Shown piece by piece: positions 1 to 64,000 of a stretch of DNA of 64,000 bases. A program made the position numbers and the translations under genes. The stretch covers positions 8,000,501 through 8,064,500 of the forward strand of contig JARWIR010000005.1 of assembly GCA_029959085.1 (NCBI GenBank), read 5' to 3'. The notes under the pieces were generated by a model that saw nothing but the letters and a program-made list of their open reading frames with translations, did not search any database and was not told the DNA's origin. Every line of letters begins with the position of its first letter. Position 1 is the first letter of the stretch. Source of the stretch: Nemophila menziesii. Taxonomy: Eukaryota > Streptophyta > Magnoliopsida > Boraginales > Hydrophyllaceae.

Positions 1-436
1 GAAGATAATTTATCACCTATCTGATTACGAGATGATAGATAATAGAAGGAAGGACATGAGTGGAGGTAAAATAGTAAAGTAGAGATAAAAAACGGTCAAC
101 TAAAAATGGGGATAGAAAATCGTTGATTTGAAGTTGAGTTAGTAATAACATAATAACAGAACAAGGGATAAGTGGATATAGGTTGATGATAATATGATTT
201 GACGGTGGTTTTTCTTGTAGATTTGATTTAGGTGAATCACGACATGAGGATATAATTATTTATGAAGGATAAGGATAAAGATAGACTATTCAGTATTGTG
301 GCTCTAATACCATGTTAAAAAAAATAAAAAAGAGATATAGAAAACAAAAAATAGATATATTATTAAGTAGAGATAATGATTCGAGAGCGTAAAAACTTAA
401 AAAAAACGTAAGAATGACATTGAATTAATAAGTATA
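1..436. repeat. Direct repeat unit, copy 1 (about 440 bp)
   Basis: AT-rich, non-coding sequence whose text recurs at 3336-3782 in the same orientation with many small differences. Shared landmarks are a run around 'gaaggaaggac' (copy 1 near 45, copy 2 near 3367) and the end 'gaattaataagtata' (422-436 and 3743-3757 approximately). The window starts inside this copy. With the inserted LTR removed, the two copies are adjacent with a period near 442 bp. I do not recognise the family. Confidence 0.75.
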
Positions 437-1767
437 TGGTGTGGCCCAAGGTGTGATAAAAAGATGATATAATTTTGATGCAAATAAACACCCTAAGCTA
501 ACACAGTACTGCAAGTATTACAGGACGTATGCAAGTTTTAATGATTAGAAGATTCGTTCCTCAGAGACTGACGAAAGTTAGAGAGAACTTATGCAAATTA
601 TCAAGTGCAGATATAAAAGACAGAAAAGATAATACACAAGAGAAAGAAAGAAAGATAGATTTTTATTTGGTTTTTAAATAAGAAAATTAAACTAATAAAT
701 TAAAGACAGAAAATAAATAACAGAAAAGAAAAGAAGATAGTATAAAGTTAGCTTGAGTAAATAGCATGTAATCCCCACTAGTTTTGCCGTTCTAAACATG
801 TAAGGGTGAATTATGTAGTATTTCAATAATCGGTTCCAATTACGCTAGGTAGTTTTAAATAGGATTTACCTGTGTCAATAAGGCTTCCTAAGCAAATTGT
901 TCCTGTAATTGGTAAATAGTAACATGTACTAAACCATAGTGATTATCTAGTTAGGTTGATTTGTCAGATCTAAACCGAATACTAGACGTTATGTGCTAAA
1001 CATGTAATTAAACACCGTTGTCAATGGTGACCTAACTACTAGATGGTAATTCTATATGGCCATGGTTCCACAAGAACACAGAATATAAACCCAAACACAT
1101 AAACAAAGAATAAGAACAATAATTCAATTTAAAACATAGAATTCCCAAATTAGATAGATGTCAATCAAAACTAGGGTTCATACATATATGCTAAAACTCA
1201 ATCTAGAAAGAATTAATCATACTAAGAAGAGAAAAGAAAAGAATTACAGAATCAAAGGTTGAAGGAGACATAATTGTTGCACAGCTCCTTCCAGACTTCT
1301 TCTCTTGTGTTGCAGCTTCCTCTTGGCCTTAAGGTCTGGCCAAGGATGATTTTCTAATGTTAAGAGGCTGTATTTATAGTGTATAAGTTGACCTAATTCG
1401 TTTCTTGAAGGAGAGGTTAAGTAATGGACTCCAAGCCCAACTCAAATTCGTATGGAAATAAAGATAATTACTGCTGAACTGTTTTGAGCATATCTTCTTC
1501 GTTATTGGTCGGTTTTTGCTCCACAATATACCAAAAGAATCCTCACAGAATTATCTACGTCCCTATGAAAGGAATCTTCCAAAATCAGCTTGCTTTTGGA
1601 GTTATCACCACTTCTTTAGGCGTAGCTGCAGAAATTCAGATTTAGGCAGCTTTTCCTTTTCCATGTTTTTAGCTCTTTTTTTCTTTTTCTCCAATTACCA
1701 TGTTTATATTCTTTCCTTTAGCTCTCTTTACCAACTTGGACTCTAATTAATTACCATATATCTCTAA

Positions 1768-3124
1768 GGGGTATTAACTTTTAAAGGCCAAAAGGCCATA
1801 TGTGATTATAATATAAGTCCAGCAGCCCTAACTACTAATTAGCATCTAATTAGCAGATGTAAAAGCCCAAAATATCCCTACACTCTAACCCAACTGTGAA
1901 AAACAAAAAACCCACCCACCATCCCCATTAAACAACCGAAACCCATTCCACCCCACCCCATTCTATCCTCTCTCTCACTCTCTGCAACAGACGAAACCAA
2001 TCCCACCCCCCCTCGATCTGAGCTTCATCACAGAGCTCCCTGCTGCTGCACCAACCCCGATGCCGAGCCTCCCCTCTCCCCACCACCATCGAACCTTGCT
2101 GCTGCACCTCATCTCCCTCTCCCCTCATCCCGATGCCGAGCCTCCCCTCTCCCCACCACCATCGAACCCAGATCTGCATCACCATCACCTCTGCTGCAGG
2201 CCTCGCCGCCCCTCCACCATCACCAGTGCTGAACTCGACGTGATATAGTCCTGCTGCTTGGCCAAAACCGCGACGTGAAGGATGCTCAGATCTCGGCCCC
2301 TCCATTGTCGCCGCCGCGCTGGAGCTCCAACCACCAACGAGTTCATTCAGTCCAGATCTGGTGCTTCACCACCGCGCTGGAGCTTCTTCACCCCATTCTG
2401 TTCTCTCTCTCTCTCTCTCTCAATCTCTGCAACAAGGCGCACCACCACCACCACGCAGCACTTCGTCCATCACCGTCACGGGTACAACCACCTACTGCAG
2501 ACGAAAAACTGCTGCTGTTGAAGAACCCCGTCCCTCGCTGCTGCTGTGGGTCTCACCTTCCCAGCAGATCAGATCTGAACGTTAAAGGTACAGTGCTGGG
2601 TTTAGATTTGCTGTGTTGCCGGAGAAGAGGAGTTGGGATGGGCTGCTAGGGTGAAGGGTACAGCCCAGTAAAGGTGGTTTGGGTCATTGGGGTGGTGGTT
2701 TGGGTCATGGGTCTGTACCCCCTAACGAGATGGGTCCGGACCCATGTAGACAAATAACAAAATGACTTAAAAAAAGTAAAAGAAAAAATTAATTAAAACA
2801 GTTGTGGGTCTGGACCCATAGGTGTATATTTCGTGGACTATGAAAACATGTACGTGGGTCTGGCCCCATGCCGAGGTTATGTAACAAAAAACAGGGTCAT
2901 GGGTCCGTACCGTAATCGGGTAAACACACAAATGACTAAAACAATTCAAAAACAAGGTGAATAAAAAAATAAAAAATTCGCGGGTCCGTACCCATGGCGA
3001 ACAAGGTTAAAACGGACAAAACTCTAATAAGAAAACTAAAAATTGGCTTTAAAACATAACTTTTCCTAATTTGGCTTTATAATATAATGGTGGCCAAATG
3101 TTGGCTTCAATTTGTATTTTCCTC
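1768..3124. mobile_element. Non-autonomous Mutator-like element inserted in the solo LTR
   Basis: The family A LTR is interrupted exactly here; the LTR copy at 36538-38048 shows the uninterrupted sequence. The insert is flanked by a perfect 9-bp duplication TATCTCTAA (1759-1767 and 3125-3133), typical of MULEs. The ends are degenerate inverted repeats of about 50 bp (GGGGTATTAAC.. against GAGGAAAATAC.., both followed by AAGGCCAA/AAGCCAA and GGCC). The interior 1900-2650 is C-rich and unlike the surroundings, which suggests captured passenger DNA, although no protein family is recognisable. There is an internal tandem duplication of about 72 bp (2058-2095 repeated at 2130-2167). Confidence 0.75.
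2682..2997. repeat. Spaced GGGTCCGGACCC palindrome repeats
   Basis: Five to six copies of a GC-rich palindromic word occur in about 300 bp inside the nested MULE: 2732-2743 (perfect palindrome GGGTCCGGACCC), 2805-2818, 2855-2870, 2901-2911 and 2982-2996, usually followed by ATG or ATA. The spacers are AT-rich and partly similar (a 'aaatgactt/aaatgacta' string recurs). A role in protein binding or hairpin formation is only inference. Confidence 0.7.
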
Positions 3125-3315
3125 TATCTCTAAAGCTTCACACTAAATAAATAATTAAACCCAATATGCTCTAAAAATAATAAATAATCAATTCAAGACC
3201 CAAAATAGGAAAGTGTACTAAATCAAGCTCAAATCGACCTATAAACTAATAAATACGCCTAAAATGATGTCTCTGAATTATATTTTATTATCACAAATGA
3301 GGTGACATCAGTATA

Positions 3316-3782
3316 TAATACAATAAAATAAAAACCACCTATTCGACTACGAGATGAGAGTTAATAGAAGGAAGGACATAAGTGAAGGTAAAATGGTAAA
3401 GTAGAGATAAAAAACGATTAATTAGAAGTGGAGATAGAAAATCGTTGATTTGAAGTTGAGTTAGTACTAACGTGATATTAGAACAAGGGATAAGTGAATA
3501 TAGATTGATGATAATATGATATTACGCTGTTTTTTGTTATGGATTTGATATAAATGATTAACAACTTGAGGATATAATTATTTGTAAATGATTACGATAA
3601 AAATAGATCATTTAACATTGTGCCTCTAAAACCATGTTAGAAAAAGTAAAAAAAGATAACAAAACAACAAACAGATTTATATTATTAATTAGAGAGTCAA
3701 ATGACTCAAGAACCTAAAAACCTAAAAAAAAACGTAAGAATAACATTGAATTAATAAGTATATAATACAATAAAATAAAAAT
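3316..3782. repeat. Direct repeat unit, copy 2
   Basis: This is the second copy of the ~440-bp unit seen at the window start. It preserves the uninterrupted version of the LTR insertion site (AAGTATATAATACAAT near 3755), so the solo LTR entered between two tandem copies or inside one. No coding potential is visible. From 3783 to about 4500 there is only AT-rich sequence in which I recognise nothing. Confidence 0.7.
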
Positions 3783-4589
3783 CTATTTATAAACCTAATA
3801 ACAAACAAAAACTATACTACTCTATAAAAACAAATATATTTATAATTTAATAAAGAAAAATATCTATTATATTCAACAAAGATAGTTCAGTATTCTTCAG
3901 TAATAAAAATATTCATTTTTTATTCTCATGCAAAAGATAATGAGTATTATAAAATATACCTTTACAGAGAGATGAATGATGATTGTTCATATTCATAAAT
4001 CATCTTTTACTGATGCCATCATTTATTTGTAAGAGATGTTATCATAAATTTAAATTTAAACTTGAAACCTTAATGTGTACAAAATTTAACATTATTAATA
4101 AATATTTAAATATTAATAAAAAAATTGACCTTTAATTCAATCTTGAAGTTATTTAGAGTATTATTTTCATCTCTTTGACCTTTAATTTTGACTAATAAAA
4201 ATTATTTTATATTAAATTACACATAATCCAATATGCTATCATCTTATAAGTATATATACCTACTAGTACGACAACTCTATCACCACCATCATACATATTT
4301 TTTTCTAACGATTATAATATAAATAAGAAAAAACAATTATAAAAGATAGTCTGGTCAATTTCACTAGAAGAATCGTTAGTCAAAAGCAAATTAGTTAACT
4401 AGTCAATTTATGAATAAATCAATTAACAAACAAAATGTACAACAACTTTAGTTTAATAACTCAGTCAGCTATAAAATTCTTACTCCTACTAATGAGTACA
4501 AAAATAGGTCAAGTGTATCCTGCTAGTCCATAAATGTCTTTAACAATATTACAGATAGAATAGGAATTAACAAGACTACTAAAAGAGAG

Positions 4590-4830
4590 AGCAGTTATAG
4601 TAACACTACCATCATTCTCGATGATAACTTTTCCCTCTAGATAACTTCCTACTAACTCCGTTGCTTTGAGTATTGCCTAATGTCTCCACTTCAAGGGTTG
4701 TCTCCTTATTAACCCTCTAAGTACTACTGAAATTAAAGTATCTTTGTCATTTCTTACAACACAAGCTATTGCATCTCCTTTATTAGAAAAACTCGTGTCA
4801 CTATTTATTTTAGAATAATACCTACCACAT
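4590..4830 (-). pseudogene. RNase H-like (RVT_3) domain remnant
   Basis: Reading the minus strand from about 4830 gives a stretch resembling the start of plant RVT_3 RNase H domains: KINSDTSF..GDAIACVVRND, then LKATELVGSYLEGKVIIENDG. The first acidic residue of the family pattern (D in NSD/NVD) and the later E/D of 'VIENDG' are recognisable. An in-frame stop and the lack of any flanking reverse transcriptase show a decayed fragment. Such domains occur in LINE retrotransposons and in host-like plant genes; I favour a LINE remnant. The neighbours are AT-rich and uninformative. Confidence 0.55.
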
Positions 4831-4859
4831 ACATACCTACCACCCACTTACCTAATACC

Positions 4860-5341
4860 ATACCCATGGGTGTATCTAGAGGGTGGGGGTGGGCGGCCGT
4901 CCCCGGCCCCAAGATTCAGTGAGAAAAATGGACAATTTTTTTAAGTTAAAAATCCTTAAAAAAATTGTCTGTAGCCCCCTCCCCTTTGCAAAGATCTACC
5001 CAGATTCTGCCCTTGACTATACCAATACCACCAGATACACTTAACCATCCATCACCGCCACATGCACAACTATCCCACCGCCACCTATACACACATTTGC
5101 CACTACCACCATACACATACCATCCCACAGGTTCACCGCGCACACACTCCACTATCGTCACCACAATTACATATATTTTCACACACAAATTACCATAAGA
5201 AAAAACCTACCATCACCCATCCATCACATACACATACATATTAACTTTACAACACATACACACCACCACTATCCTATTACCATCATCACTGATACACACA
5301 CATATGCATCCCATAATACTCTCACTCTATCTTTCTCTCTC

Positions 5342-5377
<36 letters not shown>

Positions 5378-5880
5378 TCATCCCACCATCCCATCACCAC
5401 CATACACATACCACTGATACAACTTCCACTGCTTTAACACACACAAGCACACATATACTTTCATATACTACCGTCACACACAAACACTACCATATTTTAG
5501 ATATGCATCAAACCACCATCACACCACTCAACCCTCCCATACATACCACCACCTAATATCCATCATACCTTCATATACACCAACACAACCCATACACACA
5601 CATACACGCCCATACTTGCATACACACACTCACACACACACACACACACTTGCATACACACACATACTCACAAGTATACACATATACACTTTAACCACTT
5701 GAATGCACACATACGTACATGCACTTTAAGACAAACACATATACATATACATACACTTTAACATAAAAAACACATACATTTATCTATTTCCATATTTTAT
5801 ACATGTACACCTTCACACGCACACGCACCCATACATACACACTTACACAACACAAGCACACACAATACACACTTTAAAAA
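4860..5880. repeat. CA/CACAT-rich simple sequence tract
   Basis: About 1 kb dominated by C, A and T with very little G on the plus strand. It contains a pure (CA)n run at about 5347-5374 and many imperfect ACACAT/CCACCAT words. Open frames across it encode only low-complexity His/Thr/Pro strings and are not genes. It is probably expanded microsatellite DNA. Confidence 0.85.
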
Positions 5881-6055
5881 TTATTATATTTGACTTTTAT
5901 ATATGTTTTAACCTCTGTTTATCTATATAGATATATAATTTGCTCACAATAGATAGAACTCTACAAATGTGACTTTGATTTTTCTGATTTTAAATAACAA
6001 ATCTTGTAAAAGTGCCTTCGGGCACGGGATATAGATCAGTAGATATATATAAAGA

Positions 6056-7135
6056 GAACTTGATCCAAAGGATCTTGAAACCCACCCCCTTAGTCTCTAA
6101 AAGACAAAACTGTGTATTTATCATTAAAAAGTGACTAAGATAATGACATCACTAATCCCCCCTCCCAATAAAATAACCTCATATATATATATATATATGT
6201 ATGTGTGTATATCTTATAAATACAAAGCCTAATCACATTAATACACACAATCTCACTCGAATCTATTTTCTCTAAAAAAAAGTAGAGTACCAGTGAAGTA
6301 GCTCAAAAAAAAGTCGTGGATGAAAAAGTTTGATCACGAAACACTAGATTTGAAGCATGACGAGCTTGTAACTCCAGATCCCTACCCACCGTCACTAGTG
6401 AAACTCCAATCTAAATGGGCACAAACCTTATGATTTCCATGGCTACAGTGATTCTGTGGAAAAAAATGACTCGGAGCTAGTGTAGAAGATGGATCAGAGC
6501 TTCCTTGTTGTTGTTCATGGAGCTCATTGTAGAAGATTGATGGCCAACTATTTACATGGTTTCGGGGAGCTCAAAATACTAATGTTGGAATGAAATGGAG
6601 CTCTGGTGGGATAAAACAGGATAAAAAGGGAAAAGCATGGTTGTTGTGTGTGGTTATGAAGAAGTTGTCAAGTGTCGGAATGGCGTAATTCATGGTATTG
6701 TGTTATGTTTTGATTGTGATGGTGACATTGACATGACGTCACACATAAAAAAATTGTTTATTCTTTACAGATTGGTAGAGATTTTTTGTTTATTTATTTT
6801 AATAATTAAGTTTGAATCCTTTTAATCATGGTTTATAATTACTTAATTAATTTCAAATTTCTTTGTCTGTTCTTTTTATTTGCTTATTGTCGAGTTGGAA
6901 TTTAGCCAATGTACTTTGCTTAGCTTTAATAACTACGTTGATTAAAAATTGTTTGAACTCTTGCTTAGTGTCAAGTTTGAATTGCTCAGAATAATTTGCT
7001 TAGTGTTAATAATTATATTGATTAATATAAATTGAATTTTGTGCAAGATGTTAAACAAATATACTAAGTATTTCTATTCACAAATGTGCTTAGTGTTTGG
7101 TAATTTTTGTTTTGTAACTCAATGTTATTACTAAC
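6056..7135. mobile_element. Possible truncated MULE remnant
   Basis: At 6058-6085 the text resembles the left terminal repeat of the MULEs at 21219 and 59940 (..CCAAAGGATCTTGAAACCC against CCCAAAGGGTCTTGAAAACACC), followed by T-rich and gene-like sequence as in those elements. No right end is seen before the LTR element begins at 7136, so the remnant may have been cut by that insertion. No coding sequence is convincing; the 62-codon open frame at 6637 is unrecognised. Confidence 0.35.
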
Positions 7136-8648
7136 TGATGTCTCCTCATTTGTGATAATATAATATAATTCTGAGACATCATTTTAGGCTTATTTATTAG
7201 TTTATTGGTTGAATTGAGCTTAGTTTAGTGCACTTTCCTATTTTGAGTCTTGATTTAGTAACATAATATTTTTAGAGCATATTGGGTTTAATTGTTTATT
7301 TAGTGTGAAGCTTTAAAGATAATTATGGAGATTAATTAGAGTCCAAGTCAAAGACTACAAGATATGGAAAGAGATATGCATGGAAATTGGAGATAGAAGG
7401 AAACAGAGTTCAATTAGGAAAAGGAAAAGCTGCCTAAATCTGAATTTCTGCACCACACGCCTAAAGAAGTGGAAATTACTCCTACAAGGAAGCCGATTTT
7501 GGTAAATTCCTTTCATAGGGACATAGATAATTATGTGACGATTCTTTTGGTATATTATGAAGCTCAAACCGACCAATAACGAAGAAGATATGCCCAAAAC
7601 GGTCCAGCAGTGTTTATCTTTATTTCCTTACGAATTTGAGTTGGGCTTGGAGTCTATTACTTAGCCTTTCCTCCAAGAAACGAATTAGGTCAACCTATAC
7701 ACTATAAATACAGCCTCTTAACACTCTTAAATCATCCTTGGCCAGACCTTAAGGCCAAGAGGAAGCTGCAACACAAGAGGAGAAGTCTGGAAGGAGCAGA
7801 ACACCATATGTCTTCTTCAACCTCTTATTTTGTAATTCTTTTCTCTTCTCTTCTTAGTATGAATTAATTCTTTTTAGTTTGAGTTTTAGCATATATGTAT
7901 GAACCCTAGTTTTGATTGACATCTATCTAATTTGGGAATTCTATGTTTTAAATTGAGTTATAGTTTTTATTCATTGTTTATGTGTTTGGATTTATATTCT
8001 GTGTTCTTGTGGAACCTAGGCCATATAGAATTACCATCTAGTAATTAGGTCACCATTGACAACAGTGTTTAATTACATGTTTAGCACATAACGTCTAGTA
8101 TTCGGTTTAGATCTGACAAATCAACCTAACTAGATAATCACTATGGTTTAGTTCTTGTGACTATTTACCAATTACAGGAAAAGTTTGCTTAGGAAGCCTT
8201 ATTGACACAGGTAAATCCTATTTGAAACTACCGATAGCGAATTGGAACCGATTATTGAAATACTACATAATTCACCCTTACATGTTTAGAACAGCAAAAC
8301 TAGTGGGGATTACATGTTAATTACTCAAGCTAACTTTCATACTATCTTCTTTTCTTTGCTGTTATTTAATTTTTTGTCTTTTAAATTATTAGTTTAGTTT
8401 TCTTTATTTAAAAACAAAATAAAAATCTATTTTTCTTTCTTTCTCTTGCGTATTATCTTTTCTATCTTTCATATTTGCACTTGATAATTTGCATAAGTTC
8501 TCTCTAACTTTCGTCAGTCTCTGAGGAACGAATCTTTATATCATTAAAACTTGCATACGTCCTGTAATACTTGCAGTACCGTGTTAGCTTAAGGTGTTTA
8601 TTTGCATCTAAATTATATCATCTTTTTATCACACCTTAGGCCACACCA
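7136..8648 (+). repeat. 5' LTR, family A
   Basis: Starts TGATGTCTCC and ends GGCCACACCA, immediately before the primer site. The 1513-bp sequence is shared with the solo LTRs at 437-3310 and 36538-38048 (both minus strand) and, for its last ~320 bp, with 10672-10991. A TATA-like 'ctataaata' lies near 7701, about where a U3/R border is expected. The last part contains the region 'ctgaggaacgaatct', which also recurs in family B as 'cctgagaacgaatct', so the two families are related. Confidence 0.88.
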
Positions 8649-8654
8649 AGTTTT

Positions 8655-8672
8655 TGGCGCCGCTGCCGGGGA
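8655..8672 (+). promoter_or_regulatory. Primer binding site, tRNA-Asp type
   Basis: TGGCGCCGCTGCCGGGGA lies six bases after the LTR end. It is complementary to the 3' end of plant tRNA-Asp (..CCCCGGCAACGGCGCCA) with one mismatch. This primer choice is characteristic of Athila/Tat-type Ty3/gypsy elements. Confidence 0.85.
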
Positions 8673-8771
8673 CTACATCGTTAGTCCTTGTGCAATTATC
8701 TTCTGCTTTTATTTTAGTTAGTTCTATTTTACGTTTTTCTTTTTAGTTTTTGTTTTACAGATTTTTTTTAG

Positions 8772-10127
8772 GCGAAAGCAGATTTATTAGGAGATAAAAG
8801 TCTGGTGTTATATGATCCTGAAGAAGCTAATACCATTATGGAGAATTTTCTTGAAACCAAGAGAAGTTGGTCATTCGAATCATAAAAACAAACAGAGACT
8901 TTAGAATCTCTAAAGCTCAAAGAGTTAAACCAACAACTTGATAAATTACGAGAACAATCGCGAAAACTAGCTCAGAGGAATCTAGTACATACCTCACCTT
9001 CATGTCCTAGTTGTGGAGCAAGGGATCACTCGTGGGAATATTGCATAAATAATCCAGCCTCAATTTCCTTCATGCCTTATCAAAGAGACCATTATTATGA
9101 TGGTTATTATCAATCCCAAGGAAATTACGCTGATTATCAGCCCCCATAGAATTACAATTGGGTCGGAGATCAACAGACTTATTATCATAATAACCATTAT
9201 CATGATGATTATTATCAACCACGACCACAATCGTAATATCCTCCACAACCTATCTATCAAGAAGCGCCGATTTATAACGAAGCTTATCAAGAACCACCTC
9301 CTTATTTAATGCAACAAACAGTACAAGAACAACCTTCGAGTTCGAATTCAACCATGGCTAAGATAATGAACCTAATTGAAGATATGGAGATTAGCCAGAA
9401 AGAATTCCAAAACTCATAGAATGCGCTTCAGAAGATGGAGCAGACAGTGTCACAAATGGTGAATAAACTTCAAACCTTTGCAGAAGGGCAACTCCGAAGT
9501 GATACTAGTGCTCCAGAAAATAAAGTTTGTCATGCAGTTGAATTACGAAGTGGAAAACAACTACCTCCGCCAAGACCAGAACCAGAACCAGAACCAGTCC
9601 CTATTCCAGAAACGGGGGGAGAAGAAACAACAGAAGATAAGGTCGAAGAGGTAGTTGAACAAAAAAGTGTCCAAGAGAAGACACCAGAAAAGAAAGAGAG
9701 CCCAGTGGTAACCAACACATGTCCTCCTCCACCATTCCCTTCACGTGTCAGAAAGGACAATGACCTGGAATTCAAGAAGTTCGTTGACATGGTGAGCAAG
9801 TTAGAAATTAAAATACCGTTTGTAGAAGCTCTCAAGAGAATGCCGACATATATAAAATTCATGAAGGACATTCTTTCTAACAAACGAAGATTCGAAACTG
9901 AGGATATGAGTGGATCATCAGAGGAGTGTAATCCTATCGAGTTACCACCAGAAACACCCCGTCCCACAAAATATTGGATGACACCATCCATGATTATAAA
10001 GAATCGAGCTGAAAAGTTTGTGGGAATTAAAGGCAAAGGGTGGAAATTTTGTCATCCCTTAATCGAGGTATCACGTCTAACTTTAAAACACGTTAAACAA
10101 AAGTGTTGTACGGGAGACAACCCGTAG
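8772..10127 (+). pseudogene. Decayed gag (Athila-like) with CCHC zinc knuckle
   Basis: One reading frame runs the whole length. It holds a CCHC zinc knuckle at 9003-9044 (C-P-S-C-x4-H-x4-C), a Tyr/Gln/Pro-rich stretch, then a Pro/Glu-rich linker and an Athila-like gag C-terminal segment (about 9760-9890, ..KFVDMVSKLEIKIPFVEAL..). The frame is broken by four stops at 8883, 9147, 9234 and 9417, each explainable as CAA or CAG turned into TAA or TAG by one C-to-T change. The N-terminal capsid half is missing. The frame ends in ..GDNP followed by a stop at 10125-10127. The longest intact stretch (9435-10127) would encode 230 residues, but the element lacks pol. Confidence 0.8.
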
Positions 10128-10279
10128 TTTTTTTTATATATTATGTCTTTTACGTTTTTAGTTTATGTTTAGTTTAGTTGTTTTTAGTTGATATTGCATA
10201 TTTGAGAAAGGTATTAGTGTTTTTGATGATTGGGTATTGGAGAAATCGAGTTAGGGAAGAGAAAACAAAAAATTTCGGA

Positions 10280-10530
10280 GATTCTGACCAGCTGCGCGGT
10301 ATACCGGACCTCATCCGCGGTATACCGCGGAGGACAAAAACCCGTACCACGGGTTGGAGCCGCGGGTCTTATCCAGAGACGAAAAATCGACCCGTGCGGA
10401 CTACCCCCTGCACCGCACCCTTGCACCACACGGTTAAAACCCGTGCCACGGGGTAGGTCCACGGGTATTTCGACGAAGGACGCTACAGAAGCTGCGGTAT
10501 ACGGCGCCTCACCTCCGGTATACTGCCCAA
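10280..10530. repeat. GC-palindrome cluster in element A
   Basis: A GC-rich island between gag and the 3' LTR contains the perfect 16-bp palindrome CCGCGGTATACCGCGG (10315-10330), further GGTATAC words (10299, 10496, 10518), and paired CCCGTACCACGGG / CCCGTGCCACGGGG hairpin-like words (10340s and 10440s). Short open frames on both strands follow from this composition and are not credited as genes. Comparable clusters occupy the same place in the elements at 15712-20103 and 31600-34260. Confidence 0.7.
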
Positions 10531-10671
10531 CCCCACTGAAAAAAAAAATCAAAAAAAAAAAACCTGGACACAATCTGAGAAAACTTCGGCAAGTCATATC
10601 TTTACGCTCGGATGTCGAAATCAGGTGATCTTTGAGCCTAAACTGCATAACTTTTCAAGATCTAGCTGTTG

Positions 10672-10991
10672 GCGCTAACTTTCATACAATATTCTTTTCT
10701 TTTCTGTTATTTATTTTCTGTCTTTTAATTTATTAGTTTAGTTTTCTCTTTATAAAAACAAAATAAAAATCTATTTTTCTTTCTTTCTCTTGCGTATTAT
10801 CTTTTCTATCTTTCATATTTGCACTTGATAATTAGCATAAGTTCTCTCTAACTTTCGTAGTCTCTGAGGAACGAATCTTCTTATCATTAAAACTTGCATA
10901 CGTCCTGTAATACTTGCAGAACCGTGCTAGCTTAGGGTGTTTATTTGCATCTAAATTATATCATCTTTTTATCACACCCTAGGCCACACCA
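10672..10991 (+). repeat. 3' LTR remnant, family A
   Basis: Matches 8330-8648, the last ~320 bp of the 5' LTR, and ends in CCACACCA. The first ~1195 bp of the LTR and the polypurine tract are missing, so the join to the internal region is a deletion. Confidence 0.85.
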
Positions 10992-11008
10992 CTCTATGAG
11001 GTTGAATG

Positions 11009-11532
11009 GGACTGTAAATGAGCCAAGCCACTCGCGAGCAGCTCGAGCTTGGCTCGGAGAAAACCTCGTTCGAGATCGGCTCAAATATAAACAAGCTCAA
11101 GCTCAAGCTCCATTTTAAGATCGATAAGTAAACAAGCCCGCTCGAGCTCACCTCAAAGGCTCGTTTAAAATTATGAATTATAAATTAATATATTATCTAC
11201 TTAAATATTTTATTAAACATTCAATATCATCTTGGATATTTTTAATTTCTTTTGAAATTAATTTTTTTCATGAATAATGTTCTTCATATATACATACCAC
11301 ACACTCCATCAAACATCAACCGTTCACGAAAGTCCCATTTCAACCATAAAAAACAAATTGTCATGAGCAACTCGTGCTCGGCTCTAAAAAGATTGTTCTA
11401 TAAGTTAAACAAACAAGTTTTAACATTTCCTATTTGGATCATAGAAAGCTCGGGATCGGCTCGTTTGACTCGGCCCGGCTTGTTTAAATTTGAGCTTGGC
11501 TTGGCTCGGCTCGGCTAGTTTGAAACCCTAAG
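11009..11532. mobile_element. hAT-like MITE rich in GAGCTCG/GGCTCG words
   Basis: About 520 bp with ends of the form ..CTGTAAATGAGCCAAGCC and its near inverse GGCTCGGCTCGGCTAG, and many GAGC/GGCTCG words near both ends. The string AGGTTGAATG is present on both sides (10999-11008 and 11531-11540), which includes an 8-bp target duplication GTTGAATG. There is no transposase. It sits 8 bp beyond the family A LTR end, so it inserted beside or into that element's flank. The interior is AT-rich. Confidence 0.7.
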
Positions 11533-11559
11533 GTTGAATGACTCTAAGGTGGTTTTGTG

Positions 11560-12390
11560 CCAAAGTACGCTTATCTCATTATTTGACATGCCAAGAGAAT
11601 CATTGTAGTTCAACACGATGGGACCCCCAGATATGCCAATGAATCGTGAATAAAGCCCCATATAATCTTGTCATAATCCTTCGCCAAGTCCACCTTGACT
11701 GCCATGAACTTTTTCTTTCTCTTAGTGTGTCTCATGGGGAAGTCCACTTCACTAACCAAAACTAAATTATCAATAGTCGAACAGTGGGGCATAAATCTAC
11801 TATGGTATGGTCTGATACAGTCAGCTAGCATCGGGTGGAGTTGTTTCACTAGGACTTAGATGGAGATTTTGTAACTTACGTTAGTCAACCTTATCGATCT
11901 AAACTGGGTAATATACTCAGGTTACTCGGTCTAGGGATAGGATGAATTAGAGTCCCAAGTACTTCCTTCAGCAAGACTCCCATCTCTAGAGCATGTGTGG
12001 TCATAGTGCAAATCCATGGACCCACTATATCCCAACACCTCTTATAAAGTCCCAATGCCATTCCATTTTGGCATGGATCCTTATCGGGCTGCATCTGGAA
12101 CAAAGCGATCAAACTTCTTATCCGAGACAAGGTCCCTCAATTTCTAACGGAGTATGCACCAAGCATGTGAAGATGGGGTAATGAGAAATGAAACGAAGTG
12201 TTGTCCTCCAAAGGGAAAGGAGTCTCGAAGTAGTCCCCCATAGCATGCCCTCTCTACTAACTCGTCCATAATCACCCCGTGGTTGTTGTCTTTAATCCGC
12301 AATCGATTCTTACTTCCCTTTTTTACCAATTCCAAAAGATGGTAAACCCTGGTGTTCTGCTCCCCCGAATAAATCAATATGTTCTAACTC
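11560..12390 (-). pseudogene. LINE (L1-like) reverse transcriptase remnant
   Basis: Minus-strand frames carry pieces of a plant L1-type ORF2. In order of translation they are a segment near 12377-12144 (..NTRVYHLLELVKKGSKNRL..), one near 12130-11891 (..LFQMQPDKDPCQNGMALGLYK..), and reverse transcriptase motifs near 11849-11610 (..HCSTIDNLVLVSEV.. and ..MAVKVDLAKDYDKI..). The pieces lie in different frames with stops between them. The endonuclease and the YADD motif region are absent. It is flanked by a MITE on the left and simple repeats on the right. Confidence 0.75.
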
Positions 12391-12683
12391 GTTAAAACCA
12401 ATGCATCTCTTCGTTTTCAAGTATGCTCTCGCATACCTTTCTAAGTCACATCTCTAACCTCATGAGAAATCTGTTATACGAATGTTGGAGCGTCTTTTGG
12501 ATACCAGTCATGTGTGCCAATAATATCTTCTTCTTAATGAATATATCCCCAAATGTATTAAATTTCCACCCCCTCATTCATGCTACAAAATCTCTAACTA
12601 CTTTCCTCTTCCTTCTATTTTTCCTCAACCAAGACTTTGAAAGTCTCCATGTAAACACCAAATGAGGAATAATACTATAAGTA

Positions 12684-12684
12684 A

Positions 12685-12742
<58 letters not shown>
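12684..12742. repeat. (AT)n microsatellite
   Basis: A nearly pure AT dinucleotide run of about 60 bp. A second, shorter (AT)n run lies near 12904-12928. Between and after them the DNA is AT-rich and shows no gene. Confidence 0.95.
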
Positions 12743-12744
<2 letters not shown>

Positions 12745-12989
12745 CCCTTTTTTACTTCACCTATATATACTTTTTATGTGAAAGTTTTAAACACCAATTT
12801 AATAGTTTCTTTTTTCTAATTATTTATTTTTCTCTATTTGGTTTAATATCACATAAGATGGTCATACATAAGACGTAAAATAAGGGTGAATCAAATAAAA
12901 ATGATATATATATATATATATATATATGCTTTAATATTATTATACTTTAAATAATGTAGTAAACTATTATTTTTATATATACTTTATGT

Positions 12990-13276
12990 CAGGGCCGGTC
13001 CTGAGGAGAGGACAAGGAGGTCATGGTCTTGGACCCTCCCAATTCTTACAAATTTTAGAGTCCTTTAATTTTTTTCATATATAATATAATTTCTTTTTTA
13101 TTTAAAAAAGACTCAATTTTGGCTTAATTTAAAATAGAAAAATGCTAGTTTGTTTTTTTTGTTTTTAAAAAAATTGTTTAATTAAATTAAATAAAATTAA
13201 AAAAATTATATTAAATTTTTTAAAAGACCTATTTTTTAAAGTTTTTCTTAAACCTCTAAATGTGAGGACGGGGCCA
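12990..13276. mobile_element. hAT-like MITE (CAGGGCCGGTC terminus)
   Basis: Begins CAGGGCCGGTCCTGAGG and ends ..GGACGGGGCCA, a degenerate inverse of the start. The flanks CTTTATGT (12982-12989) and TTTTATGT (13277-13284) form a 7-of-8 matching target duplication of hAT size. There is no coding sequence. A relative with a similar terminus lies at 27620-27791. Confidence 0.7.
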
Positions 13277-13695
13277 TTTTATGTGAAGACCATAGGTTAA
13301 TTATTTTATAACAAAACGTGAAACCTTTAACTTATTAACCATTGTCTTGTGACTACGGTCTCAAAAGTATAAAATGAATAACACCATTTCCGTCCAAAAA
13401 AAAAATTAAAAAAAATAACACCATTTTCCCTAGCAACTTTCTTCATTTTGTTCATAGTTTGACTTCTCTATGTATGAAGAAAAGTAGTTAATTATTGTTC
13501 CTATCGTTTCAATTATTGCGAAAAGCGCCCCGCACCTAAAAGAACACAGGTAAAGACGAGAAAGTAAAGGAAAAAGTGGAAGGAATATCAATTCCATTTA
13601 CCATGCATATTTATGCAATAATTATTATACAGAAACATATTATGAATATAGAAATTGCTTTCTACGAAGTCAACCAAGTGATATTACTATTATCA

Positions 13696-15611
13696 CACTA
13701 CAGCGCGTCTTTTTTTATGACTATATTTGTAATCGCGAAAAAGGAAAAATTAGTTGCGAAATTTAAATTTGGGCTTTATCGACTACATGTAGTCGTAATT
13801 ACTTAGTCGCGAAAAACTCGTCGTTAAAGGTTACATCCAACGACAAAATCCAATAAGTAGTCGTAATTGGCCTGACATCATTTACGACTACATCTTTAGT
13901 CGTGAATGACATAAACCATTACCGACTACTGAGGTTGTCGCTAAAGAAATAAAACTAACGACTACTAGTGTAGTCGTAAAATAATTAAGTATTAGCGACT
14001 ACGAATTTCGTCGCTAGACGTTGAGAATTAGCGACTACTTGTTAATGTTTTTCTAAACTACTTGTAGTCGCTAATGACCTTTTTTATAAAATAAAAAAAT
14101 ATGTTTCCAAATTATATTTAATTGCAATTTTTATTGATTATTGCAATTAAATATAATTCAAAAAACATTTTTTTATTTTAAAAATAAATATACAATTAAA
14201 AATTAAAAATACCAATTACAAAACAAATAATTAATTAAAATACCAATAATGTACTAATGCATTGTTTCAAACCAAAATCATCCAAAAAATCAAAATAAAA
14301 GTCAAACCATACTCAAAGTCTTATTACATAATAAAATTAACCAAAATAAATACCAAAATAACCAACATAGCCAAACCTACATGCTATATAAACGGGTCTC
14401 CTGTTCTCCATCAAACTCATCATCATCTTCATCTTCATCACCACCCTCTTCATCACCTCGACTCTCAAATGCACTACCTGTTGGAGGAGTAGGGTTCGCA
14501 GGCATAGGCTGGTAAGGAGGCAAACCCTGCTATACCCTCATCTCATTAATCCATTCCATCGCATCAGTCACAACTGCCTGAGAGTAAACTGGAGGAGCAA
14601 TGATAGTAGAGGGTATATCAGGGCGTGTATATGGTGGAAGTCCCTGGGCTACTCGAAACTCGTTTATTACCGCCATCATATTCGCGTTATGCTCGTCTTG
14701 TGCCGGGGTAGTCGAAGGACTCGAGACACGCTTCTTCTTTCTCGGTCGGCCCATACCTGATGTCCAACTCCTCTTTGGCGTGCCCATAACCTCCTTAGCA
14801 GCATCCCTCACCGACTCAACTTTCTCCTTAAGCGACAAGTCTTGAGTTTCAGTTGACTCAGATTGACTCTGGGTCACTTTCTCTTTCATGTTTTCCTTTA
14901 ACACTTTTTGATTAATAAAAGACATGAAAAAAACTATTAAAGTCAAATAATGAATAAAATTATAATTAAAAAGTCATTTTTAAAATAAACTTACATCCGT
15001 GTGCTTAAAACCTTCCGACCTCCATTGCTTTGTCCTTTTGCTTTTGCCTACAACCTCGAAAAACGCACCCATGTGTGGAATGGGGACTTGTTGTCACTGA
15101 CAACGTCCCATCCGGGGTCACCTGTAGAATACCATGTTCCATTCAAAAAAATTAATAAATATTCTGTATAATTTAAACACCTATGTAAAAATCTACCTCG
15201 TAAAGAATATCCCTAGTGCGGGAATATTTCTGGAGACCTTCCCCACTTTTATTCTTTTGCTTCTTTCGATTTAATTTATTCATTTTAGCCTGGTGCTGAA
15301 AAAATTTAAAATACAAATATTAATAACATTATATATAATATAAAGGATAAAATAAATAAATAAATATATACCTTTGCTTCTTTCGAACCCCACAACTTAC
15401 AACACCTCTCAAATCTCATCGAATAAATCACTACGTTTCTTCCCTTCAAGAAATAGTCCTTCTTCGTATTTATGTTTGTAGTCTTTGTACCTATGACACA
15501 TGGTAGTATCTAAGATCCCAACAATATCTGCCCAATCGGACCTTTTCCTCCAATTAGCAATATCAAAAAATTCATATATCCAAAAATTCCTAACAGGGGT
15601 TTAGGGAAAAA
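13696..15611 (-). mobile_element. CACTA (En/Spm-like) element, partial
   Basis: One terminus, CACTACAGCGCG, lies at 13696. It is followed to about 14080 by dense TAGTCG/CGACTA words in both orientations (for example near 13785, 13797, 13860, 13890, 13925, 13970), a typical En/Spm subterminal array. Minus-strand gene remnants follow at 14530-15611. No second CACTA end is seen before the older LTR sequence that begins near 15612, so the element is truncated. No TNP2-type DDE transposase is visible. Confidence 0.65.
14530..15611 (-). pseudogene. CACTA accessory (Ptta/En/Spm-like) protein remnant
   Basis: Minus-strand pieces resemble the plant Ptta/En/Spm transposon protein: near 15600-15390 (..DWADIVGILDTTMCHRYKDYKHKY..), near 15300-15190 (..AKMNKLNRKKQKNKSG..), near 15060-15000, and an intact 138-codon frame at 14946-14530 (..RDAAKEVMGTPKRSW.., ..MEWINEM..). 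Introns could separate them, but the first part has frame breaks. The 3' end lies toward the CACTA terminus at 13696, as in other members. Function in transposition is inferred from context only. Confidence 0.5.
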
Positions 15612-15711
15612 AATGGTTCATAATCGTCTAGTGTACGGTAGTGATCCTGATAGCTTGCCTAACTAGATAGGCACTAGGGTTAAGAATTAATTACCGATCA
15701 TTGTGTAGGTC
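15612..15711 (+). repeat. Older LTR remnant, left part (continues at 20104-20518)
   Basis: This ~100-bp piece and 20104-20518 join into one sequence when element B is removed. Together they resemble the central and 3' part of the family A and B LTRs, with landmarks 'ctagatag..cactagggtt', 'ttcacccttataattagaacag', 'cctgagaatgatct' and a final 'ggacccacca'. It is an older, diverged Athila-like LTR used as a target by element B. Confidence 0.6.
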
Positions 15712-17277
15712 TGATGTCTCCCTAAATGTTCTAATTTTATGCCCTTGGGAGACATCATTTTTTATGTTTATTTGATTAATTTGATAGACTTTTGGGCTAA
15801 ATATGCAATAATCCGAATTTCCTCTTTTATTTCTAGTATTTTTGATTTATTAAACTTTTGCGCGTAATCTTGTGTATTTTAGTGAAAAGATTGTAGGTTT
15901 TGAATATTAGCTAGGATAGGAACATGAGAATAAAGTCAAAGATCGTGATATGGAGTCAAAGCTTGAAGATAAATCCCGAAAAGAATTATATTTTGAAGCT
16001 GCAAATCTAGAAAACAGGCCAAAGATTGATGATTTCGAGGCACTTATGAGTTAATTTAGCCGCTGACCTTGGAAGAGATTATGTTCCTTATCGAGTTACG
16101 GAAATTTAGCAAGTGATTTGAGGTCAATTGGAGTTATAACGAATCGGATAGAGCTGTTTTAGTGGAGGTGGTGCAGCAGTTACGGGATTTGGGCTTAATT
16201 AGTGGACTTGGGCTTTTCTAATTTTCACTTAATCCTTAAGTAAAAGCCCTAATCCGATTTTATCATTATAAATAGGCCTTTAGACCTCATTATTCAGTAC
16301 CTCTCACTTTATTCTTCAAATTAAAACATCATTAGAAGAGAGCGTCAAGAAGAAAAAGAAGTTTGGAGCTGGAAACTGTCTATATCTCCACGTTGCAGCC
16401 AATTCATCTTCCTAATTCGGTTTTTTATTTTCCTTTCTATAAAACAATTATGAATTCCTTTTTATTTATTTTCTTAGTTTTTCCAATTATGAGCTAATTT
16501 TAATTAGTGCTTAAGATCGCATTATGGATTGATTTTGATTCTATATTATTCTATGCTTTTGTATTTGGGATTTTTACAATTGAAATCAAATTGGGTATTA
16601 GGTATTTTTCATTAATTTGTTCTTAATAACTATAATTGACGTAATAACCAATCATAGGTCTTAGTATCTAGGCTATTCCAATTAGTGGCGATTGGATCAC
16701 CTTGACGGGGGGTTTAGGTACAGAAATAATTAATGAATGTAGAAATTATTTGACTCTGACGAGCGTAATTAATCCTATGGTCAATTGGGTAAAATAAACT
16801 TAATCACTTAAGAATGGACTATAATCACCCTGACGGGGTTTGTAGCATTTAAGAGTAGCTCCTTAGTCCACCCTGACGGTGGTAAGGATGACCTTAGAAT
16901 CCCGACCATTACTTTTTACCAATTTGTCCCTTAAACGAAACATGGAATAAATAAGAGTTAGATGAAATCCTTGCGTATCTCAAGTACTGCTTTCTCATCT
17001 TGCGTAAACACTTTAATTTCTTGCGTCTAGTTATTTACTTACATTAATTTAGTCTTTTCATTATTTGTCTTAGTTATTAGATAACCAACAAAACAAACTT
17101 AAAATCATTTATCTGCTTTTACGTGCAATTAAACACTACTTGATAAGCATTAGAGTCAACCAATCCGTCCCTGAGAACGAATCTGTTATCACTATTATTA
17201 CTTGGGACAACCGTACACTTGCGGTTGTGGTTCTCTTTACTTATTGCATTTATTTTAGAACACACAAAGGACCACCA
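15712..17277 (+). repeat. 5' LTR, family B
   Basis: 1566 bp, starts TGATGTCTCCC and ends GGACCACCA. It is shared with the solo LTR 22099-23674 and, from 16551 onward, with 19371-20103. The 3' half contains a recurring 'ccctgacggggt/ccttgacgggggg' word at about 16700, 16830 and 16870. A TATA-like 'tataaata' lies near 16266. Confidence 0.88.
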
Positions 17278-17283
17278 AGTTTT

Positions 17284-17301
17284 TGGTGCCGCTGCCGGGG
17301 A
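17284..17301 (+). promoter_or_regulatory. Primer binding site, tRNA-Asp type
   Basis: TGGTGCCGCTGCCGGGGA six bases after the LTR end corresponds to the element A site with one further difference, so it pairs with the 3' end of tRNA-Asp with two mismatches. Confidence 0.8.
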
Positions 17302-17428
17302 CGGTAGCGTGTGACCCCGGTGTTTATCCTTTAGTGTTAGTTGCATTTTTATTTTCAGTTTTACGCTTGTGTTTGTTTTGTTTTTACAGGTGATTTATTC
17401 AGGTAATGATCAAGAAAATTAATTAAAT

Positions 17429-18652
17429 ATGTATATAGAACATTACCCAAATCCTGGTCCATTTGACTATTGGGAAGACTCTTCGGGACAACAACAATGA
17501 GGTATAAATTTTTACCAACAACCTTATCAATACCCGCAAGAGTAAGGATAGAACAATCAATGGATCGGGAATAATCAACAACAAACACCATATCACTATC
17601 AACAAGAGCATGAATGGAACAATCAATGGATTGAGAACAATCAACAACAGCTATCATATCACTATCAACACGAGCATGAATGGAACAACCAGTGGGTTGA
17701 AAACATTCGACAACCTCCACCTTCACCACAAATTTCCCAATTAGATAGATCACTTAAAGAACTCGTGCGCTTATATGAACAAAGGCTGGAGTCAACAGAG
17801 AAAAATATATCCAGCTTGAAAAGAATGCAAAATCAGCTAGATGAAATGCTTACTCAAACTGGAAAAACAGTTGAGGAGGACGTGTTGAAAGAAGATATTA
17901 TTGATAGTGATATGACCATCGTGCCAATTATAAATGGAGACCACCTTGTGGTTGAAAATCTTGTTAGCATGGTGGAAGAAGGAGTAGCAACGAAAATCCT
18001 AGAAATTGAAACAGAAATTGCTATTCCTATGGTGCGTGCACATGATCAAGGTATAGAACGAAAAAAGGAGGAAGAGGTGATCGAGATTAGAGAGATTTCA
18101 AAGAAAGAATATTATGAGGTAATAGTGGAAGATTGGGTTGAAAGTGAAGACGAGTGTGAAATGGTTGGAGAATCAATTGAAGAATTAAAGGTTAAAGAAA
18201 AAATAGAAATTGAATATCCGCCACAAAAAGTTCACCAATCATCATCTCCACCACGAATCATTATTAGAGATGAAAAATCAGAATCACCTCCACTACCATA
18301 AATGATCAATATGTGCTATACTAGCAAGGTGCCACACCTCGAGAGCAAAACGGCAAGGAAGAGCACCTACCCACCACATTTTAAAGATGAATACGAGATT
18401 GAAACGAGGAATAAAAATAATCTTATACCGTTGAGAACGGTTATCTACTCTAATGTGGTGGAAAATGAGTTTCGTCGTGAAAATAAGAAGGCGAAACGAA
18501 GTACTTACCCAACCCCTTTTAGAGATCGATTGAATAATATTCTAAGGGGGAAGGTTCTTAAGATTTTACATCAAGGAAGAGGCGAGTTTAAGCGGAGGAA
18601 CACCGTAAAGGCCTCAATACCATTTTCATGGAAGGTAACGCGTCGAACTTAA
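17429..18652 (+). pseudogene. Gag-like frame of element B, four internal stops
   Basis: A single frame starts at an ATG (17429) and runs to 18652. Stops lie at 17498 (TGA), 17543 (TAA), 17549 (TAG) and 18299 (TAA). The N-terminal third is Gln/Asn/Tyr-rich with about three copies of a repeat around 'YHYQQEHEWNNQW'. The middle (17765-18298) is acidic with a coiled-coil-like start. The C-terminal part has two copies of a K/R-STYP-x-x-F-K/R-D motif. No zinc knuckle, protease or known capsid domain is seen. Past the stop at 18650 the frame continues to ..GDNP, as in elements A and C. I call it gag-like from position and organisation, not from domain similarity. Confidence 0.65.
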
Positions 18653-18912
18653 AGACGTAATAAACAAAAATGCTTCTTGGGAGACAACCCATGTTTTAAA
18701 TTGCTTTCATATCTTTTAAATTCTTAGTGTAAATTAGAGTAATGGTTATTGATTTAGTGTTTATTAGTAAGAAATGAGAAAGGTTGGTGTCTTTAATGAT
18801 TACAGGAGTAAAGGTCATGAGTTTGGGGTAGTTAGGTTATCAGCAACTTCGGAAGATCATAACGTGACGCTCGGAGGTCGGAATTAACTTTTTCTTGAGC
18901 CTAAACCGCTTA

Positions 18913-19367
18913 TTTTTTCGAGATCTATCCAATGGTGGAGTCCAAAAGTTCTGATACATAGCCCAAAGTTTCTGACATGTGCGTAAAGAGACGAAATTCA
19001 TGGTGCGAAAATGAAGAAAACCGAATTCTGAGAAAAATGGTAACTCCAATGGAAAATCGCCTATCACAGCAGTTGACCGGCAAGCCGGCGGCTGACCGGC
19101 ATGCCGGTCGCTGTGTCGGCGAAAAATAAATTACGAAATTGATTTTTTTATTAATTTTTTTACCTTTGACGCAAGCCTCCTTGCGTCATTGCTGACGCAA
19201 TAGTCAGAACATCCTCCTTTGTTGACCGGCATACCGGTTATCAGACCGGCATACCGGTCGCGTCTCGCTGGCGCAACTTCAGACGCAGCGTCGTTGCTGA
19301 CGCAGTGGTCAGAAACTTTTAGCTGTTTATCTGAACTTTTTGATTTAACCATTGGATAGAACTCGAA
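18913..19367. repeat. Inverted-repeat-bounded palindrome cluster in element B
   Basis: The region is bounded by an inverted pair (a TTCGAGATCTATCCAATGG-like word near 18918 and its complement near 19343-19367). Inside lie the perfect 16-bp palindrome GACCGGCATGCCGGTC (19094-19109), GACCGGCATACCGGT words near 19224 and 19243, and paired TTGCGTCA/TGACGCAA words near 19170-19200 and 19290-19305. It looks able to fold extensively. No protein is credited. Confidence 0.7.
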
Positions 19368-19370
19368 AAT

Positions 19371-20103
19371 CTATGCTTTTGTATTTGGGATTTTTACAAT
19401 TGAAATCAAATTGGGTATTAGGTATTTTTCATTAATTTGTTTTTAATAACTATAATTGACGTAATTAACCGATCATAGGTCTTAGTATCTAGGCTATTCC
19501 AATTAGTGGCGATTGGATCACCTTGACGGGGGGTTTAGGTACAGAAATAATTAATGAATGTAGGATATAAATTATTTGACTCTGACGAGCGTAATTAATC
19601 CTATGGACAATTGGGTAAAATAAACTTAATCACTTAAGGATAGACTATAATCACCCTGACGGGGTTTGTAGCATTTAAGAGTAGCTCCTTAGTCCACCCT
19701 GACGGGGGTAAGGATGACCTTAGAATCCCGACCATTACTTTTTACCAATTTGTCCCTTAAACGAAACATGGAATAAATAAGAGTTAGATGAAATCCTTGC
19801 GTATCTCAAGTACTGCTTTCTCATCTTGCGTAAACACTTTAATTTCTTGCGTCTAGTTATTTACTTGCATTAATTTAGTCTTTTCATTATTTATCTTAGT
19901 TATTAGATAACCAACAAAACAAACTTAAAATCATTTATCTGCTTTTACGTGCAATTAAACACTACTTGATAAGCATTAGAGTCAACCAATCCGTCCCTGA
20001 GAACGAATCTGTTATCACTATTATTACTTGGGACAACCGTACACTTGCGGTTGTGGTTCTCTTTACTTATTTCATTTATGTTAGAACACAAAAAGGACCA
20101 CCA
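19371..20103 (+). repeat. 3' LTR remnant, family B
   Basis: Nearly identical to 16551-17277 of the 5' LTR and ends in CCACCA at the target duplication. The first ~839 bp of the LTR and the polypurine tract are missing. The high similarity between the paired copies suggests fairly recent insertion. Confidence 0.88.
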
Positions 20104-20518
20104 AGGTCCCCTATAATTACAGAATATCGACTACATATGTTAACTCAATTCACCCTTATAATTAGAACAGATACTTAGCAGGATAGGTGGATACTAGCAT
20201 ATTTAACCTATATTTCATCTCATTCTTCTTAATTTTGGTTACTTGCATTCGCTAGTTTAATATTATTTCTTGCATTTAGTTCTTATTTATAAACCAAACA
20301 AATATCATCTTTTATTTATGTTTTAGTTTAAACGAGTAAATCCATTTACACTTATATTGAACACGAGTTTGAGCTAACTAATTAAATCCCTGAGAATGAT
20401 CTTACACACTTACTATTACTTGCAAACGATCTGTACACTTGTGGAGAGTTATCGTAGTTCTTTCAAGGTGTGTGTGATTTTATATCCTTTATTTATCACA
20501 CCTCTGGACCCACCACCC
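20104..20518 (+). repeat. Older LTR remnant, right part
   Basis: Continuation of 15612-15711 after element B. It includes an R/U5-like end: 'cctgagaatgatct', 'gtacacttgtgg', and a terminal 'ggacccacca'. No primer site follows. From 20519 to 21218 I see no gene or recognisable repeat. Confidence 0.6.
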
Positions 20519-22098
20519 ATACTCATATTATTTGTCGAATTTATCTTAGTATCTCTAGGCTCTAAACTGCAAGAATTCTCTAGCTGTTTTCCACCACTTG
20601 CTGTTGTTTAATACTAAAAAAACCTGCATTACAACCCCCATTTTTTGCGCAAACCGGCCTGTTGTAGGGAACCTTTGGTGGTGTTGTTCTTCTCGTTCCC
20701 TGCGTGCTAGATTCAGACTACAAATTTCTACAAAACTACCCCTAATCCATGTGTATGTTCCAGTGATGGGGAAGGGTTATTGGCGAACCTGCGCATTTAT
20801 TGAGCTACTACTCAATCCCGGTGTTGTTGCGAAAAGATTAGTTAGTAGTTTCAACTTCATTCAACTGAGTGTTGCGATATAACTTGTGATGGCTTCGGTA
20901 GGGAGAACATACGTCATCTTTCGGGCTAGTCATGTGCTCCGTACGATCTTCACCGCGGGTTCTTGAATGCTCGTAAAAACTTATCCTCGTAGCGACCAAA
21001 GGTTATACATTTTTTACGACTAACGGGTAGATCCGGTTTTTCGCCTTAACTTAAAATCCCTACCTCTTGGTGAACTACCCTCCACACACTCCTTCCTTCG
21101 CTTATTCAAATCAATCTCAACCAAAATTCGAGTGTAATATATATCCTTATAAATCAATTTAATCCAAAAGTTCTAATGTGTTTGCCAACTTGTGAGGCTA
21201 TCTTAGCAATCCAAAGATGAGATTATTACCCAAAGAGTCTTGAACACACCCACTAAGACCCATCAAGACTTCACTATTTCTACCTTCTTACTAAAGGCCA
21301 CAAATAAAAATTAACCCTATAAGCCAAAATCCAAATTACATTTTTACCCCCTTTTGTTTTTTTCCTATATATATATACCTTTTTATATCATAATTATTTT
21401 AAAACCCTAAATATCTCACCTCTTTCCACTCTCCCTATTTATCTCTCTTCTCTCCCTAAACCTCACGCATCTTGAGATTTTTGTCATTCATTTCCTAATA
21501 GCAGCCATGGCTGGTGGAGCTTCTTAATCGCGATGGCCAGATCCACCAAAACCAGTTCAGAGCTGAGTTGGTGAGTTTTGCCAGAAAGTTGAAGAGAATG
21601 GCTTCTCGTCGGAGCTTAGATCCGACGCTGTTGGAGATTAGATCCGGCGCTAGAGATTAGATCCGGCGCTGGAGCTTCGATTTATGGAGGTAATCGAGTT
21701 CGCAGCACCTCACCGGACATGAACAAACGGAACAACTTAGCTTCCGATTTCAAGATCCTGCCAAGAAGCTTCTTCTCTATTTAATTTTTTTACAGATTGT
21801 AGAAGAAGCTGTTTTACACCTCCAATGTGCTTTATGTGGTAAAATTGTCTTAAACATGATATAAGAGCTCTCTCAACAATAATTATAGATAGTAGTAGTT
21901 GTGGGAGCAATTGAAATGAATCATATATTGCAATATATGAGATTGTATTCTTTGTTTTGGTGGTCAGGTATAGGTTGAGTTTTGGTTGCAGTGATAAATT
22001 ACAGATGGGAGCACTCATTGGTGGTTTTACATGAGCAAGAGCTGCTTTAGTTGTTGCTGCTAAGTAGTAATATTTTGACTTCTGCACAAGTGTATAAT

Positions 22099-23674
22099 TG
22101 ATGTCTACCTAAATGTTCTAATTTTATGCCCTTGGGAGACATCATTTTTGGTGTTTATTCGACTATTTTGATAGACTTTTGGGCTAAATATGCAATAATC
22201 CGAATTTCCTCTTTTATTCTAGTATTTTTAATTTATTAAACTTTTGCGCGTAATATTGTGTATTTTAGTGAAAAGTTTGTAGGTTTTGAATATTAGCTAG
22301 GAGAGGAATCCGAGAATAAAGTCAAAGATCGTGATATGGAGTCAAAGCATGAAGACAAATCCCAAAAGAACTGATATTTTAAAGCTGCAAATCTAGAAAG
22401 TTGTCAAAGATTGCTGATTTCGAGCCACCTAAGAGTAGATTTAGCTGCTGACTTATGAAGAGAAAACGCGCCCCATTGAGTTACGGACTTTAGCAACTGT
22501 AATGAGGTCAATCCGAGTTGAAACGAGCCAGTTAGAGTTGTTTTAGTGGAGGTGGTGCAGCAGTTACGAGATTTTGGGCTAAGATAATGGACTTGGGCCT
22601 TTATTATTTCATTTAAACCTTATCCTAAGGTCCAAGTCTGAATTCTGGAGTATAAATAAGGGTTTTGACTTCTATTTTTTATACAATTCACTTTTTACAA
22701 AAGAAAGCATCAAAGAGAAGTCAAGGCAAGGAAGAGGAGAAAGCTACAGAGCTGGAGACGGTCTATATCTCCAATTCACAGCTAGTCTAATTCCAAAATT
22801 ACGTTTTTCTTTTATTTCTTTCTGTAAAACAATATGAATACTTTTATTTCTTTTAATTTAGTTTTTCGCATTAGCATGAGCTAATTTCATTAAGTGCTTG
22901 AGAACGCATAATGGGTTAATCCCAATTTGATTTCGTTTCATATGTTTGGATTTGGGATAATTATTATTTAAATCAAACTGGGTAAATTGTATTTTTCTTT
23001 AATTTGCATTTTATTTACTATGATTGACCTGATCAATTGATAATATGACTTAGTATCTAGGCTATTCCAATTAGTGGCGATTGGATCACCTTGACGGGGG
23101 GTCTGGGTACAGAACTAGTTAATGAATGTAGGTTAGAAATTAGAGACTCTGACGAGCTTAATTAAACCTATGTCCTATTGGTTATATTAGACTTAATCAC
23201 TTGAGAGTGGACTATAATCACCCTGATGGGGTTTGTAGCACTTGAGAGTCGCTCCTTAGTCCACCCTGACGGGGGTAAGGAGATATCTGAATCCCGACCA
23301 ATACAAAATTGCCAATTTGTCCCTTAAACAATGTATGAAATGAATGACAATTAGGTGAAACCCTTGCGTCTCTCAAGTACTGCCTTTCCCATCTTGCGTA
23401 AACACTTTATTTTCTTGCGTCTAGTTAATTATTTGCATTAATTGAGTATTTTAATTTATTGTCTTAGCATTAGAAAACCAAACAAACAATTCTAAAAATC
23501 ATTTACTTGTTTTCACGTGCAATTAACTACTATCTGATAAGCATTAGAGTCAACCATTCCGTCCCTGAGAACGAATCTGTTTTATCACTTATATTACTTG
23601 GGACAACCGTACACTTGCGGTTGTGGTTCTCTTATCCTTATTGCATTTATTTTAGAACACACAAAGGACCACCA
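22099..23674 (+). mobile_element. Solo LTR, family B
   Basis: 1576 bp, begins TGATGTCTACC and ends GGACCACCA, flanked by a perfect 5-bp duplication ATAAT (22094-22098 and 23675-23679). No primer site or internal sequence follows. It carries the same 'cctgacgggg' words as the other family B copies. It lies within the MULE 21219-24510 and is therefore younger than that element. Confidence 0.92.
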
Positions 23675-23959
23675 ATAATAGAGCAGTAGATTAATTCAAG
23701 TATCTGGTGGATAATTGAAATTCTTTTTAATGCTTTCTCTGTTTAGCTTAAGATCTTGAAGTCCTTATATAATCTGGAGCATCATTTCGTAATGATATAT
23801 ATTCTATTATTCCCTTGGTCAAAAATGTCAATTGATTCTCAAAAACATTCACACACATATCTTCTTTTTTCTTTTGTTTGAATGTATATTAATTTTGAAA
23901 TTTTATAAATAATATAAGATTTTATTGCTTTAGTTGCTACTCTGCAGTTTTCTAACGAT

Positions 23960-24240
23960 ACTCAACAGTTTTGACTTAATACTCAGTAGAAATTTAAAAA
24001 TATTAATTAATTTTTTTCCCATACTCAGTAAACTTATTGAGCATACTCAGTAAAGCTACTGAACATATGAGCATACTCAGTAAAGTGACTCAATAAAAAA
24101 ATTTGAATACTCAGTAACTTTTTTCGATACTCAGAATTTTTTCCGATACTCAATAACCTTTTCTATACTCAGTACTCCATGCTCATAACATTTTCCATGC
24201 TCAATGCTCCATGCTCAGTAACATTTTCCATACTCAGAAC
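23960..24240. repeat. ACTCAGTA array of MULE E1
   Basis: About 15 copies of ACTCAG or a close variant (atactcagta, gctcagtaa, gatactcag) are spaced every 10-30 bp with T-rich spacers. The same arrangement with diverged wording lies at 61100-61445 in the sister element. It is not coding; the frames that cross it encode only repeats. Confidence 0.85.
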
Positions 24241-24927
24241 TTTTTTTGGCGGTGGTCGGTGGTGGTAGAAGCTGGAAATTATTGATAGGTAATGAAGAAG
24301 TAGAGAGAAAAAATGATAAAAGAGGAGAGAGATTAATGGTAATGGAGAATAGAGAATAATGGTAATGGTGAAGAGAGGGGAATCTATTTTTTTGTCTTAT
24401 ATACACTATAAGAGTAATAATGTCTTAGAGGTCTCTATAGAGGAGAGAGAAATCAATGGGTTACTTTGTGGCACTAAGATGGTCCCCAAGACCCTATAGG
24501 TAATTCACCCAAGAAGGTTAGTATGTCTTTTCTCCAGTAAGTTTCAGATAATGATCCAAGTAGGGATTTTTGTTATCTCGAGGTTTCCAAAATCTAAAAA
24601 ATCTAGGATATCGCTAACAAGAGTATTCTCCCAAAAGAAGAATAAGTACAATTAGTTCAATTACTCTTTCTATCCTCATTCTTCTCAAATTTAAAAACAA
24701 GTTATCCATTGAGGTGTTTGCAAACTAGGCAAAACACATTCCGATCCTTAATGATTATTTTGATATCGACCGCACTTGGGTTCTTTTTCTCGATTACATA
24801 ACCAATAAGAGAGATTCTAAATACTTAATCTATAGTCAATACATCAATATTTAGAAGTTGCAAATTTTTGCCTTTAATAGGTTCAAAGTATTGAAGTTCC
24901 ATACCCACCAAAGTTTTTTTTTATTAT

Positions 24928-25706
24928 TTAGGTGAACACTCTTGTAGTCCAACTTATCTCCTTTATCATTTTTTCATGGGCTTGTCCTGAGCTTATCACA
25001 TCGGTGACGAAAATCCTGATCAAGTTCACGGGTTCTTGGGTGGTCCTTTTATGCTCTAAATTGACCATATTCTTTGATGTGTAAGGTGTTTCATTTAAGA
25101 TCACAATGGGATCTTTTGTACTCCTTAGAGAGTCTTTAACATTCAAGGAATGTGTTTGAAGTTTTTTCACAAACACTTTGTGTGCATATCGTTGATCACA
25201 TGCTTGTCCTAAGAAAGACTTGGTTTTTTATCAAATTCTCGAAGTAGAGTGGACTTAGCCTCCATAAATGTGTTAAAATCCACCATACTAGGATCAAACT
25301 GTGACAAAAAATTATCCAAACAAACGATCTTGATTTGTGCCTCGTCCATGCCCCTCGGTCTAGAGGGGTTCACCAGTTCCAAGGGGTGGCCGACCATGGA
25401 TTCACTTGACCCATCAACCTCCACAAAATCCATCTTGAGCAAAGAGGGTATAGAAGCTTCATGATTGTTACTTAACACTAGAACCCTAGAACTTTCCATT
25501 AAGGTGCCTTGAGATTTAGCCAAAGAAGGACCAAATAAACCAACTTTCGGTGAGTTATGAGGTAGTGTGAGACTACTCATGCTCAAAGAGAATCGGGAAT
25601 CTAATTTTTCCATGACGTGAGATTCATGAAATTCAATGGTTTTTTGGGGCGGACTCAAGGATTTTGTGGATCTTCTGGATCCAACTCCTCCAGTGAAATG
25701 CCTCAA
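24928..25706 (-). other. Unrecognised minus-strand coding-like region
   Basis: Two open frames on the minus strand, 165 codons (25706-25209) and 82 codons (25176-24928), lie close together with non-repetitive, ordinary-looking composition. I do not recognise a domain. They may be pieces of a decayed transposon or host gene; the region 24530-24900 also reads as coding-like on the minus strand with many stops. No signal peptide or motif can be pointed to. Confidence 0.3.
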
Positions 25707-25837
25707 GGTTTGGTTGTAATTTCGTCATTAAATGCAAAAAAAAGCAAAATTGAAGTGGTGAGATAGGCGCTTTGAAGAGTTGTTACAAAACCGCTATTGC
25801 AACCCACACCATTAAAATATGTTATCCTAAGGATGAA

Positions 25838-26001
25838 AATGGAGCGCGGGTTTGCGGGTACACGCCCCACTTCTTTTTAAACGGGGCGGATTTTAAGGTA
25901 CTAAATGGGGCTTGGGGCGGGTTGTGGGGATGGATTTTCAAAACCCACACGGGGCGGGTTACGGGGATAAGTATTCCCCATCCCGCAAACACGCCCCGCA
26001 T
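25838..26001. mobile_element. GC-rich MITE-like repeat
   Basis: A sharp GC-rich island in AT-rich DNA with inverted ends containing GTTTGCGGG (near 25849) and its complement CCCGCAAAC (25982-25990), and GGGGCGGG/CGCCCC words throughout. Size and structure fit a small non-coding hAT-type repeat common in plants. No clear target duplication is seen. The open frames on both strands result from low stop frequency in GC-rich DNA. Confidence 0.45.
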
Positions 26002-26010
26002 GTACATAAT

Positions 26011-26204
26011 CAGGGGCGGCAGCCCACCCTAGCTTATGAGATAACAGTACAATTTAGTCCGGGTTTTTAAGAAAAATAGGTAAAAACATGAATAAAAAAA
26101 TTACATCCCCCTTAACTGGACCCTCCCCAATTCAAAATTTATACACTAATTTACTAAAAATAAATAATAACCCTTCCCGATTCGAAATCATGGATCCGTC
26201 TCTA
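26011..26204. mobile_element. hAT-like MITE (CAGGGGCGG terminus)
   Basis: Begins CAGGGGCGG and ends in the approximate inverse (..CCGTCTCTA, complement TAGAGACGG). The flanks TACATAAT (26003-26010) and TGCATAAT (26205-26212) match at 7 of 8 positions, consistent with an old hAT target duplication. Non-coding, 194 bp. From 26213 to about 27600 the DNA is AT-rich and I recognise no gene. Confidence 0.7.
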
Positions 26205-27619
26205 TGCATAATATATAATTAATATATTTTATTTATAATATATAATATACATATTTTAATTTCAATAATTATTCAAATCAAATTGAAACTCCAAGGATAG
26301 AATTTGTCTAAATATAAAAAGCAAATGCAAATTCTAAAGAATACAATATTGAAGAGTTTAAAAATAATAAAATTTGTAGTATTAAAAAATATTTACACGA
26401 TCAAATTAAAACTCGCGAATAGAACTCACACCTCACAGGGATTTAAAGAGTGGGGCGGGAAGGTAGGGTGTGAGACTTCTATTTTTGTGTAAAGTCAGAT
26501 ACAGAAATAGGTAAACTCGCTCCAAATCTTCTCCATTGAGATCTCTAATTATACCTTTTCATATATGGTCATCAAACCCAAATAAATATTCTTCAAACAC
26601 CACCAAGCACATCAATCACGAAAGACTTATCTAACTAATAATAAATTTTAAATAATTCGCCTCCAATTATCTTTTAAGAATTGGAGTGAATATTCTAAGC
26701 TAATATCTTACTCGTTAATGTACCATAAACATATAACATGCTTAGAATTATTTTTTAATTCCTTTAAATTGCATAAAGTAATTTACTTGCACATTCTTTG
26801 TCGTTGCAATGATAATGATGATGATAATCCCAAGGATAAGTTCTTGGTAACACTCAAAATAGGAATATAATCATTTGCTCTTAGCTCTTTAAGAATGGTT
26901 GGTGATAATCTGTGTTTTGTGGAGGTACATTTAAAAAAGGAGTGAGAAAAGCATATCGAGAATACGCACTATTGCATGGTATATTTAGGCAAATTAGCGA
27001 AACCGTGGAGTACCAACTTCAACTAAAATTTGATCCCACAACCAAAATAATGGTTTTAAGGTACAGTGCTGTGGTCCAAATTGCCTTTTAAGTTATACCT
27101 TGAAGGACATTACCACGTGCAATGCTTGCCTCATTATGGCATATGAGAAGATTTTACCAATTTATGTATAGAGAATTAGAGATTCAGCCGATTCAACAAT
27201 TAACCAGCTTTAAAAAATTGTAATTAATGTGCCGTTATGGCCCCATATATTAGATGATGGCGTGCATGCCATGTCACCTTGTCTCAACCATCATGCATGA
27301 TCATGATCATGTTTTTTGGAATTTCAAGCCTATTTAGAGCATTTCTATAGAAGGCTCTCAAACCAGATTTTATAGAAATTATAGAACAAGTGGTTATTCT
27401 TTTAAATTTATTCATGCTTAAGACTATCTCACCATTAAAGTTTTAAGGTTTAAATATATTACGAATTAAAATTATTTTGTGATTAGGATTTTTTAATAAC
27501 TCAAAAATTTATTTCACACGAAAAAGCAAAAGTTTCATTTGAGAATTCTCTGTAGCCATGTTATTGAGATTGTAAGAAAAGTTAATCGCATGGAAGAGGT
27601 TAAACGTATGATGGGTTAT

Positions 27620-27791
27620 CAGGGCCGCCCCGAGAAACTAAAATATGCTTAGTTACCTAAAGCAAGATTTATTTTTCGCGGCCTTTTGTAACTATAAAAA
27701 AATAATTTTGAGAAAATTGAGACCCTTTTTTATAAAAAAAAATAGGGCCTAAGGCGGCCGCCTTGGTGGCCTTACCCAAGGGCCGGCCCGG
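27620..27791. mobile_element. hAT-like MITE (CAGGGCCG terminus)
   Basis: 172 bp with ends CAGGGCCGCCCC and (complement) CCGGGCCGGCCC, flanked by a perfect 8-bp target duplication TGGGTTAT (27612-27619 and 27792-27799). Non-coding. A relative lies at 12990-13276. From 27800 to 29270 no gene is visible; a weak MITE-like pair of ends near 28567 and 28855 was not accepted. Confidence 0.85.
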
Positions 27792-29277
27792 TGGGTTATA
27801 ATCAGTTATATGATACAAGAAGTGTCACCATTAATCTCAAAAGATTCATTTTTCTATAAGATTTGAATCCTCAACCGTCAACAAAATCGTCATTACAAAT
27901 ATCTTATTCGTTTTTACTCTGAGAAAAGTATTAATCTCATTCCATTAAAGAATGAAAAACCTTGTAAACCCAAAGACCAAACCAAAATATCAAAACTATC
28001 ATGATTCTTCAAAGTTAAATTTACATGTATCAAAATAAAGTTTAATAAAACAATATGTCTTGGGTTACAATTCAATAGGTACTGAATCAATGCAAAATTG
28101 TAATACTAGTTTAGTTATTACTAAATTATTTAGAATTTACCAAAAAGCAATTTTATTAGAAGTGTAAACTTCGCTGGAAAATTAATTATAATTGTTTTCA
28201 ACATTATTATCATGTATTTTTATTAAGTTACCAATTTATCTCAAAGTTTAACCTAATAAATGAAATTTATTTATCAAAATGTCCATTCATGTATAGGTGA
28301 GATTTAGTTATCCAGTCTAAACATGGTCAGTTATAATGAATAACGATAACAAGATTTAAATTCATAACCTTTTACTACCTACTATTCTTATACCATGATA
28401 AATCATCAATTCATTTAAACTTAATCAAATAGATAAATACTTACATAAATTGTTTTATTTCAAAAATTATGACATAAATTTCAATGTTAATATTATAAAA
28501 TTAGTTCAATGCAAAGAATACATAAATTGTTGGTCGAACTCAACATTTATGGGGATTTAAGAACAAGGTTTTAGTCACTGACAAATCTAGGGGGTTGCAA
28601 CCCTCCACCGTTTCCAGAATTAAATGAGAATTTGTTCGAATAATTCATTTTTTAGATATAAAAATCTTAATAAAGTTAGACTTTAGCCCCCCCCAAACCA
28701 AAATCTTATCCCCCTTATCTAAATATTAGCCCTCGAGTTATACTTTTAGTTCTCCCCGAACAAAAAATTACGTCACTTATTTACCTACAATCCTAGATCC
28801 CGATTGTTATTCTACCTTTTACCCCTCCCCCAAGAGTAAAACCCAGTACCCATCCCTGATTGTTGGAAGGGTGGTGAGGAGAGAGACATGTGTTATAGTG
28901 TGGATTGTTTTCTTTTGTAAGATGGTGTAACAAGATAGATCGACCTAACCTGAAGCTTGCTCAAAGACATCGGTAATCATCGTTTCGTGTTCTTTTTAAT
29001 TAGGAGGATCTTTACATGTGGCATCTTTATGTTATAGAATCAAAAAGTTAAAAAAACACTTTGATTCCCAAACAAAATTTATTAATTATGAGGAAGATTG
29101 ATGGAGTAGAGAGAATTTTTTTTCCTTAAGAGATGATGTGAAATTACAGATATTAAAGGAAAATGAGAATATGAATTGTTACTTCTATTCCTAACTTCTC
29201 TTCTCTTTTTTTGGTCGACACTCTCTTTCTTCTCACTTTCTCAAAACTATAAATTTAAACAAAATAAAGTTGATTTA

Positions 29278-29494
29278 TGTTGTGAAAATAAAGAGAGAAA
29301 TAAGAGATTAAGAATAAGAAGAGAGATAGTAATATGATTGATATGAATAAGAGTGTAAATTACGATATAAAGATGTCCTATTTATAGAGAATTGGTAAAC
29401 CCTAAACTTTAGTCTTCTTGGGCTTGTAAGTTGGATAACAAGTCTTTGGATGGAATGTTTTATATTATAATTATTTCATAACACTCCTCCTTGG
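29278..29494 (-). mobile_element. Ty1/copia-like LTR with polypurine tract, fragment
   Basis: Read on the minus strand, a polypurine tract CCAAGGAGGAG (29494-29484) is followed directly by TGTTATGAAAT.., a typical LTR start at 29483. A 'ctataaatagg' TATA-like box lies about 105 bp into it, and ..TTCACAACA at 29278 is a plausible LTR end (206 bp). Upstream on the minus strand (29620-29495) is non-coding internal sequence of a common plant copia type. No gag-pol remains. No target duplication was established. Confidence 0.5.
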
Positions 29495-30073
29495 ATATCC
29501 AATTTTTAAGAATATATCTCGCTAAAACCTTCCTACCCTTTGGGGAAAAATCTAGTGAAGAAAAAAAGTATAATATCCTTGTACGATTTATAATCTATCT
29601 TTTTAAAAAAAATCTCAAACAAACCATGTGAGACAAAAAATTTGAAGAAAAAAAAAATGTAGCGCGTATTTTTCTCCCTCTTATGTAAACATGTCAATAA
29701 TGATTTTCAATTCACCGTCTAATCTCGAACTCGATCTCCAAAATCTCATAATCATCTTTAGTGTAACATATTTCACTTTAAGCAATATATATAGTCACAT
29801 TAGTATATATCACATAAATATGCAAAAAAAGTATATGTATATAAAATAACGATTACGTACAATTATAGTTTCAAGTATTTATTCACTTAGTCATATATAA
29901 ACACATATTCTACCTAAAGTATCACATAAATGTACATGGCAATATCTAAGACAATCATAATATAAAATAACACTTTAATTTTCCCAAAATATTTTTAATA
30001 TATATCCCAAGATTTATTTATAAGCATTTTTAGTCCTCTAAAACTTGCATATAATATTTGTATCAAATGATAT

Positions 30074-31600
30074 GCGTGATTGACCCATGGGGTCTTGGAA
30101 AATCTTATTATGGTTCAAGGAAACTTTGTATCTACACTTTTCTATTTCAATTATATTATTTTTTAAAATTTATTTCTCTTTCTATCTCCTCTTTTCAAAT
30201 ATTTTTCACAATTTCATCTCTCTCTCTCTCTCTCATCAAGACATTTATACAAATTTTTGAGCTCCTTTTTTAAAGCATTTTGAACTCAATTTTTGTAGCA
30301 TTTTGAACTCCATTTTTAGCACCTTCAAGCTCTATTTTCCTAGCATTTAGAGCTCTTTTTTAGCATCACTCAGTGTTTTTTGTAATACTTAGTGACTTTA
30401 TGTTAAAATTCGTGATACTTAGCGATTTGGCATTACTACTTAGTGATATTGTGTAATAATTTGTGATACTTAGCGAATTTGCATTATTGCTTAGTGATTT
30501 TGTGTTATAATCTGTGATACTCAGCAATTTTACATTACTACTCAGTGATTTTGTGTTATAATCAGTGATACTTAGATGTCTTGCATTAAAACTCAGTGAG
30601 TTAGTGTTTTACTCAGTGAATTCAAATATACTCAGTGAATTCAAAATTACTCAGAGAATTAACCATCAAAAAACCACGCAAAAGAATTAAACAACAAAAA
30701 TTCTCTATTGAGAGAATTCTCTACGTACTCAGTGAATTAATTAGCAAAAAACTGCACAAAATTTAAAATAACAAAAATCACTACTCAGAGAATTCTCTAA
30801 GTGCTCAGTGAATTCTCTGAGTACTTAATGAATGCTCTGAGTACTCAATGAAAAATACTGAGTAATAAAAATGCATAAAAAATCAACTCTATTCGCAGTA
30901 ATTTTTTGAATGTGATACGACAATTACTGAATATGTATAGTAAAAAACTGAGTAATAAAATTTGAAAAAGAACATGGAAATATTAACACAAATTTTATTT
31001 GTATAAAATAAAAAATTATAAACTAAATATATTAAAATACCAAGTAACAATTAGTGCTGAAAAAAAATAGATTCTGAGTTCGAACCTAAAAATAACAATA
31101 ATAAATTGAAAATGAAGTTTCCTAATTCAAACCTAATACAAAAAAAAAGAAAAATATATCTAAACTTCTTTCTTCTACACGACTTTGAAAAAACATTGCA
31201 AATACATTAATGCAAATCAGCTTTGTAATATGGAGCTTTAATGCTAAGCTTCGAAAACTGAGCTTCACTACTTCTCCGTTCGTTGTCGGAGTTCTTTTTC
31301 TGCATAAAAAAATCGTCAAACGGATCTGTTCATCGAAGTTTTTTAGCTCAGCTCAGTTTGTGCTTAGGTAGTGGTGGTACTTCCGGTGAAGGTGATGTGG
31401 GAGCTCGAATCTCCTCCCGCTTTGAAGGAGACGAACGTGATCAACTCTAGATCTGTGACTATGCACGGAGATTCACTTCGAAGATCTATATCTAGTACGG
31501 TTTGTTGTTGCTGTTCACGAACTCCGACCATCGAGCTTCAGTGTTGCTGCTCACATACTCCAGCCATCAAGAAGAGGAAGGAAGGATTTGTGGTTGTCAT
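30074..31600. mobile_element. MULE remnant (E2) with ACTCAGTGA array
   Basis: The left end GCGTGATTGACCCATGGGGTCTTGG near 30074 resembles the terminal repeats of the window's other MULEs (GGGTGAATTACCTATAGGGTCTTGG). A dense array follows at 30360-30930 and then unrecognised gene-like sequence (31371-31590). No right terminus is found; the sequence runs into the minus-strand LTR element near 31600, which probably truncated it. Confidence 0.55.
30360..30930. repeat. ACTCAGTGA/ACTTAGTGA array
   Basis: More than 20 copies of ACTCAGTGA-like words (tcagtgatt, cttagtgat, tgatacttagcg, gtactcagtgaatt) occur at short, irregular spacing, first as 'dtacttagtgattttgtg' units and later as 'gtactcagtgaattctctga' units. 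Many lie in both orientations because ACTCAGTGA and TCTGAGTAC overlap. Not coding. Confidence 0.85.
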
Positions 31601-31604
31601 TAGT

Positions 31605-32050
31605 TTGCGATATGCAGTATACCACACCAGGGTGCGGTATATCGCACCTGGTCCTCTTCAATCTGGTCCACATGGTTTGCCTTATTAAGTCTTGTTGAAA
31701 TTCATCGATATCAAGTAGGCTTGACAAAGTCATCAATAAAGATTATTTCGAAATAGGTGCCCTGATAGCTAAATCCAACTTTTCTGAATGGTTGTTCGGT
31801 ATACCATGTAATGGGATGATATACCGAAAGATGCTTAACTCAAATTTATGTTTTTCAAAAAATAATATGTATTGCTCCTGGTGAAAAATCTGGCCTCACT
31901 GTACCTTGGGTGCGTTATATCGCGATAATTTGCAATATATCACAAGTTTTCTCGTCGAAACCCCCCAATTAAATATAATTTGAGCAGGGGGCCCTAAATA
32001 ATTTTAAGGCAAAACCCAAAAATTACGAATATGAGTGCGGTATACCGCGA
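31605..32050. repeat. GGTATACC palindrome cluster in element C
   Basis: Contains the perfect 12-bp palindrome GCGGTATACCGC (32037-32048), an 18-bp near palindrome GGTGCGGTATATCGCACC (31631-31648), and GGTATACC/GATATACC words near 31798 and 31820 and GCGATAAT/GCAATATATC words near 31921. It is the counterpart of the cluster at 10280-10530. Confidence 0.65.
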
Positions 32051-32237
32051 GTAGGGATCTTTCCCCTCTGTGTTCACTTCTTCATTCGACACAGATATCA
32101 AGGTACCAAAAATACTTGAGCCGACAATGGGGGTACGTTCTACCTGCTAGGATGGACTGCGACGTGAACTTTCGCACCTGCACTTCACAGAAACACTGTA
32201 CCCTTCTCATTACGCGTAATATAAACTAAATTAATTT

Positions 32238-32670
32238 AAGAGTAAATACATCGAATACCCCCTGTACTATGGGCGGATTGACAACTTACCCCCCACAATA
32301 TTTTTTGATACTGGTTACCCTTCACTATTTGTTTTCGTGACTCCTTACCCCTGTTAACGGAAACCATAAAAAATCGTCGTTAGTTGGTCACGTGCTGGTC
32401 ATGTGGGAGAATTTTCGTGACATTTTACCCCATGTACTAAGTTTTTCGTCACATTTAACCCCCTGCTTAGTACAGGGGGTAAAATGTCACGAAAACCGCG
32501 CACATGACCAGCACGTGACCAACTAAAGGCGATTTTTGACGGTTTCCGTAAAAAGGGGGCAAGGAGTCACGAAAACAAATACTAGGGGGTAACCAGTATC
32601 AAAAAAATATTTTGGCGGGTAAGTTGTCAATCGGCCCATAGTACAGGGGGTATTGGATGTATTTACTCTT
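32238..32670. mobile_element. Fold-back (long hairpin) element
   Basis: A 433-bp near-perfect inverted repeat: the arm 32238-32450 (AAGAGTAAATACATC.., later CCCCCTGTACTATGGGC, GGTCACGTGCTGGTCATGTG) is the complement of 32465-32670 with few differences, leaving almost no loop around 32455. It is flanked by AATTT on both sides (32233-32237 and 32671-32675). No coding sequence. It lies inside element C. Superfamily is uncertain. Confidence 0.85.
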
Positions 32671-32726
32671 AATTTAAAGCTACTAAATTATTGTACACGT
32701 AAACTAATGAAAGTAATTAAAAATTA

Positions 32727-34260
32727 TGGGTTGTCTCCCACCAATACCATTGTTTTAACTTCGTTCAAAGTTTGTCATGGTTACCTCAAATTCTCTTCTT
32801 GATGTAGCCTCCCCTAAATAGTACAAAACTACTAAGATCAACCAAACAAAACTTACAACTCTTCTTGCCTTGTACCTGAACCGCCTTGTCTGAGATGACT
32901 CTGGTGACTAGCCCAATCCAAGTAGCTTTGCAATTCTGTGTTATATTATTAGTAATGAGAGCTTTCAAAGTAACTTAATCTCCCACCCTAAACTCATATT
33001 CTTGTATCTTTCACATGGTTTCGCTTGGCTTATTACAGTTTCACTCTTGGCCACACTCTAGATCATCAAAACATTTATTACCTTTCTTCTAAACATATTT
33101 CCCAAAATGTAACATGTTTGAGATTCATCTTTGATGCTTAAGGTAATAGAACCCTCATACACGTTGATCATTGTGTACCCGGTGGCCAAGAATAGACACC
33201 CCTATAAGAGAGGGACTTTTTACATGCATCATAATCGAGTATAATGAAGTTAGTAGGTATAATGAGATTACCTACTTGTACGAACACATACTAGATCAAT
33301 CCCAATGGGTTTGTCAATGTACGATCTGTCATTGGCAATACGACGGAGGTATGTTTACACCTCTGATGCCCATCTCATGAAACAACTCTTGGGCCTGAGG
33401 GCTGAGGTTCACGCTCACTCCCAAGTCCTACAATACTTTACCATCAAACAGAACCAAAATATTAATTGGAAGTTGAAACCTCATGGATATTTGAGCTTAG
33501 GTCGCAACTTCCTATGCACCTTGGAGGATATCTCCTTAGTTAGTGCCATGGTCTCAAACTCTGTAAATTTTTTCTTCTTAGAGAGTGTGTCCATAAAGAA
33601 TCTCAAATATTTGGGCACTTTATTGATGGTTTCGAGTAAGGGAATGTTGATCTTGAGTTGAATCAAAATCTCAATGAATTTCTTGTACAATAAGCCATCA
33701 TTCTTCTTAGCCAACCTTGAGGGAACAAAGATGGTGAGCGGATTTGTTATTTTGGTAGAGGATCCATTTCGGGCTTCTCTTGCACCCTTAGGGCTTCCAC
33801 TAGCTTCTCAAACACTCTGTCTTCCACCTTCTCAACCTAATAATCAACAATGAACTCATTTAGATTCAGATTTAGAAAGTCTTTATAATTAGTAGTCACT
33901 GGACACGACTGCTGGTGGTACTACAACCTTTCCACTTCAAGGACCAATGGACATACACGATTCTTAACCACCATTGTTATCACCAATCTGAAGTAACTTT
34001 ACCTCAGTGTTTGTACCTTGATTGAGTTATGTGAGTAGACCTTGGTGTAGTTGCTGAAGAGATTTATTAATCAAAACTATCTATTGTTGCAGGATTTGCA
34101 GCGTCCCCTCGTGATAATTGAGAGACTCATTGATTTCCACCATATTATCACCAATTAATACAACAAATTTAATTAAAATCTTCTCCAACTCACTCGCGCA
34201 ATCTTGTAGATAAGCCGGGAGGTCCTTTTGAGCTATATTATCCTTGTATGAATTACATGT
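32727..34260 (-). pseudogene. Decayed gag of element C
   Basis: The clearest part, 33714-33481 (77 codons), reads ..KKFIEILIQLKINIPLLETI.. then ..YLRFFMDTLSKKKKF.., the same gag segment as in element A (..KFVDMVSKLEIKIPFVEAL..). Weak coding-like sequence flanks it on both sides with many stops and frame changes, and the frame closes with ..GDNP-stop near 32725. No zinc knuckle, protease or polymerase is recognisable. Confidence 0.6.
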
Positions 34261-34299
34261 CAGGTCTCCAAGAATCTTCTCGACTCACCCTTATTCATA

Positions 34300-35640
34300 A
34301 AAACGTTAGATTAGCGACACAAGAGACTACTGGCAAGACTCAGGCAACTCTATCATCCATTTCTTTATCTTTTAATTAGTTGAGATTTTATTTCATTTCT
34401 AGTTCATAATTTATTTTGTTAATTGCATTAGTCTTTAATCATTGATAACCCATTTTATCATTTACTTTATTGCCATTTATTCTTATTATGAACTCTACAA
34501 TTCTATACTTGTGAAACACAATTGTCTATAGTGATAGTCCCTATGGAGACAATTATCCCTAAATACTTATCAAATTTTAATACTTGTACACTTGCGGGAA
34601 GTGGCTCCGATGGGTGTTTATTTATTTTATCACACTCTGGGACATGGCAGTAACGTTTCAGAGGGAACCTAAAAATTCAAAGAAATTCGGCAACCTTGTA
34701 ACCTTGTTAGGCCAAATCCCTACCGAAAGTGGTTGCCCGTTTTTAGGCGAAAGATGGCATACCGTTCTTATATCAACGATGACATTTCAATAGAATATTT
34801 TTAGTATTACGGCTGAACAAAGGTCGCCACTTGAAAAATCATTGATGGGGACAAAAACGGTTACCGGTATTTATGCAAAACAATAAAAAAAATCTAAGAT
34901 TATGTGATCCTTCTTATAGAGTTGTTGGAAGTTGATCTACTATATATAAGTCTCTCTTGCATCACATGACTAACCTCTTGAATCCTTAATTGAGTATCAT
35001 ACTATCCTACACTTCAATAAAGAACCCTCAAGCTTGTTCATCATATTTAGATCATCCAATCAATCTTGGTACACTTACTTGTAATATATATCTCATCAAG
35101 AAGTTCATCCAATTCGAGCTATCATTCAACTCTTCAAGGAGTCCATATTCAATCTTGTTAGATAAGCTCATCAAGGAGCACAAATAAATTGGTTTTAACA
35201 TTTTTTGTCGAACAATTTTGGGTATTACTCTTTTAGTATAGTAGAGAAGAGGGAATTTCAAAGGTTAGTATTGAACCTTTAAAAATCTATCGGGTTGTGA
35301 ATTAACCGGTAAAAGTCTCATTAGGATGTGACTTTACCGACAAAAGTCTTGGGATTCTTTAGGTCGCGGTGTACTCTCACCCTTAATAGATACCAAGGAG
35401 CTTAGTGGAGAAACTTGAAAATCCAATGGGAATGACCCGAGGTAGTGGATGTAGGAAAACCAAACCACTCAAAATGCCTCGTGTAATATTTTCCCTTTAT
35501 TTTTACTTATCGCGTGCATTTAATTTACATACTTTCTTATCTCTCTTAGATTGTGTTATATTGTCTTAGCATATCCTAAGTATTCCCAATCCTTGAGCTT
35601 AGAAATATTTTTAGTTGTTTTAACTTAGTCTACATATAGG
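34300..35640. other. LTR-like sequences, unassigned
   Basis: 34300-34660 resembles the R/U5 end of the Athila-like LTRs on the plus strand ('gtacacttgcgggaagtgg', then 'ttatcacactctggga'). 35300-35620 looks like the end of a copia-type LTR ('gaggtagtggatgtagg', 'aaaccactcaaaatgcctcgtg'). Neither has defined ends, a primer site or a target duplication. I see no gene between them. Confidence 0.3.
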
Positions 35641-35959
35641 TCCTCTTACTTCTCCCCTTAGTTGGTCAATTTTATATGTGTTAAGAAACTTTACCTTAAA
35701 CCATTTATCCTTTCCCTTTATCTTAGATTGTTTTATCTTAGTATCCATATCTAGTTGTTCATCCTTAGCAATCCTAGCACTTAGCCTTCACACTTAACAA
35801 ACTCTCACCCTTAGTATCCTTGATTAAGAGTTCTGTATCATAGGTCATTTGACCTACTCCATCCTAGTTTAAAAGTCCTTAATTTACCAATTAGGTATAT
35901 ATTATATTAGTGTCTTGAACTTCCTAAAAAATTTCTTCAAGTTTTCTTTTAGATGATGT

Positions 35960-36532
35960 TGGGAAAAAGCATGGTGGGCGCCGGGAAAGACCGATGTGAG
36001 TGCATTAGCAATACCACCGTGACAATCATAGACAAACGTCACATTATGAGATAAGATATGAGGATCCAAAACTCTAGAAAAATGGGTCTAGTTATCATTT
36101 TCTTTGAATCTTACGATAGAAAATGCCATAGGAAATAGACTTGTAAAAACGGTGCGTTGTATGAGTATAAAGTTGGTTACAAGCACAAATCAGTGGGTTA
36201 TGTCATACAAATAGTGGGTTGTCGTACAAAGTAAACAAGTGTGTAATTTACCATAACACATGTGATCTACCTTGGTTAACATATATTGTAGTGAAAACAA
36301 ATATTTGCTCGTTATACTTATTCTTTATAAAGGTAGTTTTGGGGAACAACCATGGGCTACAACCTAAAAGGCGGACACCAAAAGAAAAGTGATACTACGT
36401 AAAAGCTCAAGTCCTAGGTTTACATGCAAGTGCAACGTCACCATAAGGATCAACCACACTCAAGTAATCAAAATATGACTAGATATGCTGGTATGACAGT
36501 GTAAAATCGCCAAAAATATTATCCCAAGTTTT
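35960..36532 (-). pseudogene. MULE transposase remnant, central part
   Basis: Minus-strand translation in shifting frames gives pieces of a mudrA-type transposase: near 36530-36440 (..DFTLSYQHI.., ..VVDPYGDVALACKP..), near 36370-36300 (..GCSPWLF..KNKYNEQIFV..) and near 36130-35960 (..NVTFVYDCHGGIANALTSVFPGAHHA). These match the order of the DDE domain (the second catalytic Asp region is 'YDCHGG'). It continues the N-terminal part at 38060-38830; the two were split by the solo LTR 36538-38048. Stops and frameshifts are frequent. Confidence 0.7.
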
Positions 36533-36537
36533 ATGAA

Positions 36538-38048
36538 TGGTGTCGACTAGGGTGTGATAAAATATGATATTAATAAAGTGCAAATAATCACCCTAGTCTA
36601 GCACGGTTCTGCAAGTATACATATCGTATGCAAGTTTAAATAAATAAGTAAGATTCGTTTTGCAGAGACTACGAAGGTTAGGGGAATCTTATGCAATAAT
36701 CAAGTGCAAATATAAAAAGCTAGAACAAATAAAACGCAGAGAAATAAAAGACAAATAGATTTTTATTTGGTTTTCAATTAACTAAATTAAACTACTAAAA
36801 TAAAGACAGAAATTTAAATGCAAGAGAAGAAGTTAGTATGAGAGTTTAGCTTGATTAAATAGCATGTAATCCCCACTAGTTTTGCCGTTCTAAACATGTA
36901 AGGGTGAATTATGTAGTATTTCAATAATCGGTTCCAATTGCGCTAGGTAGTTTTAAATAGGGTTTACCTGTGTCAATAAGGAGTCCTAAGCAAACTGTTC
37001 CTGCAATTGGTTAAATAGCAATACACTAAACCATGGTGATTATCTAGTTAGGTTGATTTGTCAGATCTAAACCTTATTCTAGACGTTATGTGCTAAACTT
37101 GTAATTAAACACCGTTTTCAATGGTGACCTAACTACTAGATGGTAATTCTATATGGTCGCGATCCACAAGAACACAAAATATAAATCCAAACACATAAAC
37201 AGAGAATAAAAACAATAATTCAATTTAAAACATAGAATTGCCAAATTAGATAGATGTCAACCAAAACTAGGGTGCATACATATATGCTAAAAACTCAAGC
37301 TAATAGAAATTTAGTTCATACTAATGGAAGAAAAGAAAGAAATTTCAAATTCAAGGGTTGAAGAAGACATTATTGATGAACAGCTTCTTCCAGACTTCTT
37401 TTCTTGTGTTGTAAGCTTCCTCTTGGCTTAAGGTTTTGCCAAGGATGATTTTCTAATGTTAAGAGGCTGTATTTATAGTGTATAGGTTGACCTAATCGTT
37501 TTCTTGAAGGAAAAGGTAAATATTGGACTCCTAGCCCAACTCAAATTCGTAGCCCAAAAACATGGAATCAGCCCCGTTTTTGTTTTGGTCCTACCAGCTT
37601 CAATACTTATTCGATTGACGTGTATGAGTAGTTTAAATTCATCGTCTCGAAAATATATTTAACTTTGCTCTTGACCGTTTTTCCAAATTCCTCACCTATT
37701 TTGAGATATAAGGTGATTTGTGGTCGTAGGTGCTGGAATTCAGATTTATGGCAACTTTTTCTTTTCCATATTTTTAGCTTTTATTTCCTTATCTTCAATT
37801 TCCATGTTTATCTTCTTTCTTTTAGCTCTTTGATCCAACTTGGACTCTAATTAATTACCATATATCTCTAAAGCTTCACACTACAAAAATAATTAAACCC
37901 AATATGCTCTAAAAATAATAAATAATCAATTCAAGACCCAAAATAGGAAAGTGTACTAAATCATGCAAAAATCGACCTATAAACTAATAAATATGCCTAA
38001 AATAATGTCTCGGAAATAGATTTTATTATCACAAATGAGGAGACATCA
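36538..38048 (-). mobile_element. Solo LTR, family A, minus strand
   Basis: 1511 bp. On the minus strand it starts TGATGTCTCC (38048) and ends ..ACACCA (36538), and it matches the LTR at 7136-8648. The flanks ATGAA (36533-36537) and ATTAA (38049-38053) are a 4-of-5 matching target duplication. It sits inside a decayed MULE transposase, whose coding sequence continues on both sides, which supports the boundaries. Confidence 0.88.
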
Positions 38049-38059
38049 ATTAACATCCA

Positions 38060-38830
38060 TGTACGCAACCTTGTAGTTGATGTCATATTTGTAGTCATAT
38101 TTTAGCAAGTTCATTTTATGCACAGGTCTTGTATCTGGTTTTGAAAGCACCTCGTCGATAATAATGTCTTTTATCGCACCACCGGATAGGCAGTCGGGTC
38201 ATGAACAATTGTCTGTGTGGGGGTCCACACATGTGTTGTTTGACAAACTTCCTCAAGTATATCTTGTGATCTACATTAGCCATGCAAGCGCACACATACC
38301 AGTTGCAACCAGTAGATTTCTTATAAATGTAATAAGCCTCGATTCTTGTCGGTTAGTTGTGCCCAAGATCGAGATAATACCTAAACTCACGAGCATATGT
38401 TGCAAGTTCACACCTGAACTTTATCATTCAATCATGAAAACATTGTGTGGCTTCTTTCAAAGATATATTCCATGTGTTTCTCTTCAAAACCCTGTTCTTA
38501 TGATGATAATTCTTTTCAACAACCTCATCATCATCGTCGTCGTCATCTTTGTTGGGTAAATGGTGTACATCACGCGGGATGAGATGGGTGGAATAAAAAT
38601 CAAAGCACCCGTCAAAGGTGGAGATGTATCGGCAGTTGCAACATTTGATTCACATATTAAAATTTCAAATTCATCCACAAGGTTGTGAGTGTGACCCAAC
38701 AACTTAAAGTCTTCAGTCAACTGGTGGAATGTAGCAAAGTCACCCTTACTAACAGTGTTGCACTTCTGATACTCACCAATGGAGTAAAAGTAAACAACAC
38801 ACTTACATTCAACATGGACCATGTTTTAGC
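38060..38830 (-). pseudogene. MULE transposase remnant, N-terminal part
   Basis: An intact 112-codon frame begins at 38822 on the minus strand (MVHVECKCVVYFYSIGEY..), and further pieces to about 38060 read ..ELATYAREFRYYLDLG.. and ..GCNWYVCACMANVDHKIYLRKF..HMCG, matching the MuDR-type DNA-binding region (GCxW..A..., ..HTCG) that precedes the transposase domain. The frame is broken. From 38890 to 40137 the DNA is AT-rich with no recognised feature. Confidence 0.7.
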
Positions 38831-40137
38831 AACATAACTCTTGATTGATTCAAACAAATAGAATAATTGAAACAAATTCAACGTTTTCTCCTCGATGTAT
38901 CAGAGAATGACAAGTACATTTGAAAACATTTCTTAATCTGAAAGTGAAAAAACAATATGAAAGAACATATAATATTCAATAAGTCACCACCATTAATTAT
39001 AAAAAAACATGGTTTACTAATTTAATAACAATGGGTTATAGGCATATAACCTGAGTTATAAGCTTTTGATAATGAGTTAGTATTGTAAAATCATTGGGTT
39101 GATAAAAATAATTCATCGGGGTGGCAATCAAACTCTTAAACCGTGATGAGGAACAATGATTTTGCCCTTAACTAAGTAAATATGAACTTAATAATTTTAA
39201 AATCGTAACAACTTCAACAATAAACACATAGAAATTGCAAGATAGAAAACAAAAAATATATGAACATGTACATATTTGTTCTCAAACCAACATATGAACT
39301 TACAAACCTAATGTTACGAATAAAATATATGAACTTACTAACCTAATAGTATACTAGAATCATAAACCAAAACGAAATTATAGCATATGAGAACAACTGG
39401 TATCATAACACTAAATCGGTGAACATGATATGAATAACAATTAATGTAATACTTCAACATAGATGCAAAAATTTAAATGATAATATGAAACATGTAACTT
39501 TATTGAACGACAACAAACTGTACAAAAAATAGATGAAAAGTCTGAAAAAATAGATGAAAACAACATATGTGATCAAAACGTATCGAAAAAACGAATATTA
39601 TATATCTGAATTAGTTCTATTGTAGCTTTCGTGTTTTTTTTTTTTAACATTTGAACGCAAGACAAATGTTTTTGGATAGTGATAAAGATGGAATGCACAA
39701 GCAAGATAGATTGAGAGTGAATATCACAATCTAAATTTGCTTCGCATGCTATTTTGATATCTCTAAATTTAGGATTTGAATTTGATCATTTGTTGTGCAT
39801 GTGGAATATGATATATATTCAAACACTATAGATACGTTTAACGCGTATATTTTAATTCTATTTTTTAAAATTTTCAGACTATTCGAGAAGTTGAAATAAT
39901 ATTATAAATCCAATATTTTTATTATTGTCAATGAAGGTAATAGGGTATTATAAAGAGAATATTGTAACATAATCAAGCATATGAATGGTAAATACGAAAA
40001 ACCATTTTTTATTTTAGATCTCTTCGAAAAGTAAAAAAATTGTTCATTTAATGGGATGGGATATTGTCTTTTTAACTTTTTAAACTAAAAGAGTAACTAA
40101 CATTTTAATCTAATGACATGTCTTTTGCTAAAATAAA

Positions 40138-40240
40138 GGGTGAATTATCTATAGGGTCTTAGAGATACTATTTTTTCTCTATAGAGTAGACTCTAGACTT
40201 TCGTTCTTCCTAGGGACCTCAACTTTGACAATTGTCTTTA
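40138..40240. repeat. Left terminal inverted repeat of the complete MULE
   Basis: Begins GGGTGAATTATCTATAGGG. It aligns imperfectly with the complement of 49170-49273, best in the first ~30 bp and around 'ttcttcctagggacctca' against 'ttcttactaaagacctca'. Related ends are found at 21219, 24510, 30074, 57254, 59940 and 61750. Confidence 0.8.
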
Positions 40241-40406
40241 CTACCCTTGTGGTATAAATACTCTTAGAATTAGTTTTCTCTTTCCATTCCCGTCAGACGC
40301 TCTCTCTCACTTTCTCTCTCACTTTCTCTCTCTACCCACAACGCTCTCCATTTCTCTCTCCTTTTTTGAAGCGCCGATTGAAATACTCCGATAAATCGAA
40401 CGGGAA

Positions 40407-43400
40407 ATGGCGAGCAATGGTGATTCTGATGCAGATTCAGATGAAAAAACAAAGGTTAGCAACGATTTTCGATACCCTTAGTTTTCTGGGTTTTAGTTTT
40501 TCGTCTGTTTCTGGGTTTTAGGGTTTTGCATGAGTACTCTTCGTTTTTGATCCGATACTCTGTGTTATTTGCTGAATACTCTGTAGATTTGGTGTTATAC
40601 TCTTAGTTTTGATATGAATGTGAACCGTCCTTTTCTGGGTTTTAGGGTTTTGCATGAGTACTCTTCGTTTTTGATCCGATACTCTGTGTTATTTGCTGAA
40701 TACTCTGTCGTTTTGTTGTTATACTCTTAGTTTTGATATGAATGTGAACCGGCTTTTTCTGGGTTTTAGGGTTTTGCATGAGTACTCTTAGTTTTTGATC
40801 CGATGCTCTGTGTTATTTGCTTAATACTCTGTAGATTTGGTGTTCTACTCTTAGTTTTGATATGAAGGTGAACCGGCTTTTTCTGGGTTTTAGGGTTTTG
40901 CATGAGTACTCTTAGTTTTTGATCCGATGCTCTGTGTTATTTGCTTAATACTCTGTAGATTTGGTGTTATACTCTTAGTTTTGATATGAAGCTGAACCGT
41001 CCTTTTCTGGGTTTTAGGGTTTTGCATGATTAAACTATGAGTACTCTGAGTTTTATATTAAAATTGAGAGTACTCCGAGTTTTTATATTACAATTGAGAA
41101 TACTCTGAGATTTTGTATGAAAAACTATGAGTACTCATAGTTTATATTCGAAAACTATGAGTACTCTTATATTTCGATAATATTGGATAAAAAACTTTGA
41201 TTACTGAGTATTTGTTGATCTTAACTGTTTTTCAGAAGGCTAAACAAGCAATACAGTACAGATCAAACATTAGTGGGATCCTGTAGATAATGAAATTCCA
41301 AGGTATGACAGAAGATCACCTTTCAGAATGCATAAGGACGCCTTTTTATAGGTTATGGAAAGGGATATTCGATAGGCGAGAAAAGTACAAGTTTATGAAG
41401 AAGTCTGACGTTCTGATCAAACAAGTTATTGATTGTTTCTCGTCTGTATCGGGTGGATTCGTAATTGGAGGAAAAGATTTAAAGATTACTGAGCTAGAAA
41501 TAAAGATACTTTTAGGTATCGAGTGTGGTCAAGATCATCTACCAAAGAAAGTTACAGTTGATGCAAACAACAAATCTGCGTGGTATAGGAGAATGTTCGG
41601 GAATGCGGGCGTAGTTAATTTAAAGCTTCTTAGTCACAAAATAGAAACGGTTATTGAAAATTTTAAAGACAGAGTACTCACTTTAGAGGCGAAGGAGGAT
41701 ATAGCTAAGTTATTATCAATATATACAGTAACGTCACTATGTTTGTCGAAAAGACATTACCAAGCAAAACAGATACATATCAGTGTATGCGAGGACTTGG
41801 AAAGCATAAAGAAGTACAATTGGGCTGGTGAAATGAAAAGTTACATGTTTAAATCAATTCGCAAATGTACGGATACAAAAAGGGCAAAGGGGGGTGTTTT
41901 TGTGTTGCTGGTAAGATGATTAAATACAGATGTATCTTAATCTTATAAAATACTAACTGAATAATATTTTTTAAAATTTGTAGCCATGGCTTTTTGAACA
42001 CGTGAAGGACATGGGTAACTTGAATGAGAAGGATGCAGTTCCGAGGTGCCTGAAATGGGAGTACATGCTCGGTGCTAAAAAAATCAATGTGGATGCAGTG
42101 CAGAGTAAAAAGGTTAAGGAATAGTGTTATACAGTATAAATATATACACACAGAAAACTGTGAGTACTCTAAGTTTTATAATATAAAACTAAGGGTACTC
42201 TCAGATTTAAAATATGAAAACTGTGACTACTCTAATAAATATTATATAAAACTCAGAGTACTCTTCGTTTTGATATATGATATATAAAAATTCTAAGTTT
42301 TGATATATGATAACTAAGAGTACTCTTAGTTTTAAAATATGAAAACTGTGAGTATTCTAAATACTTATAATATAAAACTCTGAGTACTCCAAGTTTTGAT
42401 AAATGGAATGTGTGTGACATACGCAGGTGAGGAGTAAGGAGCTAAAACCAACTACTTTGGAAGAGGGATGGATAAGAACAGAGGATGGTCACGACCAGGA
42501 AGTAAATGAAACAGAAGTGTTAAAAGGAGAGTGCAGTCGGGGTGCTGGGGAAGAGGTAGATGCAGTAGTTGGAGATAAAACTGTGACAAAGGATGGTGTA
42601 TTGAATGAAGATGAAAATGAAAATGTTGCAAAACGGGTGTCGGATGATGAAGACGTAAATGTCGATAGTTGGATGAATGATAGAGGAGATGGGGCGATTA
42701 GTGACATAATACGTGAAGATGATATAGATGAGAGTAAAGATAATGCAAGTGAAGAGACGAAGGGTTCTGAAAAAGAAAAATCAGATGAAGAAGGTAAAAA
42801 CAAAGAAAGCAATGAAGATGGAGGGAGAGAGATGGATTTAGATATGGATTTGGATAACGGAGATGGTAGTGCGGAAGAAGAAATGTTGATAGACGACAAT
42901 CTGGACGATGGCCCCCCAAGAGGGGGTGAGGAAGTTGATAAGATTGATGTTGAAAAAGAGTATGAATTAGAAAAAGAAGAAGAAGAGGAAGATGATAAGA
43001 TTGATGAGTTACAAACTGAAAAAAGTGTAATAGATGATTTGACAAAGGTAGTGGAGAAGGTTGTAGAAGGAATTAACAAAAACATTAGCAGTTTTAACGA
43101 AGACGTATACGAGGGGAAAGATTCAAATGATCCAGTTGTTATGTGTTTAAGAGAAAAATTGATTGAAGCCGGCAAGGAGAAAAAAAACTTAATAGATGAG
43201 ATTGATGTTTTGAGGAAGGAGAAATCTAAACAAGACAAGACAATATCAAGAATTGAAGAGATTTTAGCTGATCTGGAAAAAGAAAGAAAGGAAAAAAAAG
43301 AGCTTTTGCAGCTGGTAGAAACACTAAGCAACCAGGTAAACAGAGAAGAAATAAAAAACAAGGAGTCGGAAGATGCGATACTAAATCAACAAAGCAAAAT

Positions 43401-43827
43401 AAATCGTCTAAGAGAGCAAGTTGCGAAGCTGGAGGATGAAAAAGTAAAGTTGAACAAGGAGCACATGGATATAAGCACGTGGTACAACGAATGCATCGAG
43501 GAACTTGAAAAGTCGAAGAAAGAGTGCGAAAACTTGAGAGCAGCCGCTGCACTTTTAGAGAGTAATAATGAAGATGCAGAAAAAGGAACAGCAGAGAGTG
43601 AGGATGTGGAGGTGGTTGCTGAAGTTAAAACAAATGTTAAACGAAGAAGATCGTATAGATTAGCTACCCCAGGGTCGATAGAGAGAAATGTCAAGAAAAA
43701 TAACCGTGCAGCAGCTGCCGCAAAAAGTGTGGAATCTGATTTTGTTGAAGAACCAAGAACAAAAAGAGTTAAAGTAACAATGAAACCAAAAGAAGGGGGG
43801 TGGGGAAAACAACGAAAAAGAAAGTGA
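40407..43827 (+). CDS. Ulp1-type MULE gene, N-terminal part (DUF1985/PMD-like region plus acidic coiled coil)
   Basis: Predicted exons: 40407-40454, 41236-41910, 41984-42112 and 42427-43827, all phase 0 with GT-AG introns. Exon 1 encodes MASNGDSDADSDEKTK. Exons 2-3 encode about 260 residues resembling the N-terminal region of Ulp1-bearing MULE proteins (..YNWAGEMKSYMFKSI.. then ..VFVLL/PWLFEHV.. across the splice). Exon 4 encodes 466 residues: a very acidic Asp/Glu-rich first half, a Lys/Glu-rich coiled coil from about residue 200, and a basic tail (KRRRSYR.., RTKRVK) that could be a nuclear signal. A TAG at 41284-41286 interrupts exon 2 in frame, six codons before an ATG (41290), so either translation starts at 41290 or the copy is damaged. 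Exon 4 ends in TGA at 43825; the Ulp1 part starts in another frame at 43838. Whether the two parts form one protein is unresolved. Confidence 0.7.
40511..41030 (+). repeat. 124-bp tandem repeat in intron 1 of the Ulp1-type gene
   Basis: Four complete units and the start of a fifth begin at 40511, 40635, 40759, 40883 and 41007, a constant period of 124 bp with few substitutions. Each unit carries TTAGGGTTT (a telo-box-like word), one GAGTACTC (or atgagtactc) and several ATACTCT/TACTCTTAG words. Confidence 0.95.
41030..41220. repeat. GAGTACTC motif array, intron 1
   Basis: Downstream of the 124-bp units, copies of GAGTACTC occur at about 41039, 41068, 41133 and 41157, with one-base variants in between, each in a context like 'aaactatGAGTACTCtgag'. 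Spacing is 20-65 bp. Confidence 0.85.
42113..42426. repeat. GAGTACTC motif array, intron 3
   Basis: The intron between 42112 and 42427 carries GAGTACTC at about 42158, 42246, 42308 and 42379 plus variants (gggtactctc, gtgactactc, gagtattct) separated by short 'ttataatataaaact' spacers. The flanking exons have almost none. Confidence 0.85.
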
Positions 43828-43837
43828 TTGATAAAAA

Positions 43838-45098
43838 ATGACGGCAAATGTTAAAGAAACTGATAAGGAAAAGGATGCAGGTTTGAAGAAGATAACCACA
43901 GATGAATGGGAACAAAATTATGAAAACCTAAAGTGGGATGGTAAGGACACAGTAGATGAGAAAGATTATAATTTTCTTTTGAAAATTAAAAAAGAAAACT
44001 TGGGAGATGCTATATGGTGGGATAAAGAGAATGAGTTATTAGTATCAGGAAAAGATGCTTTTGCTCTTGCGCACAAAGGAATGGTTGAAGTACAGGTAAA
44101 CAAATTAAAATATGATTATATAAAAAATTGGACATTGAGTATGTGATTAATTCATATTGCAGGTGATTGAGGCTATGTTGAAAATGGTACAAGAAGAATA
44201 TGGAGTCAAAGGAGGGAAGTATAGTGTGACACACCAGAGTGCGATGAGCATGGTATGTAAACTCTAGGTTTTTCAATTTGAAATATAAATTAGTGAGTAC
44301 TCTGTGTTATAATGAAGTTGAACTGTGAGTACTCTAAGATTTTACTAAACAAATCTGTGACTTCGATAAGAATTGCGAGTACTCTGTGTTTCAATGGAGT
44401 TGAACTGTGAGTACTCACAGTTTTATTATTAAATGAGTACTCTGTGTTTTTAATTAACAAAACTGTGAGTACTCTGAATTTTATTATGAGTACTCATAGT
44501 TTTTAATAATAAAACTGTGAGTACATTGAAGCATGTGAGTACAAAACTATGATTTTTTTTTTTTTAAAATACAATTTTATTGCAGAGTTTGATCGAATTT
44601 GAGAACATTGAAGCATGTCAGATTTATATTTCAGAACCATTCTATAAAAATAGCCAAGATTATGCTTTCACCCTATTACCTGTGTTTGTTCAAGATGGTA
44701 GATGTGGACATTGGAGCTTGTTAGTGTACAGCAGGGATAATAAAGAATTTTACCATTATAACTCAATCAAACCGAAAAATCCAGAGTCAATTGGTTCAAA
44801 GACAGAGCAAACCGCAGCAAAATATAGAAAATTCTTGGTACAAAATGTCTTGAGGAAGATAAAACCAGGTAAAGAAGATAAATATATAATGACCAATGTA
44901 GATTGTCTTGAACAAGAACCAGGAAGCGTTGACTGCGGAGTATTTGTAATCCTATGGTGTTATGCCTTTTATCGGTGTGGGGTGATAAAACAGAAGACAT
45001 ACATTCCAAAATATATTAACGAAGGACGAGCAATGATTATTAGGAAATTGTTGCGCAGCAAATATTCACAAGGCATTAACAAGGCGGAACGTTCTTAA
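43838..45098 (+). CDS. Ulp1-type cysteine peptidase domain of the MULE gene
   Basis: Predicted exons 43838-44095, 44163-44252 and 44586-45098, all phase 0 with GT-AG introns (286 residues). The C-terminal exon shows Ulp1 (C48) landmarks: ..RCGHWSLLV.. (His codon at 44709), ..YHYNSIKP.. (Asn at 44760 where the family has Asp), and ..EQEPGSVDCGVFVI.. (Cys codon at 44934, with the oxyanion-type Gln seven residues before). The preceding exons (..AFALAHKGMVEVQ/VIEAMLKMV..) match the region ahead of the catalytic His. Ulp1 enzymes cleave SUMO precursors and conjugates; in MULEs the role is unknown. The Asn in the triad position makes activity doubtful. The upstream start is uncertain: an ATG exists at 43838, but this part may be spliced to the exon ending at 43827. 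Confidence 0.75.
44253..44585. repeat. GAGTACTC motif array, last intron of the Ulp1-type gene
   Basis: GAGTACTC occurs at about 44292, 44326, 44373, 44408, 44434, 44465 and 44485, with half-sites between (gtgagtaca). The recurring unit is close to 'aactgtGAGTACTCtgtg'. Seven perfect copies in 333 bp is far above chance for an 8-mer. Confidence 0.9.
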
Positions 45099-45419
45099 CT
45101 GATTAATCATCTATAATTTATTTTGTAAAGGGTGTTGGGAGGAGTTTGATTTAAGATTTAGACTTTTATTTAGACTTAATTGATTGGTTTTTTTATCTAT
45201 GTTTGATAAGTACTTGTTTTGTTTTGGAACTTTGGTATGATATTTTGGATGTTTTTGGATGTTTTAAAAACTTGATATGAAATATGAATGAAACAGGGTT
45301 TTGGTATGTTATTGATTGTTTTTGTAGTTAAAAATAGCATGAAAAATGAATTTGTAAAAGAAAAGTTAAAGCTTATGAATACACAATAAAAGTAAAAGAG
45401 AACTCACAATAGAAACACA

Positions 45420-45775
45420 AGGTACTCAGACAAATGAATGAGTACTACGAGGAAAATAGAGAGTACTCAGACAAAATGTGTGAGTACTCAGACAAAATGT
45501 GTGAGTACTCAGACAAAATGTGTGAGTACTCTGACAAATGTGTGAGTACTCTGACAAATGTGTGAGTACTCTGACAAATGTGTGAGGGATAGAGTAAACA
45601 TCCTATTATATAGAGTACTCATACAATTGTATAGAATGTTCAATGTAATGTATAGAGTACTCATATAATTATATAGAGTACTCATATAATTATATAGAGT
45701 ACTCTGAGCAAAGATAGAGTACTCATACAAATATATAGAGTATTCATCAAAGTGGTAAATAGTACTCATACAATA
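45420..45775. repeat. GAGTACTC motif array between the convergent genes
   Basis: Two styles of tandem repeat: 'GAGTACTCagacaaaatgtgt' (period about 21 bp, 45459-45580, later with 'tactctgac') and 'atagaGAGTACTCata..' variants (about 23 bp, 45612-45760). It lies between the stop of the Ulp1-type gene (45098) and that of the transposase (45933), in the shared 3' region. The regular spacing looks superficially like a CRISPR array but is a degenerate tandem repeat. Confidence 0.9.
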
Positions 45776-45932
45776 TAGATGTAGAAATTACAACAGATCA
45801 AAATATTTTAACAAGACTAACATGCTTAAATCAACTTCAACAACTTTAAAACATATAAATGTAGAAATGGTTCAGTGGCACAAATAACAATAAGTTAATA
45901 AGCATGATTAAAATTTAAAAACATAAGTTAAA

Positions 45933-48161
45933 TTATGATTTTGGTGGAGCTCTACAAGTAGATTTGTTATGTCCCACAATCTTGCAATTGCCACACTTAA
46001 TTGAACGGACAACCTTCTCGGTGCATGAACGAAAGCGCTTAGTCTGAGGCCTACCAGGTGGAACCCTAACATCAGGAGCAAGAATAATCTGAGATTCGGG
46101 CACATGGACTTCAACTTGAAAGGTAGACATAGCAGGAATACTCGTTGAATAGGTCTTAACGTATGATGAAGTGTGAAAGTATGACTCTACATACTCGAAC
46201 AGATCACGAACGGAGGCACTAGATAGTGCACACAAAGCATGCTGACAAGGGAAGCCGAGCTCTTGCCATTGACAACAAGAACAGGTACGGGCAGCTATAT
46301 CTACCACCATAATAGGATTTGAGCCAACTTGAAACAGAGTAGCAGTGGATTGTTGAATGGTCCAAGTGTAGCTAAGACCGACATTAGTGTTATAAAGCTC
46401 CATAATAGCCGGGCATAGTGGTGAAGTCCACTTGGATGACTTTAGAGATCGTTCATAAATCCACTGCATTAACTTAACACGAAGAGCGTCAACAAACTCG
46501 CAAACAGGAAGTCCCCTTTGTTTTATAATCCAGTAGTTAAACGACTCGACTGCATTAGAAGTCATCTCGCCATATCGTCTACCAGTGAAATAAGCATTTG
46601 CGTAATTTTCCCTTGGCAAACCCTTTAGGAATTCTTTGACCTCCTTCTTTCCTTCCAGCAGGAATCTAGCAAGCTGTTGATCGTAATGTGCAACAGTAGG
46701 AGCATGCGCGACTCTCTTGAGCAGATACACCATCCTTTCACGGTAAAAAGTCGAGCCGGAAATAGCAATTCTGAGGTTTTTCTCAATATGTTTAATGCAA
46801 TAACTGTGACTATCTTGAGGAAAAACATCCCTAACACCATTTAGTAGACCCTTGTGGCGGTCTGATATAAACGTGAGAGGGCGACCCTCGACAAGGGGCT
46901 TTAAAAACTGAAGAAATGCCGTCCAATTGTCGGTATCCTCACCGGGAACAACGCCAAAAGCAACAGGGAATAAACCTGATTAGGAAAAACATTAGAAAAG
47001 TGAGAAACAAGAACTAAAAAAGAATGTATACAAAGAGAAAAAGTAATAAGTTGTTATGATACCTTGATCTCCATCCTTGGCAGTAGCAACGAGTAACGAG
47101 CCTTTGTACTTGGACTTGAGGAACGTAGCGTCCAGAAATAACATGGGGCGACATGACTTAAAACCAGCAATTGAACCACCAAAAGCAAAAAAACATCTGT
47201 GAAATATCCGAGTTTCAGGATCGCAATGAACCGAGAAAGCCGTGCTTGGATCAAGATTCTGAAGCTTTTCAAAGTAAGATTGCAAACGATTGAATGAAGA
47301 GCCAATATCACCGTATAGAGTGTCCTTAGCCTTATTGATAGTAGACCAAGATGTTTTGTATGAAATATCGAAACCATAATTCTCCTTTAAGACAGTCTGG
47401 ATTTCTCTAGGCCTAGAAGATGGTTTAGAACGAAGTTCGTCGAAAATAACACGACTGAGAATTGAAGAATCCAACCGGGCGTGTGATGTTTTCTTGTAAA
47501 CATGACCACAAGTGTGAATATCTCTATAAGAACGCAAATACCAAAATCCGTTTGTCTTTTCAACCGATGCGTATATATACCATTTGCAACCCTTCTCGAT
47601 CTTGTAATAGCACTGCGCGCTGATGCGAGTGTTCTTGTTATTGTGGATATAGTCGAAATCAAACCCATCAACAGCAGCTTGCTTGCAAAGAACGGAACGG
47701 AACTCTTCAGCACCACCCACAAAACACTGTCCAACACCTTCTAACCCCAGTTTCCAAGAATCACTCAACATAACCTTCTTTTCATGAATAAAATAGGCTG
47801 GATCAGGGGTAGAAGCAACAACAGAACGAATAGGTTCAGCGGAGATTGGTTTAGAAATGACAGATGATTCTGGAGAGGATATATTGTTGAATGAAGGGGC
47901 CCTGGAATCAGTAACATAAATATAAATCTTGTCATACACACCACGTCCAAGAATCCACTTAATTGTGCAGAAATCTGTTTCAGTTTGAAGAAGGGAGTCT
48001 TTGTACTCCCCTACAGTATAAGATATAACAGCAGATTTAGATATCTGAGGCCACCTAGACTGAACAAAATTCTTTACTGAGTTAATGTCAATCAGCTGTT
48101 GAAATGGGAGGAAAATCTGATCAGTTCCCATCTTGAACACAACAAGCACATCTTGTATCAT
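45933..48161 (-). CDS. MULE transposase (mudrA-like), intact, 713 aa
   Basis: Two exons on the minus strand, 48161-47063 and 46975-45933, joined by an 87-bp GT-AG intron in phase 1, give 713 residues without a stop. A MuDR-type DNA-binding region lies at about 150-225 (..GCKWYIYASVEK.., ..DIHTCGHVYKK..). The MULE transposase DDE domain has D344 (LFLDATFLK), D405 (FISDRHKG) and E510 (NAVESFNYW). A SWIM zinc finger follows (C598-x-C600..C610-x-H612) and a CCHC zinc knuckle near the C-terminus (C694, C697, H702, C707). This enzyme cuts and joins element ends in the nucleus. Length and motif order match functional relatives, so this copy could be active if expressed. It converges on the Ulp1-type gene. 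Confidence 0.92.
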
Positions 48162-48179
48162 TATAACTGTCAGCAGCAG

Positions 48180-48550
48180 AGTAAAAAGAAAGAAATTAAA
48201 ACTAAGAGTATTTTCATACTATGAAAACTAAGAGTATTTTATTAGACTCAGAGTACTCTGTAAAAACTGAGAGTAATTAAAACAAACTAAGAGTATTTAA
48301 TAAAAATTGAGAACATACTATGAAAACTCAGAGTAATATGTAAAAACTGAGAGTATTCTATAAAACTGAGAGTATTCTATAAAACTGAGAGTATTTAATG
48401 ACAACTGTTAGCGCTCTACAAAACTCAGAGTACTCTATAAAAACTACGAGTAACCTATAAACTCATGTTACATTACAAAAGTCTGAGTACTCCGTCTATT
48501 TGAAAAACAAAGAGTACTCTTAGAAATTTGAAAACAGTGAGTATAGTACT
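48180..48550. repeat. GAGTACTC/ACTGAGAGTA array upstream of the transposase
   Basis: Lies just 5' of the transposase start codon (48161). GAGTACTC occurs at about 48249, 48426, 48483 and 48510, with many half-sites 'aaactgagagtattct' spaced 15-25 bp apart. Because it covers the likely 5' untranslated or promoter region, it could affect expression; that is inference. Confidence 0.85.
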
Positions 48551-49169
48551 GTACTGTACTAACATGCATGCAGCGGCTGTGATAAACCCTAACAATGGCA
48601 GATCGGAAAATTTAACGTTCAAAGAGTTAAACAATGACATAAACACGGAAAGTGAGACGAATATAAGCAATAACATTCATAACATGAGCAAATCTACCAT
48701 GAAACACATTAAAACGTAACAAAAACATCTAAAACGAGCATGATATAGTCACGTAATCATATGTAGAATGGAAAAAAGTGAACAAACGACGATACATAGT
48801 GGATATTGTGAATAAACATCGCTATTAAAAACAGAAAACGCAAATAACACACACAAAGGTAAGAATCTGTTGAAAAAAACAGTAAACATAAACGAAACAC
48901 ACCTTATAACGAAGGTAACAGTAAAAAATAAAGAGGAAATGCAGAAGATTATGACGTTATGAATCTATGAACACATGGGAGGAAGGTTGAAATCGGGTGG
49001 GGAGATTTGAAATAAATATGGAAAGCTTAGAAAAAGAGCTCACGAAAATGGAGAGAGAGAGGAGTAAAAGAAGCTCATGGAATTTACAAGAGAGAGGGGA
49101 AATGCAAAATAGTATATATATGAGACTAAAAATCATTTGAGGGTAGAAAGGTAACAGGGGTTTTGGGTT

Positions 49170-49273
49170 TCATGTGTTAAAAAGTTTCTGAGGTCTTTAG
49201 TAAGAAGAGGCTCTAGTAGGGGGTGGTATCTTGAAGAGGGGTGTGTCTTCAAGACCCTGGAGGTAATTATCTC
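49170..49273. repeat. Right terminal inverted repeat of the complete MULE
   Basis: Ends ..CAAGACCCTGGAGGTAATTATCTC at 49273, directly followed by the target duplication copy TAAAATAAA (49274-49282). Degenerate complement of the left end. The region 48560-49170 inside it is AT-rich without a recognised gene. Confidence 0.8.
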
Positions 49274-49811
49274 TAAAATAAATTAATGGTTGTGATAGAA
49301 ATATTGGACCATCCAATATTGGATGGAAGTATTACCCAAACTAAAATATAGATTTAAAATTACGAACAAAACCATTTTAAGAAATTACTACTTGGTAACC
49401 ATAGAACTTAGCCTAATTACCTTCAAATTGGGCACATTTTTTTAAAAAAAATATCTCATGATAAAGACTTAACCAAAGGCTAATTTAGTATTTTCGTGTT
49501 AAAGAACGTATCACAATTATTTTGCTTAAGACCAGTTCTACACCAAACCTCTCCAAATTCATTCCGTTAACCATTGACACAAAAAAAGAAAAAACCGTTT
49601 AAAACCCACAACGTCCAACATACACGTGTCTTAAAACTAATTGGATAAACCATAACCACAAATCTCCATAACGGAGTTTCCAGAATCCCGTTAACGGAAG
49701 TGGAATAATTTCTCCGTTACTTTCAACGGATCGTGGACCCCACACGCCAACGTATAACAAGTCCATACTTACACCGCACCGCACCGCACTGGATCATTCT
49801 CTCTCACAAAC

Positions 49812-49818
49812 TATAAAA
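49812..49818 (+). promoter_or_regulatory. Likely TATA box of the KRP gene
   Basis: TATAAAA lies about 200 bp before the first ATG and is followed by an untranslated stretch ending in a GA-rich run (about 49976-49997). The distance would give a 5' untranslated region of roughly 170 nt. The surroundings 49283-49800 show no other feature. Confidence 0.5.
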
Positions 49819-50017
49819 AAACACACTAAAAGCGCAAGGCTAAATTAAGCTGAGGTATTGCATACGCTCCATCACATTTTGGTACGTGCACGCACACATA
49901 TGTATGTATATAGAAATAGAGTATATTAGCAAAAACTATCAGACTTTCCGTTAGAGAATTCAGATTGCCATAATTAGAGAGAGAGAGAGAAAGAAGATCA
50001 TTCACAATTTCATACAC

Positions 50018-51006
50018 ATGAATCATATATATGGAGAGAGAATTATGAGGAAGAGTGAAGAAAGAGTAGAGATGGATTCAACGGCAGCAGTGGTGGAGGA
50101 GGAGGAGGGAGAAGAGGTGGAAATTCCGATGATAAGAGCTTTACCGACGGAGATGAATAAAAGGAAGCTTCACGGTGAAGAATTGAGCGGTTGTTCCTCA
50201 TCGTTACTTCAGCTTAAACGTTGTCATCGAATAGTCGTTACAGATGAGAATTCAGACGAGCTGTGTTCAAGCTCTAGCTCCGATCATGTCTTATCATCTC
50301 CCTCTTCAATTGAGCTAGCTGAGGAGAAATCAGTAACCAAAGATCTAAAGGTATATACACACACGAATGTAATTCTATCAATTTCTCGCTTCCGCATGGA
50401 GCTTTAATCGCTAATACACACATATAATCATATATATGTATGTATGTCTGTATATAAATGACGTTTCCGAATTAAATTTTGTTGCAGGAAGAGGATGACG
50501 AAGCTAGTAGTGTAGAGATATCAATATCGCCGACGTACAATACGAACAAAAGAGTGAGGTAAAATTAAATTCCTTCATTTAATTTGTTTTTATGTTATCA
50601 CAATTCGAATTAATTTTTTTTTCAATTCTTCTCTTCCCATTCACTACGATCTTTCTTGCTTTGAACAATGTCATTTCATAGGAGAGAAACGACACCGTTA
50701 AGTGAGCTTCAACCTGTGTCGGCTGAAACAGACTCCACAACAACCATGAGGTCTTCAGAGGTCAATACTCGCCGCCGTTCATCAAAGATGCCGTCGGAAG
50801 CTGAGCTAGAGGAATTCTTTTCCGCCGCTGAAGGAAAACTCCAAAAGCAATTCACTGACAAGTAAGTTAATTTAATTTCAATTTCTTACATTTTATTCCT
50901 CAAATTTCAAAAATTAAATTTAAATTAATATTCCAGGTATAATTTCGACATTGTGAACGACGAGCCACTGGAAGGTCGGTACGAATGGGTTAAAGTAAAG
51001 CCATGA
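50018..51006 (+). CDS. KRP: Cyclin-dependent kinase inhibitor, KRP/ICK family
   Basis: Four exons, 50018-50350, 50488-50558, 50682-50861 and 50937-51006, with GT-AG introns, encode 217 residues; in-frame ATGs at 50045 and 50072 are alternative starts (208 or 199 residues). The C-terminus is the conserved CDK-inhibitor region: ..PSEAELEEFFSAAEGKLQKQF.. in exon 3 and ..KYNFDIVNDEPLEGRYEW.. then VKVKP in exon 4, which bind cyclin and CDK. Upstream are an acidic stretch, a family-like LLQLKR motif, serine-rich segments and basic clusters (KRVRR, TRRRSSK) that may direct nuclear import. These proteins restrain CDK-cyclin activity at cell-cycle transitions and promote endoreduplication. The final intron splits the Lys-Tyr of the inhibitor domain, a position usual for the family as far as I recall. 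Which KRP number it is cannot be told. No damage is visible. Confidence 0.93.
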
Positions 51007-54000
51007 AAGCGTAAACAATGTGACTCAAATGGTAAATTAATTGCCACGATGATGCTGAAATAATTAACTGTAAATTTACTTTACTAGTTAAAGTAAAGCT
51101 AGTACAAGTAGCATTAGTAGTAGTACCACTAATTTATCAAAGTACTTAGCTCTCATTTTCTCTCTATATTAATGCTTTTCTTTAGGTTGTTATGGATGAT
51201 GAAAAATGGATAATATGTACAGCTACTTCTATTTTCTGATCCTTTGTGTATATCTGCAAGTAGAAGCTAAGCTATCTCTATCTTTCAGTAAAAAAAAAAA
51301 AGAATACGGATAATAAATCCCCTTTAGGGATGACTGAAACCGTTAACAGTAAAATGTAGTACTATTAGAGAAGTTGGTAATGTCTTACAATTCAGTTAAT
51401 TGCACTATCGGTCCCTCTGCTATGTAAAATACCCAAATATTCTCTGTATATCTAACATTAATGAGTACTCCGTATAAAGAGTTACTGAAAAAATAAAAGT
51501 GGAAATTTTTCCATGTAAATGTATAACAAAGTACATTTGACATATTTCAAAATACATTGGGTATATTTTGTGATAAATTGCTTTGTCGGTTATTTTGTTA
51601 TACAAAATAAAAATTATACATTTGTATTTTGGAAAATAATTGTAACAATCATATTCGTCTGTTATTCCATTTGCAACGTTAATTATACAAAAGTGGAGTA
51701 CTTTTTTGTCAGAATAATACTACATGTAAGAATGATACAGCGTCATATTTAATTAAGGCAATGACTATTTGTAAAAGCCACCAACACAATCGTTCTAGAT
51801 TTAAAGTTTGTTTTATAAAAATGCCTCAATTTTATCCAAACAATAAAATATTACTTTACGGTAAGCGAATAAATACTTCACTATTTATTCTTAGTTATGA
51901 TAAAACACTCCCAAAATAATTATTAACTATTTTGTATAATGTAAGATTCGATGAAGCAATTATTCTTTAACACCGACGCTAAATGATGCAACTAAAATAA
52001 ATCCTTTTTATATGAGAACAATTGTAAATGCTTTTGGGGAAAAAATAAATCAAGTGCTTTGTAGTTTCTAAATAAATATCTAAACGGAATGTGACAATAT
52101 GGGTAGAGTTGGTTATAAGTTGTAACAAATAAAACAGGCCTTGCCGTGGAAGTTACGGACGGACACGTTTCGAGTAACAGAGAACCCATGTGGGGATAAG
52201 AGTATTCTAGACCTTCCTTCTGTTATCCCCACATATACTTACATACATACATGATACATACATCACAAAGTACAACATTACGATATACTTTGGAATTATT
52301 ACTTGTTCACTTGTTTTATTCTTTTACTGATGTTAAATGGTGAGCAAATGAATACCAAGTATATGCAAGAAAGATACCTTTCCACTAAGGGGTAAGACTG
52401 TGATAGGTAGGTGGTATGGAGGAGGGAAGAGATGACCCTTTAGTTTTCTATTTGGTGCATGCATTTTTTGTGGGGTGTGATGACTTGAGAGTGATAGGTG
52501 AGATTGATATGGCCTTAATTAGTAGGCCGTCAAGTAATTATTGATAAAGTACTGAAACTTTATTATGATTTGTATAAAAGGAAATTATTTTTGGATGGTG
52601 ATATATCAATTGTATATGACATATACTTAATATTTTTTATTTGTAAAAATAATTTTTAATTAATTAATAATATGTATTTTAATTATAATTAATGAATGTA
52701 ATATGAATATTAAAATATTCTATATAGATTGAAGTTTTACCAAAAGAAAAAATTAAATTGAACATGTTCAATCCTAACGGATAGATTGTTTTCATACTAG
52801 AATTTCACAAATCGGATGAATTAAAAAATAAGGCATAAACTAAAGTTAAATATATTTATTTGTCTTCCAAATAAACTAAAAAATATATCACCCCTAATTT
52901 TCTTTTTAGGTATTTCAATCAAACGTATGTAATTACTTTATATGGTAATGATATAAATAAATTATGTGTTTATAAACTCACTAATAGAAGATTATTTCTA
53001 TCATGATTCAAATCCTAACTCAAAATTGGAAACTCAACCTTTAGGCCTTGTTTGGTTTGTGAAAATAATGGGTATTTTTTGTTTTTATTTTCTATATTTT
53101 CCAAAATACTAATAAAAACGTGTTTGGCTAAAGAAAATGAAAACAGTTTTCTAGAAAATTAAATGAAAACACTGATATATTGGAGAACGTGAAATCGATG
53201 TTTTCCATATTTTCTAAAAATTTTGAAAAGAAAACGAAAATCATTTTCGAAAAATATATATTCTGAAAACGAAAACAGAAAATATTTTCGCAAACCAAAC
53301 AGGGCCTTAATTCCTAGGTAGACAAAACTCACAAATCGAAAAACAATATCTTGCAAATTTTAAACTTTATAATTTATCATATCTGATAAACCCCCAAAAA
53401 AAAATTATTCCAATTTGTTTTTATTCCAAACTAAAATTGACGAACTCGTCATCTTACCCTAAGTCAACTAATCTTGTTATTTTGAGTATATTCTGAAATT
53501 TGTTTTCTTGGTTGTTACTAGTTGTGAAATGATTGGATATTTATTTATCGTGTGGCTAGACAATTGATTGAACAAAAAACAACAATATTATTCTAACTGG
53601 ATTTTTATTGCTTCAACGGTAGAAGGTGCATATTTTTGTGTACAGTATCCTGAAATTAATTAATAAGATTAGAACAAACGAAAATTACCTCTTATTAACA
53701 CTTTGATGGATAAATTAGTCTATTAAAAAAATATTTTATAAATAATAAATGTTAATAAATTTTTGTATACTTTTTTCTAGAAACAAGTCATAAGTGTATA
53801 TATAAAAAACGAAAATATATTAATATTCGGTAGAATTTTGTCACTTTTTCATTAGAAGACGATTGAGATAAATGTAACTTGGTCTATCGAAGAATTTTAT
53901 GAATCATGTTGGTAGTCAAACATATCAACGACCTATTAAACAGAATATAGACAATTTTTTTCTAGCGGGTTTAAAACTATTTTCTTAAAAATATAAATTA

Positions 54001-55900
54001 GTATACAGTACTTTTAATATTAATTTAATCTTAATATATTTAAAAATAGATCAATTAAAACATGATGTTGACATACGATAATGAACATTCATATTAGTCA
54101 AAAAAATAGACGACCTAAAGAAATTTTAGTTTGAAATTCAAAAAAATTTAAGTTTTTCTTATCGTTATGTGTCTAAATTTCGATATAAGTGATTGTTTAT
54201 TTATATGTTGGTTGGGTTAGTTTATGGTCAATGTAATGGGTTGTTTAGGTTTTATAAAAATTATCCGATAGGGCATTTTGATCAACTGGTTTAGGCTTTG
54301 TCTCATAAATCAACCAATGTAAAGAAAAATCATTCATCCATTAATTTGAGTAATATTTTTTCATATATTTCAGACAGAAGGACGATAAAAGAACTTTTAT
54401 TAAACCCATGTTGGGGTGTTCACGCAAACTGTATGTGTAAATCATCCATTTCTGTCTTTCACAATATATCTCTATTGTCCATCTAATGGATCAATGCTCT
54501 GATTCGGTCCCACCATTGAGAAGGCATCCATCGTCATCATCCAATCTACACGATGTTAGCTTCACTATAAATATGTGGAAGTTCAAAGGAGTCGTGACTG
54601 GTAAGGATTTTGTTAACGATATAAGCATCTCAACAGACCTTTCTCCAGAAGTTCCAACGGCATTCACTAGCGCATGAAACTCTAGTGAGTCTATATCAAT
54701 AAACACTTTCTCATAGCAACGATCAATCGTCATAAACAAACCATAGTGTAAAGTGTATAACTTTGAGTAGAATATCTAAAACATGTCACATGTCCCTGCA
54801 AATCCACACAAGTAGGTTTCATCTATATCTCAGAATACCAATAATACTCGCCCTTTGTGATAGACCCCTAAACAACCATCAAGACTCAGTTTGATTTCGA
54901 ATTGGAGCTTTATCCAAGTAACTAGAATATTCATTGAATAAATGATAAGGCATCATCGTTACGTTGCCCCACGCTTTTACAAAATATCGCATTGATTTCT
55001 TTGCTATTACTCAAAACCCACTAGGCTTACTTGTTGTACACTTTGCTCAAACAAATTTTAATCCCGATCAAACATAAATGTTAAACCATATCAACCAAAA
55101 TATGTATTCAATCCCTTCAACTAACTCAGTAATTTATAGACGATATGACACCTTAGATAATCTAGAGAAACAATTTTAGAATACTATTTTTAAGTTTTTA
55201 TTTTTAAAATATATCCTTCAAAACCTTAATAATCCCCATTCTCATCACATCCCTCGGTAAATGAAAGTCCTTCACCAATTTCAAGGTGGTTGGTGGAATT
55301 GCAAGGGTCCATTTTATTATTTATTGATCATTAAAAAAGATAAATATGTTTAGAAAAAATGGTAATATGTAGTATTTTTGGTAACTAACGAACTTACACG
55401 GAATTATAAGCTATAAAAAAATATAACTTTGTCTAAAAAAAGTACAATAATTTTTTGTCAATAAAAATGGCATATATATTAGAATAATAGATAGAGTTAC
55501 CCGACTCTCGAGAAAGGAAGGCCGGAAAATAAAATGTTAAACAAAGCAAGTACATGGCAAAAAAACTCAATCGAAAGGGAACACGTTGAACACAACAAGC
55601 CTTAATACTCAATCAATAGCCTTACTGGTTGTGCTACTAATTCAAAAAAATATAAGTATAAGGGTGCTAATAACCTATCACACTTATGTTCTCCGGATTC
55701 TCATCTTTCTCCATTCAGTTAACATGGTGTATGATGCAATAGCTCGGATCACAAACTATTGTGCCACTCTCTATAGTGACACAATAATATGTCGACTGAC
55801 TCACAAACCTTAATACAATCTTGATTGCAAGGTGCCCGACTAGAGAAACAAAACATAGGGGAAACTGGGCATACATGTCCGCATAACACAACTCCTCATG
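51007..55900. other. Intergenic AT-rich DNA downstream of KRP
   Basis: 51007-51300 is probably the KRP 3' untranslated region (an A-run near 51290 marks no defined signal). Beyond it the DNA is AT-rich, with only short unrecognised open frames. Around 53050-53310 the strings 'tttggtttgtgaaaataatggg' and its near complement 'tattttcgcaaaccaaacaggg' frame a ~260-bp inverted-ended unit resembling a MITE. 54480-54740 reads as coding-like on the minus strand without recognisable identity. Confidence 0.5.
53041..53307. mobile_element. Possible MITE with TTAGGCCTTGTTTGG ends
   Basis: About 265 bp with ends 'aggccttgtttggtttg' (53043) and the complement 'caaaccaaacagggcct' (53291-53307), a terminus common among plant hAT or Harbinger MITEs. 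The interior is A/T-rich with GAAAACGAAAA words. A TTA/TAA flank is possible ('tttaggcc' left, 'ggccttaa' right), in keeping with a 3-bp TTA-type target duplication. Non-coding. Confidence 0.55.
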
Positions 55901-55949
55901 ATTCCTCCCGATAAAACCTATTGATAATACATGAGGGTCCACATTTCAT

Positions 55950-56420
55950 TTATATTATAATGTCCCAAACCATGAGGTAACGAAATAGACAACTCAGATG
56001 CATTAGTAGTAGAAGATAAAATGTATTTGGCCTACTAGTGTACAAGTAAAATGCTAAAGAATTCAAATAATATGCAGTTAAGTGAAAGTCAGACATTGCT
56101 AACAACTTTATGTGTGATTTCCATAAAGCACTTATACCTTTCATTCCATATGGTCTAGCAAGAATGGGCTGGTGTGCGATGATCTTGTTCTTTAGCCATC
56201 TCGTTTCTATGCACTCGATGGTGCATAACAAGAGACATCGATCAAGATGTGATTTCTCTAAGATCCAAGTCCTTACAGCCACATGTATAGGTGAGGCAAA
56301 CCAAAAGTCTTGTGTATGTGGACACTAGAAGAGCATGTGCTCTGGTGTTTCAACTGGTCGTTTATAGATGTTACGTGTTGGCTTTGAGGTGTATTTTCTG
56401 TATTATAGGTTCTCTTAGAA
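55950..56420 (-). pseudogene. LINE remnant, zinc-knuckle (zf-RVT-like) C-terminal region
   Basis: Minus-strand translation from about 56400 reads ..VETPEHMLF, a stop, then CPHTQDFWFASPI.., the pattern of the zf-RVT region that follows LINE reverse transcriptases (ET..HLLF.C). A 110-codon frame continues to 55950. The in-frame TAG replaces a residue that is often Gln or His there. The reverse transcriptase itself is absent. Probably a decayed non-LTR retrotransposon end. Confidence 0.5.
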
Positions 56421-57253
56421 CGGGAGTGTAAATGTGGATGTCTTCCAAAGAAAAGTTTTAATTGTTCGGGTTAAAGAATATTTCCATATTAATATCTACA
56501 CCCATTTATCAAGGGATGTACTAGGTCTACATCGAGTGATCATAGGTTAATTTTCCATCGTATACTAGGTGTTAGTTATACCGGTGTACCTACCAATCCA
56601 TGTGATTCTCTAGACTAGGGTGTCTAGATGGTCTTGATATGGTTGTTAGAATTGCCAAGACAGACTTCACACTAACAATATCCATAAATTACTTTATCAG
56701 TTTTATCTTCCAATCTTTAGTCGTTGAGTTTATAAAGTCAACGAACTTAATGGATAGATTAGGGATATTCGTTGGGGTTGGTCCCCTTCACAATATCCAC
56801 TTATTATACCATATGGATAGTGGTGGATGTGGTTGGGTTGCAGCTCTCCCTAACCCCGGGGTATAATGCAAATTTGTTTTTTTTTTTTTTTTAAAACGTT
56901 AAATAAATACAATATCTCCTGCCCTAACTAGCATCCCTTTCCAACCTAAGTATTAGTCATTCACTCTTAAACATTACACCTTTTTGTTTTAACTTTTGAT
57001 CCTTCCAGAAATGAATTTCGAATTTCCTTACATATGAACACTAAATCTCCGTTTGGAACAGATCAACACATGACTTAATATCTTTTTTTTAACATTTTAT
57101 AACATAAAAAAATGCAATGACTCGGTATTAAATGATCTATTTTATTATTTTGTTTTTTTACCTACGAAGGAGTTTAGTCCTTGAACCTAAGGTTATATTA
57201 GTATGGTCTTTGGAACCAATGATTTGTTGTGTAATTTGGAAACATATAATTTT

Positions 57254-58568
57254 GGGTGATTGACACATAGGGACTTGGAGACTACTTTTTCTTTCTAAAG
57301 ACTAGTAGGAATCTTACTTATTCAAAGAGACCTCAAATATGACAAACTACTAAAATACCCTTATAAATACTAAAATACAAAAAGTGCGATGTCGCTGTTA
57401 ATCTCTCTCCACTACCCACCTACAACCGACCTCCGACCTCCGATCTCCGACCACCACCGAACTCCTACCTCTGACCTCCGATCACCGGAAAAAATGATGA
57501 GTTTCGAAAAAAATAGTGAGTTTCGAAAAATATTGATGAGTTTCCAAAAAGAATGATGAGTATTATTAAAAAATGATGAGTACACATAAAAAATGATGAG
57601 TATTATTCAAAAATGATAAGTATTGTTTAAAAGCAAAGAGTAGATAATCAAAATAGTAATTTATTAACCTTTTAACCAATTTTATACAATTTCAGATTAA
57701 TTACAAAATAAATAACAAACTAAACTAATAACAAAAAAACTAATCATATTCATGTTTGACCAGATCTGGAAAAAAAAACCTAAATCTATGCGTACAATGT
57801 ACGCTAAATCAAAAGAAAATCTGCACTGCATATCTCGGAGGAACGAACGGAAATGGATAACTTCTCCACCAACACAATTTGCAATATCGCCGAGCACCAC
57901 CACCATTGCAACGAACTGAAAGCTCAAACTAGATCGGAGAAGAAGCAGAGCTCGAAGCTCACGCTGCTCGAACAGAGGTGGATCAATGGCGGAAGCAGCA
58001 GGTGGAGATTGATCTCACGAATGGCGCTGGAGACGGGGCAAAGGTCTTCGGCTCGTTGGAGCTTCGAGCTTCTTCTCAGGCACCCTTCCTCTCATTCGAA
58101 TCGGAGCTGCTCTACTCTGAGATCTCGGCGAGTCTTCGAACGGGATCTCTTCTCGGTGGAGCTCGAATGTTGCGAGCAGGTCACCAACATAATCTCGGCG
58201 AGTCTTTGAACAAGATTTGATTTCTTTGGCGAGACTTCGAACCCGGAACAGCAGATCTCTTGAGTGCTGCTGGAGCGGCGGTCTTTGTGCGGTGGTGCGA
58301 CGTCTATGGGAGCTCGCCGGAAGTAGCTGGATATTGCCAGAAATTGCATAAAGTGGGAGGGAGGTTTTGGGAAAACGAGAGAAAGAGGGAGAGAGATTAG
58401 CTAGGTTTTTATAAAAATGGTTTTTGAATAAAAATACTATTATATATAACAAATGAAAAATAAAAGTGGATAATTTTATAATTAAGAAATTTAGTTTATA
58501 ATGTTAAATTTTTTTTAAAGTCTTTAGTAAAAAGAACAAAAGAAAAAGGTTAAGTTAGGACTATAGAT
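57254..58568. mobile_element. Non-autonomous MULE (E3) with ATGATGAGTA array
   Basis: The left end GGGTGATTGACACATAGGGACTTGG at 57254 matches the terminal repeat of the complete MULE. The right end is degenerate ('gtctttagtaaaaag..ggactatagatag', complement CTATCTATAGTCC) near 58500-58568. A motif array lies at 57490-57620, then a gene-like, GC-richer segment (57840-58330). No matching target duplication was found. The overlapping open frames at 57853-58452 on both strands are not recognisable as proteins. Confidence 0.6.
57490..57640. repeat. ATGATGAGTA array of MULE E3
   Basis: Seven to eight copies of a unit close to 'aaaaatgatgagtattatt' with variants (gatgagtttc, gatgagtacac, gataagtattg) at 20-25 bp spacing. 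GAGTA is the core shared with the arrays of the complete MULE. Confidence 0.8.
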
Positions 58569-58570
58569 AG

Positions 58571-59463
58571 AGACTTTTTTCATTTGTAACATATTTAGAA
58601 AAAATAATCTCAAGAAAAATTTATTTGAAAAAATAATTGCAAAACTAACATGTAGGAGCGCCATTGGCATTTAATAAGCCCAATAGATTAGTGGTCCATT
58701 AATTACCTAAAATAAGAGGCGCTCCTTTAAGGAGCGCTTTTACTGTAATGGCTAGCCATCGATCTTCGGCCTTGGACCAAATTGCTCTGCCGTTCCTTTC
58801 CATCCCATTCGGCATCCTGAATCCTATAAATGCATTCTAATTAGCTTGTAGATCTATTCTAGATAACTTCTCTTATGGCTTCCACTAACAATTTTTATAT
58901 ACTTTGCTTTTTACTAGTCTTCGTAATCATCCTTTGAATAGCCAAAACACCTTTAAAACCCAAAGCACTTATTGTTCCAGTTACTAAGGATGAATAATTT
59001 CAATTTTACACGGTCCATATCATTCAACAAAATCCTCTCAAGTCAAAGGAACTTATACTTGATCTCAGTGCCAATACTTCATGGATTGGTTATCAAGTGT
59101 ACAATTTTTCATCTTATAATTACGCTAAATGTAGTTCAACCATATGGAAGATTGTCAAATTTGATCGATGTGGTAAAAGCTGTTTTTCAGATAATAATGG
59201 CGCATGCAAATATTTCATGAATCCAGATCAGATGTTGAGTTTAGATAAAAGATCGATGACCAGTTATTATTTTTTAATTAAAGACGCTTCTTTGAAGAGA
59301 GTCTCATATTTAAGTTAATTATTGGGTCATTTGTCTAATGGGCTAATTAAATGATAGAGGCGCTTTTCGGAAGAGCGCCGTAGGTTAGTTTTGCAATTTT
59401 TTTTTTTAAATAAGTTATTCTTGCCATTACTTTTTTTAAATAAATTACAAATAAAAAAACTCC
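58571..59463. mobile_element. Pack-MULE-like element carrying an EDGP-like gene fragment
   Basis: Terminal inverted repeats of about 90 bp: left 58571-58660 and the complement of 59385-59463 share TTTGTAA.., ..TTATTT..AAAAA, and ATTGCAAAACTAAC, then GCGCTC/GCGCC words. Possible 9-bp flanks TATAGATAG (58562-58570) and TAAAGATAA (59464-59472) match at 7 of 9 positions. A second hairpin of AGGCGCTC/GAGCGC words lies inside the left end (58655-58740). The interior is a single gene fragment with no transposase. It abuts the right end of the previous MULE. Confidence 0.7.
58875..59318 (+). pseudogene. EDGP/xylanase-inhibitor-like (pepsin-fold) N-terminal fragment
   Basis: One frame from an ATG at 58875 to a TAA at 59316 has a hydrophobic signal-peptide-like start, then ..KPKALIVPVTKD.., ..YTVHIIQQNPLKS.., ..ELILDLSANTSWIGYQ.. 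and Cys-spaced ..SSYNYAKCSS... This is the N-terminal lobe pattern of secreted EDGP, basic 7S globulin and TAXi-type inhibitors. It is broken by stops at about 58935 (TGA) and 58995 (TAA) and keeps only the first ~150 of about 430 residues. It is enclosed by the inverted repeats of 58571-59463, which suggests capture by a transposon. The call rests on remembered family motifs. Confidence 0.55.
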
Positions 59464-60574
59464 TAAAGATAATTAAGAATATGAGAAAAGGGCACATTTG
59501 TGTTTGTCACATTGTGAGATAATGATTACGAATTGTAACAGAAAACAAGGAGAGAAAGGTTAAGAACATGATTATCGGAGATTCGGCAGCATCTGCATCT
59601 GATTCTTGTTGGAACGCACGACCAATTTTTCATTTTACTTTTATTTTCACGAAAGTAATTCTATTTCCATTACTACTTTATTCAGCAATAATTATTATCT
59701 CTGACCAATTGATTCACTTCTTGATTCTAATTTCAAAAGAAGGCTCTGTGTAGGGTTTAGTTAATTGGCTGAATCTGTAAAATGAGTACTGCACTGCTGA
59801 GAGTACGTAAATAATCACGATTAATTGTGCCATGTGACAAGATTCAAAAATAGAAAGATGTTGATGTTAACCCAACATAGTAGGAGAATAAGTAAATTTA
59901 CCTTTTCTTTTTAATACATAATCCGGGCCGAAAAATATAGAGATTATTACCCAAAGGGTCTTGAAAACACCACACCGGGACCTAACAAGACCGGTTCTAT
60001 AGCCTCTTCTTACTAAAGGCCACAAACTAAATTTAACACTACAAACCTAATTTCTCAATTACATTCTTACCCCTTTTTGTATTTTATTTTTCTATATATA
60101 CTACATTAAATAAAAAAAATTAAAACACTATCTCTCCTCTCACCCCTCTTCTCTCTTTCTCTCTCTCTTTCTCTTAAAAATCCCGTGAAGCAGCAAAGCC
60201 ATCACAAAGCCAAAACCATGGCAGCCGGTCCTGACCTCTATGCCGCCGAGAAGAAACCGTCGCAACAGAGAGAGATCTGTCTAGTGCTGCATTGCGAGAT
60301 CTCTGTTCGCGTTTTAGAGCAAATCAGAGCACATCTTCCGGCGAGACTTAGGGTTCCGCCATCCAGCGAATCTTCCCTTTCTGTTCGTGAGTTGCCGGAT
60401 CTGCAGACAAGAACAGGTTGTTTACAAAATGACTTTAGTTTCTGTAAAGTGAGAAGCCATGGTTATTTCTATAGAGATCTTGTTCAAGGGATGATTAATT
60501 TTCTTATGAAATGGATGATTAATTTTCTTATGAAGTGAGTTGCTGCTATGTTAGTAAATGTTGTTGTTACTTTT

Positions 60575-60672
60575 CTAGCAATTCCATTTTTTGGTTGAAA
60601 AGTTGCTGCTGCAATTCTATTTTTTGGTTGAAAGGTTGCTGCTGCAATTCCATTTTTTGGTTGAAAAGTTGT
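60575..60672. repeat. Short tandem repeat, unit about 36 bp
   Basis: Three copies of a unit around 'gcaattc(c/t)attttttggttgaaa' followed by 'agttgctgct' occur at about 60578, 60614 and 60648. Located between the gene-like left half and the motif array of E4. Confidence 0.85.
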
Positions 60673-61099
60673 TGTTACTAACGTGTCCCTCAATTATTAA
60701 TATTAGATGTTCCCACTAATTTTGTTTCCTACTTTGATTATAGTGGAATTATCTCATTTATTACAAGATTGAAAATACTAGTATTATATGTAGAAATAGG
60801 GAAAGTGCTAACTATTAGTTATCTTCAATCGTATGTTTAACTTTTGATATTTTTTTGTGTTGCAAAATTGGAAGTTTTAGCCATTGGAGTGTGTGAAAAT
60901 GCAGTAAGTGCATCTCGTTAGAAAATTCCACACACATTTGTAGAGATAATTAGTAATGTAATTCTTTTTCTTTTTTTTTGTAATTATAATGTAATAATTT
61001 CATTTTTGTAATGTAAAATAGATTTTTGTATCAAACCCAATAAATTTTGTCTAAATGCTCAGGACTTTACCGATTATACGAGAAATGCTCTGCACTTTT

Positions 61100-61450
61100 A
61101 CTGAGAAACACTCAGCAAGTTACTGAGCATGCTCAGTAAAGATACTAAGAAAACGAGCATGCTCAGTAAAGTCAGTCAATTAAAAAATTCAAATACTCAG
61201 CAACTTTTTCCGATACTCAGTACTTTTTTACGATACTCAACAACTTTTTTCATGCTCAGTAGCCCATGCTCAGTACTTTTTCCATGTCCAATACCCCATG
61301 CTCAGAACTATTTTTTCAGACTCAGAACTATTTTTTCAGACTCAGAACTTTTTTCCATGCTCAGAACTATTTTTTCAGACTCAGAACTTTTTTTCCAGAC
61401 TCAGAACTATTTTCCAGACTCAGAACTTTTTTCCATGCTCAGAACTTTTT
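61100..61450. repeat. GCTCAGTA/ACTCAGAA array of MULE E4
   Basis: More than 20 copies of CTCAG words: first 'catgctcagtaaag' and 'gatactcag', then a regular series 'cagactcagaactattttt' with a period near 19-20 bp (61310-61445). It is in the same place as the array of E1 but with a changed wording (..CTCAGAACT). The 130-codon frame across it only translates the repeat. Confidence 0.9.
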
Positions 61451-61759
61451 CCGGCGGTGGCCGGAGGCGGCCGGCGGTGATCGGTGGTTGTGGTCGGAGC
61501 TGGAAAATATTTGATAATTAATGAAAGAGGAGAGAGAAAAAATGATAAAGGAGGAGAGAGATTAATGGTAATGGAGGAGAGAGAGTAATGGTAGTGGAGG
61601 AGAGAGAAATAATCTATTTTTTTGTCTTATATGCACTAGAAGGGTAGTTATGACATTAGACATTTTATTGGCCTCTAAGAAGGAGAGAGGAATTGACTAG
61701 CTTCTAAGTGGCACATTGATGTTTCTCAAGTCTCCTTGGGTAATTGACCCAAAAATATA

Positions 61760-64000
61760 ACAATGACTAGTGTATGATTTGGAATCGTAGGAGTAATTTT
61801 AAAGAAAATGAAAAAATTTGATAGAGTTAATTTTTCTTAATTTGTTTGGATTATATTATTAATAAAATAAAAATAATTTAATTGATTATATATTTTATAG
61901 TTTTTAATTTGTAATTTTTTTAAAAATATCAACTATTTAATCTTTCAATTTAAAAATTATTTAAAAAATAATAAAATAATTATTTTTTAAAATGTTACCG
62001 TTAATATTATAATTTGAGAAAATACTTATCTAAATCATGATTAGAAAACTCTATACCTAAAAATTGACATGTTATTATTTTTTCCCAATTAGATTATTTA
62101 GTTCATTATTTAAATTAAAAATCTATGACCATTTTACTTTCTTATTTTTTTTATTGTTATTAATTAAAAATAGAGGTATTTGCTAAAAGAAGTCTAATAA
62201 AATTACCTACTTGTTAAAATAAGTTTTCAATAATATATTTTATAAAAAAATGCCTAATAAAAACATCTCTTCTATATTTTTTTATACTTTTACTAACCTT
62301 ATTATTAAATATATTATTTTCAATACAATATTTATTTTTAAATATTAAACAAATAATAGGGTACTCCACCACCACCACTATCACTACCATGTATTTAACC
62401 ACCATTACATCTACCACAGCCACAACCACCACCACCACCACCACCACCTCCTACTACTACTACTACTACTAATTCCATTATACACGCGCGCGTCCGTGAT
62501 TTTTTTTTAAATCGTCATGACTAATTCTAAAAATATCAAAAAAATAAAAAAAAATCATTTTTGAATAAAGCAAATTAATATTTACGTTCATGAATTTTTT
62601 TTGATATTTTTTTAAAATTATTTTTTCCATTATGACAATAGTTACACATGCAAAACTTTTAATTTTATTTTAGATATACAAACAAAAAAACGAATAAAAA
62701 TAAATAGAAAGTATAATTCATCGGTCATCATCAAATATTTTTCTTTATCAAAAAAATTTATTACAATACTTAATAAGGAGAAAATATCACAATACATTTG
62801 AAAAAACTGTTGCTAACGTCATCATGGTTATTGAGTGCAACATCTTTTTCGACAACTTTTTTTTTGAAAAGCATATTTGCTTCTTCGTCTTCACTGTATC
62901 AGCATGAGCTCATCAAGAACGAAGCTTCATAAGATGCATCAACGAAGTACTCTGACATCATCTCACCATCTTCACTGGATCAGACTCGCACATCAAAATT
63001 GCCTCAACGAATCCCTGGCATAGACTCGCCTGCACATCTTCACTGGATCGAAATGAAGCTCACTCACAATAATCATGGATGCTCACAGAAACTCTAAGGA
63101 CACTGCTACGAAGCTTCCATATCGCTCGAAGGTTGCTGCCACTGAATCGGGGTCTCACCGGAGCTGCAAAAAACTCCCTTACCAAGGCTCCAATGCTGCA
63201 TCAATGATACTCCACTGCTCCTTCTTGTGATTCGGTAGTCGCTGCCCCATGATCTGCTGCGTTATTCAACTTCATGATTCAGTCATGGTTTTGTTATTTA
63301 GCCATGGATCTGCTTCGTGATTCAACCATTGAGTAGAAGTTTTAGTGTTATTTTCTAGACATAGTAAACTTTATAGATTTGAATGTTTTTTATTTGAGAG
63401 TAGGAATAGGTTAATAACGAAGACTGCCGCTGTGTTTTGGAATGTGAAGAGGAAATAGGATAATAATTTTTTGAATTTTTAATATTAATAATTTATTGTA
63501 TATAGTAAGTAAAAAAACATAAAAGAGGAATTGGGGGCCTTATTAGTAACCATGGATAATGTGACCATAGGGGTATGTGTTAAGAATTATGATTGTTCTT
63601 AAAATACATGGATCTAATATTGATGAGCTATATATCTATAAAATATAATTATAACACACGAGACCACTTATCTTATAGAGTAGGCAAGGGCCAAGGAGCT
63701 ACGCAAAGCTACAAGGCTATTACTGCAGCTGCCATCACTTGTTACGCCAGCATATTCTTTGGATCCGGCGATACCCTCCCTCCCCCCACCATATCAGCCG
63801 AACGTGGACCTCACTTCTTCTTTTAACTCTTATCTTTTTTAGAATTGACATTTTTGTCCATTTCTTTGGTTCATTCATTTCTAATTTTATAACTTTTCCA
63901 ATTTCAGTCATTATTATTAATGAACTTTATGTGCGAAATTTGAATATTAAAATAATTTAAATTTGAAAGTAAATTTACAAAGTTTTTTTTTTTTTGGACG
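61760..64000. other. Unassigned AT-rich DNA with a (CCA)n tract
   Basis: 62365-62470 holds (CCA)n/(CTA)n simple sequence with a short (CG)n run near 62485. 62880-63330 is GC-richer with repeated 'catcttcactgga' words (about 62968 and 63037) and looks like old exon or passenger DNA, without recognisable protein. 63640-63830 is again GC-richer and unrecognised. No gene can be supported. Confidence 0.5.

What the first reader, a model, noticed from the sequence alone, without database searches (positions are those of the whole stretch)
40138..49273. Non-coding parts of the complete MULE are saturated with the palindrome GAGTACTC
By eye about 35-40 copies of GAGTACTC (plus many one-base variants) occur in intron 1, intron 3, the last intron, the convergent 3' region and the region upstream of the transposase. 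The exons have almost none (one near 41669). An 8-mer is expected less than once in 9 kb. The exclusion from exons and spread over all introns suggest selection on the motif, not one local expansion. In Arabidopsis VANDAL MULEs, short motif arrays in non-coding DNA are bound by an element-encoded protein (VANC) that counteracts silencing. I infer an independent analogue here, in a MULE whose second gene is a Ulp1-type protein.
Basis: partly seen in the sequence, partly recalled or inferred. Interest (0 to 1): 0.92.

Follow-up and report, generated by a model that had tools for sequence, protein, structure and literature searches.

The report
Transposon's self-protection docking-site arrays
A Mutator-type jumping gene carries 35 copies of the eight-letter palindrome GAGTACTC, all but one outside its predicted coding exons, and these are likely docking sites for its own predicted DUF1985 protein, which would keep the element from being silenced by DNA methylation, as is known for VANDAL elements of Arabidopsis.

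Summary
The element (40138-49272, 10-bp target-site duplication) holds 35 exact GAGTACTC against 0.12 in shuffles, 34 of them non-coding, in six arrays of differing unit length. The "independent analogue" reading is not supported: the second gene encodes DUF1985, the domain of VANC anti-silencing proteins, next to a Ulp1 peptidase frame, and its DUF1985 exon is 39-54% identical to 21 other DUF1985 loci of the genome. Best new evidence: a sister element with the same layout and a 65-69% identical transposase has no GAGTACTC but 38 copies of CTCAGWAC, none in 5,250 bp of exons. Two broken DUF1985-Ulp1 genes carry a third, sparser motif. The motif thus changes with the fast-evolving DUF1985 gene rather than the transposase, as published for VANC/VANDAL. 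Binding and demethylation are untested; one test for conservation of the sister motif was negative; close copies of this element could not be searched. Verdict: new member of a known kind, with a palindromic motif.

The parts
40128..40137 (.). left target-site duplication CTAAAATAAA
   Evidence: read from sequence; identical to 49273-49282
49273..49282 (.). right target-site duplication CTAAAATAAA
40138..49272 (.). complete MULE, 9,135 bp, with strongly degenerate terminal inverted repeats
   Evidence: target-site duplication; alignment of the two termini
40407..43827 (+). gene A (VANC-like): exons 40407-40454, 41287-41910, 41984-42112, 42427-43827; 733 aa, DUF1985 + acidic stretch + coiled coil. 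Borders inferred; the model uses the splice acceptor ending at 41286, since from the other candidate acceptor (ending 41235) an in-frame TAG at 41284 is met
   Evidence: open frame; Pfam DUF1985 E 2.4e-4, 21.5 bits, below the gathering score of 35.1, lost in the full-length scan; 39-54% identity to 21 of 21 genomic DUF1985 loci, 8 of them over the cut-off
43838..45098 (+). Ulp1/C48 peptidase frame: exons 43838-44095, 44163-44252, 44586-45098; 286 aa; separated from gene A by a stop at 43825-43827 and a change of frame
   Evidence: Pfam Peptidase_C48 E 6.9e-8; similarity to SENP8, E 3.7e-4; fused to the DUF1985 gene's coil exon in sister element Z
45933..48161 (-). MULE transposase, 713 aa, exons 47063-48161 and 45933-46975; no internal stop
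   Evidence: Pfam MULE E 1.5e-19, Transposase_mut, SWIM
40502..40997 (+). array 1a, intron 1: four 124-bp units, each with one GAGTACTC and further TACTC half sites
41039..41166 (+). array 1b, intron 1: 29-31-bp units, 4 exact + 1 variant
42162..42389 (+). array in intron 3: 31-32-bp units, 4 exact + 3 half-site variants
44295..44544 (+). array in the last intron of the Ulp1 frame: 7 exact + 2 variants
45420..45767 (.). array in the convergent 3' region: mostly 20-22-bp units, 11 exact + 5 variants
48206..48519 (-). array upstream of the transposase: about 20-bp units, 4 exact + 9 GAGTA-type half sites
41672..41679 (+). the only exonic GAGTACTC (in the DUF1985 exon)

Best explanation
The GAGTACTC arrays are most likely the binding sites of the element's own predicted DUF1985 (VANC-type) protein, which would gather on the non-coding DNA of the element and strip it of silencing DNA methylation. 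Shown: an element with an open transposase frame and an open DUF1985 frame (exons inferred); 34 of 35 motifs outside those exons; motif spacings with a maximum at a 10.4-bp period; a sister element of the same layout with a different motif in non-coding DNA only. Inferred: that the DUF1985 protein, perhaps as a dimer on the palindrome, binds the motif; that density and helical phasing make binding cooperative and element-specific; that bound protein removes or blocks methylation so that the transposase gene is expressed; that the Ulp1 part contributes in an unknown way.
Against: No binding or methylation data. DUF1985 scores below Pfam's gathering score in the window protein and drops out in a scan of the full 733-aa protein. 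In the sister group, motifs of L027 were retained in only 5 of 12 (L040) and 4 of 12 (L041) cases, and motif columns differed by 14% and 10% against 5.5% and 6.5% for other non-coding columns (choosing columns by the motif inflates this, and L040 has a stop). The units were registered largely by their half sites, which favours the core. DUF287, drawn for Arabidopsis VANCs, was not found. Tandem duplication makes spacings dependent; all pairwise distances of exact motifs up to 150 bp peak at 10.1-10.2 rather than 10.4, and Z peaks at 10.7. X and Y motifs are sparse and one of the eight in Y lies within the DUF1985-homologous stretch. Close copies of this element were not examined. No confident fold of the DUF1985 exon (pLDDT 36.8 and 38.3).
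Confidence: 0.8

Rival explanations
1. Neutral minisatellites: short tandem units expand in introns and spacers of the element by slippage and are homogenised; exons lack them only because coding constraint bars expansions.
For: Motifs sit in tandem arrays; no sign of better conservation of the motif between sister copies; two of five arrays show no significant core conservation.
Against: Arrays of different unit length and unlike flanks share just the 8-bp core. The sister element has one different motif across its non-coding parts.
Confidence: 0.1
2. The motif acts in RNA (splicing, stability or small-RNA avoidance) because it lies in introns and is oriented with transcription.
For: Half site TACTCT runs with the gene: 17 against 1 in intron 1; upstream of the minus-strand transposase AGAGTA 12 against TACTCT 3. 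In sister Z, CTCAGWAC is sense in 14 of 15 sites of gene A's 5' part and introns and in 15 of 15 sites of the transposase intron and upstream region.
Against: Arrays also lie in the convergent 3' region and upstream of the transposase; the window motif is a palindrome; VANC21 sites on DNA are likewise arrayed in one orientation (PMC5735166, passage).
Confidence: 0.05
3. The motif is the transposase's own binding site.
For: The element encodes a transposase with a DBD_Tnp_Mut match.
Against: No exact copy in the first 394 bp or the last 753 bp. A sister with a 65-69% identical transposase has another motif.
Confidence: 0.03
4. A host protein binds the arrays, for example to silence the element.
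For: [quoted passage not shown]
Against: The motif differs between sister elements along with an element-encoded gene; a silencing site would not be expected to be kept dense (inference).
Confidence: 0.02

Closest known systems
VANC21/VANDAL21 and VANC6/VANDAL6 of Arabidopsis (Hosaka et al. 2017, PMC5735166; passages seen)
   Same: MULE with transposase and a DUF1985 gene; short motif in dense tandem arrays in introns and spacers, rare in exons; motif differs between related families; transposase more conserved than the DUF1985 protein.
   Different: GAGTACTC is a palindrome; YAGTATTAY and AGTTGTCC/AGTTGTAC are not. No DUF287 found here; a Ulp1 peptidase frame follows the DUF1985 gene.
Kaonashi/KIU MULEs: VANC genes with a captured Ulp1 domain (Hoen et al. 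2006 and Sasaki et al. 2022 as described in PMC13317346, passages seen)
   Same: DUF1985-type gene and Ulp1 peptidase in one MULE, with a family-specific motif in non-coding DNA.
   Different: In the window copy the Ulp1 frame is cut off from the DUF1985 gene by a stop (43825); in the sister element Z the coil exon runs on into the Ulp1 part. The motifs of Sasaki et al. 2022 were not seen, so a published match is not excluded.
Spm/TnpA and MuDR/MURA
   Same: Element-encoded protein linked to loss of DNA methylation on the element (PMC10398659, passage).
   Different: Other proteins; MURA acts on terminal inverted repeats, whereas here the arrays are internal non-coding DNA.

Membership tests
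VANC-type anti-silencing MULE | MULE transposase in a complete element with 9-10-bp target-site duplication and degenerate terminal repeats | tested here: met
   degenerate terminal repeats given as a VANDAL feature in PMC10398659 (passage)
VANC-type anti-silencing MULE | Second gene with a DUF1985 domain | tested here: met
   Direct hit below the gathering score (21.5 of 35.1 bits); 8 of 8 aligned members (window + 7 of the 21 loci) match DUF1985, best 1.2e-8; 39-54% identity to 21 of 21 genomic DUF1985 loci, 8 over the cut-off
VANC-type anti-silencing MULE | Short motif in dense arrays confined to non-coding DNA | tested here: met
   34 of 35
VANC-type anti-silencing MULE | Motif differs between related families while the transposase is conserved | tested here: met
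   one sister element fetched whole
VANC-type anti-silencing MULE | Motifs arrayed in one orientation | tested here: inconclusive
   a palindrome has no orientation; half sites are oriented; sister motif is oriented except in the convergent region, 2 forward and 6 reverse
VANC-type anti-silencing MULE | Helical periodicity of motif spacing (feature recalled from the abstract of Sasaki et al. 2022, paper not held) | tested here: inconclusive
   maximum at 10.4 bp, R 0.65, n 29; sister R 0.50, n 30, maximum at 10.7; spacings not independent
VANC-type anti-silencing MULE | Protein binds the motif and causes sequence-specific loss of DNA methylation | not testable with these tools
   needs DAP-seq/EMSA and bisulfite sequencing
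VANC-type anti-silencing MULE | Other copies of the same family share the motif | not tested
   genome search unreachable for the transposase, DUF1985-exon and array queries
Arabidopsis VANC with DUF1985 and DUF287 | DUF287 domain (drawn for VANCs in PMC5735166; recalled as gained and lost among VANCs, so not taken as defining the whole kind) | tested here: not met
   no hit at E <= 1 in the full protein
KIU/Kaonashi (Ulp1-bearing VANC) | Ulp1/C48 domain with the DUF1985 gene in a MULE | tested here: met
   also in sister Z
KIU/Kaonashi (Ulp1-bearing VANC) | DUF1985 gene and Ulp1 in one open frame | tested here: inconclusive
   coil exon runs into the Ulp1 part in Z; in the window a stop at 43825 and a frame change, possible splicing not excluded

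The most novel reading that the evidence does not exclude
Within one genome at least three DUF1985-Ulp1 lineages carry variants of one motif built on a shared core, (T)ACTC, read with transcription: TACTCT or the palindrome GAGTACTC here, TACTCAGWAC in the sister family, ACTCATCA in X and Y. That amounts to a readable protein-DNA recognition code in which the fast-changing DUF1985 protein sets the extension, and in the window lineage it has turned into a palindrome read by a dimer, making the target independent of orientation.
Probability: 0.3. Interest if true: 0.7.

Novelty: new member of a known kind. Interest (0 to 1): 0.5.

Why it matters
It shows a VANC-type motif system in a complete element of a 1.5-Gb genome (so not the Arabidopsis elements where it was found) and, in the same genome, a sister element of the same layout that uses another motif. 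The pair is a ready-made test of what in a DUF1985 protein sets its DNA target, with possible use for sequence-specific demethylation.

Tried and rejected
Independent origin of the system: rejected, DUF1985 homology. Protein database search with residues 1-270 of gene A: 1,021 candidates, none at E <= 1. Structure prediction of the DUF1985 exon alone and with 7 genomic relatives: too poor to search folds. PDB search of the DUF1985 part: one chance-level hit, E 0.42. Directly abutting double motif GAGTACTCGAGTACTC: 0 in the whole genome on either strand, 9 and 9 for the reversed control; says nothing on spaced arrays. Literature: GAGTACTC inside any word, 368 papers, the 20 listed show by title none on a transposon anti-silencing motif (listing only); 'VANC' + 'helical periodicity', 4 papers, none relevant by title. 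Conservation of the sister motif: not found. An intron joining gene A and the Ulp1 frame: phase-compatible GT..AG pairs exist, none convincing to me. L038/L039 (TATACTCA 6 times in 3.4 kb) were not extended or tested by shuffling. Of 17 loci of the sister group only one (L022) was fetched whole.
Full report
What is there. Window 40138-49272 is a complete Mutator-like element of 9,135 bp flanked by a perfect 10-bp target-site duplication CTAAAATAAA (40128-40137 and 49273-49282). Its termini align only as strongly degenerate inverted repeats. A minus-strand transposase of 713 aa has no internal stop (47063-48161, 45933-46975; Pfam MULE E 1.5e-19, SWIM, Transposase_mut). On the plus strand lies gene A (733 aa; DUF1985, acidic stretch, coiled coil) and, after a stop at 43825 and in another frame, a Ulp1/C48 peptidase (286 aa; E 6.9e-8). 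Exon borders are inferred from frames and splice sites; the gene A model uses the acceptor ending at 41286, because from the other candidate acceptor (41235) an in-frame TAG at 41284 is met.

The observation. GAGTACTC occurs 35 times in the element, against 0.12 on average (maximum 2) in 500 dinucleotide shuffles. 34 lie in 3,932 bp of non-coding and 1 in 5,203 bp of exon (that call began exon 2 at 41237, 50 bp earlier than the final model, and set transposase borders 1-2 bp off, which changes no count). The window outside has 2 in 54.9 kb and 20 stretches of the same contig have 3 in 200 kb. A divergent MULE remnant at 35935-38508 has none.

Anatomy of the arrays. Six arrays: intron 1a (four 124-bp units), intron 1b (29-31 bp), intron 3 (31-32 bp), last intron (spacings 18-50 bp), convergent 3' region (20-22 bp mostly), transposase upstream (about 20 bp). 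Units of introns 1b, 3 and the last intron share a longer palindrome-like unit AAAACT-NN-GAGTACTC-NN-AGTTTT (flank agreement 15-18 of 20), whereas the 124-bp and 21-bp arrays have other flanks (2-10 of 20) but nearly the same core (7-8 of 8). In three of five arrays tested the core is significantly better conserved than the flanks, in two it is not (array 1a was not tested, and units were registered largely by half sites, which favours the core). Half sites are oriented: TACTCT 17 to 1 in intron 1, AGAGTA 12 to 3 upstream of the minus-strand transposase. The 29 spacings between neighbouring exact motifs show a periodicity maximum at 10.4 bp, R 0.65; distinct spacings alone give R 0.50, p about 0.01 against uniform random spacings; all pairwise distances up to 150 bp peak at 10.1-10.2. 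Tandem duplication makes these spacings dependent.

The protein. DUF1985 was found in exon 2 of gene A with E 2.4e-4, below Pfam's gathering score, and was lost in the full-length scan. A search of the own genome with PF09331 found 21 loci at E <= 1e-3 (150 of 323 candidates scored), 8 over the cut-off. The window exon matches all 21 at 39-54% identity, best E per locus 1e-42 to 1e-60. The window exon and 7 of the 21 loci, aligned, all match DUF1985, and 3 of these 8 also match the plant mobile domain. VANC proteins of Arabidopsis carry DUF1985 (PMC5735166, passages). So the second gene is a VANC homologue.

The sister element. Of the 21 loci, 17 form one group; L027 and 14 others are 97-99.6% alike to it over the aligned part, and L040 and L041 85-89%. 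One of the group, Z (L022 + L044, 9,826 bp), was fetched whole and has the same layout: DUF1985 exon, a 634-codon open exon that runs from the acidic part into the Ulp1 part, Ulp1 exon, convergent transposase. Its transposase is 65-69% identical to the window's, but the DUF1985 exon only 39%, the coil region 27% and Ulp1 41%. Z has no GAGTACTC. It has 38 CTCAGWAC/GTWCTGAG (shuffle mean 0.57, maximum 3): 36 in 3,260 bp non-coding, 2 in a 291-bp stretch of introns 2 and 3 with exon 3, 0 in 5,250 bp exon; the window element has none (Z borders set from homology and open frames). The sites are sense to transcription in 14 of 15 of gene A's 5' part and introns and 15 of 15 of the transposase intron and upstream region; the convergent region has 2 forward, 6 reverse. 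Unlike the window, Z also has 2 sites in the transposase intron. Spacing R at 10.4 bp is 0.50 with a maximum at 10.7 (n 30). Motif number per 3.4-kb locus: 12 in 13 copies, 16 in L032, 11 in L036, 9 in L040, 5 in L041, so array size varies.

Further genes. X (L033 + L042) and Y (L037 + L043) are DUF1985-Ulp1 genes (DUF1985 exon 47% and 52-54% identical to the window's, Ulp1 30% and 56%), broken by stops, with no transposase hit in 9.7 and 9.3 kb. They carry TGATGAGT/ACTCATCA 9 and 8 times against 0.5 and 0.4 by shuffling, and 1 GAGTACTC each. In X all nine lie upstream of the DUF1985 exon and point with the gene, most of them far apart; in Y four are forward in the 5' part and four reverse in the 3' part, and one of the forward ones (1791) lies inside the DUF1985-homologous stretch.

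Mechanism. Most likely the DUF1985 protein binds the motif and clears methylation from its own element, as VANC21 does at YAGTATTAY arrays (PMC5735166, passages). Shown here: motif arrays, their place, the homologous gene, and a different motif in a sister element with a similar transposase. Inferred: binding, demethylation, dimer reading of the palindrome, role of Ulp1. In a comparison with SENP8 the Ulp1 frame keeps His and Cys of the triad, with Asn at the place of Asp (assignment of the triad recalled).

Against. Motifs of L027 were retained in only 5 of 12 (L040) and 4 of 12 (L041) cases, and motif columns differed more (14%, 10%) than other non-coding columns (5.5%, 6.5%). Choosing columns by motif inflates the former, tandem arrays align poorly and L040 has a stop, but there is no positive sign of purifying selection in that comparison.

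Known or new. Hosaka et al. 2017 (PMC5735166) and Sasaki et al. 2023 (PMC10398659) describe the system (passages seen); a 2026 review (PMC13317346, passages) describes Ulp1-bearing VANC genes that act on motifs in their own kind and are conserved among eudicots, citing Sasaki et al. 2022. That paper was not held; I recall from its abstract that VANC systems diversified in eudicots by gain and loss of DUF1985, DUF287 and Ulp1, and that motif sequence, density and helical periodicity set specificity. The finding is therefore a new member of a known kind. The palindrome and the motif switch inside one genome are what is fresh; whether they are already in that paper I could not check.

Noticed in passing
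35935-38508 (-): Remnant of a second, divergent MULE transposase (31-36% identical pieces), broken up by other repeats and without GAGTACTC.
   Followed up: partly
43825-43838: Stop and frame change between the coiled-coil and the Ulp1 part; in sister Z the same stretch is one open exon.
   Followed up: partly
44586-45098: Ulp1 domain keeps the presumed catalytic His and Cys but has Asn where SENP8 has Asp.
   Followed up: no
L021-L032, L034-L036 (genome-search loci): 15 copies of the sister DUF1985 gene are 97-99.6% alike to L027 over the aligned part, which suggests a recent burst of that MULE.
   Followed up: partly
alignment A1: 3 of 8 DUF1985 exons also match the plant mobile domain PF10536 (best 1.9e-9), hinting that DUF1985 and PMD are related.
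   Followed up: no
L027 against L041, DUF1985 exon: dN 0.105 and dS 0.115 (197 codons): the DUF1985 exon changes at nearly the neutral rate or is under mixed selection.
   Followed up: no
L038 and L039 (C79, about 41 kb apart): Two DUF1985 loci 99.9% identical over 3,405 bp, perhaps a recent segmental duplication.
   Followed up: no
32231-32677: Large imperfect palindrome, 86% identical to its own reverse complement over about 450 bp.
   Followed up: no
437-1767, 7313-8648, 36538-37551: Three copies of a repeat, 85-91% alike, the middle one inverted.
   Followed up: no
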